Shown: in pieces, positions 1 through 64,000 of the stretch
Layout of the letters: every line of letters starts with the position of its first letter
How positions within the stretch are numbered: position 1 is the first letter of the stretch
Source: Fidelibacterota bacterium
GTDB taxonomy: Bacteria; Fidelibacterota; UBA8477; JABMPR01
Length of the DNA: 64,000 nucleotides
Assembly (NCBI GenBank): GCA_013202495.1
Contig: JABMQQ010000001.1
Location: 1 to 64,000, forward strand
Direction of reading: 5' to 3'
Program-made: the position numbers and the translations under genes
Notes under the pieces: model-generated
What the model was told of the DNA's origin: nothing
The model's input: only the letters and a program-made list of their open reading frames with translations
Databases searched by the model: none

Positions 1-444
1 CTAGGATTAAAGACGATCCATTTAGGTCCCGTGATTAATTATGGTCTGGAAATGGGTGACTACATTGTTGCCACAGCAACTGACGCTCAGGGAAACACCT
101 CTGAATTTTCTCAAACCACGCAGGTAACAACATATGTGGGTGTGGCAGCCCTTGAGGCACTTCCCACTGAATTCACCCTGGAACAGAACTATCCAAATCC
201 CTTTAACCCAACCACGACGATTCGCTACGGTCTAACTGAAGTATCAGATGTGAATTTGATCATCTATGATATGAAGGGAAGAGCAGTACAGAGCTATTCG
301 CAGAGTAGTCGACCAGCTGGTTGGGTCAATTATGAATGGTCCGGCACCAACATGAATGGTGAACCGGTAAGTACGGGTGTTTATCTGTGTCGACTAGAAG
401 CAGGGAATTATACCAAGACCATTAAGATGGTATTCTTGAAATAG
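1..444 (+). CDS. C-terminal part of a secreted protein with T9SS type A-like sorting domain (5' end outside window)
   Basis: Frame open from base 1; ends NYPNPFNPTTTIRYGLTE...GVYLCRLEAGNYTKTIKMVFLK*. Confidence 0.9.
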   Translation, partial: LGLKTIHLGPVINYGLEMGDYIVATATDAQGNTSEFSQTTQVTTYVGVAALEALPTEFTLEQNYPNPFNPTTTIRYGLTEVSDVNLIIYDMKGRAVQSYSQSSRPAGWVNYEWSGTNMNGEPVSTGVYLCRLEAGNYTKTIKMVFLK

Positions 445-568
445 TATCAAATGATACCAAAGGATGTTAAGAGTTTAGTTTTCTAGAAGTAAGTACGGCC
501 TTGAAAAAATAATGCTTTATCCCGGGAGGTATGGTATTTTACTGGCAATAAAATTGAAGGGGGCAGCC

Positions 569-3500
569 ATGCGCAAGCTATTTACCCTTATGCTCGTGGT
601 AGTAACGCTACAATTGACAGCAGAACCTCGAATTCTCATCGACGGTATACATGGATTGTCAATTCCGGAGCCAAACATGGGATCCGTCATCGATCCTGCA
701 GTATTATTTCCTGAATATGAATTTGATTATCTCCAGGCAGACGATATAAGTATCGAGCAAGTCCTGGTATCTGGAATCCTGAATACACAGCAGGATACGA
801 TATATTTTTCAGTGACAGGTGGACAGGAAGTACTCTACCTGCGTTACTTTCAACAGGATTCTACCATTCTCCAGGAACCCTATTTTTATCTGGTTGATCC
901 CCTGGGCGCTTTCAGTAGCCCTGCCAGTAATGGCCTGGCGCATGTGGAGTTCCCAATTGCTGGTGAATGGATATTGATTTACTCCGCGTGGAATGAGCTT
1001 GTTACCGGCTACGAAGTGGGTACAGGTCCACATTTTTACAATACAGAGCTGCTGGAACAATATGATGCTGTTCTGCAGATGGTAGACAATACTTTCGCAC
1101 TCTTTCAGGGCTTTCTGCCCACTTTAGAAGCAACTGAGTTGGATGTCCTGCAAACTTATTATGAATCAGGAGGCGGGCATTTACTCCTGAGGGAAACGGA
1201 TATGAGCATGGTAGATAAACCCATTATCCATGTTAGTTCAGATCGCGGTGGGCAAGCGGGCATCAGTCTGAACTTCCCTGGAGTTCCAACATTTCTTAAA
1301 CCTGCCGCACAGGTTGGTTATGAGGATAAAAGCACTCAGCTATCCTGGGAGGTGGATATGGAGCCCGGCGTCGTGCATGAAATACTGTATGAAGGTCGTC
1401 CAAGTCGTCCACTGAATCTGCTCACGGCTGTTGAGAGTGGCCGAGGTGCTCATCTGGAAAACCAATCCTCATTAAACCTGGGAGGTTTGCGAGTTTTTCA
1501 GCATCTACAGGATGGAGGTTATCGCTATGCTGAAGTGATGGCGCTTCATGCCTTTGAAAGTTCAGATTGTGTATTCGACCGGGAATTTACCGAACTGGAA
1601 TTTTCCAGATATCTTCAAAAAACGCTGGAAGCAGAAGCGCTGGAGTTGGGTTTAACTCAATCTGAGGCTCAGTCCTTTTTTAAAGAATATCAATGGATCA
1701 ACCGCTTGCTGGTTGAGACTTCAGATTCCCGGGATATTTGTGCAATTTATAATTTTAGGGGTCAAGCTTATGATGATCTGATTCCCATGAGTGGTGTTCA
1801 TTCAAGTGAAGATCAAATCAGGGTGATGTGGGTCTTTGCCAAAAATCTTCCCCTGGAAGCACAGGGTGAACCATACATTTTTGAACCAGCCTCTGTCAAC
1901 ACTATAGATCCATTCACATCCGAGTTGAACTCATATCATGAGTACGGTGTCATCGAAATTCACAATCCTAACCAATCGATGCTTCGCGATCTGGAAATCC
2001 ATGATTTCCATTTCTGGGATGAATTTCTGGTTGATGAGACCAACCATCATGAAAGCAGCAGTTGGTATCCAGTTTTTCACACATTCGGAGAAGATTCTAT
2101 TGCCCAGCTATTGAGCGAAGGCGTAGAGGACGTTTATGGCGTGATGTCCTCACCCGTCACAATTTTACCCGAAGGCTCTGGCTTTGTGCTTCTGAGTGGC
2201 GATGATGACACCTATTCAGAGGGAAATCCCGAATTTCCCCAGGGTTCCTTTCCAGCGGTGGCAGTGGCTCAGTCTTTTGGGGAGGGCCATTTTATTGCGG
2301 TGAATGATATCAATGTGCTATGCGAGCATCAGGGAAATATAAGATTCCTTCGGAACTGCTTTAATTTTCTGGCTCATGTGGAGAATCGCGTAATTCATGT
2401 TCCGGGTGATATTAACACTATTCAGGCTGCCATAGACAGTGCAATGAGTGGCGATTCCATCCTGGTTGCTCCGGGAATCTATAATGAAAATATTGATTTT
2501 CTGGGCAAAGAGATCTACGTGGGGAGCGTAGGCACGCCAGAGGAAACTGTAATACACGGAGATAGCACAGGAAGTGTTGTTACATTCAAAAACCAAGAGA
2601 CAAGAGCCTCCGTGCTTGAGGGCTTCACCATAACGGGAGGGATGGCTTGTCCTATAGGATCAATGCTTACTGGAGGAGGCGGTATGCATGTCACAAACGC
2701 ACGTCCAAGCATCATTGGAAACATAATTACTGAAAATTACTGTGACGTTTATATCGATGGTGGCGGTATCCTTTGCAACGCAAGTGATCCTCTGATCAAA
2801 GATAATATCATATCATCAAATCTGGGAGCCTATCGAGGCGGGGGTGTTGCACTTCTCAATTGGGCCAATCCAATCATCACCGGGAATATCATTGAATCCA
2901 ATACCACGCAAAGCGGATGGGGATTTGCTTATGGAGCCGGGATTTATGTAGGGGAGACCTGTAACCCCCAGATTTATGATAATCTGATCCAGTCCAACAC
3001 CATTGACGTGGGAACTGGAGGAGGTCTATACTTGCAGGGACCAGGCTCACAACTCGTGTCGAGAAACCTGATTATCGACAATACTGGAGCTGGGATAGCC
3101 AGTGTTGACACCAACACATGTCTTCTCATTAATAATACCATTGTGGGGAATACTGAGGCGATTCATACTGAAAACTACGCTCACCCAATACTTTTGAATA
3201 GTATTGTCTGGGACAATGCTATCGTCATAGGCAGTGATATGGGTCCCAGTGATATAACCGTTGCCTATAACGACATCCAGGGAGGGTGGTCGGGTACTCA
3301 AATTCTTGATACCGATCCACAATTTGGGAATGAATATGGTTTAATTGAAACCTCTCCGTGTATTGATGCGGGAACAGCTGTATATGTGCTGGGAGGTGAT
3401 ACACTCCTGTATTTGACACCTGATGACTACCATGGGAATGCACCGGATATGGGTGCCTATGAGTCAGTATATACTTCTCAAAATCAACCAACACTTCTGG

Positions 3501-3784
3501 TTCCTGAAAAATTGACCCTGCTTCACAATTTCCCCAATCCATTCAATCCTGTGACCACCATTCGCTATGGTTTACCGGAAATATCAGATGTCACGCTGGT
3601 GATCTATGACCTTACGGGTCGAGTGGTTCGTAGGTATTCAGAAAACGCACAGCCTGCAGGGTGGGTCAACCTGGTTTGGGATGGAACGAATACTTCCGGT
3701 GAGCCAGTAAGTGCAGGTGTTTATCTCTGTCGACTAGAAGCCGGGAATTTCACCAAGACCATAAAAATGGTTTATCTGAAGTAG
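569..3784 (+). CDS. Secreted protein with right-handed parallel beta-helix repeats and C-terminal sorting domain
   Basis: ORF 512..3784; the ATG at 569 has GGGGG 5 nt upstream and a signal peptide (MRKLFTLMLVVVTLQLTAEP); repeats such as GGGIL...I.DNIISSN; CTD NFPNPFNPVTTIRYGLPE. Confidence 0.88.
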   Translation: MRKLFTLMLVVVTLQLTAEPRILIDGIHGLSIPEPNMGSVIDPAVLFPEYEFDYLQADDISIEQVLVSGILNTQQDTIYFSVTGGQEVLYLRYFQQDSTILQEPYFYLVDPLGAFSSPASNGLAHVEFPIAGEWILIYSAWNELVTGYEVGTGPHFYNTELLEQYDAVLQMVDNTFALFQGFLPTLEATELDVLQTYYESGGGHLLLRETDMSMVDKPIIHVSSDRGGQAGISLNFPGVPTFLKPAAQVGYEDKSTQLSWEVDMEPGVVHEILYEGRPSRPLNLLTAVESGRGAHLENQSSLNLGGLRVFQHLQDGGYRYAEVMALHAFESSDCVFDREFTELEFSRYLQKTLEAEALELGLTQSEAQSFFKEYQWINRLLVETSDSRDICAIYNFRGQAYDDLIPMSGVHSSEDQIRVMWVFAKNLPLEAQGEPYIFEPASVNTIDPFTSELNSYHEYGVIEIHNPNQSMLRDLEIHDFHFWDEFLVDETNHHESSSWYPVFHTFGEDSIAQLLSEGVEDVYGVMSSPVTILPEGSGFVLLSGDDDTYSEGNPEFPQGSFPAVAVAQSFGEGHFIAVNDINVLCEHQGNIRFLRNCFNFLAHVENRVIHVPGDINTIQAAIDSAMSGDSILVAPGIYNENIDFLGKEIYVGSVGTPEETVIHGDSTGSVVTFKNQETRASVLEGFTITGGMACPIGSMLTGGGGMHVTNARPSIIGNIITENYCDVYIDGGGILCNASDPLIKDNIISSNLGAYRGGGVALLNWANPIITGNIIESNTTQSGWGFAYGAGIYVGETCNPQIYDNLIQSNTIDVGTGGGLYLQGPGSQLVSRNLIIDNTGAGIASVDTNTCLLINNTIVGNTEAIHTENYAHPILLNSIVWDNAIVIGSDMGPSDITVAYNDIQGGWSGTQILDTDPQFGNEYGLIETSPCIDAGTAVYVLGGDTLLYLTPDDYHGNAPDMGAYESVYTSQNQPTLLVPEKLTLLHNFPNPFNPVTTIRYGLPEISDVTLVIYDLTGRVVRRYSENAQPAGWVNLVWDGTNTSGEPVSAGVYLCRLEAGNFTKTIKMVYLK

Positions 3785-3844
3785 CCAGAAGGATTTTGTA
3801 CCAAAGAAGTCAAATTAATAGATAATTATCCAGAAGGGGGCATC

Positions 3845-6800
3845 ATGAATGCAAGATGCAAGTATCGTATCATATCAAGCCTGAGCATTGTCATAGGGTT
3901 GTGGTTGACAACCGGACTGTCATTTGGGCAAAATATTGATGAGATAAACATCCTTATGGATGACCCTGAATTAATCCAAAAGACTCTGAACAACACGAAC
4001 TTCTCGCAGCCGCAAGCAGGACTGAGGGATCTGGACTTTTCCTTCCAGATGATCGCTTACGCTGAATATGATCCCTATGACTATTCAGCAGTCTGGCACC
4101 CCACCGAAGGCAGTCGGGGTCTCTGTGCAGGATCTGATCTTGATGGCGACGGGCACCAGGAAATATTTGCTGTTCATTATGGCAATGGAAGTGGCGTAGT
4201 TGGTTTTGAAATGAATGACTCTGGAACTCTTGAAATGATCTGGAACTCGGTCCTGACTCCAACAACTTATAATTTAGGAACCCGCTTTGTACAAACAGGT
4301 GACCTGGATGGCGATGGATATGGAGAAATTGTATTTTTCCGGGGAAAATATTCAGATGATCCAAATCGTGGACTGTACATATATGAATGGGATGGTACCA
4401 ATGATGGCTATGAGCTCGCCTATCACAATCCCTTACTGTCTCTGAGCGGCGATCTGGTCTCTGACATGGTGATTGAGCACTTCCTGCTTGAGGATGTGGA
4501 CGATGACGGCACTACGGAGCTGATCTTTGCCAATAATGGCTTAAGCATGGGGCTTGATCGCTCTGAGGATTTCTTCTCAATCCTTAGCATCGCAGGAGAT
4601 ATTGGTTCTGGATCTGAAATACTGACTGAAGAATATTGGATCAGTCCCAGGGATGTAGACCGTGATGGCGTGATAGAGGACGGTCTCGGCGGTGGAAGCG
4701 GTCTGAATGTTCAAGTCTGTGATACTGATGGTGATGGTCTCAAGGAAGTCTTCTGCCATCCATACAACTACTTCAATATGTTCTTTTTTGAAGCCAGAGG
4801 ACCGGATACCTATAGTCTGGGCGATACAACCAATATTCAATTCACTTACCCCGACGATAATGCTCAGCTTATGAATGCCGCCGTATCGGATATGGATGGT
4901 GATGGGGATGATGAGATTTATATCGCCAATTATGTAACTGGCGATGTCTATATGATCCAGGATACTGATGGTGAGGCCACCTCCTTACTGGAAAGCGAAG
5001 TGACCGTTTTAGGTGAGAATGTAGGGGCTCAATTTGGAGCGTTAGCCTTTGATTTTGATACCAGTGGAACTGATGAAATATACTTTGGTAGTTCAGCAGT
5101 ATTTGGAGCTGATATCCGTGTCTGGGATGGTGAGGAGTTCAGCAGCTATCAGTCAGATGCAGAATCAGATGGATTCCTGCCGAAGATGGATGTAGCTGAT
5201 ATGAATGGGAATGGAATACCAGAACTTATTACAGCTCATCAGATGGTTTCAAACTATCCGCAGAGAATTATTCGGGTCTTAGAATACCTGCCTGATGATC
5301 CTTCAAATTCACGATGGGCATTTACGCCAGTTTACAATGTTGGTTACACCGATGACTGGGGGAACAGTTATGCACCTATTTTAGGTGACTACAACAACGA
5401 TGGAAATATAGATGTTTTTGTCACCAATGGTGGAGATCAACGTAATTTCCTATACCAAAATTCTGGTTTGGGCTATTTCCAACGAATCTGGGAAGGGGAA
5501 ATATACTGGGATCAGAATTGGTCTAACACGGCCTCCTGGGGTGATTACGACAACGATGGTGCCCTTGATCTATTTGTCGCTAATGGAGGCGATGGAGAAG
5601 CCAATGCCCTCTACCATAACCTGGGCGATGGAACCTTTCAGAGAATCTATGAAGGATCAATAGCATCTGAGGTTAATAGCTCCAGAAGTGCCAGTTGGGG
5701 TGACTATGACAACGATGGCTACCTGGATCTCTATGTAGGCAACAGTTCAGATCCAAATGGGACCAACTCACTTTATCAAAATAATGGCGATGGCAGCTTC
5801 AGCGCTGTAAGCGTTGGATGGATTGTGTTTGACGATGATGAATCGGGATCGGTTTCCTGGTGTGACTATGACAATGATGGTGACCTGGACATGTATGTGG
5901 CTAACTGTGGTCAAAATTCAATGTATCGCAACGAGGGCGAGGGCTCCTTTACCAAGATTCAAACTGGTGTACTGGTAGCTCATGATGACTGTTCACAGGG
6001 TGCCAGTTGGGCAGACTACGACAATGATGGTGATTTTGATGTGTTGGTGACCAGTGGAGATGATCACTCAAATCGTCTGTATCAAAACCAGGGCGAGGGT
6101 GTTTTTGTTGAGATCACCGAGGGGGCAATAGTTACTGATAACTCTAATTCCTGGGGAAGCACCTGGGCTGACCTGGATAATGATGGTGATCTGGATCTCT
6201 TTGTGGTCAACAGTGCCGAACCCGATCCCCGTGACAACTTCATATACACCAATAACGGAGAAGGGAGTTTTACTGGGGTGTACGATAATCTCCTCAATCA
6301 GAATGATCTGATCCCCCTTGGCTGTGCCTGGGGTGACTATAACAATGATGGTGCTATCGATCTTTTTATTGGAATAGATGGGGGCCAGAACCGGCTATAC
6401 GCCAATCAGGGTAATTCGAATTCCTGGGTGAATATCAAGTGTGTTGGCACCGCATCCAACAGATCTGCAATTGGTGCTAAAGTTCGTGTCAAAGCCAATA
6501 TCTATGACCTGGATACCTGGCAGGTAAATGAAATCAGTGGACAAACTGGAGCTTTTGGACAAAATAGCCTCAATGCCGAGTTTGGTCTTGGTAACGCCGA
6601 CCTTATCGATTCCCTACGCATTGAATGGCCCTCTGGTATGATCAATGAGTATACAGATATTCAAGTCGATGAGTTCTATGTCATCCAGGAGGGACCTGCC
6701 TTACAGGTTTCAGCTGACACACTGGCATGGGGGGAAGTATACCTGGGTAGTGCCAATGCGCTAGCCCTGGAATTATCAAATCTGGGACCAGCATCGATTC

Positions 6801-9800
6801 AGGTTGAAAATGTTAGCATAGATAATTCCGTGTTTACTGCTGATCTCACCTCACTTCAGATCGAACCTGGAACTTCATCAGCACTATCCATCACTTTTGA
6901 ACCTACGGCGACAGGATATTTTGAAGGACTTCTCACATTCACCTCAAGTGATCCGCTTGCCCCCAACGATAGCATTGTTCTTTCAGGTCAAGCCATATTG
7001 GCTCCTGATATTGCTGTATCACCAGATAGTGTGATGGTAACCCTCTTACCAGGTGCAACTCATACTCAAACAATAACTATCGACAATATCTCTGGTGAGA
7101 GCACACTCCATTGGACAGCTCATTTGGAGATAGATGACATGACCCGAACAGTCACCTTCACAAAAGATGATTTTGCTTTGTGGGGTCAGCCAGAAAACCA
7201 GGATCGGATAACCGACAACGTCTGGATTACCCGAGCTAACAATCAGGGCATTTTTAATGCTGCAGTGGAATCTAATTATGATTATGACGTGTCCCCCTGG
7301 GATACGGAATGGGCTTATGGATATTCAGAAGATTTAGAACCTGAGGATTATGGGATTTGGCGTGATGCCATAGATGCCTACCCGCCAGGAATGATTGACC
7401 AACCACTTTCTGTCCATTTGATATCAGATGATATCTACCTTGATGTTCTTTTTCATAGTTGGACTTCAGGTGGTAATGGAGGTGGTTTTTCATATACCAG
7501 AATAGCTACCTCACCTGAATGGATAAAGCTATCCTCTGAAATGGAATCTTTGGACATTGGTGAGAGTGTTTCCATAGAATTATTGCTGGACGCTCTGGAG
7601 ATGCCAGCTGGAACTCATATTGCAGAAGTGTTGATCAGCAGCAATGATCCTGATGAACCCGAAATAATCATACCAGTTGAGATGGAAGTAAGCATTGCGC
7701 CAGATATTTATCTCGAAAATGATACACTCCTGTTTGGTAATGTCTTCAACGGATATTCTGATACCCTGGCTATCCCCATCGAGAATTGGGGGTCGGCAGG
7801 TCTAGTCGTTACAGATGCATCAGTTGATCTGGCCGAATATGGAGTGAGTACTCAGTCTTTTGAAGTTTTACCTGATGAGATCTATATGTTAGAAGTGATT
7901 CTGACTCCTTCTTCAGCTGGTGACTATTCAGGAGTACTGACGCTGACAACTTCTGATCCAGATGAGGAATTCTTCACAATCACACTGTTAGGGAGCAGTG
8001 TGGATCCACCCATCGTTGGTGTAGATCCTGATTCATTATATGCTGCCCTGCTGACTGATGAGACCCTCGGTCAAAATATGATCATATCAAATACTGGCTT
8101 GAGTGAGCTCAACTATGAGATCCGATCAATATCCGTGGAAAACTTCTCAAGAGTGAGAGCCGCTCCCGACATAAGTTTGTTGACAGGTCCCCGGTATAGT
8201 TGGGATGAATTCTTTGGTGAGAATTTACACGAACTCAACAGGAATGAGTGGGGCAGATCAGGCAAACCTGGACCGCAGGCAAATACTCCGAACACCGCCA
8301 ACGAAGTCAATCTCAGGGAACTGAGGGAAAGCTGGGAGTTGCTTTATACAGATCCAGAAGAATTTGGACCAGTTGATGTTCAACACGTCTATGGTAGCAT
8401 GACTTCAGATGAAGTGCTTGTCAAAATTGAAGGCTATACTGAATTTGATGAGATGGTGTATGCCGTTTACATCGATATAGACCAGAATATGGATACAGGA
8501 CTGGACACTGAAGAAGATGAGCTGGGATGGTATCTGGGTATTGATTATGCCATGATAAGTACAGGTTGGGGATTCGATGGATTTTTTCTCGTAGATGAGG
8601 AGTCTCAAGATTTGGTATGGTTGGATTCACTAACAACCAACATTTTTGGTACAAACTCTACTGAAAGAACTATTGGCGCAGATATCAGCTATTTCGAGGG
8701 CGTAGCAGCCTTCAATTTTGCTATTATTTGTGATGAGGGAATTGAGGATATGGTCCCGGATTTTGGATCTGGACACATTACGTTTCAGTTGGGAACCCCC
8801 TGGTTGGCTTTCGAGCCAGAGATGGGCTCAATTGGAGCGGGTCAACAGGAAGACATCAGTGTAACCTTTGATGCCGCTGATATGTTTGGTGGAGAGTATT
8901 ATTCACAGATTACAGTTCAAAGTAATGATCCTGAATCACCTGAAATTACTGCCAGCGCCCACTTATCAGTAACAGGGGTGCCCAACATCCAAATTGCTGA
9001 AGAGGACCTATCTTTTGGTGACATCTTTGTGAATTATGAATCAGAATTAGAGTTTGAAGTACAAAACACTGGAACTGATTCTCTACATATCAATAGCATT
9101 TCTTCAGACAACCCAGTATTCATAGTCTCTCCCACAGCGTTGGATATTCATCACAGTGAGTCTGCGTTCATTTCAGTGCGTATATCGCCTGATGCAGTCG
9201 GCGAATATGACGGCACCATCAGTCTTCTCTCTGATGATCCAGATAATGGGAATCTATCGCTGGAGGTGAATGCCAATGCCTTAATCGCGCCTGAAATCGG
9301 AATAAATCAGAATTCACTGGTACATAATGTTTTTGGCAGTGTTGAGGTGAGAGATACCCTCATAGTCTCCAATACGGGTGGGAGTGATCTCGCCTATTTC
9401 ATTCACATTGAAGAGCTTGGCGAAACCAGAGATGCAGGTGGACCAGACGCATTTGGTTACTCCTGGAAAGACTCAAATGAGCCTGGGGGATCCGAATATG
9501 AATGGATCGAAGCTTCAGGAGGCGAACAATTCTTTTTATATGATGATGATTTTGTTTCTGAGGTACCCCTTGGGTTCGAGTTTGAGTACTATGGCATCCC
9601 CTATAACAATATCAATATCATGTCCAACGGCTGGTTGAGTTTTAGCTCGACAAGTAGCTGGTTTCCCGATGCAGTGCCGTATTACTTTGCTGGAGAATTT
9701 GACGGAGCGATAGCTCCCTTTGGTGGTGATTTATTTCCTCCTGAAGGTCAAATATATGTATTGCAGACAGGGTCAGCACCAGACAGACAGACTATTATTG

Positions 9801-10531
9801 AATACAACCATGTATCATGGTGTTGTTCAGGACCTCCCTTTATGACCTTTCAGGTGATCTTCTATGAGAGAACCAACCGTATTCGATTTCAATATCAGGA
9901 TTTGAGCGGAAATTACCCACAATCTTTGGGCATCTCAAATGAAGACAATAGCATTGGAATTGGAAATGGTGGGTTTGATGACACTTATATCAATCCAAGT
10001 ATCGTTTCTGACAATTATGCTATTGAGTTCTCAAGTCAGATCGATTGGGTGAGTGTTGATCCACTGGCTGGTACAATACCTGCCGGTATGAGTGAAACCC
10101 TGGCCATCCTCATCGACGCCACCAATCTAGAAAATGGTAGCTATGAAGCTCAACTCACTTTCGATAGTAATGATCCTGAGCTGCCGCGCACGGCGATTCC
10201 AGTTCTTGTGTATCTGCAGGGAGTTTCAGTTCATGGGGACGGGTTGCTTCCAGACTCCTACACCCTTGAACAGAACTATCCAAATCCATTTAATCCAACC
10301 ACTACCATTCGCTACGGTTTACCCGAAAGTTCTGATGTAAGCCTCTACATCTATGATATTAAGGGTCGGGTGGTACAACAATATACAGTAGAGGATCAAG
10401 CCGCAGGCTGGGTTGACATTGAATGGAATGGTACCAATTCATGGGGTGAGAGGGTAAGTACAGGTGTTTATCTCTGTCGACTGGAAGCAGGGAATTACAC
10501 CAAGACCATCAAGATGGTGTATCTCAAATAA
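3845..10531 (+). CDS. Giant (2228 aa) secreted protein: VCBS/FG-GAP repeats, ASPM-SPD-2-Hydin (ASH)-like repeats, C-terminal sorting domain
   Basis: Repeated WGDYDNDGxLDLFVANGG units (about 5380-6400); repeated 'PDIxxxxDxLxFGxVxxGxxxxLxLxIxNxGxxxLxV' units; CTD NYPNPFNPTTTIRYGLPE. Confidence 0.92.
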   Translation: MNARCKYRIISSLSIVIGLWLTTGLSFGQNIDEINILMDDPELIQKTLNNTNFSQPQAGLRDLDFSFQMIAYAEYDPYDYSAVWHPTEGSRGLCAGSDLDGDGHQEIFAVHYGNGSGVVGFEMNDSGTLEMIWNSVLTPTTYNLGTRFVQTGDLDGDGYGEIVFFRGKYSDDPNRGLYIYEWDGTNDGYELAYHNPLLSLSGDLVSDMVIEHFLLEDVDDDGTTELIFANNGLSMGLDRSEDFFSILSIAGDIGSGSEILTEEYWISPRDVDRDGVIEDGLGGGSGLNVQVCDTDGDGLKEVFCHPYNYFNMFFFEARGPDTYSLGDTTNIQFTYPDDNAQLMNAAVSDMDGDGDDEIYIANYVTGDVYMIQDTDGEATSLLESEVTVLGENVGAQFGALAFDFDTSGTDEIYFGSSAVFGADIRVWDGEEFSSYQSDAESDGFLPKMDVADMNGNGIPELITAHQMVSNYPQRIIRVLEYLPDDPSNSRWAFTPVYNVGYTDDWGNSYAPILGDYNNDGNIDVFVTNGGDQRNFLYQNSGLGYFQRIWEGEIYWDQNWSNTASWGDYDNDGALDLFVANGGDGEANALYHNLGDGTFQRIYEGSIASEVNSSRSASWGDYDNDGYLDLYVGNSSDPNGTNSLYQNNGDGSFSAVSVGWIVFDDDESGSVSWCDYDNDGDLDMYVANCGQNSMYRNEGEGSFTKIQTGVLVAHDDCSQGASWADYDNDGDFDVLVTSGDDHSNRLYQNQGEGVFVEITEGAIVTDNSNSWGSTWADLDNDGDLDLFVVNSAEPDPRDNFIYTNNGEGSFTGVYDNLLNQNDLIPLGCAWGDYNNDGAIDLFIGIDGGQNRLYANQGNSNSWVNIKCVGTASNRSAIGAKVRVKANIYDLDTWQVNEISGQTGAFGQNSLNAEFGLGNADLIDSLRIEWPSGMINEYTDIQVDEFYVIQEGPALQVSADTLAWGEVYLGSANALALELSNLGPASIQVENVSIDNSVFTADLTSLQIEPGTSSALSITFEPTATGYFEGLLTFTSSDPLAPNDSIVLSGQAILAPDIAVSPDSVMVTLLPGATHTQTITIDNISGESTLHWTAHLEIDDMTRTVTFTKDDFALWGQPENQDRITDNVWITRANNQGIFNAAVESNYDYDVSPWDTEWAYGYSEDLEPEDYGIWRDAIDAYPPGMIDQPLSVHLISDDIYLDVLFHSWTSGGNGGGFSYTRIATSPEWIKLSSEMESLDIGESVSIELLLDALEMPAGTHIAEVLISSNDPDEPEIIIPVEMEVSIAPDIYLENDTLLFGNVFNGYSDTLAIPIENWGSAGLVVTDASVDLAEYGVSTQSFEVLPDEIYMLEVILTPSSAGDYSGVLTLTTSDPDEEFFTITLLGSSVDPPIVGVDPDSLYAALLTDETLGQNMIISNTGLSELNYEIRSISVENFSRVRAAPDISLLTGPRYSWDEFFGENLHELNRNEWGRSGKPGPQANTPNTANEVNLRELRESWELLYTDPEEFGPVDVQHVYGSMTSDEVLVKIEGYTEFDEMVYAVYIDIDQNMDTGLDTEEDELGWYLGIDYAMISTGWGFDGFFLVDEESQDLVWLDSLTTNIFGTNSTERTIGADISYFEGVAAFNFAIICDEGIEDMVPDFGSGHITFQLGTPWLAFEPEMGSIGAGQQEDISVTFDAADMFGGEYYSQITVQSNDPESPEITASAHLSVTGVPNIQIAEEDLSFGDIFVNYESELEFEVQNTGTDSLHINSISSDNPVFIVSPTALDIHHSESAFISVRISPDAVGEYDGTISLLSDDPDNGNLSLEVNANALIAPEIGINQNSLVHNVFGSVEVRDTLIVSNTGGSDLAYFIHIEELGETRDAGGPDAFGYSWKDSNEPGGSEYEWIEASGGEQFFLYDDDFVSEVPLGFEFEYYGIPYNNINIMSNGWLSFSSTSSWFPDAVPYYFAGEFDGAIAPFGGDLFPPEGQIYVLQTGSAPDRQTIIEYNHVSWCCSGPPFMTFQVIFYERTNRIRFQYQDLSGNYPQSLGISNEDNSIGIGNGGFDDTYINPSIVSDNYAIEFSSQIDWVSVDPLAGTIPAGMSETLAILIDATNLENGSYEAQLTFDSNDPELPRTAIPVLVYLQGVSVHGDGLLPDSYTLEQNYPNPFNPTTTIRYGLPESSDVSLYIYDIKGRVVQQYTVEDQAAGWVDIEWNGTNSWGERVSTGVYLCRLEAGNYTKTIKMVYLK

Positions 10532-10624
10532 ACGGCAGACAGAACAAATTGCTAAGTCATGGCCAGTATAGAATGAAGAGGAAAATTATTTAATAGTTTA
10601 GAATCATATACCAGGGGGTGTGCT

Positions 10625-11566
10625 GTGAAACGAACAAATCGATGGAACAAGATCCTGCTTATTGCAGGTATCATTTGCCTGGGCAGTATAACCATCCCGG
10701 ATGTTACCGGTCAATCCCTCTTGGCTTCAACCACAATCGACTCCCTGGCAATCCCCGAGATACAGGAATTCATCAATACAGGTAAGCTGATTGCCATTGC
10801 TGATGACGTTGGAATTGTCATCGATGAGGCAGAAAATAATCAGTATAAACTCTTCCCGGCCTATCCAGATTTTAAGTATGCATTTTTCGTTCAAGTTCCT
10901 GGGGGTGATTATGAATCATATGTCTTGTGTGAGATTCGTCCAGATGCAACTCTGGTAATTGCTGAGAAGACCAGCCGGACCCAGGTGGAAATCGTTAATA
11001 TTGTTGAGTATATCCACAGAAATAATGAGACCACGAATACGATTTTCAACACCCCACGCATTGGACTTGAAATCATTGGTGGAGCAGCCGGGTTCGCCTT
11101 CAGCGGATTATTTATGTATATGGTCCCCGAACTGGGTACAGGTCCGGCTATGTTATGGTTAGGGGTTTCCAGTGTCATGACCTCTTACCCCGTGTATTAT
11201 CTGGGGAATAGCCGTGATAAAAAAGGATCATTTACCCAGACCTTCATGGGAACTGCTTTTGCAGCCTGTACATTTTACGCCATCATGAATTTCCAAGATT
11301 GGCAAGTGGATCCAGAAAACCGCTATCTATCCGACCCTGATTACCCAACCTACTGGGCACCTGTCAGCGTTCTTATGATTGGTTCCAGCGTCCTCTCATT
11401 CAATCGGAGTCTAAGACCACAATCGAGGACTGAATCAGAATCCCTGCACCAGCTCGACAAGTTTTCTGCCGAATATCACTTTCCCCACATGATAGCTACA
11501 AATTTATTTGCTAAACCCGGTGAACGTTCATTTCTGATCCCAATCCTGTCATTGCAATTCAATTGA
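10625..11566 (+). CDS. Exported/membrane protein of unknown function
   Basis: GTG start with GGGGG at 10614-10618; N-terminal signal/TM segment; internal hydrophobic segments. Confidence 0.75.
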   Translation: MKRTNRWNKILLIAGIICLGSITIPDVTGQSLLASTTIDSLAIPEIQEFINTGKLIAIADDVGIVIDEAENNQYKLFPAYPDFKYAFFVQVPGGDYESYVLCEIRPDATLVIAEKTSRTQVEIVNIVEYIHRNNETTNTIFNTPRIGLEIIGGAAGFAFSGLFMYMVPELGTGPAMLWLGVSSVMTSYPVYYLGNSRDKKGSFTQTFMGTAFAACTFYAIMNFQDWQVDPENRYLSDPDYPTYWAPVSVLMIGSSVLSFNRSLRPQSRTESESLHQLDKFSAEYHFPHMIATNLFAKPGERSFLIPILSLQFN

Positions 11567-11578
11567 GGAGGTGGACTC

Positions 11579-12361
11579 TTGTTTAGATTGATGCAAATAT
11601 TTCACTTCCCACTAAAAATCCCACAGTGCCTGGTCATGCTCCTGGTTTCCTGGTCAATATCACCAGCTACTCCTCTTTATGCCAACACCCCATTAGATTC
11701 CCTCAGCTCGCCAATCTACTTTGGTATCGGTACAGGTTTCATGACGGGGAAGGCCATGCAGCTTAAATTGCCACTTGTTTCAACACTCTCACCTCGTGAA
11801 GACGGTGAAGCTGAGTTCCGTGAAGATGGTATGCAATTCAACCTCCATGTGAATAGTAGTCAATTCTTGCAAAATACTCGTCTCACAAGTCCGACTCGGT
11901 GGTATGCCACCATATCATATACGGCCTTTGATATCCAGTTTAGTAGCTATGAGGAAGGCGATGAGTATCTTCAAAACTTTGAGAAAACGTTCGACATTTA
12001 TGCTGGTTTCCAGAAGAATCTTCTGGAAACTGAGAGATGGATTCCCTTTCTGGAGGCTGGAATTGGATATCGATACGAAGAGGCTTTACATGGTGAATTT
12101 ATCAAAACTGATGACTGGCCATGGGGTCCACATTCAGTCCTTGCAACGGGAGAAGGTTCCAGCGGACAGGGCTTGACCTGGGGTTTTGGTGGTGGCTACT
12201 ATTTTAACGAAGAAAATTCGCCAAACCGTTACTGTATTGGTGTGCGTGGCGTTGTAGGGCCGAGATCAGAGGGGATTTCTGCATATGTAAATGACATCGC
12301 ATATTTTGTGCGGTTCCTGATTTATGCCAGATACGAAATTGGTATAAGAAGTGAACGCTAA
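11579..12361 (+). CDS. Exported protein of unknown function, possibly a small outer-membrane beta-barrel
   Basis: TTG start with GAGGAGG upstream; signal peptide; alternating aromatic/Gly pattern and C-terminal YARYEIGIRSER. Confidence 0.7.
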   Translation: MFRLMQIFHFPLKIPQCLVMLLVSWSISPATPLYANTPLDSLSSPIYFGIGTGFMTGKAMQLKLPLVSTLSPREDGEAEFREDGMQFNLHVNSSQFLQNTRLTSPTRWYATISYTAFDIQFSSYEEGDEYLQNFEKTFDIYAGFQKNLLETERWIPFLEAGIGYRYEEALHGEFIKTDDWPWGPHSVLATGEGSSGQGLTWGFGGGYYFNEENSPNRYCIGVRGVVGPRSEGISAYVNDIAYFVRFLIYARYEIGIRSER

Positions 12362-13161
12362 TGAACAAGATCAAGAATTCGATTCTGGCATTTCGGTTCC
12401 TTTTCATCAGCTTATTACTCCCAGTAGCAATTTTACCTCAAGTAGTTGTATTTACTGATTCCGGTCCCATCTATGGTGTTACACTCATTGGTATATCAAA
12501 TGCTGAAGTAACCATGCTTGCCGAAGGTGAGTCCGTGTATACCAGGCTACCCACAGAAATGATTGAGAAAGTAATACTCAGGGATGGACGTATCGCCTTC
12601 CCCTACAATGCTCATCAATTAACCAGAGCAGAATACAGTCAATACTATTCCGCATATAAACCCACTCCTGAAGAACTGGCGCAGAAATACTTGCTCGATG
12701 GGCTGCAACTGGGAGGCACTCTTTCCTTTTTGGGCTATCCTGGAGCCGGTGATGAGTGGTCTGGAACTTCAATAGTTGTAACCATTCCCGTGTTACGGTA
12801 TCTGGCTCTGAGATCGGGCTGGTATTCATTGGGTTACGTTTCAGGATCTGAATGTGACTGTGATGGAAGTGAGTATCAAGTTCTGGCTGGCCTAAATTTC
12901 AAAACACCAGGATTGAAACTCTATGCTGGTCGAGGTCGCTATAAGGAGCAGTTCACCAATTCATGTCGAACAAATTTCCTCTCTGGTGGTCTTTCCCTGA
13001 TTGGTGCAGGATATCATCTGAATCACTTTGGATTTGACATCTGGGCCAGCACAAGGGATGCCAGCGATTATAAAAGCCAAATTAATGCCAGCTATGGGCG
13101 CGTTGAGGTTACAGAGAATGAGGGCTCAACACTGGTTATCATGTTAAGCTACATTTTTTAA
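12361..13161 (+). CDS. Exported protein, N-terminal small-barrel-like repeat then possible beta-barrel region; unknown function
   Basis: TAATG overlap with upstream gene; signal peptide MNKIKNSILAFRFLFISLLLPVAILPQ; ends LVIMLSYIF*. Confidence 0.75.
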   Translation: MNKIKNSILAFRFLFISLLLPVAILPQVVVFTDSGPIYGVTLIGISNAEVTMLAEGESVYTRLPTEMIEKVILRDGRIAFPYNAHQLTRAEYSQYYSAYKPTPEELAQKYLLDGLQLGGTLSFLGYPGAGDEWSGTSIVVTIPVLRYLALRSGWYSLGYVSGSECDCDGSEYQVLAGLNFKTPGLKLYAGRGRYKEQFTNSCRTNFLSGGLSLIGAGYHLNHFGFDIWASTRDASDYKSQINASYGRVEVTENEGSTLVIMLSYIF

Positions 13162-13228
13162 AAGGGAGTCGTGGGTGGGGAAGATGCAAATCCTTAACAC
13201 ATATAAGATACTATCATGGGGGTGTCAT

Positions 13229-14437
13229 TTGAGATATTTATTAATTATCATGCTCTCAATTGGGACAGTTTTTCCGACTGATACCTTATTGACTAGGGCT
13301 AACCAGGTATATTTGGGTGAGCTTGTTGAACTAAATCAAACCAGCGCGATTTTTAAAGCTACCATATTTGTTAAACCACAACCGGTTCTCCTCGGCAATA
13401 TTCTTTATATTTCTTCCGAAGACGGCCAACTCCTCTATGGTGCTAGACCTGTCAACCTGGAGGCAGTAGTTGTTAAGGACAAAATGCCTGAGCAACAATC
13501 TTTGAACGAAATATCTGGTGCAACTCAAATGGCTGATTCTACTCGATTTGATCGTCTCGTTTATTTGAATGGTACCATCATCTCTGGGGAGTTGGTAAGC
13601 ATAGATGCACGCTTTGTGCAATTTAAAGATGAGGCTAAAGGGAGCGTTAACAATCTCCCAAGAGACATAATCAGACAAATCGTCAACAGTACTGGTGAAA
13701 TCCTTTATTCAAGCAATCCCAACAATGCAACACCCTCACCATTCACCCCCAGTATAGCTTCTTTTGGACTTATCCCTGGCAAGAATATTTTATTGGTTTT
13801 GGATGATGGTGCAGTCAAGGAGGTCCTATTTCAGAAGTTTTATAATGACTCTTTATTTTATGGTGAGCCACCATTCTCTGGTGTGCCTCTCAGAAGTATC
13901 AGTTCTCTGTGGTCGGAAGGGCAAGATATCGCCGGTGGGGCTGTGGGTTCAAGTTGTGGCCTATTATGTGGTTCTTGTATTGCCTATCCATTGCTCATGA
14001 TGAGTATAGATTCAGAAACTAGTCTCTTACCAGTAGTGGCTGTTCCCGTCGCTGCTGCATTTTTGGCAGGAAAACGATTTGTAGCCAAACCCAGCTGGCA
14101 TATGGTTTATCGTCCTGAGATTCCCAGAAATGGTTGGGATTATGAGCAGGGCTACGCTGCTGGGAAAAATCTGGCATCAGCCAAACCTACCTGGTTCTTG
14201 CCTGGCTTTTTTTACAATTTCTGGGCGGTCCAAACTTCCCGAAACCTAAGACCATGCCCACCAATCTCAGAAATGGAGCATAAGTCAAAAGCATATACTG
14301 CTGGTCTAATCGATGGCTATGGCGATCAAACCAGTCTCTACAATACCATTTATTCCAGCACGGGCTGTGTACTGGGAACGAGCGCAGCACTTTTTGGTTT
14401 GTTTCTTTGGGGTCTTGGGGCTTCTCATTCGAATTAA
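13229..14437 (+). CDS. Exported protein of unknown function with repeated small beta-rich units and C-terminal membrane/conserved module
   Basis: ORF 13175..14437; TTG at 13229 is the better start (GGGGG 6 nt upstream, MRYLLIIMLSIGTVF signal peptide). Confidence 0.7.
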   Translation: MRYLLIIMLSIGTVFPTDTLLTRANQVYLGELVELNQTSAIFKATIFVKPQPVLLGNILYISSEDGQLLYGARPVNLEAVVVKDKMPEQQSLNEISGATQMADSTRFDRLVYLNGTIISGELVSIDARFVQFKDEAKGSVNNLPRDIIRQIVNSTGEILYSSNPNNATPSPFTPSIASFGLIPGKNILLVLDDGAVKEVLFQKFYNDSLFYGEPPFSGVPLRSISSLWSEGQDIAGGAVGSSCGLLCGSCIAYPLLMMSIDSETSLLPVVAVPVAAAFLAGKRFVAKPSWHMVYRPEIPRNGWDYEQGYAAGKNLASAKPTWFLPGFFYNFWAVQTSRNLRPCPPISEMEHKSKAYTAGLIDGYGDQTSLYNTIYSSTGCVLGTSAALFGLFLWGLGASHSN

Positions 14438-15400
14438 GATAAATTAAGTTGGCAAAGAGGGAGTATGATGGGGAATAATCTTTCTAACAGGGGCTTAGGA
14501 TTTATGCTCCTGGTCGTAATTTGCGGAAGCACAATTGCCAGTTCCATACCCAACATCCCCAGAACTGCCCCGTTTAGCCCCAGAGAAGCGTCTTTTGGAC
14601 TCATACCTGATCAGAATATCCTCATGGTTTTGGAAGGTGGCGAAGTCAAGGCGGTCCTTTTTCAGAAGTTTTATAATGACTCATTATTTTATGGTGAGGA
14701 GCCATACTCTGGGGTGCCTCTAGGAAGTGTCAGTACTCTGTGGTCGGAAGGGCAAGATATCGCTGCTGGAGCGTTGGGCTCAAGTTGTGGACTGGCAGGT
14801 GGTTTGGGTGTTTCCGCCTACTTGCTCATTATCAGCATAGAATCAATAAACGATCTTGGTCTGATTGGGTTGGCGGCTATTCCCCTTGGCGGCGCAGTTC
14901 TGGGAGGAAAGTGTTTGGGAGCAAAGACCACCTGGCATCTGGCGTACCGTGCAGAGATTCCCAGAAGTGGCTGGGATTATGATCAGGGTTATGCAGCTGG
15001 GGAAAAGCTGGCATCAGCTAAACCTACCTGGTTTCTACCGGGATTCTTCTACAATTACTGGGCGGTGCAGACCTCCCGAAAGCTAATACCATGCCCACCC
15101 ACCTCAGAAATGGAGCATAAATCAAAAGCGTACGTTGCTGGTTTAATTGATGGGTATAGTGACCAAACCAGTCTCTACAATACCATTTATTCTGGCACTG
15201 GTTGTGTCCTGGGAACGGGTGCAGTATTTTTTGTCTTCTTGCTCATGTCGATGGGAGCAGCTTATGGGAATTAAAATATATTAATGTTAGCAAAGAGGGG
15301 GGTATCATGCGAGATAATCATTCTAATAAGGGCATAGGATTTATTCTCCTGGTTGCAATCTGCGGAAGCACATTTGGCAGTTCCATACCCACGATTCCAT
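13719..15400 (+). repeat. Diverged ~0.83-kb tandem duplication (copy 1 about 13740-14560, copy 2 about 14570-15400)
   Basis: CTTTTGGAC at 13761 and 14592 (offset 831); TGCGGAAGCA at 14522 and 15361 (offset 839); the duplicated block includes the intergenic region and next gene's leader. Confidence 0.88.
14465..15274 (+). CDS. Paralog/chimera: leader like the 15307 gene, body like the C-terminal half of the 13229 gene
   Basis: Body: FGLIPDQNILMVLEGGEVKAVLFQKFYNDSLFYGEEPYSGVPL vs FGLIPGKNILLVLDDGAVKEVLFQKFYNDSLFYGEPPFSGVPL; leader: NRGLGFMLLVVICGSTIASSIP vs NKGIGFILLVAICGSTFGSSIP. Confidence 0.8.
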   Translation: MMGNNLSNRGLGFMLLVVICGSTIASSIPNIPRTAPFSPREASFGLIPDQNILMVLEGGEVKAVLFQKFYNDSLFYGEEPYSGVPLGSVSTLWSEGQDIAAGALGSSCGLAGGLGVSAYLLIISIESINDLGLIGLAAIPLGGAVLGGKCLGAKTTWHLAYRAEIPRSGWDYDQGYAAGEKLASAKPTWFLPGFFYNYWAVQTSRKLIPCPPTSEMEHKSKAYVAGLIDGYSDQTSLYNTIYSGTGCVLGTGAVFFVFLLMSMGAAYGN

Positions 15401-16236
15401 TCACACATGTAGAAACTCCAATTGGACTGAATGAAGTCAGAGACCTTAAGGTCTTTCTGGCAGTCATTAATGACAATAATACAGGGAATGTGGAACGTGG
15501 AAAAAAAGGTCTTTATATAGGTCCTGATGACTTTTTAACGGTATCCATTTTCTTTCGACTCCACATGGATACCTGGCGTCTTGCCTTGACCTATAATAAT
15601 GTGACCTCACGCAAGAAGGAATATCGATACGATCTCATTTTTGGCGGTCTCTCAAAACACTATGAGAAAAATGGGATTGAGGTGAAACCCGAGCTGGGTC
15701 TTGTCTGGAAGGGTGATTGTGGGGGAGATGATCTGCAAAATTGGTTTCATCGTGGCAAAGATTTACCTGAATTATTTGTTCCCTACTGTGAGGGTGGGCT
15801 GGCTGCTTTTGCCGCGGCAATGGTTTCCAGACCCATAAAACTATCCCGCCCTTGTGAAGGTATACTCACATCGTCAATGGAAATCAGACTTATATCAGAC
15901 CTGGTCCCATCCCGCTTCAGTCCCATGTTGGGTTACCAGGCTGAGGTCTGGCCAGGTCGTCTGCAAGTGGAGATGCTGGCTGGGGCACGCTTGTATATGA
16001 ATGAAATTGATGAATACTCAAATATGGTTCGTTCAGGTACCTTTGCAGCTGTGAATGCGAAGTTCAGGGTATATGAGAATTTCTATTTTGATACTGGAAT
16101 TGCGATGTTTCCCGCTCAGAATCTGGAAAATGACCCGATCTATAAGGACAAGGATCATAGCTACATCCCTCAGATCACCATGGTCTTTTCATGGAATAGC
16201 GCCTGGTATGGACTATATAATTATTTGGAGTATTAA
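15307..16236 (+). CDS. Exported protein of unknown function (possible beta-barrel)
   Basis: ORF 15202..16236; ATG 15307 with GGGGG(G) 4 nt upstream and signal peptide; beta-rich pattern. Confidence 0.72.
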   Translation: MRDNHSNKGIGFILLVAICGSTFGSSIPTIPFTHVETPIGLNEVRDLKVFLAVINDNNTGNVERGKKGLYIGPDDFLTVSIFFRLHMDTWRLALTYNNVTSRKKEYRYDLIFGGLSKHYEKNGIEVKPELGLVWKGDCGGDDLQNWFHRGKDLPELFVPYCEGGLAAFAAAMVSRPIKLSRPCEGILTSSMEIRLISDLVPSRFSPMLGYQAEVWPGRLQVEMLAGARLYMNEIDEYSNMVRSGTFAAVNAKFRVYENFYFDTGIAMFPAQNLENDPIYKDKDHSYIPQITMVFSWNSAWYGLYNYLEY

Positions 16237-16302
16237 TTCCCACCACTTATGTTTGGCCATATCCTGTAAAGCATTGTAAATCAAGTGAGTTGTTGGAAAA
16301 AA

Positions 16303-19300
16303 ATGATTTCCATATCCAGGTTCCAGAACCGCACAACGAGAATGCTCGTCCTCCTGGGCCTGGTATTATTTTTCAATAATTGTACATTTAGGTCCATACA
16401 TCAGCCTGATCTGGCTGCACCTGATAGTTCAATCACCGTCACAATTCAAATACAACGGGGAATCGGGATGCATGGTGAAGGGGCAGATGCACTTCCACAT
16501 TTTGGTGTTTTGCTACCCAACGGGTGGAGCGTTGATGATTCTCTAGAATATCAACATGCTGGAGGTCCGGGATGGATACGATATTCTATTGAATATTCTG
16601 ATACTATGGAGATCATTGATCCTGCGCCATCGGGGTACTACTGGTGGGTTGGTCTTGATACCATCACCTCATCCATTCCAGCAGGGATGGTAGACTCTCA
16701 AATTGAGATATTTACTGATTCCCAGGAAGGGACATTTTTCATTGACTACATGTTAGGACACACTAATACCATGCAGCCCCTGCGTGAAGATCAATCAGGG
16801 CTCAATGTGGTGAGATCCAATGACCATCCAGTTTCAGTAAATGCTCCTATGGATTTGCGCGTAACAAATATGAGCGACTCAGGAATAGGGTCACTACGTC
16901 AGGCACTGGCGCAGATCAGCGCTCGTGGAACTATCAGCTTCGAGATTCCTGGCTCTGATAGTATTCAACTTGATAGCCAGCTTGTGGTGGATCGAAGTGT
17001 CACCATATTGGGACCAGCGGACTCAGAAATTATCCTTTTGGGAGGAGATACCTCCCGGATCATGCAAATTAATTCTCACCTAGATGTTTCAATCTCTGAT
17101 CTAACACTCAAAAATGGAAACATCATAGGAAAACCAGGTGGAGCAATCCTAACCGAAAACACAGGATGTGATCTTGAAAAGGGATCGATCACGATTTTCA
17201 ATTCTAAATTCATGAATAATAGAGCCATAGATGGGGGTGGCGTGTATGTTTCAAATATTAATTTGACGCTTGATCACTGCAGGATATTGAGCAATACCGC
17301 TCAGTTTGTAGGCGGTGGAATATTTGCGCGCAATTCAAATCTAGACATATCCTCATCGTTCATTCTCAACAACACAACAACCTCTTCGTTTGATGATGCT
17401 GGTGGCGGCATATATCTAGATCAGGGACGTTCCATTATTGCCAGCACTCTCATTGCAGAAAATTCAACAGAATCCTATGGTGGAGGATTGTACCTGGGAA
17501 ACGCTGTGGAAATAACCTTCAGCAATGCAACTTTTATAGATAACAGCGCGATGAGTGGAGGGGGTAATAACATCTTTGTGAATGAATATGCAGATGTATC
17601 TGTCTTGAATTCCATTATTGGCAATTCACAAAATGAAGGAATTGCACCTATTGACGAAGCCAGAGAAGTGATGACCATCCATCACTCAAATCTTGTAGGA
17701 ACTTTTGACCCCAACCTTTGGACTGGTGAGAATAACATATCTGTGAGCCCCCTTTTTGTTGATCCAAATTCGAATGACTATCATCTCCAACCCAATTCAC
17801 CCTGTATTGATATCGGTGCCCCTTGGAGTCGACAGGATAGTGATGGCACAACTGCAGATCTGGGTGCCTTCACAACTCAGAATTTTGCCGGGACTGGTGA
17901 ATTTCCCCCTGGAATTATTGGTGGCACACATGCCGGTGTGATCTCTACAGATGTGCTCCTGGGGAGTGATCTCATCGTAGCAGCAGGATCCACACTAACT
18001 ATTGCTCCTGGGGTAACGATCACCTCTATGGGTTTTAGCAATAAAATTTTAGTGTATGGGACCTTGGAGGCCCAGGGCTCCGTAGATGACACGATTAGAT
18101 TTCTTGGAGGCGATAATGGCTGGAATGGGATAGAGTTCAACGGAGAGAGTGCCTCAGAAAGTCATTTACAATACTGCCTGATCTCAAATGCTCGCAGGAT
18201 TGGTATTGCCTGTCTATCCAGCTCACCTACCATAGAAAATTCACTAATATCCAGAAATGGTTTGGATGATGAGCTGGGACGGGGTGGTGTTTATTGTGAG
18301 AATTCAGGGACTCATATCATCAATACTCAGATCACCCAAAATGAAAACCATGACTACAGTGGAGGTGGGATTACTGCCTTCGAGTCTTCCCATCTCGTTT
18401 TGAACGGTGTTGACATCTTAAACAATTATTCAGCGGGTGAAGGCGGAGGAATCGCAATTTATAATTCCAGTATTGTGCTGGAAAACGTCAGAGTCGCAGA
18501 GAATGTTGCTCAATGGAACGGTGCTGGAATATTTACCTACAATACTTCTCTAAGTATGATGGATTGTGATGTCTTCAATAATATCACCCCTGAGGGTGGG
18601 GGCGGTGGTATTTCAATTGTTCATGAAGAATGGTATGGGATAGGTCGAATGACGGATTCAGATACAAGAGAAGCTGGATTCACTCATCTCAAAGGTGTAA
18701 ATATTGACCATAATTCTGCATATTATGGTGCTGGTATTTCCACGCACGGACTAAGCAACATTTTGTTTAATGGTGTATCAATTACCAGAAATATGGCCAC
18801 GGAATTCGGAGGTGGTTTGGACTGCTGGAATTCAAACCCACTGATGGTCAATATTACGCTGGCAGACAACTCCACGGAGAGTGGAACTGCGCAAGGAATG
18901 TCTATTCGCCAGAGCTCAAGACCTAGATTGGTAAATTCGATTATCTGGGGCGAGTCCACTCAAGACATCAGATTTTTTGATGCAGATACAAGTTTGTTTA
19001 TGGTTGCATATTCGGATGTTCGGGATGGTGAAGCAGTGTTTGGATTCGAAGCAGATGCACATGCTATTGTCTCCTGGGAAGTAGGAAATATCACCAGTGA
19101 CCCTCTATTCACTAATCCAGAGGAGGGCATGTTTGAGATTGTCAGCAATTCACCCTGTATAGATGCTGGAGTGGCACAATTTGAGTGGGAAGGTGAGATA
19201 CTGGTCAATCTATCAGAGAATGAATATATGGGAATCGCCCCAGATATAGGTGCTATTCAAGTAGGATTACCTGCTGGCAATTCAAAAGAACTTATTACTC

Positions 19301-19602
19301 CCGTTGATTTTGCTTTGTCTCCAAATTTTCCCAATCCCTTCAATACCACCACCACTTTGCGCTATTCAATCCCATCGCGATCAGAGGTCAAACTGGAGAT
19401 ATTTGATATCTTGGGCCGAGAGATCGCTACCCTTGCGGACGATCCACAGGAAGCTGGTCAATATTTCATTTATTGGGATGGGAAAAATTCCGCTGGCATC
19501 AATATGAGTACAGGTCTGTATTTTTATCGGCTGAGAGCTCAAACTACAGAGTCAAATTCTATATATTTTTCCAAGGTTCGCAAAATGGTGCTCATCAAGT
19601 GA
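16303..19602 (+). CDS. Secreted parallel beta-helix repeat protein with CSLREA/choice-of-anchor-Q-like segment and C-terminal sorting domain
   Basis: ORF 16285..19602 (GTG 16285 or ATG 16303); LRVTNMSDSGIGSLRQALAQ...; repeated GGGI...N.S.L..; CTD NFPNPFNTTTTLRYSIPSRSEVKLEIFDILGREIATL. Confidence 0.85.
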   Translation: MISISRFQNRTTRMLVLLGLVLFFNNCTFRSIHQPDLAAPDSSITVTIQIQRGIGMHGEGADALPHFGVLLPNGWSVDDSLEYQHAGGPGWIRYSIEYSDTMEIIDPAPSGYYWWVGLDTITSSIPAGMVDSQIEIFTDSQEGTFFIDYMLGHTNTMQPLREDQSGLNVVRSNDHPVSVNAPMDLRVTNMSDSGIGSLRQALAQISARGTISFEIPGSDSIQLDSQLVVDRSVTILGPADSEIILLGGDTSRIMQINSHLDVSISDLTLKNGNIIGKPGGAILTENTGCDLEKGSITIFNSKFMNNRAIDGGGVYVSNINLTLDHCRILSNTAQFVGGGIFARNSNLDISSSFILNNTTTSSFDDAGGGIYLDQGRSIIASTLIAENSTESYGGGLYLGNAVEITFSNATFIDNSAMSGGGNNIFVNEYADVSVLNSIIGNSQNEGIAPIDEAREVMTIHHSNLVGTFDPNLWTGENNISVSPLFVDPNSNDYHLQPNSPCIDIGAPWSRQDSDGTTADLGAFTTQNFAGTGEFPPGIIGGTHAGVISTDVLLGSDLIVAAGSTLTIAPGVTITSMGFSNKILVYGTLEAQGSVDDTIRFLGGDNGWNGIEFNGESASESHLQYCLISNARRIGIACLSSSPTIENSLISRNGLDDELGRGGVYCENSGTHIINTQITQNENHDYSGGGITAFESSHLVLNGVDILNNYSAGEGGGIAIYNSSIVLENVRVAENVAQWNGAGIFTYNTSLSMMDCDVFNNITPEGGGGGISIVHEEWYGIGRMTDSDTREAGFTHLKGVNIDHNSAYYGAGISTHGLSNILFNGVSITRNMATEFGGGLDCWNSNPLMVNITLADNSTESGTAQGMSIRQSSRPRLVNSIIWGESTQDIRFFDADTSLFMVAYSDVRDGEAVFGFEADAHAIVSWEVGNITSDPLFTNPEEGMFEIVSNSPCIDAGVAQFEWEGEILVNLSENEYMGIAPDIGAIQVGLPAGNSKELITPVDFALSPNFPNPFNTTTTLRYSIPSRSEVKLEIFDILGREIATLADDPQEAGQYFIYWDGKNSAGINMSTGLYFYRLRAQTTESNSIYFSKVRKMVLIK

Positions 19603-22600
19603 GATCCATTTCATTTTGCCTGATTCTTATATCCGGGTTTTTTGGGTATGAGGCGAGGGCTCAATCCCCGAAACTATATATCAATGAGTTCCTGGCCTCA
19701 AATTCTGCCACCAATATTGATCCAGATTATTCAAGCTTCACAGATTGGGTAGAGATTTATAATGCTGAGGATATTCCCATCGATCTGGGGGGATATTACC
19801 TCACAGATAATTTCAACATTCCCAATAAATGGCAATTCCCACCAAACTCTATCGTACAACCAGATGAGCTACTTCTTGTATGGACGGATGGGATGGATAG
19901 TCTGGGGCATGCCAGCTTCAAACTGAACAAAGACGGTGAGGAGATCGGGTTATACGATAGGTCGGGGAATGAAATTGATGCCATCACCTTCCCACCACAA
20001 GTCACTGATATCTCCTTTGGTCGTCATTCTGATGGAACTCAGGAATGGGTCTATTTTAGCGAGCCAACACCAGGAGCAAACAATATCACTCAGGGAACTC
20101 CTGGGAATTTGCGTGGACCCCCTCCAATATTTTCGCTACCGGGAGGTTTTTATCAAGGTCCCGTGAGTCTTGAGCTGGTTTCAAATTTTAGCAACTCAGA
20201 AATCAGATATACCCTGGATGGGTCAAAACCCTCATCAACCTCGGCATTATATACTGCACCCATTTCCCTCCACTCAACCACTGTAGTTAGGGCCATCAGC
20301 TCCTTCTCAGAGTTTGCATCCAGCGAAGTCAACACCTGCACTTATATCCTTAATGACTCTGCAGAATTACCACTTATCTCTTTGTCCACCAACCCAGAAT
20401 ATCTGTGGGACGAAGGTCTTGGCATATTGAGCAATGGTGAGGACTGTCAGGGTGTTGAAACTGCCAATAGTTGTCAGAGCTGGGAACGCCCGGTACACTT
20501 TGAGTATTTTGAACGAGATGGTAATCTAAAAGTTAGCCAAGCTACCGGATTAAAGGTAAGAGGCACAACAAGTTGCATTTTTCCCCGTAAACAGCTTGGA
20601 CTCTATGCGAGAGACAAGTATGGAGAGGATGAATTTTCCAACCAATTTTTCAGGGACAAATATATCGCTTCCTTTAAACGTCTAATATTTCGACCGGGAG
20701 CAGCCGATGGTATCGGGAACCAATACTGGGGTACCATGTTCCGGGATGAAATGATTGCCACCCTGGTAAAAGATAGAATGGATATTGACTATTCTGCCAG
20801 TCAACCAGCCGTCCTTTTTCTAAATGGTGAGTATTTTGGCGTTCATAATATCCGTGAAAGGGTTAAACAACACTATCTGGCGGCAAACCATGGCTATGAT
20901 CCTGATAATCTGGATATTCTGGAAAATCCCTATAACGGCAGTGTCTATCAGGGTGATGCTCAGCACTACACTGACATGCTAGATTTTCTAGCAGATAATG
21001 ATATCACAAACCCGGAAAACTATGAAATTCTTGGAACACTGATGGATGTAAATGAATTCATCAACTATCAGATTGTTGAGCTATATATCGCAAATATTGA
21101 ATGGGGTGGATTGAATATCCAATGCTGGCGTCCAAGAACTGAGGATGGAAAGTGGCGCTGGGTATTATGGGATGTGGAGGGGAGTTACAATATTTATCCA
21201 GATGGCCGCACCAGTCACCTAGTTAATTCCTTCCAATATGAACAAGATAATTTTTTGAGACATCGTTGGCTGTTTGAGCAACTTCTAACCAATGTAGAAT
21301 TCAAAAATGAATTCATCCAACGCTTCACTGCCCACCTCAACACAAGTTTTCATCGAGATCGGGTCATGGGCATCATCGATTCATTAAAAGCGGTAATAGA
21401 ACCGGAAATGGAGCGGGATATTAATAGATGGACTGGCGAGTGTCAGAACGATTGTGGAGTCAGCTTACCGCTTTGTACTATTTCTTCACTCGCTGACTGG
21501 GAAGCAAATATTGATCGAATGCGTGAATTTGCCCAGGGACGCCCCAGTCGGATGCGCAGACACATACTTGACAAATTTGGATTGACCGAAATTGTTAGTC
21601 TGACTCTCTCTACAGCTGGATCGGGAGCAGGAAGGGTGTTGATCAATAATGTGAAGGTGACAGATAGCATTGCAACTGGAGGTTATTTTTCGGACGTACC
21701 TTTGAGAATATCTGCAATTCCTGATGCAGGATCGAGATTTGTGGGCTGGATTTCAGGGATTGAGGCTCAATCAAATTCTATTTCCATTACACTTTCAGGT
21801 GACTCAACTGTAACAGCCATTTTCGAAGTTGTTGACCAAAGTATGCTGGGCTCAACCATCGCTTCGAACACCACTTTGAATCTGACAGATTCTCCATTTC
21901 TGGCTCAAGGAGATGTGGTTGTGGAGGCAAATGTTACCCTGAATATCGAAGCCGGTGTAGAGATTCAGATGGCAGGTCAGGCCAATATCATTGTTCACGG
22001 CAATATCATGGTGAACGGAAATGAAGAATATCCTGTGACCATATGCCCTGTACCTAACAGTGCTGACCTGAACTGGGGTGGGATATTTATTGAGAATGCC
22101 ACAGGTGTATCATCGCTGACACACCTCAGACTTATTAAAGCGTCACATGGTACCGATCCCTTTCTGCAAAAAGCTGCAATCTCTGGAAAGAACTCAACCG
22201 TCCAATTGACTGATGTGTCTCTGGAGGATGTGATGCTGCCGGTTTATATGGAATCATGTGATGTCAGCATCAATCGTATATCAATCGACACACATATTTT
22301 GGATGGTGATTATATCCATATTCGCAAAGGGACTGCGCTCATTGAAAATTCGATTTTCCAGGGTAGGGATGCTGCTAGAGATGTTGATGTGATTGATTGT
22401 GATGAAGTTGAAAGTGCACTGGTAAGGGGAAACAAATTTTATAATATTCAGGGAGACGCCATTGATTTTGGAGATGGATCTCAGTCTGTTGTCATCCAGA
22501 ATAATCAAATTTTCAATTGTATGGATAAGGGAATATCCATTGGTGAACACTCCTCAGCCAGGATTAAAAGAAACTTAATTTTACATTGTCTGGAAGGCAT

Positions 22601-23327
22601 AGCCATTAAGGATAGTTCTGATGCAGTTATTAATCAGAATACACTGTTCGGAAACACTACGGCTATTGCCATTTACGAAAAATACTTAAACTCAGGAGGA
22701 GCCAGCGCTTTTATTTTCAACACCATTTTCAGCAATTCGAGTGAGGAAGCGTACAGAGTGGATACAAAATCGAGTGTAAGCCTCTCAAATTGCCAGTCAA
22801 ATACAAGTCTCTTACCAGGCGAGAACCATATTTATTTGAATCCATTGTTCACAGAATACATGCACAGCGATTTCTATCTGGAAGATGAATCTCCATGTGT
22901 AGATGCTGGCATCGCTATGGTGATGAATGGGCAGGGTACAATTCTCAATATGTCAAGAGGGGAGTACGCTGGGTTTGCACCAGATATTGGAGCCTTTGAA
23001 AACGGCTTTGCGTATGATACATCAGGTTATTTTATCCACGTTATAGTTGATAATTATGATCTTGCACAAAATTTCCCCAATCCCTTCAACCCCACTACCA
23101 CGATTCTATACTCCCTACCTGAACCGAGTGAAGTGCAGCTCATCATCTATGACCTTACGGGTCGGGTTGTCAATCAATATACCATAGAGGATCAAGCCGC
23201 TGGCTGGTTTGATATCGAGTGGAATGGTACCAATTCAAAAGGTGAAGTAGTAAGCTCAGGTGTTTATCTCTGCCGATTAGAAGCTGGGAATTACTCAAAG
23301 ACCATAAAAATGGTCTATCTGAAGTAA
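19599..23327 (+). CDS. Secreted lamin-tail-domain + CotH kinase-family protein with C-terminal sorting domain
   Basis: GTG 19599 overlaps the upstream TGA (GTGA) and gives signal peptide RSISFCLILISGFFGYEARAQ; LTD INEFLASNSATNIDPDYSSFTDWVEIYN; CotH-like RDEMIATLVKDRM...AVLFLNGEYFGVHNIRERV...WVLWDVEGSYN; CTD NFPNPFNPTTTILYSLPE. Confidence 0.85.
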   Translation: MRSISFCLILISGFFGYEARAQSPKLYINEFLASNSATNIDPDYSSFTDWVEIYNAEDIPIDLGGYYLTDNFNIPNKWQFPPNSIVQPDELLLVWTDGMDSLGHASFKLNKDGEEIGLYDRSGNEIDAITFPPQVTDISFGRHSDGTQEWVYFSEPTPGANNITQGTPGNLRGPPPIFSLPGGFYQGPVSLELVSNFSNSEIRYTLDGSKPSSTSALYTAPISLHSTTVVRAISSFSEFASSEVNTCTYILNDSAELPLISLSTNPEYLWDEGLGILSNGEDCQGVETANSCQSWERPVHFEYFERDGNLKVSQATGLKVRGTTSCIFPRKQLGLYARDKYGEDEFSNQFFRDKYIASFKRLIFRPGAADGIGNQYWGTMFRDEMIATLVKDRMDIDYSASQPAVLFLNGEYFGVHNIRERVKQHYLAANHGYDPDNLDILENPYNGSVYQGDAQHYTDMLDFLADNDITNPENYEILGTLMDVNEFINYQIVELYIANIEWGGLNIQCWRPRTEDGKWRWVLWDVEGSYNIYPDGRTSHLVNSFQYEQDNFLRHRWLFEQLLTNVEFKNEFIQRFTAHLNTSFHRDRVMGIIDSLKAVIEPEMERDINRWTGECQNDCGVSLPLCTISSLADWEANIDRMREFAQGRPSRMRRHILDKFGLTEIVSLTLSTAGSGAGRVLINNVKVTDSIATGGYFSDVPLRISAIPDAGSRFVGWISGIEAQSNSISITLSGDSTVTAIFEVVDQSMLGSTIASNTTLNLTDSPFLAQGDVVVEANVTLNIEAGVEIQMAGQANIIVHGNIMVNGNEEYPVTICPVPNSADLNWGGIFIENATGVSSLTHLRLIKASHGTDPFLQKAAISGKNSTVQLTDVSLEDVMLPVYMESCDVSINRISIDTHILDGDYIHIRKGTALIENSIFQGRDAARDVDVIDCDEVESALVRGNKFYNIQGDAIDFGDGSQSVVIQNNQIFNCMDKGISIGEHSSARIKRNLILHCLEGIAIKDSSDAVINQNTLFGNTTAIAIYEKYLNSGGASAFIFNTIFSNSSEEAYRVDTKSSVSLSNCQSNTSLLPGENHIYLNPLFTEYMHSDFYLEDESPCVDAGIAMVMNGQGTILNMSRGEYAGFAPDIGAFENGFAYDTSGYFIHVIVDNYDLAQNFPNPFNPTTTILYSLPEPSEVQLIIYDLTGRVVNQYTIEDQAAGWFDIEWNGTNSKGEVVSSGVYLCRLEAGNYSKTIKMVYLK

Positions 23328-23710
23328 GGATTTACCAGTCTGAGCCTAAAAGGTGCAGATAAACTATTAAAAGGGTACATATGATAATTATTTGGAGTAT
23401 TAATACATCTTAATTATTCTGTAAGTAAATCTATTAACCAATTGAATGACAAGGGGATAGAGTGAATTTGAATCAGCATTATTTGGCTTGATTCAAGTCG
23501 CTTATCATTCATGAATCTCGACTTCTTCTGCCTTGCCAACATAAGATTCCTGCTTGCGCATTAGTCCGGCGCGGGTATTTTGAAATTCAAAAGATGAATA
23601 ATTTATGGTTCTGTCTAGTGAAAAAGCCAGGTCAACTGGGACGGAATTTATTAGAAGCGTATTAATTATGAGGAACCTTTAGACTGCAAATGAAAGTGGA
23701 AAAATCTTAG

Positions 23711-25819
23711 ATGAACATAGACGTAGTACAAGTCTCAAGCTTTGGTCTGATAGAAGGTGGAGCTCTCCTGATATCCTTACTGGGCACAATCCTGTATACT
23801 ATGCTGGGGTATGTTATGCTTCGCCGGCCATTAAAGCAACGGCAGGAAAAAATAGTCTTATTGACTGCCCTGGGATTGTTGCTCTATTTCGCAGGCAATT
23901 TCATGGCACTTTTCCCGCGGACATTGGTTTTTGATACAGGCTTTAATGTAAACCGCCTGGGTTGGATCATTACTCTGGCCGGTATCAGCGTAACCCCAGC
24001 CTTACTCATCCACGCTTATGGAACATACTACTGCGTGACTAGAGATCCGGAAAAGACTATTGTCAGTCGGTCTGCATTTGAAGTGGCCTTTACCTTTCTC
24101 CACTCTATTGGATTCTTATTCTTAATCGGATTCTTCGTGTTCACAAATCAGGAGAACACATTAAGAACTCTAAAACTGTCATCCACCCGAATGCTCATAT
24201 TTTTTGAATCGTATGCCATATGGCTTGCGGTAGCATTTTTCATTGTCGCACTTATTTCGCTAAAGATGAGCGCCATGAAGCATTGGGTACGCTTCAGATT
24301 CTATTTTTATCAAAATGGTATCCTGATGATCTTGATTTCTTTGATTACTATGATCAGCTTTTGGGGCTTGCACATTGTGAGTGCTGCTCCTCAGGTCATC
24401 CGCTTAGTATTTTTATTATTAGCTCTCATTCATGGTATGATGCTGTCCTATTACCGTCTTCAATATGAATTCATTAACATATTTGTTAGACCATCACTGG
24501 TCTACTTTACTTTAGCTGGTTTGATTGTTCTCGTATATCAGTTTGGTATTAAAAATCTAACTGAGTTTCTTTCACAATATCCTGTTGTTAATGTGGAAGT
24601 TATTGAGCTCCTACTTCTATTGATATTGATATTCTTGTTCCAGCCCGCTCGGGTCCATATTCAAGCCCGCATCAATGCTTTATTTTTTCAAGAAAGTAGA
24701 AAATTTCAAGATTCCATGCACACCATCAGCAAACAGCTAAAAACCTCAACAAATCTGGATCATCTTTTTCCCAGAATTAGTGATCAACTCGTTGATGCTT
24801 TGGGTGTGAACCAAGTTTCTATCATCATGCCAAATACGCCAGAGGCTGCGGCTTTTGTGGCAACCAACCAGTTTTTGAGATCGTCTTCTGAACCGCTCCT
24901 CACCTACAATATGACCAGCTCAGAAGTGGCTGAGGAGTTTGCAGCAGCCAGCTATGAATTGATAGTAGCGATTCGTGAAGAGAAGGAAGTGGTTCTCGGT
25001 CTTCTGGCGGTAACCAGCAAGCAATTATATAAAACTTTTTCAAATCAGGATATTCATCTTGTTACCACAGTTGCCAATCAGCTTGCCATTTACATTAAAA
25101 ATGCAAATCTCATTGAAGAGCAAGTGAACATGGAAAGGATGATGCTCAATCAGGACAACCTCTCTTCTCTAGGGCAAATATCAGCTAATATTACTCATGA
25201 TATAAAAAATCCGTTAAGCGCAATTAATACTCTGGTGCAGGTCATGCAGGAAGAAATGCCCAAGGGGGACGCTTTAAAGAGTAGTCTGGTGACCATTGAG
25301 AATGAGCTGGAATATTTAAATCTTATCTTATCTGAGATAGTAAAATATTCTGAACCTGAAAGTGGACACCAACAAATTGTTTCTGTCGATGAAGTGCTAC
25401 ACGGAGTTCAAGTACTCTTGCATACAGAAGCGAGATTGCATGGAGTGACACTTGTTTTGCACACAAAGCCGGGTTTCTATGTTCTTGGAACACCTCAAGG
25501 GGTGAAGAAGATATTTTTTAATCTCATTTTTAATGCTATCCAGGCTTGCCAAAAAAAAGGTGGGGTTGTGGATATAGAGACCAGTGAAGAAGCTGGAGAT
25601 GTGGTGGTGAAGATAAATGATTCTGGCCCTGGACTGCCTGAATCAGAGTCTGATGACATATTTGAACCTTACGTTACTACCAAACCTGATGGAGTTGGAC
25701 TTGGATTGACCATCGTTAAAGAAACCTTAAGAAATATGCATGGAAGTATTGAGGCGACGAATCGAACAGAGGGTGGGGCACAGTTTACGGTTAGGATGCC
25801 AAAGGCGGTAAAGGGATAA
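23711..25819 (+). CDS. Multi-TM sensor histidine kinase with GAF-like region
   Basis: N-terminal TM helices; H-box ANITHDIKNPLSAINTLVQ; HATPase motifs NLIFNAIQAC, DSGPGLPES, GVGLGLTIVKE. Confidence 0.92.
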   Translation: MNIDVVQVSSFGLIEGGALLISLLGTILYTMLGYVMLRRPLKQRQEKIVLLTALGLLLYFAGNFMALFPRTLVFDTGFNVNRLGWIITLAGISVTPALLIHAYGTYYCVTRDPEKTIVSRSAFEVAFTFLHSIGFLFLIGFFVFTNQENTLRTLKLSSTRMLIFFESYAIWLAVAFFIVALISLKMSAMKHWVRFRFYFYQNGILMILISLITMISFWGLHIVSAAPQVIRLVFLLLALIHGMMLSYYRLQYEFINIFVRPSLVYFTLAGLIVLVYQFGIKNLTEFLSQYPVVNVEVIELLLLLILIFLFQPARVHIQARINALFFQESRKFQDSMHTISKQLKTSTNLDHLFPRISDQLVDALGVNQVSIIMPNTPEAAAFVATNQFLRSSSEPLLTYNMTSSEVAEEFAAASYELIVAIREEKEVVLGLLAVTSKQLYKTFSNQDIHLVTTVANQLAIYIKNANLIEEQVNMERMMLNQDNLSSLGQISANITHDIKNPLSAINTLVQVMQEEMPKGDALKSSLVTIENELEYLNLILSEIVKYSEPESGHQQIVSVDEVLHGVQVLLHTEARLHGVTLVLHTKPGFYVLGTPQGVKKIFFNLIFNAIQACQKKGGVVDIETSEEAGDVVVKINDSGPGLPESESDDIFEPYVTTKPDGVGLGLTIVKETLRNMHGSIEATNRTEGGAQFTVRMPKAVKG

Positions 25820-27204
25820 TGGATACGAAGGAATTGAAAATATTGATCGCTGATGATGAATCAGTAGCACGTGAAGGTCTGGTGAGGGCTTTAAAAAATA
25901 ACTATCAGTTAATTGAGGCCATTGATGGTCGAGATACCTGGGAAAAAATCCAGTCAGAAAAACCTGATATGGTGTTACTCGATTTGAGTATGCCAAAATT
26001 GACAGGAATTGAGGTACTTGAGCTCCTTAAAAAAAATGAAGATTCACCCCTGGTTATTATGATAACCGCCCATGGGTCTGAAAGGTCCGCAGTTGAGGCA
26101 ATGAAGGCAGGGGCCTACGATTATGTAACCAAACCCTATAAACTCACCGAATTGCGGAATATTCTGGATCATGCTTCCGAGAAGATTTTACTAGAGTTGG
26201 AGAATAAACGTCTCCGCGAAACCCTGGCTGAAGATTCTGATACCATGGTGGGACAAAGTCCCTCAATGAGGTTATTGAAAAAGACGGTTCAAAAGGTTTC
26301 AGAATCTGAGGTGACGGTTCATCTCACTGGAGAGAGTGGAACAGGAAAGGAATTGGTTGCCCAAAATATCCATGATAAAAGTCAGCGACACGATGGTCCC
26401 TTTATTGCTGTCAATTGTGCGGCATTACCCAGAGAACTCATTGAAAGTGAACTATTTGGCTTCAAAAAAGGTGCTTTTTCAGGTGCGAACAAAGACACAC
26501 CAGGAAAATTTCAGCTAGCCAATAATGGGACCCTCTTTTTGGATGAGATTGGCGATATGGACAAGAGTTGTCAGGCCAAGGTGTTGCGAGCTCTAGAAGA
26601 AGGAGAGGTTACCCCCCTGGGATCAGCCAGTAATGTACCCTGCAACGCTCGAATTATTACGGCGACCAACCAGGATTTGCACCAATTGGTCACATCAGGT
26701 GAATTTAGAGAGGATCTGTTTTACCGTATCTGTGTTGTAGAGGTTTCGATTCCACCCCTCAGGGATCGTCGATCTGACATTCTCCCACTGGCTGAACACT
26801 TCTTTAAAAAATATATCGCCACCAACAATAAATATGACCTCGAAATAACTACAGAAGTCTGTGAGATACTTATGAATCACTCCTGGCCGGGGAATGTGCG
26901 TGAATTACGCAATGTTATGGAGAGTCTCGTAGTCTTGTCTGGTGATAAAATGGATCATATCCAGCTAGAGAACCAATTGCTGCGACGCGATTCGAATTCT
27001 GTAGGTTATTCTTTGAAGGGTAGGGATTTCAAGGCCGCCAAACAAGCCTATACAAATGATCTGGAAACATCCCTGATTAGCGAAGCTTTACGTCGTGAGA
27101 AAGGGAACATTTCCAGAGCCGCAGAATACCTCGGTATGCAACGACAGTTCCTCCAGCAAAAAATTAAACAACTCGGTATGGATGCAAGAAAATACATTCC
27201 CTAG
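25819..27204 (+). CDS. Sigma-54-dependent response regulator (NtrC family)
   Basis: Receiver ILIADDE...VLLDLSMPKLTGIEV; AAA+ TGESGTGKE; GAFSGA loop; LFLDEIGDM; Fis-type HTH; coupled to the kinase (TAATG). Confidence 0.95.
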   Translation: MDTKELKILIADDESVAREGLVRALKNNYQLIEAIDGRDTWEKIQSEKPDMVLLDLSMPKLTGIEVLELLKKNEDSPLVIMITAHGSERSAVEAMKAGAYDYVTKPYKLTELRNILDHASEKILLELENKRLRETLAEDSDTMVGQSPSMRLLKKTVQKVSESEVTVHLTGESGTGKELVAQNIHDKSQRHDGPFIAVNCAALPRELIESELFGFKKGAFSGANKDTPGKFQLANNGTLFLDEIGDMDKSCQAKVLRALEEGEVTPLGSASNVPCNARIITATNQDLHQLVTSGEFREDLFYRICVVEVSIPPLRDRRSDILPLAEHFFKKYIATNNKYDLEITTEVCEILMNHSWPGNVRELRNVMESLVVLSGDKMDHIQLENQLLRRDSNSVGYSLKGRDFKAAKQAYTNDLETSLISEALRREKGNISRAAEYLGMQRQFLQQKIKQLGMDARKYIP

Positions 27205-27284
27205 TGCAATGATTTACTTGCACCAACTCCAATACTTATACACAAAATAATTCCATAAACCCTTATATAGCTTCATTCTCTAAC

Positions 27285-27300
27285 TTGGCATATTCCTTGA
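27285..27300 (+). promoter_or_regulatory. Putative sigma-54 (-24/-12) promoter element
   Basis: TTGGCATATTCCTTGA: GG and GA dinucleotides separated by exactly 10 nt; last element is TTGA rather than TTGC. Confidence 0.45.
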
Positions 27301-27307
27301 TTAAAGG

Positions 27308-27322
27308 TGAGCATATTGCTCA
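27308..27322. promoter_or_regulatory. Perfect inverted repeat TGAGCA-TAT-TGCTCA, possible operator
   Basis: 6-bp perfect arms in the leader between the -24/-12-like element and the ATG at 27364. Confidence 0.45.
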
Positions 27323-27363
27323 TCTAATTAGAATTTGGTACAACGTGAAGAAGGAATATTCTT

Positions 27364-29172
27364 ATGGCTTTAAGTGGAACGACTACCACCCCTATAGTAT
27401 CCGGAAATGACCCAACGCAAAACGTAGCACATACTCAAGATATTAAGAACATTCTCCTCAGCAAAGAATCCTTCGTGGAGGAAAAGGTTGCCGAAGAAAG
27501 AAAACGACTGGAGGAAGCAGCCGGTCTGAATACATCGACTTTTCATCATTTTTCCAAGCCCATGGAAAACTTGTTTACCAGAGATCAGCGCGAAACAACC
27601 ACACTACTTTTTGGCGGTATGACCTGGAGACATGAACATTTATTGGAAGGGGTTTTAAGAGGTTTGGGATACAAGGTGAATGCAATCCCCACTCCTGATG
27701 TGAGTGCTTTCCAGCTTGGTAAGGAGTATGGGAACAATGGTCAATGCAATCCCACATATTTTACAGTTGGCAGTTTAATCCAGTATTTGCAAGATCTCGA
27801 ATCCCAGGGTCTTACTCGCGAGGAGATTATTCGTGATTATCTATTATTGACAGCTGGCGCCTGTGGTCCCTGTCGCTTCGGAATGTATGAGGCTGAGTAT
27901 CGCCTGGCCTTACAGAATTCAGGATTCGAAGGATTCAGAGTAATCCTTTTTCAACAATCCGGTGGCTTGAATCAGAGTGAAATGGAAGCCGGGTTGGATA
28001 TGAATCTGGATTTTTTCCTGGGATTGATCAATGCCTTCAATATGGGAGACATCCTCAATGAGGTTGGCTATAAAATTCGCCCATATGAGGTCGAAGAAGG
28101 AAGAACCAATGCAGTCATGGAAGAATCACTAAACTATCTCCATGATGTAATGAGGGATCATAAACCATACGATATTGATAGGAGTTGGCTCAAATTTCTC
28201 TCCGGTGCCGGCTTTGCCGGTGGAATCAACTATCTAGGTAAATTTATTGATCAATTGAAGGGTCAAGCCTATACCAAAACCCTGAGTGAAGCGGGTGGAA
28301 AATTTAATGAAATTGAAGTCGATCGATTCAGGGTTAAGCCAATCGTAAAAATTACCGGAGAATTTTGGGCTCAGCTTACCGAAGGTGATGGAAACTTTAA
28401 CATGTTTCATTTCCTGGAGAAGGAAAATGCTGAAGTCCTCGTTGAACCCGTAGGGACCTGGGTAATGTACCTCATGTCCCAATATAAAATGCGAGCAAAA
28501 GATAGGAAGGGAATCAATGAGGGCGAAATGGAGCCGGCCGCCTGGAGACTTGACCAGCGCTTGATGAACGAAATTCGTTATCGGAAAAAAATTGGAACCA
28601 TGACCCTGGCAGAAAAAGTATTTAAACGCGAGTTTACCCGTCTCCAACAATCCCTCGGGCTAAACTTGCATGAACTTGTTGATCAGTACGAGTTACAGAG
28701 AATGGGACATCCATTCTATAACACCCGTTCTTCAGGAGGCGAGGGACATCTTGAAGTGGCAAAAAACATCTACTATAACAGCAAAGGTCTGGCTCATATG
28801 GTTCTGAGTGTAAAACCCTTTGGTTGCATGCCCAGTACTCAATCTGACGGTGCCCAGGCTGCAGTGGTGGAATTATACAAAGATGCGATTTACCTACCTA
28901 TTGAAACCTCAGGTGAGGGTGAGGTAAATGCCCATAGTCGTGTCCAGATGGCTTTGGGAAATGCAAGAATTAAAGCGAAGCAGGAGTTTCAGAAAGCCCT
29001 GAAGGATTCGGGGAGAACCCTGGATGAAATGAAAGATTATGTGGAAAGTCATCCCGAATTGAAGCGTCCCATGTATACAGTTCCCAAACGTAAAGACATC
29101 GTTGGAACAGCGGCAAATTTCGCCATTCACGTAGCTGATCTCATGGATGGTAGAGTTCAGGGAGCAGCATAA
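27364..29172 (+). CDS. 2-hydroxyacyl-CoA dehydratase/activase-related protein (COG3581-like)
   Basis: LLFGGMTWRHEHLLEGVLRGLGYKV, NNGQCNPTYFTVGSLIQYL, TAGACGPCRFGMYEAEYRLALQNSGFEGFRVILFQQSGGLNQ. Confidence 0.8.
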   Translation: MALSGTTTTPIVSGNDPTQNVAHTQDIKNILLSKESFVEEKVAEERKRLEEAAGLNTSTFHHFSKPMENLFTRDQRETTTLLFGGMTWRHEHLLEGVLRGLGYKVNAIPTPDVSAFQLGKEYGNNGQCNPTYFTVGSLIQYLQDLESQGLTREEIIRDYLLLTAGACGPCRFGMYEAEYRLALQNSGFEGFRVILFQQSGGLNQSEMEAGLDMNLDFFLGLINAFNMGDILNEVGYKIRPYEVEEGRTNAVMEESLNYLHDVMRDHKPYDIDRSWLKFLSGAGFAGGINYLGKFIDQLKGQAYTKTLSEAGGKFNEIEVDRFRVKPIVKITGEFWAQLTEGDGNFNMFHFLEKENAEVLVEPVGTWVMYLMSQYKMRAKDRKGINEGEMEPAAWRLDQRLMNEIRYRKKIGTMTLAEKVFKREFTRLQQSLGLNLHELVDQYELQRMGHPFYNTRSSGGEGHLEVAKNIYYNSKGLAHMVLSVKPFGCMPSTQSDGAQAAVVELYKDAIYLPIETSGEGEVNAHSRVQMALGNARIKAKQEFQKALKDSGRTLDEMKDYVESHPELKRPMYTVPKRKDIVGTAANFAIHVADLMDGRVQGAA

Positions 29173-32100
29173 TGAGTAAGGTAGAAACCCTGAAGCAGGA
29201 TGAAGGAACTTCTTTGAGTACAAAACAATACACCCTGGGCATTGATGTAGGTTCAACCACGGTTAAAATTGTACTGGTAGATGATCGCGAGGATAAAATT
29301 ATCTGGCGTGACTACCAACGCCATGAAACCAAGCAGCCTGAAAAAGTGCTGGAATTTTTAAAGCAAATAGAAACTGATCATCCTGATATTAAATCGGAAA
29401 ATATTCATGCATTTATAACGGGTAGTGGTGGAAAAAATGTTGCCCGACATATTGGAGCTAAATTTGTTCAGGAAGTGAATGCTGTATGCCTTGCAGTGGA
29501 AAAATTGTATCCAGATACAGGATCCGTTATAGAGCTTGGCGGACAAGATGCAAAAATAATAATTTTCAAGGAAGATCCAGAGACGGGCAGGAAAAAGAAA
29601 ATCCCCAGCATGAATGATAAATGTGCTGGTGGTACTGGTGCAGTCATTGATAAGATCAACGCCAAACTGCGCATCCCTGCTGAGGAACTCTCGCAACAGC
29701 ATTATCATGGCGTAAAATTACATCATGTTGCAGGTAAATGTGGTGTTTTCGCTGAGACCGACATCAATAGTTTACAAAAGCAGGGTATACCCAATGATGA
29801 ACTCATGGCCAGTCTTTTTGACGCTATTGTTGGTCAAAATTTATCTGTATTAACTCGTGGTCACACCCTGCGTCCCAATGTTCTCTTGCTGGGTGGTCCC
29901 AACACCTATATCAGGGGTATGCGAGAAGCCTGGGAAGAGAATATTCCGATTATCTGGGCGGAACGTAATTTTCCCATTCCTGAAGGTGTTGACCCCAAGT
30001 CACTCATTAAAGTTCCTGATAATGCCCAGTATTTTGCAGCTCTCGGTGCAGTAGAATTTGGTCGGGAGGAAGAAGATGATGTCGGTCAATATCGTGGTTA
30101 TGCTGATTTGGATCAATATCTGAATGTTGACCGCCTATTGGAGAAAAAGGGGAGTAGTCATGGATTAAGTCGCTCCAGTGATGAATTGGATACTTTTCTT
30201 AAGAAATACACGAAGAAATCATTCACACCAGCCACATTTAAACAAGGTCAGGTCCTGGAAGCGTTTATTGGGTTGGATGGCGGATCCACATCCACAAAAG
30301 CGGTTCTCCTGGATAAAGAAAAGCAAATCCTGGTAAAGTCATATCAACTCTCAAAGGGAAACCCCATTGAGGATACCAAGGAGATCATTGAGAAACTTCA
30401 GGCTCAAGTAGAATCCCAGGGAGCCACTTTGAAGGTCTTGGGTGTTGGTACCACAGGCTATGCAAAGGATGTGCTGTCAGATGTATTGGGTGGGGATGCA
30501 GCAATTGTTGAGACGGTTGCTCATACTGAATCAGCATTGCATTTTTACAAAGAAGTAGATGTGATTTGTGATGTTGGTGGACAAGATATAAAAATCATGA
30601 TACTCAATAATCGTCAGGTAAAAGATTTTAAACTGAACACACAATGTTCTGCCGGTAATGGGTATTTTTTACAAAGCACAGCCCAGGATTTTGGTATTCC
30701 AGTTGAACAATACGCTGATAATGCTTTTACAGCAGAGGCGATGCCCAACTTTGGATATGGTTGTGCCGTATTCATGCAATCTGATATCGTGGATTTTCAA
30801 CGACAGGGTTGGAAAAAAGAAGAGATTATGGCTGGTCTTGCTGATGTGTTGCCCAAGAATATCTGGCTGTATGTCTCACAAATTGCCAATATTTCAAAAC
30901 TGGGAACCAATTTTGTGCTTCAGGGAGGAACCCAGCACAATCTGGCAGCAGTAAAATCTCAAGTCGATTTTATTGAGTCGCGTTTCAGGGGCAAGGAGGA
31001 GAAGGCTAACATCATTGTTCATGAACATTGTGGAGAGAGTGGGGCCATTGGTGCTGCCATTGAATCCATCCGAATCTGGGAAAATGGGCATGAGACGACT
31101 TTTATTGGTCTTGAAGCAGCAAAAAATATTCAATACAAGTCTACCACCAATGAGGATACACGTTGTTATTTTTGTAAGAATAAATGCTTGAGGACTTTTC
31201 TTGACGTAAAAATTGAGCATCCAATTGAAGATAGTGATGAGCAGTTTACCTATAAAATGGGAGCTCAAGAACCTCGACCTGTGCGCTTTTATTCACGGAA
31301 TGAGAAAAAGGAATTTGAATCAAAGGTTCCGCTAGAACAGGGAGCCAAGAGGCTCATAGTAGGTAATTCTTGTGAGAAGGGCTTGGTTGAGGATGTCAAT
31401 GACATGCGGGAAATTAAGAAGGGGCTTGATGCAAAATTAGGTGCAAATCCCAATTACTTTGAAATTGCATCCAAGGAAGTATTTCAGAGTTTTTCACCAG
31501 ATACCGCGTCAGAACCAATTTCTAAGATTGCTCTGAGTAAACGGCAAAAAAGTAAAATTGAACTGGTCAAAAATCGATCTCAGATAAGGATTGGTATCCC
31601 ACGGGTTCTCAACCTGTATTCTACCGCACCGCTATTTACGGCATATTTCGAGAGTTTGGGCATTCCATATAAGAATTTGGTGTTTTCAGACTATACCACT
31701 GAAAAGCTTTATAAGGATGGTGTCAAGCGCGGGTCAATTGATCCTTGTTTTCCAAGTAAACTGGCAATTCCACATGTCCATAATCTTATTTTCAAAAAGC
31801 ATGAGCGGAGTCCGCTGGATTATATCTTTTTTCCAATGATTGCAGATTTAAAAACTGACCTCAAGAAGACGGTTGCATGTAATGCATGTCCCACAGTGAC
31901 CACTACCCCTGAATCTGTCAAAGCAGCCTTTATTAAGGAGGGTGATATATTCAAGGAAAAGGGTATAAAATTCCTGGATACCTTTGTAAATATTGCAGAT
32001 GAGAGGCTATTTGCCCGTCAGATGTTTACAGAATTTAAGGACTTGCTGGGTCTGAGCAAAACTGAGAATGATCGTGCAGTTACTGCAGGCTATGCTGCTC

Positions 32101-32798
32101 TTGATACGTTTATGTCTTCGGCCAGAGCTCGGGCAAGAGTCACATTAGATAAGCTTGAAGCTGAGCAGAAGTTGGGTCTGGTGGTATTAGGACGACCCTA
32201 TCATGGTGATCCTGGTATCAGTCATGGGATACTCACAGAATTTCAAAAGTTGGGTTATCCCATCTTTACTCAGGACAGTTTGCCCATAGATGATGACATG
32301 CTGGACAGATTGTTTGGAGAAGAAGTGAAAGCTGGGGTCATCTCTCATGCGCTTGATATTGGTGATGTATGGAAAAACTCATATAGTGAAAATACCAGTC
32401 GCAAATTATGGGGAGCGAAATTTGTAGCTCGACATCCCAATCTGGTAGCTCTGGAGTTGTCTAACTTTAAGTGTGGGCATGATGCACCTATTTATTCAGT
32501 CGTGGAAGAAATTGTTGAGAAATCAGGTACGCCATATTTCAATTTCAAAGATCTGGATGAGAATAAACCAACTGGTTCAATTAAGATCAGGGTTGAGACC
32601 ATCAGCTATTTCCTAAAGCGCTATCTTGAGAATAAGATAAGTGAAACTGAAGTCCGAAAAGAAATAGATGAGCAATTAAGTCATTTTAAGACTAAGTTGG
32701 CTGAACAGGTTTATAACGGAAGTATAGAAATACCAGCAACCAGCACTCAGAAGGTAGGACAACCGGCTGAAACTGAAGCTGTTACGGAGCTGGCATAG
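29172..32798 (+). CDS. Acyl-CoA dehydratase activase-like protein: two BcrAD/BadFG ATPase domains + Cys motif + DUF2229-like C-terminus
   Basis: TLGIDVGSTTVKIVLVD and FIGLDGGSTSTKAVLLD; GGQDAKIIIF / GGQDIKIMIL; CAGGTGAVI / CSAGNGYFL; DTRCYFCKNKCLRTF; IGIPRVLNLYSTAPLFTAYFESLGI. Confidence 0.88.
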   Translation: MSKVETLKQDEGTSLSTKQYTLGIDVGSTTVKIVLVDDREDKIIWRDYQRHETKQPEKVLEFLKQIETDHPDIKSENIHAFITGSGGKNVARHIGAKFVQEVNAVCLAVEKLYPDTGSVIELGGQDAKIIIFKEDPETGRKKKIPSMNDKCAGGTGAVIDKINAKLRIPAEELSQQHYHGVKLHHVAGKCGVFAETDINSLQKQGIPNDELMASLFDAIVGQNLSVLTRGHTLRPNVLLLGGPNTYIRGMREAWEENIPIIWAERNFPIPEGVDPKSLIKVPDNAQYFAALGAVEFGREEEDDVGQYRGYADLDQYLNVDRLLEKKGSSHGLSRSSDELDTFLKKYTKKSFTPATFKQGQVLEAFIGLDGGSTSTKAVLLDKEKQILVKSYQLSKGNPIEDTKEIIEKLQAQVESQGATLKVLGVGTTGYAKDVLSDVLGGDAAIVETVAHTESALHFYKEVDVICDVGGQDIKIMILNNRQVKDFKLNTQCSAGNGYFLQSTAQDFGIPVEQYADNAFTAEAMPNFGYGCAVFMQSDIVDFQRQGWKKEEIMAGLADVLPKNIWLYVSQIANISKLGTNFVLQGGTQHNLAAVKSQVDFIESRFRGKEEKANIIVHEHCGESGAIGAAIESIRIWENGHETTFIGLEAAKNIQYKSTTNEDTRCYFCKNKCLRTFLDVKIEHPIEDSDEQFTYKMGAQEPRPVRFYSRNEKKEFESKVPLEQGAKRLIVGNSCEKGLVEDVNDMREIKKGLDAKLGANPNYFEIASKEVFQSFSPDTASEPISKIALSKRQKSKIELVKNRSQIRIGIPRVLNLYSTAPLFTAYFESLGIPYKNLVFSDYTTEKLYKDGVKRGSIDPCFPSKLAIPHVHNLIFKKHERSPLDYIFFPMIADLKTDLKKTVACNACPTVTTTPESVKAAFIKEGDIFKEKGIKFLDTFVNIADERLFARQMFTEFKDLLGLSKTENDRAVTAGYAALDTFMSSARARARVTLDKLEAEQKLGLVVLGRPYHGDPGISHGILTEFQKLGYPIFTQDSLPIDDDMLDRLFGEEVKAGVISHALDIGDVWKNSYSENTSRKLWGAKFVARHPNLVALELSNFKCGHDAPIYSVVEEIVEKSGTPYFNFKDLDENKPTGSIKIRVETISYFLKRYLENKISETEVRKEIDEQLSHFKTKLAEQVYNGSIEIPATSTQKVGQPAETEAVTELA

Positions 32799-32824
32799 AG
32801 AACAGGGGATTGTAGAACCGTATT

Positions 32825-33103
32825 ATGGCATACCAAGAAAAAATCATGTTCGAAATTTACCGTGATGATAGCTACAGCAGGGAATTCCGAGTCGTCTACT
32901 ACTCAGAACTCAATGAGCACAATAAAGATGTAGAAATTGATAGAGCTATGTTGGGTGATCATGTCTTTGATGGCTACTTCCTCGCTTTGAAAAAAGACAA
33001 AGTCATGAGAAGTATCACCGAGCTGATTCATCAATTAAACCAAGCCGAGCATCCTGACCCTTCTGTGATTGGTGCCGAGCTTGCTGAATATTTGCTGAAA
33101 TAG
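32825..33103 (+). CDS. Small conserved-looking protein of unknown function
   Basis: 92-aa ORF in tight operon spacing between the activase and the DUF1858-like gene. Confidence 0.7.
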   Translation: MAYQEKIMFEIYRDDSYSREFRVVYYSELNEHNKDVEIDRAMLGDHVFDGYFLALKKDKVMRSITELIHQLNQAEHPDPSVIGAELAEYLLK

Positions 33104-33114
33104 GAGCACCACAA

Positions 33115-33525
33115 ATGAATTTGTCCATATATCTACTCACAGGATTTGGATTTAGTATTGTCTTATTCCTTATCTGGAACAAGACCAATAAAATATCCAG
33201 AGAGATTGCTGGCTTTCAGCAGGAGCTCCTGAGTGTCCGTGCCCACGTCAATGCCTCCATCAAACAGCTACAAGTACCCAGTCAGAGACCCACCTCTTGT
33301 GAATTACCTGAGGGAGATGATGATATGAGCTTCAATAAGGATATGGCCATCAGTGAAGTCATAGCCCGGCATCCACATGCTCAAAATGTACTGGCCGATC
33401 ATCATCTTGGTGGCTGTACGTCCTGTGCCGTGTCTGGAGAGCATAAATTAGGTGATGCCATAGACGAGTACGGTATCGATGAAAACGCGCTCCTCACGGG
33501 GCTGAATGGCTTAGTCGGAACTTAA
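33115..33525 (+). CDS. N-terminal TM helix + DUF1858-like redox-disulfide domain protein
   Basis: MNLSIYLLTGFGFSIVLFLIW; MAISEVIARHPHAQNVLADHHLGGCTSCAVSGEHKLGDAIDEYGID. Confidence 0.8.
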   Translation: MNLSIYLLTGFGFSIVLFLIWNKTNKISREIAGFQQELLSVRAHVNASIKQLQVPSQRPTSCELPEGDDDMSFNKDMAISEVIARHPHAQNVLADHHLGGCTSCAVSGEHKLGDAIDEYGIDENALLTGLNGLVGT

Positions 33526-33653
33526 AACCCAGCAGCTATTTCCATTTTCAACTATTTAGAGCATTAGCTTCTGAGAATTATTCGCTAGCTATATCTTTTA
33601 AGTGACTGTAACACAGTGAGATATACATTTATATATGTTCTTAGATATAGATA

Positions 33654-33682
33654 AAACGCCTCCGAAAAAGGAGGCGTTTTTT
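33654..33682 (+). terminator. Rho-independent terminator (bidirectional-looking)
   Basis: AAACGCCTCC-GAAAAA-GGAGGCGTTTTTT: 10-bp perfect stem, T-run. Confidence 0.93.
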
Positions 33683-33729
33683 GATGTTGGAGAGGCAATG
33701 AGATCTCCGACCAAATTGAGGCACAAACC

Positions 33730-35025
33730 TCAACTCTGTTTAATTTTATTCTCCAATTGACCCGTCAATTGCCACAGAGACATCTCGGCCAGGTAGGCCG
33801 AATAGCGCGCCTGAATTTGACTGCTTTTCGCTCGACTCAGATTGAGCTGAGCATCCCTGAATTGGGTTGAGCTGACCTGACCTAATCTGAAATATTCTTT
33901 GGTCTGATCAAAATTGAGCTGTGCTGAAGAGAGGGTATTGGCCTTCAACTCCAGTATCTGACGACTTTTTTCATAATATGCCAGGGCGGAACTCAGAGAT
34001 TTTTCCAACTCTCGTTTTGAATCCAGCTTATTCCATTCGCTATTCTTCTGGAGCAAGCGACCGCTTTGAATGGATTTCGATTTCATCCCATCAAAGAGGT
34101 TCCAGCTCAGAGACAATCCTGCTGTAGTCGTCATATCAGGATTATCGAAGGAGAAATCAACATTAGGGTTGACTTGCTGAAGTCCATATGAACCACTGAG
34201 ACTCACCCGGGGAAGGACTGAACCAAGGGTGCGCTTCATGTTAAGATCAGTCTGCTTTTCAAAATTCAAGTTCAAGGCATGACCTTTATTGGCTTGCTCA
34301 CCCTCAGACGTGAGTATCTGCAAATTATAATTGCCAAGCTCATAGCTGAGAGATCTGGGCTGATAGTCCTGATTCAGATCCCAGCCAACAAGCAGATTGA
34401 GATTTCTTTTCGCTTCCTGCAGCGCATATTCCGATTCGATTACTGCAACACTATCATTGTCAAAGTCCACCCGTGCTGCCAGTGCCGACAATGAACTGGC
34501 CATACCGCGCTGTGTCTGTTCCAGAGCCTGTTCCAGGCGTTGATGCGAAATCTCAAGCTGTTCCTGGCTGATCTTCAGATTGTCATACCTGATGAGCACA
34601 TTGACATACAGGTTGGCCGCTGAGAGGAGGATGTTTTCCTCGATCATATCGCTTTGCAGTTCGCTGGCCTGAGCCTGTGTATTGAGTAGTTGATATCTGC
34701 TAAGACCCTGCATCCCATTAAAAAGCGTGTAGCTGGCATTTAAACCGGCTGAAAGAGACGTGTTCTCAACATCAACATCTCCTGCAGGTGTTTGATTGAT
34801 GCCATTGATCAAAGTTGAGCTGGTACTGAAATCCAGACGTGGCAGGAGACCGGCATTGGCCATGCTTGCAGAATTTTCAGCCACCTCAGAGGAGTTTCTG
34901 GCTTGTTTGATGGAAAGATTCTGTTTGCTGGTCTCGGTGAGAATTTCAGCCAGTCCCATTTCAAGCGTAGGCATTGACCAAAGGGAAAATGAGGACACGA
35001 GCAATACGATTATTGTGCTTCGCAT
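33730..35025 (-). CDS. TolC-family outer membrane efflux protein
   Basis: Signal peptide, ANAGLLPRLDFS..., coiled-coil repeats; 3' of an RND gene. Confidence 0.9.
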   Translation of the reverse strand: MRSTIIVLLVSSFSLWSMPTLEMGLAEILTETSKQNLSIKQARNSSEVAENSASMANAGLLPRLDFSTSSTLINGINQTPAGDVDVENTSLSAGLNASYTLFNGMQGLSRYQLLNTQAQASELQSDMIEENILLSAANLYVNVLIRYDNLKISQEQLEISHQRLEQALEQTQRGMASSLSALAARVDFDNDSVAVIESEYALQEAKRNLNLLVGWDLNQDYQPRSLSYELGNYNLQILTSEGEQANKGHALNLNFEKQTDLNMKRTLGSVLPRVSLSGSYGLQQVNPNVDFSFDNPDMTTTAGLSLSWNLFDGMKSKSIQSGRLLQKNSEWNKLDSKRELEKSLSSALAYYEKSRQILELKANTLSSAQLNFDQTKEYFRLGQVSSTQFRDAQLNLSRAKSSQIQARYSAYLAEMSLWQLTGQLENKIKQS

Positions 35026-35027
35026 GC

Positions 35028-38000
35028 TTACACCTGGCCTTCTGCAGCCAGCTGATTATCTATATCCAGCTCAAGGACAGCGGCTTCCACGGCTTCGCGA
35101 CTAGGTAATGTTCCCGTCGTAAGCTTTACCTTGTAACGTTTCATGTCATTGGCAAAGCTTAACAGAACAGGTAAGATCAGCAGGGTTGAGAAGGTGGATA
35201 TAATAAGACCGTAAGCAACAGAGATAGCCATGGGAACTGTCATCTGGGCATCAGGATTGTTGGATAAAATCAGAGGAGCCAGACCTGCAATCGTAGTCAG
35301 AGAAGTGAGCAGAATGGGTCTGAACCTTGAAATACCGGCTTTCAGGAGAGCATCCATATATGCGATACCTTCTTTGAGATTGCGATTCACTGTCCCGATA
35401 AAGACGATTGAGTCATTCACCAGAATACCGATTAGTGCAAGTACACCAAAATAGGAAGGCATATCCAGGGGGGTGTCATGTATGGCATGTCCCCAGCCGA
35501 TGCCAATAAATCCAAGAGGGATGAGTGACATGAGAATGGCTGTCTGTCCAAAGGAGCGAAAAGTGAAGGCGATGACGGCAAAAAGCAGAACTAAAATCAT
35601 GGGTATAATATCGATCATAGATGCTTGAGCTTCGGCCTTGCGTTCTCCATGCCCTCCAATGCTGTAGTTGATATCGGGATACTTTGCAAGAATGGGGGCA
35701 AGTATCACATCCACCACCTCAGTTTTTAATTGAGTAAGATCCACCTTTTTGTTCAAGGCATCTGCTTCAACAGTTACCTGTCGTTGACCATTGAGGTGGC
35801 GTATTTTGCTCAGACTGCTGGTGTAATTCAGATCTGCGATGGATTTGAGTTGAAAAGCCTGTCCTTGGCTAGTACGGATCTTCATTTCTTCCAGATCACC
35901 AATTGAGGATCGATCTGTACTGCTATAACGCACCCAGATCTTGACTTCCTCAGTACCACGGTTGATTCGCTGGACCTCAGACCCGTAAAAACCGCTACGA
36001 ACCTGGTTCATGACAGTCTGAATATCCAGACCCAGACTGTAGGCATGATCTTTCAGCTGTATCTCAATCTCACGCATACCCTGTTGGTTATCATCGATGA
36101 CATTCTTCAATCCAGCCAGTTGGTTTAGCTCTATTTTGAATTCTTCTACAGCTAGATTCAGGTTCTGGATGTTATCACTTAGTAAGGAAATGGAAACAGC
36201 TTTGCCAAATTGACTGGATTCTACATAGTTAATTCGCTCTACCTCTGGCACCTGACCCACAGCTTTGCGCCATGCGTTTGAGAACTCAGTTGAAAGAAAA
36301 TCACGTTCACGAGTATCTAGAAAATTGATGGTCACGCTGCCAGCATCACTGCTGCTAATCCGCTTTACTACACTGGTTACGACTTCCTTGCCTTCATTCT
36401 CGGAAAATTTCTCACCGACGAGCACACCATTTGCTTCCAGTTTATCAAGAATTTCCATGGTCACGTTGGCTGGTGTTCCAGGAGGCATTTGTATGTCCAC
36501 GGTGGATTGGTTCTGATTGTCAAAGGAGCTACCACCCATTTGGATAATGCCGCCACCTACACCACCAATCGTGATAAGGAATAATCCAGTCACCACTGCC
36601 ATGACCATACCGCGATGCTGCAATGAGTAGCGATATAGCGGGGCATAAAGCGACTCACGCATCCAGGCGATGGCTGCGTTGGCTTTCACTTCAAGTTTAG
36701 TTGGTTTTCTATCTCCAGCGAGAGCCCGTGAATGGGCAATGTGGGCCGGCAGGATCAACGCGCCTTCAATAAGGGAAATTAATAAGGCAGCCATCACAAC
36801 AAAAGCCATCTCACGGAAGAATTGTCCAAAGGTTCCTTCAATGAGCAGGAAGGCTGAAAATGCAACCATGGTGGTTAGAATCGCTGAGAAAACAGCTGGC
36901 AATACCTCGAGGGCACCATCGATGGCTGCTCGAATGCGTCGTTTACCCTTTTCATGATGCTGATAAATATTTTCGGCAATGACGATACCATCATCTACCA
37001 GAATACCAATCACCAAAATCATTCCAAAGAGTGAGATACGGTTCAAAGTAATATCCATAAGAGCGGCTAGTCCGAACATACCCAGGAAGGAAAGGGGAAT
37101 GGATATCGCCACCCAAATTGCCATCCGTGGATTCAGTGCCAGTGACAGAAAGAGGAGAACCAGAAAAAATCCAACCATACCATTGTTGAGCAAAATGCTC
37201 TGCATGCTTTCGATGGAAGTTGCTGCGTTGCGCAAGACCTGTGCTTCCAGCACATCATTATTTTCATTGAAATTGGCAATATAGGTCTTGACCATGGTGG
37301 CCGTCTCGATGACATCTTCACTGCTGGTATAGTTGACCGATACAAGAACAGCTGGTTTGCCATTTACATATACTCCATCTAGATTCTCGGCCCACTTCTC
37401 AGTGATTTCAGCAACATCGGCCACATATAGCAGGGTGCCATCTGCAAGCGTTCTCAGCACAATATCCTGCATTTCTGAGGCGTAATAACGCTTTTGGCGC
37501 GTTCGGATGCTCAGGTCTTCAGTTTCACCCCGGATGGTTCCGCCAGTCAGGTCAATATTTGCTTTTCGGATCATCCCCACAGCTTCAGCCATAGTGAGAC
37601 CATAGGCTTCCAGATCTGATTCCCTGAAAGCAATTTCAATTTCCTCATCGGGATATCCCTTTAGTTCAATTTTGGAGATACCATCCATGGCTAATAAATC
37701 ATCCTCGATCCGCAGTGCTGCAGCTTTCAGCTCCCTGAGATCTACATCTCCATTGATCATGAATTCCACAGCCTCCGACCGGAACTCCCATTTTGCTGTG
37801 CGGGGAGGTTCTATACCAGAGGGGAAGGAACTGATTCCATCTACAGCATTTTTAATCTCTTGCAGAATCAGATCTGGATCGCTACCACTGATTATTTCAA
37901 CGGTGACGGTACCGATATTTTCCATAGAGGTGGAGGTGATCTTTTTGATTCCACTAATGCCCTGAATATTCTCCTCAATCTTCAGAACAACTCCCTGTTC

Positions 38001-38180
38001 AACTTCTTCAGGGGAGGCTCCGGGATAGGTTGTCATGATATTAATGACACCTAGATCGATCTGGGGCATCAGGGTTGATCTGAGGGAACTAAAGCCAAGC
38101 AATCCCAGGAAAACCAGGAGTAGAATGATGACATTCCCCGCGACGGAGTATTTGATAAAATATTGGATGAGTGATTTCAT
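35028..38180 (-). CDS. RND-family efflux permease (HAE-like)
   Basis: Typical ~1050-aa RND; PGASPEEVEQGV, TM4 GILVDDGIVIAENIYQH, SIPLSFLGMFGLAALM. Confidence 0.95.
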   Translation of the reverse strand: MKSLIQYFIKYSVAGNVIILLLVFLGLLGFSSLRSTLMPQIDLGVINIMTTYPGASPEEVEQGVVLKIEENIQGISGIKKITSTSMENIGTVTVEIISGSDPDLILQEIKNAVDGISSFPSGIEPPRTAKWEFRSEAVEFMINGDVDLRELKAAALRIEDDLLAMDGISKIELKGYPDEEIEIAFRESDLEAYGLTMAEAVGMIRKANIDLTGGTIRGETEDLSIRTRQKRYYASEMQDIVLRTLADGTLLYVADVAEITEKWAENLDGVYVNGKPAVLVSVNYTSSEDVIETATMVKTYIANFNENNDVLEAQVLRNAATSIESMQSILLNNGMVGFFLVLLFLSLALNPRMAIWVAISIPLSFLGMFGLAALMDITLNRISLFGMILVIGILVDDGIVIAENIYQHHEKGKRRIRAAIDGALEVLPAVFSAILTTMVAFSAFLLIEGTFGQFFREMAFVVMAALLISLIEGALILPAHIAHSRALAGDRKPTKLEVKANAAIAWMRESLYAPLYRYSLQHRGMVMAVVTGLFLITIGGVGGGIIQMGGSSFDNQNQSTVDIQMPPGTPANVTMEILDKLEANGVLVGEKFSENEGKEVVTSVVKRISSSDAGSVTINFLDTRERDFLSTEFSNAWRKAVGQVPEVERINYVESSQFGKAVSISLLSDNIQNLNLAVEEFKIELNQLAGLKNVIDDNQQGMREIEIQLKDHAYSLGLDIQTVMNQVRSGFYGSEVQRINRGTEEVKIWVRYSSTDRSSIGDLEEMKIRTSQGQAFQLKSIADLNYTSSLSKIRHLNGQRQVTVEADALNKKVDLTQLKTEVVDVILAPILAKYPDINYSIGGHGERKAEAQASMIDIIPMILVLLFAVIAFTFRSFGQTAILMSLIPLGFIGIGWGHAIHDTPLDMPSYFGVLALIGILVNDSIVFIGTVNRNLKEGIAYMDALLKAGISRFRPILLTSLTTIAGLAPLILSNNPDAQMTVPMAISVAYGLIISTFSTLLILPVLLSFANDMKRYKVKLTTGTLPSREAVEAAVLELDIDNQLAAEGQV

Positions 38181-38189
38181 GATAATTCC

Positions 38190-39341
38190 TTAGCCAGCCA
38201 GGTCCGATATAGATTTAGAGTTGTCTGAACTTGCTTCAGCCACTCGAACGACGGTCCCATTTTGTAAATTCTGAGTTCTCAAAGAGATGATGGTACCATC
38301 TTCAAGACCAGAAACAACTGCCTCTTCACCTCGGGTGGAAACCACATTGACATCGAGACGATTAATTTTGCCCTCTAGAACCTCAAGTATGGTATCATTT
38401 GATTCCAGGAGTTTACGAGGTAGAATGACGGCCTTCAGTGATGAGCTTGTTAGAATCTCACCCTTGAGATACATGCCTTCCCGCAATTCAGCTCCAGAAA
38501 CGGTGATAAAGACCTTTACCATTTGACTGTTGACGTCAAGACCATCACTGATACGACTGACTGTGCCTGTCAATTCTGTCTCAGAAGCGCCACTATGTAA
38601 AAATACCTGATCACCTACGGAAATGTACTTGATCTCATTGATTCCCACGGTGGCTTCTAAATCGTAAAGACCTGGATTGAGAAAAACACCTAAGGTTTGA
38701 CCATTGCGAACCAGGTTGCCTGGTTTGATATAGCTTTCTGTCACACTTCCATCAAAGGGTGCTCTGATGGTGTATTTGGCTAGACGGGATTCAGAAGCTT
38801 TAATGTCATAGTAGGTTTTGGCAATGCCTTTGTTGGCCACAAAATAGCTTTCACGCTCGTTGAGAGGCTCGGGGAGGGTCTTGGTATCCCCATTGATATC
38901 AAATGCCTGCAAATAGGTTTCCCAGTTGACATAGCTCTCTGGATAATCAAATTTCAATTCAGGTAGTAAAGCTGCAACTGCTGTCATGAGATTGCTGCGT
39001 TGTGCTTTAAGGTTTAATTCTGATTCTTCACTGTTAATTCGCAGCATGACATCACCTCTGTCATATTCATATCCTGTCAGAAAATCATTTTCAGATTGTA
39101 GTAGAATGCCAGATACCTCAGCAAAGAGGGTAATCTTTTCTTGAGCACTGATTTTTCCCATGACTGGCACGGTAATCTGGATATCGGAGTTTACAATATC
39201 CTGGGTGGCGACCACGATGCGTGTGTCTTCTTGAGCCTTACGCTCAGGTGTGCTTTTCATACTCATGAGTAGAAACATTATGGCAAATGAGCCTACCAGA
39301 ATTGCAATTAGGCTCAGTGTATTTCTAGTTGTACTTTTCAT
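38190..39341 (-). CDS. RND periplasmic adaptor (membrane fusion protein)
   Basis: ORF 38190..39377; start MKSTTRNTLS at 39341 has a GGAG upstream; VMGKISAQEKITLFAEVSGIL, YTIRAPFDGSVTESYIKPGNLV. Confidence 0.9.
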   Translation of the reverse strand: MKSTTRNTLSLIAILVGSFAIMFLLMSMKSTPERKAQEDTRIVVATQDIVNSDIQITVPVMGKISAQEKITLFAEVSGILLQSENDFLTGYEYDRGDVMLRINSEESELNLKAQRSNLMTAVAALLPELKFDYPESYVNWETYLQAFDINGDTKTLPEPLNERESYFVANKGIAKTYYDIKASESRLAKYTIRAPFDGSVTESYIKPGNLVRNGQTLGVFLNPGLYDLEATVGINEIKYISVGDQVFLHSGASETELTGTVSRISDGLDVNSQMVKVFITVSGAELREGMYLKGEILTSSSLKAVILPRKLLESNDTILEVLEGKINRLDVNVVSTRGEEAVVSGLEDGTIISLRTQNLQNGTVVRVAEASSDNSKSISDLAG

Positions 39342-39576
39342 CTTTTGCTTCTCCATTTGTTTGGTCGTCTTTTCCATTGCGGGGTGAACCTAGAACAATG
39401 TCAAGTTCATTTAGGTTGATATTCGATGAAGGCTGTTTCTGTACGACAAAAGCATAAAAAGGCAGGATATCCACCATTATGATCGTTCGTCGTGGGAACG
39501 CGGGGGTTGGTCGTGTGAAGTGTGGGAGACCTCGAAAGTTGGGGCTGAAGTGGGTGCTAAAACCTATATTCTCGCC

Positions 39577-40674
39577 ATGATAAATCGAATGAAGCTTAAA
39601 GACAGCCGTATTGCCCAGCACCTGCTATTCTGGGGTGCTTATTTTATCTTTCTGTTTCTGATCAGCTTGTTGAGGTCCAATGAAGGTCGGGATGTGAGCT
39701 TTCATCTTCCATTTGAACTGTTGCAGGTAACGGTTATGATTTCTGTCGTTTACGTCAACCTACAAGTATTGATTCCCAGATTTTTTGCAAAGCGCAAATT
39801 CTTTTTATATGGTCTCATTATGATTATCGTCGTGCTGGTAAATGGAGGCATACTCGTTTCTTTTATACGATTATTCCCCGATTTTAGCCCGCCCTTTATA
39901 TTGAAGGATAGACCTTCCTATATGTTTGTCGTACCCATGGCTTTTATGCAGTTGTCACTGGTAGCCGTGACATCTGCCTTGCATTTCATGCGTGACAATT
40001 TGCGACTCCAACAGGAAGCTCTTTCAGTTAAGGATCTTGAAAGTCGTCAATTAAAAGCTGAGCTTGATTCATTGAAGGCACAGGTTAACCCCCACTTCTT
40101 GTTCAATTCTTTGAATAATATCTATTCACATAGTCTGTTAGAATCTCCACAGACCCCAGAACTTATACTTAAGCTTTCTGGTCTATTGAACTATATCATT
40201 TACGAATGTCAGGATGAGCAGGTTCGCCTGGAAAAAGAAATGGAATTTATATCCAATTATATTGCTCTGGAGAGAGTCCGCATCGATGAGTCAGTGCAGG
40301 TAGATTTAAAGGTAGATGTCTCTGATATGTCTTTGATGATAGCCCCACTGCTTTTTGTCCCTTTGATTGAGAACGCTTTCAAACATGGGGTAAATATTTC
40401 AAGCGCACAACCCTTTATCGATATCCAGATCAAAGAGGATAAAGGTGAACTCCATTTCACATGTACAAACCTTCGGGACAACTATGACGAGGAAGAAAAG
40501 CACGCGGGGAGTGTGGAGAGTGTAGGGAGTGTGGGGAGTGTTGGTGGTATTGGTTTGGAAAACGTCCGTAAGCGGCTTGATCTTATATATCCAGGTAAAC
40601 ATCAATTTGAGATCAAAGATGATGGGACTCAATTTTCTGTTGAACTAAGGATTACAGTGGGAGAGGGGTCGTGA
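39577..40674 (+). CDS. LytS/YehU-type sensor histidine kinase (His_kinase family)
   Basis: ORF 39520..40674; LKAQVNPHFLFNSLNNIYS; PLLFVPLIENAFKHGV; GIGLENVRKRL. Confidence 0.93.
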   Translation: MINRMKLKDSRIAQHLLFWGAYFIFLFLISLLRSNEGRDVSFHLPFELLQVTVMISVVYVNLQVLIPRFFAKRKFFLYGLIMIIVVLVNGGILVSFIRLFPDFSPPFILKDRPSYMFVVPMAFMQLSLVAVTSALHFMRDNLRLQQEALSVKDLESRQLKAELDSLKAQVNPHFLFNSLNNIYSHSLLESPQTPELILKLSGLLNYIIYECQDEQVRLEKEMEFISNYIALERVRIDESVQVDLKVDVSDMSLMIAPLLFVPLIENAFKHGVNISSAQPFIDIQIKEDKGELHFTCTNLRDNYDEEEKHAGSVESVGSVGSVGGIGLENVRKRLDLIYPGKHQFEIKDDGTQFSVELRITVGEGS

Positions 40675-41420
40675 TGAGCTCACCGACTAACATGCGCTGT
40701 CTCATTGTTGATGATGAAGCTCCTGCAAGAGCTGTCATCAAGAAATACCTTTCAGATATACCTGGTATTGAAGTTCTGCGTGAATGCAAAAACGCATTTG
40801 AAGCTAATGAGGCCATTCTCACATTAGATCCTGATCTTATTTTTCTTGATATCAACATGCCCAAATTTACTGGCTTGAAATTGTTGGAAAGTCTCCGGCG
40901 TCCACCCCTGGCCATCATCACAACTGCCTACAGAGAGTATGCCTTAGAAAGTTTTGAACTGGATGTGGTTGACTATCTCCATAAGCCCTTTTCACTTGAG
41001 CGCTTTGTTCAAGCCTTAAATAAGGCTCGGGATCGCATGGGCACTGCTAAGGTTTCCAGAGATGAGGCTCCAGTGTCTCAAGAGGGAGCCAGTCACCCCG
41101 GGAAAGAATTCATCTTCCTCAAAGAAGAGGGCCAGGTCAATCGCGTCGATCTACGCAATATCCTGTATGTTGAGGCAGTGGGAGATTATCTCAGTGTTGT
41201 GACCGGACAGAGCAAGCATCTGTCATATATGTCCATGAAAAAGATGGTGGAATTGCTGCCAGCAGACCGCTTTTGCAGAATTCACAAATCCTTTATTGTA
41301 AGTCTCTCCAAGGTGAACACCATTGACAAGGGGAGAGTTTATATCGGGAAAGAGAGTTTCCCCATAGGTGCCACCTACCGCCCTGTTTTTATGGATCTCA
41401 TTAAAACTCATATGGGCTAA
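40671..41420 (+). CDS. LytTR-family response regulator
   Basis: Receiver CLIVDDEAPAR...FLDINMPKFTGLKLL; LytTR domain VDLRNILYVEAVGDYLSVVTG...RIHKSFIVSLSKV; 4-nt overlap with the kinase. Confidence 0.95.
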   Translation: MMSSPTNMRCLIVDDEAPARAVIKKYLSDIPGIEVLRECKNAFEANEAILTLDPDLIFLDINMPKFTGLKLLESLRRPPLAIITTAYREYALESFELDVVDYLHKPFSLERFVQALNKARDRMGTAKVSRDEAPVSQEGASHPGKEFIFLKEEGQVNRVDLRNILYVEAVGDYLSVVTGQSKHLSYMSMKKMVELLPADRFCRIHKSFIVSLSKVNTIDKGRVYIGKESFPIGATYRPVFMDLIKTHMG

Positions 41421-41665
41421 TCAAGAGTAACTTCTTTAATTATTAATTGTAGATATTTTGGGATGATATTTTAGATAGCCTCAAACGTCTATGACGATTG
41501 AACTCAAGCTGCTATGAAAATTGCGAGAACCAGTTCTCCAATATCCACTCCACGTGCACATCATCATATTTAACGAATAAAGAAAAGATGATAGGATAAG
41601 TCATGTTTAAGGCTATATAGAGATACATTAATAAAAAACAATAATTTATAGATCATGGGGGCGCA

Positions 41666-43708
41666 ATGTCTTTCACTTTTATCAAAACTCAAAACCTAAT
41701 CATTCTACTGGGATTACTCTCAGCTACTTCGTTTTATTCGTGTGAGGAAAGCCTTGATCCCTCTGATCCTGATTATTTCCTTAATGCTCCCTTCCTTCTT
41801 AGTGCCGAAGCCTTAACAGATTCGCGCATCGAGATTAGTTGGAAAGATAAGGAAGAGGAAACTCGAGAGTTTGTTATCCAGCGGCAGCTACCCCCAGCAT
41901 CTTTTAGCGTGATCGGAATCGTTGATAAAAACATTCTGACCTTCATCGACACTGCATGTGTCGCAGGAATGGAATACAGCTATGTGGTCCAGAGCAAAGT
42001 TGAATCCAATGAGTCTGAATTTTCCAATACCCGGAAAATGGCAACCACTTTTCTTGCACCTGGGCATCTGAACGTCCTGGTCCTAACCGATGAATCTGTT
42101 CGATTAACCTGGAGATATAATTCTGCTTTTGAGACGGGTTTTAAGGTTGAGCGAGATGCAGGAGCTGGATTTATTAATATTGGTACCGTCCCATCAAACA
42201 TAACTGAATTCACTGATACAGGACTAACCCCTGGACACAATTACAACTATAGAATAGCAGCCTATTCAACTATAAACACCAGTACCTGGGCAACTGTTAC
42301 AACAGCCACAGAGTTCCCAGCACCCTCAAATCTTAGAGCAAGTTCAGCAAGTGATATTGCGATCCGCTTAACTTGGGAAGACGATACAGACTTTGAAGAG
42401 GGCTTCAAAATAGAGCGTGATAATGGGAATGGTTTTATCGAGGTCGGGACTGTGGGTGCAGATGAAGTAGAGTACACGGACAGTGGTGTGACTCTCGGTC
42501 AAGCGACTACGTATCGAGTTGCAGGGTATACACAGGAAAACATGAGTCCATGGAACACTGTCACAATGACAACCGTGTTTCCAGCACCCATAAATTTCAG
42601 TGCAAATTCAGTAAGTGATATTGAGATTCACTTAACTTGGAGCGACAGAACAGACTTTGAAGAGGGATTCAAAATAGAACGTGATACCGGTGATGGTTAT
42701 GTCGAGGTGGAGACGGTTAGCGCAGATGTTTTGGAGTTCACGGACAGTGGTCTGACTCTCGGTCAAACTTATGCTTATCGAGTTGCAGGGTATACATCCG
42801 AGAACATTGGTGAATGGACTACAGTCTCAATGGCCACAGTGTTTCCATCTCCCTCAAATCTTATATCAAATTCATTCAGTGAGTTGGAGATCCGATTAAC
42901 CTGGACAGATAACACGGACTTTGAACTTGGGTTCATGATAGAGCGTGATTCTGGCATAGGTTGGGAGCAGATAGCTGTAGTTGAAGCTGACAAAACTGAT
43001 TTCACCGACTTTGTCTCGGTTTTGGAATCCACCCATAGTTACCGCGTTCGTGCGCATAGTGCTTCAAATAACTCGGCATATTCGAATGTAACGACCCGAT
43101 CTGCACTCGCTCCTCTGAGTGATTACGATGGCAACGAATACCAGGTTATTAGAATCGGCGACCAAGTCTGGATGGCAGAAAACTTGAAGGTCACTCATTA
43201 TCGTGATGGTACCGCTATTCCCAATGCAACAGATCTTTCGTGGGGGTTTCTGACAACAGGAGCATACGATATTTACTATAACAATTCTTCAAACGAAGTT
43301 GATACATATGGTGCTCTATACAATTGGTACGCAGCCGCTGATCTTCACAATATCGCACCAGCAGGGTGGCATGTGCCTACAGATTCTGAATGGACTGAGT
43401 TAAATACATTTCTGTCAAATAATGGTCATAATGGGACGCAAGGAGCAGCTCTAAAATCAACCTATGGCTGGAGATGGACAGGAAGTTACGGTGGAACTGA
43501 TGATTACGGCTTCGAAGCACTGCCTGCTGGTTTTCGCATTAGCGAAGGATACTATGGTATGTTGACCGATGCCCGATTCTGGTCTGCTACTGGGAGTAGC
43601 AGTTACGCCGCTGTACTCCTAACGCTGGATTACTCAAATTCAGTTATTACTCGTTATGAAAACTTCGATATGCGTCTAGGAGCTTCTATCCGCTTAGTCC
43701 GGGATTAA
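41666..43708 (+). CDS. Exported (probable lipo-) protein with FN3-like repeats and C-terminal FISUMP (Fibrobacter succinogenes major paralogous) domain
   Basis: FN3-like repeats; DGNEYQVIRIGDQVWMAENLKVTHYRDGT...YGALYNWYAA...APAGWHVPTDSEWTEL. Confidence 0.88.
   Translation: MSFTFIKTQNLIILLGLLSATSFYSCEESLDPSDPDYFLNAPFLLSAEALTDSRIEISWKDKEEETREFVIQRQLPPASFSVIGIVDKNILTFIDTACVAGMEYSYVVQSKVESNESEFSNTRKMATTFLAPGHLNVLVLTDESVRLTWRYNSAFETGFKVERDAGAGFINIGTVPSNITEFTDTGLTPGHNYNYRIAAYSTINTSTWATVTTATEFPAPSNLRASSASDIAIRLTWEDDTDFEEGFKIERDNGNGFIEVGTVGADEVEYTDSGVTLGQATTYRVAGYTQENMSPWNTVTMTTVFPAPINFSANSVSDIEIHLTWSDRTDFEEGFKIERDTGDGYVEVETVSADVLEFTDSGLTLGQTYAYRVAGYTSENIGEWTTVSMATVFPSPSNLISNSFSELEIRLTWTDNTDFELGFMIERDSGIGWEQIAVVEADKTDFTDFVSVLESTHSYRVRAHSASNNSAYSNVTTRSALAPLSDYDGNEYQVIRIGDQVWMAENLKVTHYRDGTAIPNATDLSWGFLTTGAYDIYYNNSSNEVDTYGALYNWYAAADLHNIAPAGWHVPTDSEWTELNTFLSNNGHNGTQGAALKSTYGWRWTGSYGGTDDYGFEALPAGFRISEGYYGMLTDARFWSATGSSSYAAVLLTLDYSNSVITRYENFDMRLGASIRLVRD
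42314..43105 (+). repeat. Three tandem 264-bp FN3-encoding repeat units
   Basis: Units begin at 42314, 42578 and 42842 (FPAPSNL/FPAPINF/FPSPSNL), period exactly 264 nt. Confidence 0.85.
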
Positions 43709-43746
43709 GCTTTCTCGACAACGAAGTTGGTTAGATGGTGGGATCA

Positions 43747-43902
43747 GATCGCTTTTGCAGAATTCACAAATCCTTCATTGTAAGTCTCTCCAAGGTAAAC
43801 ACCATTGACAAGGGCAGAGTCTATCTAGGGAAGGAGAGTTTCCCCGTAGGTGCCACCTACCGTCCCAATTTTATGGATATAATCAAGCCCCATATGGGCT
43901 AG
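43747..43902 (+). pseudogene. Truncated remnant of a LytTR response-regulator gene (C-terminal 51 codons)
   Basis: Encodes DRFCRIHKSFIVSLSKVNTIDKGRVYLGKESFPVGATYRPNFMDIIKPHMG*; hand-aligned about 87% nt identity (20/156 mismatches) to 41265-41420. Confidence 0.9.
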
Positions 43903-44020
43903 ATTTCATTATCTGTCCATAAATTCAATTACAACAGTACTTTACAGCTACCACTCCTCTATTTTTTCAATAGGAGAGATGTATGGTCACAATTAGATTT
44001 AGCCATCAGGAAGGTTAATT

Positions 44021-44674
44021 ATGAATTGTTGTGAGCATTGTGAGGCTACTGAGGGGGTATTTGGAACAGAGAAAGCCAGTCGTGACCTCAAACGATATCT
44101 ACGTAAAGGTGCCGACAAAACAACTGAACTCATGCTGAGAAGTATTCGCGAAGCAAAGCTGAATAATGTCCAATTATTGGACATTGGCGGTGGTATAGGT
44201 GTACTTCACCATGAACTTTTTAAGGATACAATCAATCGAGCAATCCATGTTGATGCCTCAGCAGCTTTTATTGGTACCGCCCGGAAACAAGATCTGGAGC
44301 ACGGGCGAGAGGAACTGGTGGATTACTTCCACGGAGATGTGGTCGATTTGGGAGACAAATTATCTATTTCTCAGATAGTTACTTTAGATCGAGTTATCTG
44401 TTGCTACCCTGATTGGGAGAGTCTCATTCGAGTGACTGCCGAAAAAGCTGAGGGATTATACATATTTAGCATACCCAGGGGTCGTTGGTTTGTAAAAATG
44501 GTTATTGGAATAGAAAACATGATTCGACGGGTCAGGGGAGATGCTTTCAGGGCCTTTGTACATTCATCCCAAAAGCTGGACCTTGTTCTGGGTGAAATGG
44601 GTTTTAAGCGGCTTCGAGTCCAGGGCACACTCAGTTGGGAAGTATTCACCTATTCAAAACAGGTAGGACTATGA
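44021..44674 (+). CDS. Class I SAM-dependent methyltransferase
   Basis: VQLLDIGGGIGVLHHELF motif I; DRVICCYPDWESLI. Confidence 0.82.
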   Translation: MNCCEHCEATEGVFGTEKASRDLKRYLRKGADKTTELMLRSIREAKLNNVQLLDIGGGIGVLHHELFKDTINRAIHVDASAAFIGTARKQDLEHGREELVDYFHGDVVDLGDKLSISQIVTLDRVICCYPDWESLIRVTAEKAEGLYIFSIPRGRWFVKMVIGIENMIRRVRGDAFRAFVHSSQKLDLVLGEMGFKRLRVQGTLSWEVFTYSKQVGL

Positions 44675-44813
44675 TTCTTGAGTTGGGATCATCTTGTAAA
44701 TATTGAAATCTTTGAAACTTATTTGCTCAGACTAGATTTCGTGAGGTAAATTATCATTATTACTATCGATTTTGAGATAGTGATGCAATTGAGATTCGAC
44801 TGAAAAGGTATAT

Positions 44814-47549
44814 ATGTTAAAAAAATCAATTTTGATCCTCAGCCTAATGCTAAGTAGCCTAATTGCAACAGTACCTGCAAAACCAGGTGCGATTCCCTCA
44901 GAGAGAGTCATTCAACAGACAGCAATCATGGCTGAAACCCACGGTGAAGGGGGACTGGCCGCCAAGATGCAGCGTATCAGACGTGCCAATATCCAAAGTG
45001 CAGAGAGCGGATTTCGTGATCTACGTGAAGATGTTTATATGAGTTTTCCTGTGATCATGGGGTCCTATTCTGATTCTGACGATGATGCAAGTGCTGCCAA
45101 TATGCTTCAACGAGAACTATTTGACGGACCCTGGCCCAGCATCACCATGGCAGAACATTATGAAGAAATGTCATATGACCAATTTCATCTTTCTGGGACA
45201 GTCAATGGCTGGTACGAGTTAAGTGAGAATGCCCACCATTACGGTGGTGTGGATAATGGTTGGGATGGTGGTGTCGGTGATTTTTTAACTGAATCACTTG
45301 ATCTTTCTGATATCGAAATAGATTTCACGCAATATGACAATGACGGAGATGATGGAATTCCCAATTCTGGTGATGATGATGGCTTCGTAGATGTAACATT
45401 TTTTGTTCATTCTGGCATTGGTGCTGAAAATGGAGGCACAGATTATAATATCTGGTCTCATAGTTGGTCATATTCAGGAGCCTCTGGTACTGGCGAAGCC
45501 TTTGTGACCAATGATGTAGGAGCCAATGGTTCGCCTATTTTGGTCGATGAATATATCATGCAACCCGCTGTAAATGGCGATGGGGGTTTGATTGAAATCG
45601 GTGTTTTTTCACATGAGTTTGGACACGCTTTAGGACTGCCTGACCTTTATGATACCGATTACAGCTCTGACGGTATCGGAGACTGGTGCCTCATGTCTGG
45701 TGGGTCCTGGACCACACCCAGTAGCCCGGCACATATGTCAGCCTGGTGCAAGGAAATGATGGGCTGGGTCATTCCAGTTGTGCAGGATGTAAACATGGAT
45801 GATATTTTATTCACCCCTGTGGTAGCAACCGGATTTGTCCTAAAGCTGTGGACCAATGGCGAATTGGACCCATTTGAAAGTGGCTATAGTCATGATCAGG
45901 ATGTAGGTCGTGAGTACTTCCTGATTGAAAATCGCCAGATTCTAGGGACAGATCAGCATCTGGAAGGCACGGGTTTGATGGTTTATCACATCGACAACAC
46001 AAGGTGGGGCAATAGCGACGAAGAACATCGATTGGTAGATGTGGAGCCAGCCAGTGGGTTTGGTGGTGGTACCACTCCAGGACATCCCTGGCCTGGTAGC
46101 AGTGGCAACAGACTCTTCGACTTCCAAACCTATCCATCCTCCATGAATTATGCAGGTGAAAATACACAGGTTGCTCTCTTTAATATTTCTGATTCCGACT
46201 CAATCATGTCTGCTTCTGCTGAAGTGGTTGAAGCATACCCCCACCTATACATAGCCAACATGACCTACACAGATGAAAATGATGATGGATTCCTATCACC
46301 AGAAGAGAGCGGTCAGATCTGGTTGGAACTTGTTAATTATGGCGTATTGACTTCAGGTATAACTGCTGCAGTGATTCCAGGCAATCCGGCCTTCAATTTC
46401 ACAAATTCAGAAATTAGTTTTGACGACCTCGCCCCGAACACATCGGGCATCTCAAGCTCGTCTCTGGATTTCACATTAGCCTCAATCTTTGAAAATGGCA
46501 CTACCAGTCTCAGTATAGCTGTTAGCAACACAACCTCTGGAACCATTGATACCTTAGAATTTGAAATAGTCATTGGTGATCCTCAGGTGGCACTTATTGA
46601 TGCAGATGGTGCAATTTCAGGTGCGGCAGATGTTCAGGAATATTATCTCCGGGCACTCCAAGACAATGATATTGTGTACGCACTATGGGATATTGCACAG
46701 GATGGATTGCCCCAGGAGGAATGGCTATTGGCTAAACCCAGGGTCGTCTGGTATACTGGCAATACTGAATTACCCCTGACGCAACCTGTTATTGATCTGC
46801 TCTCCAGCTATCAAGACTCAGGTGGCAGACTGCTGCTCTCAGGGCAGGATCTCGCAGATGGTGATGAAGCTCAAGCAGCCTTTCTAAGCGAATATTGTGG
46901 AGCTGTCTATGCTGAGACACTTACGAATCTCATTTACGTTTTTGGTGATCCACAACATGAGATCATGAGCGGTGCGGACCAATACATCACCAATAATTAT
47001 TTTGGTGCTGAGAATCAAACCAGTCCAGATATCGTGACTTCTTTGTCCCACAGTGTTCCACTTTTTCAATATCCACTATCGGGTTACCAAACTGCTGGCA
47101 CAACGACCATCCAAAATGGCTATAAAACCATCTTTATGGCATTTGGTTTTGAAGCGATAGCACCACTTGAGGATGATGGCTGGGCTGCTCGGGCAGATTT
47201 AATGTCAAGATTCTTGAATTGGTTTGATGTGGATTATGTTGGTATAGACTCAGAGAACAGGCTCCAGCCATTGACAGTAGGTATCAGCCACTTCTATCCC
47301 AATCCTTTTAATCCCAGCGTAACCATCCAGTATGCATTACCAGCAGGGGTAGATGTATCCTTGAAGGTGTATGATATATCAGGGAGAGAAATCGCCAGTC
47401 TTGCCAATGGTGAGCAACCCGCTGGTAGCCACCAGGTCCAATGGAATGGAATAAATGAATCCGGCAATCCCATCAGTACGGGCGTGTATTTTGCTCGTCT
47501 GGAAGCAGGGGATTTTAGCCAGACTATTAAAATGGTCTTGTTGAAGTAA
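44814..47549 (+). CDS. M6-family (immune inhibitor A-like) secreted metalloprotease with C-terminal sorting domain
   Basis: FSHEFGHALGLPDLYDTDYSSDGIGDWCLMSGG; CTD FYPNPFNPSVTIQYALPAGVDVSLKVYDISGREIASL. Confidence 0.92.
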   Translation: MLKKSILILSLMLSSLIATVPAKPGAIPSERVIQQTAIMAETHGEGGLAAKMQRIRRANIQSAESGFRDLREDVYMSFPVIMGSYSDSDDDASAANMLQRELFDGPWPSITMAEHYEEMSYDQFHLSGTVNGWYELSENAHHYGGVDNGWDGGVGDFLTESLDLSDIEIDFTQYDNDGDDGIPNSGDDDGFVDVTFFVHSGIGAENGGTDYNIWSHSWSYSGASGTGEAFVTNDVGANGSPILVDEYIMQPAVNGDGGLIEIGVFSHEFGHALGLPDLYDTDYSSDGIGDWCLMSGGSWTTPSSPAHMSAWCKEMMGWVIPVVQDVNMDDILFTPVVATGFVLKLWTNGELDPFESGYSHDQDVGREYFLIENRQILGTDQHLEGTGLMVYHIDNTRWGNSDEEHRLVDVEPASGFGGGTTPGHPWPGSSGNRLFDFQTYPSSMNYAGENTQVALFNISDSDSIMSASAEVVEAYPHLYIANMTYTDENDDGFLSPEESGQIWLELVNYGVLTSGITAAVIPGNPAFNFTNSEISFDDLAPNTSGISSSSLDFTLASIFENGTTSLSIAVSNTTSGTIDTLEFEIVIGDPQVALIDADGAISGAADVQEYYLRALQDNDIVYALWDIAQDGLPQEEWLLAKPRVVWYTGNTELPLTQPVIDLLSSYQDSGGRLLLSGQDLADGDEAQAAFLSEYCGAVYAETLTNLIYVFGDPQHEIMSGADQYITNNYFGAENQTSPDIVTSLSHSVPLFQYPLSGYQTAGTTTIQNGYKTIFMAFGFEAIAPLEDDGWAARADLMSRFLNWFDVDYVGIDSENRLQPLTVGISHFYPNPFNPSVTIQYALPAGVDVSLKVYDISGREIASLANGEQPAGSHQVQWNGINESGNPISTGVYFARLEAGDFSQTIKMVLLK

Positions 47550-47622
47550 AAATTTATCCATCGTAGCCTTGGCGTAGATGGATGGTGTATCTCAAATAAC
47601 CTGAACCAATTTGAAATATAGG

Positions 47623-47656
47623 AAAGCCCCGGACAACTGTCTGGGGCTTTGTTTTA
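47623..47656 (+). terminator. Rho-independent terminator
   Basis: AAAGCCCCGGACAACTGTCTGGGGCTTTGTTTT hairpin. Confidence 0.85.
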
Positions 47657-47802
47657 TAATGGGGGATTTAGTGATCATCCGATTCTCTTGGATAGTCACG
47701 GTGTCCAAGCTAATTTCACGGCAATTCCACACTCGCACAGTTTCAGTTTAATCTCCAGCTCGAGCTCCTATCTCACAACTTCAATAAAAATAGGGGGCAT
47801 TC

Positions 47803-48903
47803 ATGAATAATCTTCGGTCCACGGTAATTATGAAGACAGACCTGGTGAATTTTACCGGTCGTGTATCGACGGCTTCTCAGGCCGACTTAAGTGATCTACT
47901 CAGAATCCAGAAGGATTTAATTTCAAAGGTTGTTTCCAGTAACAATGGCAAGATGATCAAGGGGGAAGGGGATTCTTTCTGGATCATTTTCCCAAGTGTC
48001 ACCATAGCGGCCATCTCTGCCGTCGAAATCCAGCAGGAATTCAGAGTTGAACAAGCTGGATTGCCAGATACTGAAACCTTAAGTATTCGGATTGCTATTA
48101 CCATTGGGGATATTCTCCATCAAGAGGGTGATATCTTTGGCGATGCTGTAAATCTGGCAGCTCGAATTGAATCCATCACCCCGCCAAATGAAATTTACCT
48201 CAGTCATGCTGCCTGGTTGGTATTGAACAAAGCTGAGATCGGAAATTCTTTCGTAAAGGATTTTGAACTCAAAGGGATATCCGAGAAAGAAAGCATTTAT
48301 CGGATTGATCAGCGCCATAAGACCAGAATTATTAAAGAGCAGGCAGTGGTTTTCACCGACCTACGTTCTTTTAGCGGCTTCAAGGATAAATTCTCCATAG
48401 ACGATGTGGAAAATGTTATTGGGAAGATGGAAGAAATAGCTAGGCATGCCTGTGATTCAAATGGGGGGACCATTCGAGCCACCATTGGAGATGCCCACTT
48501 TATGACTTTTCCCAACGCTACGGCGGCAATTCATGGCATTTTAACCATCATGGATCTCTGGGATCGCTACATAGCTGAAACAGGCTACCCGACTCCCATG
48601 GCATTGGGGGCTCACATTGCCGATGTTTATATTTTTAGATCGTGCATCTATGGGGATCAGATTAACAAAGCTGCTCTCATTGAGTCCCTCTGTAGATCTG
48701 CACATTCTGAACTGGATAGAAGTGTTGCTCTCATCTCAGATCAGGTTCATCGAGAATCTCAAATGACTCAATTCGAATGTGATATAAAAGAAATTGACCC
48801 TGGTATCATTGACAGGCGCATGAAGGGTAGATTCAAGTCAACTTTTGCAGAGGGGGAACCCCTCTTCGAGCTCCTGCCAGGTCCTTCGGCATCTGTTGAG
48901 TAA
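47803..48903 (+). CDS. Soluble tandem class III nucleotidyl cyclase: one intact-looking and one degenerate cyclase homology domain
   Basis: Domain 1: KTDLVNFTG, KMIKGEGDSFWIIF, IFGDAVNLAARIESI; domain 2: VVFTDLRSFSGF, TIRATIGDAHFMTF, CIYGDQINKAALIESL. Confidence 0.85.
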   Translation: MNNLRSTVIMKTDLVNFTGRVSTASQADLSDLLRIQKDLISKVVSSNNGKMIKGEGDSFWIIFPSVTIAAISAVEIQQEFRVEQAGLPDTETLSIRIAITIGDILHQEGDIFGDAVNLAARIESITPPNEIYLSHAAWLVLNKAEIGNSFVKDFELKGISEKESIYRIDQRHKTRIIKEQAVVFTDLRSFSGFKDKFSIDDVENVIGKMEEIARHACDSNGGTIRATIGDAHFMTFPNATAAIHGILTIMDLWDRYIAETGYPTPMALGAHIADVYIFRSCIYGDQINKAALIESLCRSAHSELDRSVALISDQVHRESQMTQFECDIKEIDPGIIDRRMKGRFKSTFAEGEPLFELLPGPSASVE

Positions 48904-49025
48904 CATACAATAAGTCTACTGTACCCGCATTCATTAATCTGATACAGTGATAGAGTCGGATCTTTCCCATCATCGTGACTTCAGATGTTGAATCTCAAAT
49001 AATCTGAACCAATTGGATTTATACA

Positions 49026-49056
49026 AAAGCTCTGGATACTATCTTGGGCTTTTTTT
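49026..49056 (+). terminator. Probable rho-independent terminator (imperfect stem)
   Basis: AAAGCTCTGGATACTATCTTGGGCTTTTTTT. Confidence 0.65.
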
Positions 49057-50581
49057 ATTCAGAAATAAGAGATTTGATGGACAACCTACTATTTCCTGAT
49101 TGTTCAGACTCCAGAGTCCAGATGGTCCTGGCTAATTTGGATACCAGATGACGGTCGTGACTGACCAGCAAAATGCCACCTTCCCATTCCAACAGAGCTT
49201 CTTCCAGACATGTTATTGCCAGTAGATCAAGATGGTTGGTGGGCTCATCCAGCACCAGGAGTGAGCACTCCTTGGACATACCCAGAGCCAGCATCAATTT
49301 GCGGCTCTCACCGGGACTGATCATATCACCGTGAAGCAAGCCTTCAGGGTCAGAGCCCAAACGACGGACAATGGTGAGAACCTGACCCATCTCATCATGT
49401 GAGAGCTGGTGTAGGTTCTCCAGTAGTCTGCTGCCCTCGGACAAGGGTATTTCCTGTGGCATGTACAGGACTTCTGATTTGGGCAATTTAGATCTGCGTA
49501 TTAAATGGTTTAACAAGATGGATTTTCCTGAACCATTTGCACCCGTGATGGCGATGCACTGTCCTCGCTCAAGCACAAGATCGGGCCATGAGACAGCCAG
49601 GGAATCATTAGGACTGATACTGCCTGCCGACTCATCAATGAGGACTGCTCGATGACCTGCACCACCTCCCAGATGGATACCACTGCCATGCGCTTTTTTA
49701 ATAGATATAGCGCTTCTCCTGGCTTCCACCTTGTCGACCCGATCACTCAAGGTTTGCTTGAGGCGGCCTATTTTCTTGTCTTTCCCAGAATAGATAGCCA
49801 ATCCGATCTTTGCCCGACCATCTGAATCTCCCCGTGCCAGATGACCTCGGTTCCGTCTGCCAGCAGTTCGGCTAACCTCCTCAGAGCGACGTTGGAGTTC
49901 CCGTCGCAGTTTCCTGGCTTCCTTTTGAAGCACAGACTTCTGTCTCTGATGCTCCAACTGCTCCCGATCCAATTCCTGTCTGGCTGCGCTATAGCCGCCT
50001 GTCCTCATGTCAGGTTGTCCCTCATCAAGAAAAAGCGTGTGGTCACAGAGAGCATCCAACAGGTGTCTGTCGTGACTGATAATGAGACCGATCCCCTGAA
50101 AAGCTTTGAGTGTATTGAGGAGAATCTCTTTGGTATTGATGTCGAGGTGATTATCAGGTTCATCAAGGATGAGTACATCAGGCTCATGAGAGAGCGCCTG
50201 GGCTATCTGGAGACGCTTTCTCTCTCCGTGGCTAATCGTGCCCCATCTATTGAACCAATCGGGCTGAATGCCCAATTTCGCTCGCCATGACCAAATCTGT
50301 GCATCTTCAGCTCGGGATAGTCTGACCAGTCCTGGAGGGGGCTGATCTGTGCGTTGCTCAACTGACTGGACATCTCCTGGGGAGTTGATATCTCCTGAAT
50401 CGGGTTTTAAACTATGGTTGATGAGGTGAAGCAGGGTGCTTTTCCCGCATCCGTTGGCTCCTACAACTCCTGTCCAGCCCGTATAGAAGGCTAGGCCTAT
50501 ATCAGTGAAAAGTGCTTCCACGGCTTCGGGGTATTTGAAGCTCAAATGCTGTATGGTGAGTGCTCGTGATGTTTGAGACAT
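49055..50581 (-). CDS. ABC-F family ATPase (two ABC domains)
   Basis: GANGCGKST / GANGSGKS; SHGERKRLQIAQAL / SPGESRKLMLALG; LDEPDNHLD / LDEPTNHLD; basic linker. Confidence 0.92.
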   Translation of the reverse strand: MSQTSRALTIQHLSFKYPEAVEALFTDIGLAFYTGWTGVVGANGCGKSTLLHLINHSLKPDSGDINSPGDVQSVEQRTDQPPPGLVRLSRAEDAQIWSWRAKLGIQPDWFNRWGTISHGERKRLQIAQALSHEPDVLILDEPDNHLDINTKEILLNTLKAFQGIGLIISHDRHLLDALCDHTLFLDEGQPDMRTGGYSAARQELDREQLEHQRQKSVLQKEARKLRRELQRRSEEVSRTAGRRNRGHLARGDSDGRAKIGLAIYSGKDKKIGRLKQTLSDRVDKVEARRSAISIKKAHGSGIHLGGGAGHRAVLIDESAGSISPNDSLAVSWPDLVLERGQCIAITGANGSGKSILLNHLIRRSKLPKSEVLYMPQEIPLSEGSRLLENLHQLSHDEMGQVLTIVRRLGSDPEGLLHGDMISPGESRKLMLALGMSKECSLLVLDEPTNHLDLLAITCLEEALLEWEGGILLVSHDRHLVSKLARTIWTLESEQSGNSRLSIKSLISE

Positions 50582-51047
50582 GCTAAATCCTTTGTGATAA
50601 CGCTTTTGGGCAAACTTGAGGTTCTGAATAAAACCAGTGTAAATAGTAAACCAGATGTGTCTGGCTCAATGCAGCTTATTTAGTGGGTTTTATCTGCGCA
50701 TCCCGCTGATCCCTTAGAACAAGGTTAAGTGAGTGTTGTCTCGTGCCCAAAATAGGCAAAAAACAGGGGAGAATCAATTGACGTTTAGGTATGAATGGCT
50801 ATCTCAGGGTTGATTGAAATCTTCGTTGGAGGGGGAGTCTTACCGGAGCAATCCTTTCAAGGGTCGTTTTAATCCTGATACTGAATACAACAGGAATTGC
50901 GCAGAATGCCCCAGAACGGATTGGGATTCAATCTGGGAATTGATGAACAAGTAGATTAACTTATATTTCGAACTGGAACTCGTGTAGAAGTCTTTCAATT
51001 GTATATTTACCTCGGGGGGCAAAATTGACTATTAAGGCAAACCAGCG

Positions 51048-52274
51048 ATGAATCAATCAAAACCACATCAAATCACAGATCCCTTTGATACAATAAAGCA
51101 CATTTTAAAGGTATCTGAACGACTCAACGAGCTTAAGGATCTGGATGCCATCCTGGATAGAATTCTGGAAGAGAGCCGTCTTTTATCCAATGCAGATGCT
51201 GGAACTCTGTTTCTTGTTAAGGATGGTGAACTTGTTTTTGAGTATATCCAGAATGAAAGTTTTGCCGATCAACGTGATGGAATTAAGATTTACAGCAACC
51301 AAACCATCCCCATAAATGGCTTATCCATTGTAGGATATGTTGCCCAGGAAGGGAAACCACTTTGCATTGATGATGCCTATGATCTGCCGGAAGGGTTGAG
51401 TTGCACTTTTAATTCCGGGTTTGATACTAGAAGTGGCTACCATACAAAATCTATCCTAACCGTACCCATCAAGAGTTCACAGAGAAAAGTGATTGGCGTC
51501 ATCCAAATCATAAATGCCAAAAATGATCTGGGGGAAGTCATCCCATTCACAAAAGAAATGGAACATTATCTTGGTCTTTTTGCAAACAACGCCTCCGTTG
51601 CCATTGAACAGGGAATTATCACCAGGGAAGTTGTTTTGCGCATGGTGAAAATGGCAGAATTACGTGACCCCACTGAGACAGGGGCTCATGTCCAACGTGT
51701 AGGAGCATATTCGGCGGAGATTTATGACAATTGGGCTCAAACCCACGGCATAGAAAAGGCTGAACGCAAGCGCATAAAGGACCGTATCCGAATTGCGGCC
51801 ATGTTGCATGACGTAGGAAAAGTGGGAGTTTCAGATTTGATCCTGAAGAAGCCTGGCCGGCTTTCGGAAACTGAATTTGATCAAATTAAGCTACATACCG
51901 TTCATGGTCGGAATCTTTTTACACAATCTACTTCTGACCTGGATGAAATGTCTGCAGAAATCGCTTCCAATCACCATGAGAAATGGGATGGATCTGGTTA
52001 CCCTGGTCATATGAAGAGTAAAAATGGGGATGTGAAGTTGGGGAGCGGGAAGCAGGGTAGTGAAATTCCTCTAGCAGCTCGAATTTGTGCTGTAGCAGAT
52101 GTATACGATGCACTCTGTTCAAAACGATCATACAAAGAAGCCTGGCATGAAGATCAAGCAGTGGATGAGATTAAGAAGGCTTCTGGGACAGAATTTGATC
52201 CTGAGGTTGTCGCCTCATTTCTTGATATTCAGCCGACGATAAATTCAATACGAGAGCACTTTAACGGTACCTAG
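51048..52274 (+). CDS. GAF + HD-GYP domain phosphodiesterase-like protein
   Basis: LLSNADAGTLFLVKDGEL GAF; MLHDVGKVGVSDLILKKPGRLSETEFDQIKLHTVHG; NHHEKWDGSGYPGHM. Confidence 0.92.
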   Translation: MNQSKPHQITDPFDTIKHILKVSERLNELKDLDAILDRILEESRLLSNADAGTLFLVKDGELVFEYIQNESFADQRDGIKIYSNQTIPINGLSIVGYVAQEGKPLCIDDAYDLPEGLSCTFNSGFDTRSGYHTKSILTVPIKSSQRKVIGVIQIINAKNDLGEVIPFTKEMEHYLGLFANNASVAIEQGIITREVVLRMVKMAELRDPTETGAHVQRVGAYSAEIYDNWAQTHGIEKAERKRIKDRIRIAAMLHDVGKVGVSDLILKKPGRLSETEFDQIKLHTVHGRNLFTQSTSDLDEMSAEIASNHHEKWDGSGYPGHMKSKNGDVKLGSGKQGSEIPLAARICAVADVYDALCSKRSYKEAWHEDQAVDEIKKASGTEFDPEVVASFLDIQPTINSIREHFNGT

Positions 52275-52349
52275 ATGTAAGGAATTTGTAGGGTCTAATT
52301 TCCAGTTGATCCCGATGTGCCTGATTCGTTTTTAAGCCCTTTTACAAAA

Positions 52350-52384
52350 CCCTGTAATCACCAGTCTGTCAGGTAGTTACAGGG
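52350..52384. terminator. Convergent-gene hairpin (possible factor-dependent or bidirectional terminator)
   Basis: CCCTGTAATCACC-AGTCTGTCA-GGTAGTTACAGGG (11/13 paired), between convergent stops at 52274 and 52418, no long T-run. Confidence 0.5.
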
Positions 52385-52417
52385 AACACTTAATTGTCAT
52401 ATGTAATGGATGTACAT

Positions 52418-55400
52418 TTATTTAGCCTGCTTAATATTCATCAATGAGTAGAAGACTGGAAGTATTCCCAGGGTTAATACTGTTGAGCTGAATAAGCCAA
52501 AAACAACCACAACTGCTAACGGTCTCTGTATCTCGGATCCTATACCTGTGGCCAGCAACAATGGGATCAATCCAAAGATAGTAGTGAGTGCAGTCATGAG
52601 GACTGGTCGCAGTCTGATCTCCGCACCATGTAAAGCTGCTTCCATCCTGGATAGCCCTTCTCGTTCCAGCCGTTGGAAAGTGCTGATCAGGACAAGTCCA
52701 TTTTGGACGGCAATACCGAACACGGCAATAAAACCTACTGCTGCCGGTACACTCAGATATTCCCCTGTGAAATACAGCCCAAGTATCCCACCAATCAGTG
52801 ATAGCGGTATACTGATGTAAATCAATGCCGCTTCTTTCACAGATTCTAAGGCCATCAACAGGAACGCGAAGATCAAGATGAGAACGACGGGGATGACAAA
52901 GCTCAATCTGCGCATCGCTCTTTCCTGATTTTCAAACTGACCGCCTATCTCAAGTGTGTAACCAGCAGGAAGTCGAATTTGATCAGACAGGCGTTCTCGT
53001 ATATCAGAAACCACTGTTCCAAGATCTCTGCCCCTTATGTTGGCGTTCACCGTCCAACGGCGCTGGTTTTTCTCTCTATTGATCTGAACTGGACCAAGAA
53101 CTGATTCCACAGTAGCAACTTCACGTAGGGGAATGAGGGATCCATTGGTTCTACGCACCAGAATACCCTCAAGAACGTTTACATCGTCCCTAAACTGTTC
53201 CTGGAAGCGGACATGGATGCCAAAGCGTCGGGTTTCCTTATAAATCTGAGATATAACCTCTCCACCAACTGCCAACTCAATAGCTTCCATGATTTGATTC
53301 ACGGTTATACCGTAGCGCTTACTTGTTTCACGATTTGGGGTGATTCGATATTGTGGTTGTCCCCAACTCTGTTCAATTCCTAGATCTACCAGGCCTGATA
53401 TCCCAGAAACAACTTGCCCGGTCTGTTCTGCATAGTGGCGCAATGTATCAATGTTCTCGCCGTATATCTTGATTGCTAGCTGGGTTCTCACACCTGAGAG
53501 CAATTCATCAAATAGATTCTGAATGGGTTGGGTAAAGTTCAATTGAACACCAGGGTACTCACCTAGACGATCAGAAAGTGAGTTGATCAATGCTTCCTTG
53601 TTCTCATGAACCCACTCTTCTTCTGGATGAAGGGTGATTTGCATGGAAGCAAAGTTGACCGGGTGGGGGTGACTACCTGCTTCTGGCCGCCCGATTTTCG
53701 TAATGGCGTGTTCCACCTCATCAAATTGCACAACATCTTTTTCCATTCTCTGGATCAGGTGAGTCATTGTTTCAAGACTAGTAGACGGGGCAGAGGTAAT
53801 AATTACCTGTATTGCACCTTCTTCAAGCGTTGGAACGAATTCTGTTCCCAACCGTGGAACCATCATGAGGCTAATAACAAGTAGCACAATTGCTGGGATT
53901 ATTATCATCCAACTCTTCTCGGTCAGAACTTGGAGTAGGTGTTTGTACCCCTTGCGAAGTAATGACATGAATCGAGGTTCTTTTAAGTGAGTTTTCTTTA
54001 TAATGATACCCGATAAAACTGGTGAAATTACAAGGGCAGCAATCAAAGAACCTATCAAAGCAAACACAATGGTGATCGCCAGTGGCTTGAATAGTTTTCC
54101 CTCGACCCCCTGAAGGGAGAAAATGGGAAGAAAGACCATAATGATAATGACCACGGAGAACATAATTGGTTTGCGAACCTCATTTACAGCATCAATGATT
54201 GCAGCGATGCGATTATCATTATCTGGTGTATCAAGGGATTGCAACTTCCGATAGATGCTTTCAACGACAACAATGGATCCATCGCCAAGCATGCCAATGG
54301 CTATGGCGATACCACCAAAGGACATGAGGTTGGCGGAGATTCCCTGCCAACCCATTAAAATGATGCCTATTAAAGCACTGATGGGCAGACTAAAGCCGAC
54401 TATGATTGTAGTTCTTACATTCCAGAGGAACAGAAGCAGGATCAAGTTGACCAGGATACCAGCCTGAAATAATGCACTGATGACAGTGCCAGTAGCCTTG
54501 GATACCAACTCGCTTTGATCATAATAGGGTATGAGTCGTACACCTTCTGGGAGTGCATTCTGGACCTCGGGCAGCTTTGCCTTCAATGCATCAATAACTT
54601 CAGAGGAGTTCTGACCCAGTAATTTGATGACAATGCCTGCTACTACTTCCTGGGTGCCATCCATACTGACCACACCACGACGGGTTTCGTTTCCATACCC
54701 TACTTCAGCGATGTGCTCGAGAGTAATTGGGACGCTGTTCTCGACCTTTAGGGGGATTGAGCCGATCTGTTCAAGTTCTTCCAGCAGCCCTACACCGCGG
54801 ATCAGATATTCCTCAGATCCAACAACAAGAAACTGCCCACCTACGTTTCTATTATTGTCTCTGATTGCGGAAACCACATCATCGATGGAGATGTCGTATT
54901 CAAGCATGTTAAGTGGATTAAGCTTTACCTGGTACTGAAGGACATGCCCACCCATGGAGAGAATCTCAGTCACACCGGGTACGGTTTGGAGTTGATACTT
55001 GACCTGCCAATCGTTGATCTCTCGCAAGTATGCCCCTGGCTCTTTACCTTCAAGTTGGGCCGTCCCTTCATCCAGCGTGAGGTAGTACATAAACACTTCC
55101 CCTAGGCCAGAACTAATGGGACCCAATGTTGGATCCTCTTCCAGATCAGGCAGGTCCTCCATGGCGGAGTTCAGCCTTTGATTGACCAATTGGCGGGCGA
55201 AATAGATATCAGTGTCATCAGAGAAATAGACATAGATCACCGCCATTCCAAAAGCCGAAGTGGATTTTACCAGGGAAACGCCAGGCAATCCGTTCATGGA
55301 GCTCTCAATGGGGTAGGTGATGAGACGTTCTATTTCTTCTGGCGCCATGCCATGTCCCTCTGCGAAGATGGGTACCATCACAGGGGAGATATCAGGAAAT

Positions 55401-55498
55401 GCGTCTTTGGGTAAATGAGTGTATTCCCAGATCCCAAATCCCAGGATGAGACCAATCAAAAGGAAGATGAGTACATTTTGTTTCATGAGGAATTGCAT
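52418..55498 (-). CDS. CusA/CzcA-like heavy-metal RND efflux permease
   Basis: PKDAFPDISPVMVPIFAEGHGMAPEEIERLITYPIE; GMLGDGSIVVVESIYRKL; IAVFGIAVQNGLVLISTF. Confidence 0.93.
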   Translation of the reverse strand: MQFLMKQNVLIFLLIGLILGFGIWEYTHLPKDAFPDISPVMVPIFAEGHGMAPEEIERLITYPIESSMNGLPGVSLVKSTSAFGMAVIYVYFSDDTDIYFARQLVNQRLNSAMEDLPDLEEDPTLGPISSGLGEVFMYYLTLDEGTAQLEGKEPGAYLREINDWQVKYQLQTVPGVTEILSMGGHVLQYQVKLNPLNMLEYDISIDDVVSAIRDNNRNVGGQFLVVGSEEYLIRGVGLLEELEQIGSIPLKVENSVPITLEHIAEVGYGNETRRGVVSMDGTQEVVAGIVIKLLGQNSSEVIDALKAKLPEVQNALPEGVRLIPYYDQSELVSKATGTVISALFQAGILVNLILLLFLWNVRTTIIVGFSLPISALIGIILMGWQGISANLMSFGGIAIAIGMLGDGSIVVVESIYRKLQSLDTPDNDNRIAAIIDAVNEVRKPIMFSVVIIIMVFLPIFSLQGVEGKLFKPLAITIVFALIGSLIAALVISPVLSGIIIKKTHLKEPRFMSLLRKGYKHLLQVLTEKSWMIIIPAIVLLVISLMMVPRLGTEFVPTLEEGAIQVIITSAPSTSLETMTHLIQRMEKDVVQFDEVEHAITKIGRPEAGSHPHPVNFASMQITLHPEEEWVHENKEALINSLSDRLGEYPGVQLNFTQPIQNLFDELLSGVRTQLAIKIYGENIDTLRHYAEQTGQVVSGISGLVDLGIEQSWGQPQYRITPNRETSKRYGITVNQIMEAIELAVGGEVISQIYKETRRFGIHVRFQEQFRDDVNVLEGILVRRTNGSLIPLREVATVESVLGPVQINREKNQRRWTVNANIRGRDLGTVVSDIRERLSDQIRLPAGYTLEIGGQFENQERAMRRLSFVIPVVLILIFAFLLMALESVKEAALIYISIPLSLIGGILGLYFTGEYLSVPAAVGFIAVFGIAVQNGLVLISTFQRLEREGLSRMEAALHGAEIRLRPVLMTALTTIFGLIPLLLATGIGSEIQRPLAVVVVFGLFSSTVLTLGILPVFYSLMNIKQAK

Positions 55499-55508
55499 GA
55501 ATTATCTC

Positions 55509-56501
55509 CTAATGACCGTGGCCGGCATGACCAGAGAGTGATGATGTAACCAATTCAGACTTCAGGAAGAATGACCCATTTGAGACAATGGAATCACCTG
55601 CTTTTAGACCACTTTGGATTTCGATCAAACCACCACCTCGTTGACCAGGCTCAACAGTGACAACTGCAAACTCGGTCTCTGACCCTGACTCTGGTACAAA
55701 GGCTACATGCTCTGACTCGTAGGTTTGAATACAACTTTCTGGTACAATGAGGACATCTTCTCCATCGTGGTCGTAAGCTACTTCAGCATATACAAGCCTA
55801 CCTGGGTTCCATGTACCAGAGGTATTGCTTACTGTGCAGCGCACGATATTTGTCCTGGTGATAGCGTCCATAACAGGTTTTATATAACGAATATACGTTT
55901 GGATTTGCTCATCACCTTCAATGGATTTTAGAATCAACGCTTGACCTTTTTTGAGGAGTGGCATGTCCTTTTCGAAAGCGTGCAGATCCACCCAGACTGT
56001 ACGAAGATCTCCAATAACCATGAGTGGCTCTGAACCATCTGTAAATTCTCCAACAACCGCATGCTTTTCGAGAACTTCACCTGACTGGGCTGCAATTACA
56101 GGATAAGTGCTAAGGGTGCTCGTATTGAAGACCATGGCAAGGGTGTCTCCCTGGAAGACCCTGTCACCAATGTTTCTGCGCACATCTCGAACGATACCAG
56201 GATACTTGGGATACTTGTGAACGACCTGTTCTTCGTTTAAACGGATCTCACCATATAGGCGTCGACTTCCTGGTATCTTACCAGTACCTACCTCGATGAG
56301 CTTGATGCCGGCCTTCTCAACCTCAGGACCGGAAAGTGTGATTATTAATTCATCCTCATGTTCACTCCTAGCCAACCCAACCATGCTGTCCTGTGCAGTT
56401 TCATTGTGACTTCCATGATCCTCAGGATGCTTATTGCATCCCAGTATGAGAAATGAAATTGATATGAATGAAATAAAGAGCTGATATTTAGTTGAATTCA
56501 T
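55509..56501 (-). CDS. CusB/CzcB-like efflux RND periplasmic adaptor lipoprotein
   Basis: Lipobox LILGC; His-rich N-terminus; VHKYPKYPGIVRDVRRNIGDRVFQGDTLAMVF; C-terminal HAGHGH. Confidence 0.88.
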   Translation of the reverse strand: MNSTKYQLFISFISISFLILGCNKHPEDHGSHNETAQDSMVGLARSEHEDELIITLSGPEVEKAGIKLIEVGTGKIPGSRRLYGEIRLNEEQVVHKYPKYPGIVRDVRRNIGDRVFQGDTLAMVFNTSTLSTYPVIAAQSGEVLEKHAVVGEFTDGSEPLMVIGDLRTVWVDLHAFEKDMPLLKKGQALILKSIEGDEQIQTYIRYIKPVMDAITRTNIVRCTVSNTSGTWNPGRLVYAEVAYDHDGEDVLIVPESCIQTYESEHVAFVPESGSETEFAVVTVEPGQRGGGLIEIQSGLKAGDSIVSNGSFFLKSELVTSSLSGHAGHGH

Positions 56502-57690
56502 AAATCTTGACTCCCAGTGTTAGGCTTAATTCAAATAGGAGAGAAGATTGCTCTATCTGAAGTGTCATTGCATTTTCCTGTAGATCCGTAAGGAGGGATT
56601 GAGCGTCCAATACTTCCAGATAGGGTCGTGCTCCTGCGCGATACTCAGTCTCTATCCTTTGATACAACAGCTTTGCCTCAGGGATGAGTGAAGCTCTAAG
56701 ATTTGACAACTGTTGATCTGCGACCAGCCACCTGCTCATCCATCTTTCTCGCTCAATCTCAAATTGGGAGGAGATGTTATCAAGTTCACTCATGCCAGCA
56801 CGGAATTCATAATCGCGGAGTTTGACAGCCACTTTGCGTTTTGTAAATAGGGGTGATTCTATTGATATACCTATTATTGGGAATTGTTGATTTAGCTCGG
56901 GTAGAATCTTCATTCCTGCTGAAAGTGAAAATGAGCTGATCAGTGGTATATCCTCTACGGCTATCATGGCCTTTAGAGTGTTAAGGTGAGCCTGTTTATC
57001 ACGGATCACCGGAGAAGAGGAGGGCTGCTTCCAAGCCGCTTCAATCGCATTTTTTGTTGGAAGATGAGGAAGCACCATGGGGAGTGCCGTCGATATGAGT
57101 GAAGTATCCAAATAGGCACTGAGTTCCATTGTGTACCGCTCAATGGACGTTTTAATCTGCGATAGATCAGCTTCCTGTCTAGCCGTCTCAAGTCGACTTC
57201 TTATGAGTTCAGATTCAGAGAGAGCGCCTTGCTTGAATTGATGATTTTGCCAGTCCAAGATTTGTTCTGTAAGAACAAGTCTCTCTTCTGCCAGTGCCAA
57301 ACGCTTATTCCAATGGACTGATTCCAGAAAATACATGCTGAGCCGATAGTGGATCTCATCCTGGTAGGTTCGTGCATTATTTTCGATGATTCCCAGCTCT
57401 GCATCTACCAGAGTTAACCGATTTCTTCGTATCGATGGCGCTTCAAAGACCTGCCTGGCTGAGAATTCGATTTCATCTTGGCCAAAATTTTCGAGGACAG
57501 ATTCAAATTCAGTCGGTGCAAAAGCTTGCGACAACTCTTTACTGAGACTCAAGACCGTTCGTTGATGACTTAACGCCAGAAGACCACTATCTACTTCAAG
57601 TCTCCGCTGAAACGCCTCATGGAAGCTGAGTTGCTGTTGTGAATGGGCGATAGATATAACTATCGCGAATAAGACTATACGTTTGTACAT
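56488..57690 (-). CDS. TolC-family outer membrane protein (CusC/CzcC-like)
   Basis: Signal peptide, SFHEAFQRRLE..., ARPYLEVLDAQSLLTDLQENAMTLQ; 14-nt overlap with the adaptor gene. Confidence 0.88.
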   Translation of the reverse strand: MYKRIVLFAIVISIAHSQQQLSFHEAFQRRLEVDSGLLALSHQRTVLSLSKELSQAFAPTEFESVLENFGQDEIEFSARQVFEAPSIRRNRLTLVDAELGIIENNARTYQDEIHYRLSMYFLESVHWNKRLALAEERLVLTEQILDWQNHQFKQGALSESELIRSRLETARQEADLSQIKTSIERYTMELSAYLDTSLISTALPMVLPHLPTKNAIEAAWKQPSSSPVIRDKQAHLNTLKAMIAVEDIPLISSFSLSAGMKILPELNQQFPIIGISIESPLFTKRKVAVKLRDYEFRAGMSELDNISSQFEIERERWMSRWLVADQQLSNLRASLIPEAKLLYQRIETEYRAGARPYLEVLDAQSLLTDLQENAMTLQIEQSSLLFELSLTLGVKIYEFN

Positions 57691-57753
57691 CTTATCCCTC
57701 CTTATTGAGAAGGGTTAAAAATCTATTTGATTAGGTATGGAGAAGGATTGGTT

Positions 57754-58143
57754 CTAAATGAGCAAAACAGTGGAGAGACAAAGCTGATTATGAATCAGTA
57801 GGGGAGTATGGCAATCATGACCATTTTCCAAATGGATCAAATCATTTGGTGAAGAGTGTATTGGATTTACTGCTTCACATGCATTCAACTGATCATACTT
57901 AGAGGCCAAGAGCAGCCCGCTCAGATCATCATGACTCACATTGGTCTCAGTCTCTTCGCAAGTCCCATGGGGGTGCCACTTCATATCAGAGTCCACAGCA
58001 GTGTGAGCAGTATCGCAAGGATGTGTGGATTCCGCATGGAGGTGCCAATCACCGAATGATAGAAACAGGAATAACAGAGGGAAAATGGCTTTCCTCAATA
58101 CGATCGTGTTCCTTGTATTAGATGGTGTTCTCATAGGGCTCAT
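57754..58143 (-). CDS. Small exported His/Cys-rich protein, candidate metal-binding
   Basis: First ORF of the cus-like operon; one TM/signal segment; HLHAESTHPCDTAHTAVDSDMKWHPHGTCEE...ENGHDCHTPLLIHNQLC. Confidence 0.65.
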   Translation of the reverse strand: MSPMRTPSNTRNTIVLRKAIFPLLFLFLSFGDWHLHAESTHPCDTAHTAVDSDMKWHPHGTCEETETNVSHDDLSGLLLASKYDQLNACEAVNPIHSSPNDLIHLENGHDCHTPLLIHNQLCLSTVLLI

Positions 58144-58512
58144 AGTTTAGTTCAACTCTGATGGGATGCAATTGTTTCTGCTGGTGGAGTTTGAATAGAA
58201 CCGCCTGGGCTGAATAGGTCGAGGGAATTTAAGTCCTATAGCTAATCCTTGTAATGACCAATGTATCAATGATATACAGTGATCTAATAATTGCCATGTG
58301 CACTGATTGTTCAGCAAAATCATCTAAATATGAGGGATTAGGGTCCTTTGTCGAGTCGTAATGAGATTCCCTATTTGAGACCAAACAGGTGAGAGCAATT
58401 CTTGCCGGTTAGCTCTATATTCTTGATTCACCTCTTATTGTTTGAGTTTCAACCTAATAAAAGCAGATTATATTATAAATCGAGACGCATTAGAGGGGAA
58501 TGGTCGCTTGCG

Positions 58513-61503
58513 ATGAAACTTCTGTATGTCATTCTGTTCATTATGATCACCAACCTATCGGTGATTGGGGTAGATTCTGCCAACGATCTTCATTTTAGAA
58601 ACCTGGGGACTGAACACGGACTCTCAAACGGTGCAGTGCATGCAATACTTCAGGATAGCAGGGGATTCATGTGGTTTGGGACGAATCGAGGTCTAAATCG
58701 CTGGGATGGTCGCAGCTTTCGCATATTCAATTATCAGCCGATGAACAACACAAGCATTCCTGGCTCACGCATTTCTGCCCTGGCTGAGACTGAAGATGAA
58801 ATGATCTGGGTTGGCACCTATGATTCTGGCTTGGCTCGTTACAATCCACAACTGGAAAACTTTCATATCTATCATCATGCTCAGGATGATGTCGGTTCAA
58901 TCCTGGATGAAAATATTACTGTTCTGTTCGTTGATTCCAGAGACGTACTCTGGGTGGGGACTAAGAATGGTTTATGCTGGTATGACCAACAACAAGATCG
59001 ATTTAACAACTACCAGCATAATTCTGAAAACGAACAATTAATCCCGGACAAATGGATCACAGCTATTACTGAAGACGCAGATGGCAATATCTGGATTGGC
59101 AGCAATACAAGTCGACTATATTCCTTGCACCAGGGAATGGATTATTTCTCTACAGTCAAGCACAAAAGATTCGCATTGGATGGCTCTGGGACCAATCGCA
59201 TTATGGATCTGGCGGCCGACTCTATAAATCACAAGATATGGGTATCAATGTTCCCGCAGGGAGTTGTTAGTTATCAACCGAGCAATGGTCAAGTAGTTGA
59301 ATATGGTACAGATGTTTATGATGATCACATGGTGAATATCAATGCAACATTAGATATCGATCTGGATCATCAGGGTAAGCTTTGGATAGGATCTCTAAAT
59401 GGTGTTACTATTCTAGATCCAAGTACCAGCACATACCAATTTCATGAACCTGATCCCCATAACCAGAGCAGTATACGTGGAGCAATTATTAATGAAATAT
59501 ACCGTGATCCTCAAGGTATTATTTGGACAGGTTCAGACGGCCAAGGTGTCGATATCTATAATTCCAAGCAAGTTCGTTTTGAACATTACAAATCAGAATC
59601 CTCAGGTGGGGGATTGCTTCAGGCTTCTAAGGTCTTTGGATTGGATTCAGACAGCCATGGAAACATATGGGCTGCAACACTTCCTGGAGGATTTCATCGT
59701 CTAAACCTGCATGACAATGATGTTCGTCTTTTTCAATCTGATGATACCAATCCTGAAGTGTGGAGCATGAATTACGGGAGTAAGGTATTGGTGGATAGCT
59801 GGAAACGGGTTTGGATGGGTGTCTTTGAAGCAGGGCTATTTCGTTGGAATCCGCAGACAGACACCATCAAACATTTCAGGCATTTGCCAGGGAGAATCAG
59901 AGCCCTGAGCGGAAACAACATCTATGCGCTTCATGAAGATCGAAATGCTAATATCTGGGTGGGAACTGAAGGTGCAGGATTAAACCTATATCAACCCAAA
60001 GACGATTCCTGGCTGCATTACCGCCATGATACCCAGGATAGCTTGTCTATTTGTAGTGATAATATCAGAGTGCTCCTGGGGGATCACCGGGGAGATCTAT
60101 GGATTGGGACCGCTGATGCTGGTCTTGACAGGTTGAGTACTGAGGCAGAGACGTTTGAGCACTATCCACTGCGAGCCGATGAAAATTCAATCATGAGCAA
60201 CGGAATACTCACGCTGTTAGAGGATTCTCACCGTTGTCTCTGGATCGGGACGCGTGGCGGGGGAATAAGTATCTTGGACTCAAGCCGACAAAATTTTACA
60301 CAACTTGATCTGGGAGCAGATCCTCAAACGCTGGAGATAGACGCTATCCTCGAAGACGAGAAGGGATACTTCTGGGTCAGTTCCAACAAGGGGATCTTGA
60401 AAATTCATCATGATACTGGATTGCAAAATACCTATCAACTGACTGATGGTGTGCAAAGCCTGGAATTCTACTGGAATTCTTATACGAAAGATGCTGAGGG
60501 TTATTTCTATTTTGGTGGTGTGAATGGATTTAATCGCTTTCATCCTGATTCAGTGCATGTAAACCAGCATAAACCAACAATCATGCTCACTAATCTACGG
60601 ATCAATCATGAGGAAGTCACAATTGGTCCCATGCAAGATGGTCGTACGATCCTACCGAGGAGTATCACGTATCTGGATACCCTGTTTCTGATGTATCACG
60701 ACAAAGTCTTGAATTTCAGTTTCGCAGCCCTCGACTACTACAATCCCGAGCAGAATAGGTTTCGTTATCGACTGGATAATTTCGATACCGACTGGATCGA
60801 AGCTGGCCATATAAATAACGTGACCTATACAAGTCTTGAACCGGGTTGGTATACGTTACGGATCGCCGGTTCAAACAATGATGGCATCTGGAACATGGAA
60901 GGAACTTCCCTGACACTGCATATTCAACCACCCCTCTGGGAAACGGCCTGGTTTCGCAGTCTTATGTTGCTGGCTTTCTTTGGAGTGGTTTATACCATAT
61001 ATCAAATTCGCATTAATAAGTTGAGATCGATGGAGCGACGCAAGACTGAGGAACAGAAAGTTCAACTCCAGCTTGAACACCAACAACGTGAACTTGTTAC
61101 AAAATCCATGGATTTGATTGAAAAGCAGAAATTAATGGAAGAAATTTTAGAACAATTAAAGGTTCTGTCTAAGTTGCCAGATTCAGAAAGACAGACCAAA
61201 ACCAGAGCCCTTGTCGGCAAGCTTACCAGGCTTATATCTTATAATCATGTCTGGGATGAATTTGAAACGTGGTTTACAAAAATTCATACTGGCTTTATCA
61301 AAGGCTTGAGACAAGATCATCCCAAATTGACCTCGCGTGAAATAAAGGTCTGCGTACTTCTACGTTTAAACTTAATGTCAAAAGAGATTGCCAGTTTGAT
61401 GAATATTGAACCAGCCTCAGTCAATATCCATCGCTACCGTATTCGTAAAAAGTTAGGTCTTGGCACGAACGATAACTTAACTGATTACCTCTCTAAATAT
61501 TAA
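58513..61503 (+). CDS. Membrane-tethered one-component regulator: two-component-type propeller repeats + Y_Y_Y domain + TM + LuxR-type HTH
   Basis: Start MKLLYVILFIMITNLSVIG; repeated xxxWxGTxxxGLxRY; DYYNPEQNRFRYRLDNFDTDWIEAG; TM ~residue 815; LTSREIKVCVLLRLNLMSKEIASLMNIEPASVNIHRYRIRKKLGL. Confidence 0.88.
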   Translation: MKLLYVILFIMITNLSVIGVDSANDLHFRNLGTEHGLSNGAVHAILQDSRGFMWFGTNRGLNRWDGRSFRIFNYQPMNNTSIPGSRISALAETEDEMIWVGTYDSGLARYNPQLENFHIYHHAQDDVGSILDENITVLFVDSRDVLWVGTKNGLCWYDQQQDRFNNYQHNSENEQLIPDKWITAITEDADGNIWIGSNTSRLYSLHQGMDYFSTVKHKRFALDGSGTNRIMDLAADSINHKIWVSMFPQGVVSYQPSNGQVVEYGTDVYDDHMVNINATLDIDLDHQGKLWIGSLNGVTILDPSTSTYQFHEPDPHNQSSIRGAIINEIYRDPQGIIWTGSDGQGVDIYNSKQVRFEHYKSESSGGGLLQASKVFGLDSDSHGNIWAATLPGGFHRLNLHDNDVRLFQSDDTNPEVWSMNYGSKVLVDSWKRVWMGVFEAGLFRWNPQTDTIKHFRHLPGRIRALSGNNIYALHEDRNANIWVGTEGAGLNLYQPKDDSWLHYRHDTQDSLSICSDNIRVLLGDHRGDLWIGTADAGLDRLSTEAETFEHYPLRADENSIMSNGILTLLEDSHRCLWIGTRGGGISILDSSRQNFTQLDLGADPQTLEIDAILEDEKGYFWVSSNKGILKIHHDTGLQNTYQLTDGVQSLEFYWNSYTKDAEGYFYFGGVNGFNRFHPDSVHVNQHKPTIMLTNLRINHEEVTIGPMQDGRTILPRSITYLDTLFLMYHDKVLNFSFAALDYYNPEQNRFRYRLDNFDTDWIEAGHINNVTYTSLEPGWYTLRIAGSNNDGIWNMEGTSLTLHIQPPLWETAWFRSLMLLAFFGVVYTIYQIRINKLRSMERRKTEEQKVQLQLEHQQRELVTKSMDLIEKQKLMEEILEQLKVLSKLPDSERQTKTRALVGKLTRLISYNHVWDEFETWFTKIHTGFIKGLRQDHPKLTSREIKVCVLLRLNLMSKEIASLMNIEPASVNIHRYRIRKKLGLGTNDNLTDYLSKY

Positions 61504-61710
61504 AAAATACTTTCCTTTGTAATTGGCCGCTGATTCATCATAAGGCTCAAATTCCAAGGTCCAGAAAGCTAAGAATCTTAGACTATTGAAAAACAATTGT
61601 GCTAAATCTTGCCAAATCATGAAATCTTCTTTTGTATAGTGTCTGTATAGAGGTTTACACCTTCATCCCAAAGTAATTTATAGACACCAAAATTAAAGGT
61701 AGGTGAAATC

Positions 61711-63033
61711 ATGCATAAAACAATCTATACAACAATCGTTTTGATCCTGGTCTTGGTTACAGCAGGATTCACTCAAAATCCAGAATGGCTTGATCTTTCC
61801 GATCAAAGACCACAACAAGGTTTTATACAACAGATGGCATTTGATAGTAACGGAGATCTTTGGTTAGTTTATCCGTTCAGCCAGTACAATGGTGAGACTT
61901 GGATGGTACATTCTGATACGACTTTGGGACATGAGTTAAACGATATTTCGTCTCTTGTTGTTGACGCCCAAGATGATATTTGGATTGGGTGTCACGAAGA
62001 AGATGGCCTAATTTGTTTTGATGGCGAAAACTGGTCCTACTTTGATTTAAGAAACTGGGGACTTCCGGAGAATGTTGTCTATTCACTGTCAGTTGACCAG
62101 CAAGGTGCGATCTGGATTGGTACAGCTGCAGGAATTGTGAGATTTGACGGCACTACATGGACTGTGTATGATCCTTCAAACTCACCAATATCATCAACAG
62201 AAGAGGTTCAGTCGATAGCAATTGACGATAATAATGTGAAGTGGATAGGGATGAGTGATTCTCAAGTCGCTACGATTCTTAGTTTTGATGATACAACCTG
62301 GACAGTCTATAATGAGAGTAATACGGGTGTAGACTTTGGTGGTGTCAGATCTATAGTTATCGATGGTAACGGGAGCAAGTGGTTTCTTGACGGTGGTAGC
62401 AACTTATACAATCTTGATGGAGATACCTGTACACGCTACGACCTTCAAGATTCTGGAGTATCTGTGTGGGGAACTTTGTGTTTGGCCATTGATACGGATG
62501 ACGCTATTTGGATTGGAACAGGCGAGATAGGGGGAATTATGATGCCCACCTTTTCAGGAAATGGTTTGATAAAATATGATGGAATAAACTGGACAATTTT
62601 GGACACGTCAAACTCTGAAATTCCAGGTGATTTCGTATCTGCATTGGCAATAAATGAAAACGGTAATATTTGGATTGCAACGCTGCCTACTGGTATAGCT
62701 ATTTACAACCCAACTGGAATTGTTGGATTGGATTATGAAGGTGAGGAAGTTCCTGTTAAAATGCATCTGCATCAAAACTACCCAAATCCCTTCAACCCAA
62801 CAACGACCATCAGCTATTCAGTTCCTTCAATGTCAGGTGTTACGCTCAAGGTTTACGATATTGCAGGTCGAAATATCACCACTCTAAGAGATACCCACCA
62901 ACCAGCCGGTAATTATAGCCTTCAGTGGAATGGTGTGGATCAATCAGGTAATCAAGTGAGTACAGGTGTGTATTTTGCACGTTTGGATGCGGGTGAGTTC
63001 AGTCAAACGATCAAGATGTTGTACATCAAATAA
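61711..63033 (+). CDS. Secreted propeller-repeat protein with C-terminal sorting domain
   Basis: DDIWIGCHEEDGLICFDGENW, GAIWIGTAAGIVRFDGTTW; CTD NYPNPFNPTTTISYSVPSMSGVTLKVYDIAGRNITTL. Confidence 0.88.
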   Translation: MHKTIYTTIVLILVLVTAGFTQNPEWLDLSDQRPQQGFIQQMAFDSNGDLWLVYPFSQYNGETWMVHSDTTLGHELNDISSLVVDAQDDIWIGCHEEDGLICFDGENWSYFDLRNWGLPENVVYSLSVDQQGAIWIGTAAGIVRFDGTTWTVYDPSNSPISSTEEVQSIAIDDNNVKWIGMSDSQVATILSFDDTTWTVYNESNTGVDFGGVRSIVIDGNGSKWFLDGGSNLYNLDGDTCTRYDLQDSGVSVWGTLCLAIDTDDAIWIGTGEIGGIMMPTFSGNGLIKYDGINWTILDTSNSEIPGDFVSALAINENGNIWIATLPTGIAIYNPTGIVGLDYEGEEVPVKMHLHQNYPNPFNPTTTISYSVPSMSGVTLKVYDIAGRNITTLRDTHQPAGNYSLQWNGVDQSGNQVSTGVYFARLDAGEFSQTIKMLYIK

Positions 63034-63060
63034 CTAGAACGAAGTACGGTAAGATTGAAA

Positions 63061-63090
63061 CCCCTGGATAATATCCGGGGCTCCTTTTTT
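63061..63090 (+). terminator. Rho-independent terminator
   Basis: CCCCTGGATAATATCCGGGGCTCCTTTTTT. Confidence 0.88.
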
Positions 63091-63250
63091 CCTTATTAAC
63101 TAGTGTCAAAAACCACCTTTTATGAGCCTGTAAAATGGTACTTTATTTATGAGACATCCTTTTTGAGTAAAATTCCTACACGTCATCTGAGCTGCATATC
63201 CATTCGAAATCATTGCTTCCAATCAGGATCGTTCCTTTTAGATTGATTAT

Positions 63251-63622
63251 ATGAAAAGGCTCCTTAATTTCTGTATTTCTCTTCTGGTTATATTCCAACC
63301 CATTGACTCAACTATTCTGGATTGTGAGGATTGCCTGGCTGAGACATTAGATGTGAGTATAAATGATCATTTCGATGGATATGAGGTTTCAGATTGTGTG
63401 GATTGCTGCTCCTTAGCCGAATATGATGCTTGCTGTACCCCTGATATTGTTAGCGCTAAAATATTCACATTTAGGCGAGACGTGCCGCACCGCGGACCTA
63501 TAGAGTTTCTTCCCCCAAATATTGCAAAAGTTATTGACCGGACTCAAATTTCGTTCTTACAACGGGATACCTCAGCTGATCCGGTTCATCGTATCCACCA
63601 TTCTCAACCCCTAATCATTTAG
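63251..63622 (+). CDS. Small exported Cys-rich protein of unknown function
   Basis: Signal peptide MKRLLNFCISLLVIFQPIDS; DCEDCLAE...DCVDCCSLAEYDACC. Confidence 0.65.
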   Translation: MKRLLNFCISLLVIFQPIDSTILDCEDCLAETLDVSINDHFDGYEVSDCVDCCSLAEYDACCTPDIVSAKIFTFRRDVPHRGPIEFLPPNIAKVIDRTQISFLQRDTSADPVHRIHHSQPLII

Positions 63623-63791
63623 AATCCAGATAATATATAGGCTTCAGTTAGGGAGATTGTTATCCTCTAAATGAGGTGTCTAAGGTCAAAGTCCCTCATC
63701 AGGGAAGGCTCAGCTCAGGAGGATAATTATCTAGATCCACGGAGAGCCATGTTATTGCGAGATCAAAACCAAAATATAGAAAGAAATTGAA

Positions 63792-64000
63792 ATGAATAAA
63801 TATAGGCTATTAACTATACTTGCTATTGTATCTACCCTTCTAATCTCTTGTGGAAGTAAGCCTGAATCCGTACTCCCCGAAGAATGGGCAGGCCGAGGAG
63901 AAATTCGAGTATATGAAGTATTCGGAATGGATTGCCCTGGGTGCCATGGCGGGCTTGAGAAGCAGTTGAATGCACTTGATGGTGTTGTAGACTCCAGAGC
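63792..64000 (+). CDS. Partial: lipoprotein with heavy-metal-associated (HMA) domain
   Basis: Own translation (not in the ORF track; runs off the edge): MNKYRLLTILAIVSTLLISCGSKPESVLPEEWAGRGEIRVYEVFGMDCPGCHGGLEKQLNALDGVVDSR. Confidence 0.85.
   Translation, partial: MNKYRLLTILAIVSTLLISCGSKPESVLPEEWAGRGEIRVYEVFGMDCPGCHGGLEKQLNALDGVVDSR

What the first reader, a model, noticed from the sequence alone, without database searches (positions are those of the whole stretch)
13719..15400. Chimeric gene born from an ~831-839 bp tandem duplication spanning two genes
The middle gene (14465-15274) has the leader of the downstream gene (15307) and the body of the upstream gene (13229). The intergenic DNA and ribosome-binding region are duplicated too (GGCAAAGAGGGAGTATGATG vs AGCAAAGAGGGGGGTATCATG). 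One tandem duplication of [body-A + intergenic + leader-B] explains the order A-body, leader-B'/body-A', leader-B/body-B. The join is in frame near 14560-14575. A short shared CCCAACA (about 13722 and 14550) could have seeded it. The result is an intact exported ORF.
Basis: seen in the sequence. Interest (0 to 1): 0.65.

Follow-up and report, generated by a model that had tools for sequence, protein, structure and literature searches.

The report
Chimeric gene from a tandem duplication
In an uncultured marine bacterium (phylum Neomarinimicrobiota), an old tandem duplication across the border of two neighbouring genes created a third gene between them, with the export leader of one and the body of the other; selection seems to have kept it open ever since, which shows how bacteria can make new genes in one step.

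Summary
Window 13718-14559 and 14549-15398 are two diverged copies of one unit: 77.9% identity over 822 bp, running through the A-M gap and the ribosome-binding site. The middle gene M (14465-15274) joins the leader of B (15307-16236) to the C-terminal body of A (13229-14437).

A same-genus MAG (G018, isolate BH26) has the same six genes in the same order without M: A runs straight into B. Synonymous divergence dates the duplication after the G018 split: dS 0.65 for A-M against 1.03 for each copy against G018 (bootstrap P about 0.007). Since then A and M have equal synonymous branches (0.32 each), but M has 3.7 times more amino-acid change, densest in its membrane hairpin, with dN/dS about 0.44. 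A neutral ORF of this age would have gained about 6.6 stops; M has none.

The mechanism has a precedent: nusG'-'sigH and rplK'-'sigH in S. aureus have the same layout, with 7-8-bp repeats and in-frame joining, but those revert readily (PMC3486894). This is an old natural example. The function of A, M and B is unknown.

The parts
13229..14437 (+). Gene A (402 aa from TTG 13229, 420 aa from GTG 13175): exported or membrane protein with two N-terminal repeats (SH3-like small barrels by a weak model), then a C-terminal body with a hydrophobic hairpin and a C-terminal hydrophobic segment
   Evidence: ORF; repeats 1 and 2 align, shuffle P 0.003; hydrophobic segments; orthologue in G018, 59% aa identity over its length
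13718..14559 (+). Duplication unit, copy 1: A body + A-M intergenic + leader now in M
14438..14464 (+). A-M intergenic DNA with ribosome-binding site, copy 1
   Evidence: Aligns with 15275-15306 and with the A-B gap of G018 and G007
14465..15274 (+). Gene M, the chimera (269 aa; the ATG matching B's start is 14468): B-type leader (about codons 1-32) fused in frame to A-type body
   Evidence: M matches A over residues 17-269 (66%) and B over residues 2-39 (61%)
14549..14559 (+). Crossover zone of the duplication; starts with CCCAACA, also present in A at 13718
   Evidence: Overlap of A-type and B-type similarity
14549..15398 (+). Duplication unit, copy 2: A-type body in M + M-B intergenic + leader of B
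14770..14915 (+). Hydrophobic hairpin of M (approximate limits), the fastest-changing part since the duplication
   Evidence: Body codons 60-125: dN 0.33 on the M branch, 0.01 on the A branch
15307..16236 (+). Gene B (309 aa): signal-type leader plus predicted outer-membrane beta-barrel; leader is copy 2
   Evidence: Orthologues at 79-83% aa identity in G009, G007, G018, G012; up-and-down strands in a low-confidence model

Best explanation
A single in-frame tandem duplication of about 0.83 kb, from within gene A to just past the leader of the next gene B, produced M between them: B's ribosome-binding site, start codon and signal-type leader drive the C-terminal body of A. A kept its N-terminal modules and B its whole reading frame, so nothing was lost and the new gene arrived with ready-made translation and export signals. 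SHOWN: the duplicated unit, the order, the in-frame join, the two-gene state in a relative, the younger age of M, and asymmetric evolution. INFERRED: a short-junction event at a 4-7-bp match seeded it. M is made from the same transcript as A and B, exported, and sits in the membrane as a shortened A lacking the two N-terminal modules, perhaps partnering A or working beside it with a changed membrane hairpin. The confidence below is for the origin; for the functional reading it is about 0.3.
For: Continuous 822-bp diagonal including non-coding DNA. Ancestral A-B arrangement in G018 with all neighbours in order. dS A-M 0.65 below dS A-G018 1.03 and M-G018 1.03; bootstrap P 0.0065 and 0.0085. Equal dS branches for A and M (0.324, 0.325) with dN 0.038 against 0.142, never reversed in 2000 resamplings. 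A neutral ORF at this divergence averages 6.6 stops and none of 3000 simulated ones stayed open; M is open and its indels against A sum to multiples of three. No other copies in the own genome. The same event type was caught in the laboratory in S. aureus (PMC3486894).
Against: Trees rooted with the only outgroup of the body (G007 A2, 24-29% aa identity) cannot separate the three topologies (AU 0.69, 0.18, 0.41). M and A are closer in the first 60 body codons (dS 0.45) than in the rest (0.68-0.77), so later gene conversion may bias the date. The remnant in G007 groups with copy 1 rather than outside both copies (AU 0.92 against 0.085, not significant), which would put the duplication earlier than the G007 split. 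Only one relative shows the intact two-gene state.
Confidence: 0.88

Rival explanations
1. The duplication is older than the G018 split (A-M-B ancestral in the group) and G018 later lost M; A and M look close because of gene conversion.
For: By amino acids A of the window is closer to A of G018 (77%) than to M (69%). Gene conversion is hinted at by the lower A-M divergence in the first 60 body codons. Excision between direct repeats is easy.
Against: dS, which is less affected by selection, is lower for A-M than for either copy against G018 (P about 0.007); the two distances to G018 are equal at 1.03, as expected for a duplication after the split. The ML tree with the distant outgroup also joins A and M, without significance. 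M's amino-acid excess sits mostly in one hairpin.
Confidence: 0.1
2. Two steps: A's body was duplicated first, and the copy later captured B's leader by recombination, rather than one event.
For: Such a history would give the same final gene.
Against: Intergenic DNA, leader and body lie in one uninterrupted diagonal with broadly similar divergence along it (27-47 matches per 50 columns), and B keeps its own leader in place. One event is enough.
Confidence: 0.04
3. M arose as described but is a decaying by-product without function, on its way to loss.
For: Faster amino-acid change than A (dN/dS 0.44 against 0.12; upper bootstrap bound 1.19) and dN 0.33 in the hairpin. Body sequences of this kind were found in only three genomes. 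In G007 the A body at this locus is reduced to about 70 bp.
Against: No stop and no frameshift at an age where neutral drift gives about 6.6 stops; 96% of resamplings have dN/dS of M below 1; the first 60 and last 99 body codons stay constrained (0.22 and 0.32).
Confidence: 0.15

Closest known systems
nusG'-'sigH and rplK'-'sigH chimeras by short-junction tandem duplication in Staphylococcus aureus (PMC3486894)
   Same: Tandem duplication of 1.2-1.9 kb between two 7-8-bp repeats; the downstream gene's ribosome-binding site, start and N-terminus fuse in frame to the upstream gene's body; both parent genes remain intact; the duplication can be lost again
   Different: There it is a rare laboratory event (at most 1 in 100,000) that is soon lost and activates a silent gene. 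Here it is present in a natural genome, about 22% diverged, apparently under purifying selection, and the captured part is a signal-type leader
Chimeric genes from tandem duplications that cross gene boundaries in Drosophila yakuba (PMC5460883)
   Same: Duplication boundaries inside two genes make a chimera without destroying the parents
   Different: Eukaryotic, with changed expression and exon shuffling; here an operon-like gene string with a protein-level export leader (paper known here only from title and start of abstract)

Membership tests
Chimeric gene by short-junction tandem duplication (S. aureus sigH type) | Tandem repeat unit running from inside the upstream gene to inside the downstream gene, with both parents kept | tested here: met
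Chimeric gene by short-junction tandem duplication (S. aureus sigH type) | In-frame fusion placed behind the downstream gene's translation start | tested here: met
   open ORF of 269 codons
Chimeric gene by short-junction tandem duplication (S. aureus sigH type) | Short (about 7-8 bp) repeat at the two break points | tested here: inconclusive
   CCCAACA in A and M; B now CCCACGA; G007 B CCCAACA but possibly derived from copy 1
Chimeric gene by short-junction tandem duplication (S. aureus sigH type) | Reversible by recombination between the copies | tested here: inconclusive
   G007 has an A-tail remnant and a copy-1-like leader joined to a B body, as collapse would leave; AU 0.92 against 0.085
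Chimeric gene by short-junction tandem duplication (S. aureus sigH type) | Chimeric protein is expressed | not testable with these tools
   No RNA or protein data
LpxR (lipid A 3-O-deacylase), considered for gene B | Match to known family profiles | tested here: not met
   No such Pfam match at E up to 10 and no NCBIfam match at E up to 1; LpxR 3fid is only one of many barrels hit by a low-confidence model

The most novel reading that the evidence does not exclude
M is a truly new function born in one step: the chimera was kept because the leader swap and loss of the N-terminal modules freed A's body, and its membrane hairpin was then remodelled under positive selection. A relative (G007) later undid the duplication by recombination between the same repeats, so the locus records both birth and loss of such a gene.
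Probability: 0.2. Interest if true: 0.55.

Novelty: new member of a known kind. Interest (0 to 1): 0.4.

Why it matters
New bacterial genes are usually traced to whole-gene duplication or transfer. Short-junction duplications across gene borders were seen to make in-frame chimeras in the laboratory, but those were unstable. This locus has an ancestral state in a relative, a dated event, intact parents and strong asymmetry in later evolution, so it is a clean natural case of such a chimera becoming a lasting gene.

Tried and rejected
Assembly artefact: rejected (22% divergence, synteny). Convergent signal sequences: rejected (similarity covers intergenic DNA, 82% over 101 ungapped bases). Known family for A, M or B: Pfam, NCBIfam and PDB sequence searches gave nothing above cut-offs; weak IncE, SH3-like and polyketide-cyclase matches below cut-off were set aside. 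AlphaFold models of A (pLDDT 38) and B (45) are too poor for fold claims. A scan of 84,980 species genomes with M found no relative (close relatives only); a scan with B gave five loci, four of them on contigs that match G009, G012, G018 and G003 by length. rpoB could not be used for the species tree because it was not found in the window's genome or in G007; SecA was used. The nearest genome (G013, 93% over 2.9 kb) cannot tell, because its contig ends 134 bp after the gene upstream of this block. A third repeat of the N-terminal module inside the body was not supported. The promoter and terminator scan was at chance level and not used.

Full report
Observation. Self-comparison of the region shows one long diagonal, 13739-14553 against about 14570-15392, 77.9% identical over 822 bp. 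As ungapped blocks it is 13718-14014/14549-14845, 14038-14337/14875-15174 and 14459-14559/15298-15398 with spacings of 831, 837 and 839. It covers the C-terminal body of A, A's stop codon, the intergenic DNA, the ribosome-binding site and the leader. The upstream part of A and the body of B are not repeated. So the copies are [A body + gap + leader] twice, and M is leader copy 1 plus body copy 2. The order is exactly that of one tandem duplication. The crossover lies in 14549-14559, in frame. The search of the own genome (G000, 3.9 Mb, 255 contigs) finds only these three places.

Source and relatives. The window lies in a MAG of the phylum Neomarinimicrobiota; matched contigs of relatives are MAGs such as SI036_bin79, SI053_bin15 and BH26. 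In SecA its nearest genome is G013 (98%), then G009; G007, G018 and G012 lie further out. G018 (C142, minus strand, 66165-64954 for A and 64923-63994 for B) has the genes F, E, D, A, B, C in the order of the window (10625-19602), with A followed by B after 30 bp, and no M. G009 and G012 lack the whole F-E-D-A block: there the large upstream gene leads directly to B. Their state says nothing about M. G013's contig ends 134 bp after the upstream gene.

Dating and selection. Over 224 body codons, NG86 dS is 0.65 (A-M), 1.03 (A-G018) and 1.03 (M-G018); dN is 0.18, 0.147 and 0.25. Split into branches: dS 0.324 for A, 0.325 for M and 0.707 for G018; dN 0.038, 0.142 and 0.109. The A-M dS is lower than the others in more than 99% of 2000 codon resamplings; dN of M exceeds that of A in all. 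dN/dS is 0.12 (A) and 0.44 (M, 0.23-1.19). The excess in M is concentrated in the hydrophobic hairpin (codons 60-125 of the body: 0.33 against 0.01), which stays hydrophobic. By simulation a neutral ORF of M's length at 0.325 changes per site carries 6.6 stops on average and none of 3000 stays open. Thus M has most likely been kept as a protein-coding gene. Whether the hairpin changed by relaxed or by positive selection cannot be told from one M sequence.

What stays unsettled. G007 has no A body of this type at the locus, but directly before its B lies about 70 bp of an A 3' end, then the gap and a leader (C4:89305-89500) that are 87% identical to copy 1 and 73% to copy 2. A tree joining G007 with copy 1 is favoured (AU 0.92 against 0.085). 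The similarity is higher than at third positions of the B body between the two genomes (64%; leader 76%, remnant plus gap 97 of 110). Three readings fit: G007 descends from an A-M-B state and lost the piece between the repeats; it received the piece by recombination from a close relative of the window; or copy 2 simply changed fast. If the first is right the duplication is older than the G007 split, near the limit of what dS allows (B of the window against B of G007: 0.80).

Seed. CCCAACA occurs at the left end in A (13718) and at the join in M (14549). The third site, in B, reads CCCACGA. Since M must match A on one side of the join by construction, only the B site is an independent test, and it gives 4 bases in a row today. 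G007's B has all 7 bases but may descend from copy 1. A short-junction origin is likely from precedent, not proven here.

Function. None of the three proteins has a curated family. A has two N-terminal repeats (shuffle P 0.003), the first modelled with modest confidence as a small beta-barrel (residues 36-89, pLDDT about 60-77). M lacks them and carries B's leader. B is modelled as a beta-barrel with low confidence, best described as an outer-membrane-like protein. The gaps of 27 and 32 bp and equal strand suggest one transcript; this is inference.

Comparison with what is known. The S. [quoted passage not shown] It is unstable. Here the chimera is old and has been kept. That makes the locus a natural, lasting member of a known kind of event, moderately interesting, not a new kind of system.

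Noticed in passing
L027 5806-6001 (G007:C4:89305-89500): Remnant of an A 3' end plus gap and a leader closest to copy 1, joined to a B body: possibly a collapsed duplication or a recombined piece.
   Followed up: partly
window 10532-14437; L028 around 6214-6294; L029 around 227-353: The block F-E-D-A is present in the window and G018 but absent in G009 and G012, where the large gene upstream is followed directly by B.
   Followed up: partly
L071 1-134 (G013:C8): The nearest genome's contig ends in 134 bp of unrelated sequence exactly after the stop of the gene matching 3845-10531; possibly a mobile element end.
   Followed up: partly
L027 2178-5715 (G007): Two distant A-like genes (279 and 418 aa) lie upstream of B in G007, sharing nearly the same N-terminal module.
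   Followed up: partly
L082 (G000:C190:23171-23419, minus strand): Another protein of the own genome carries a match to the N-terminal module of A.
   Followed up: no
window 14465-15274: M has higher G+C (48.4%) than A (43.4%), B (43.7%) and the window (43.9%).
   Followed up: no
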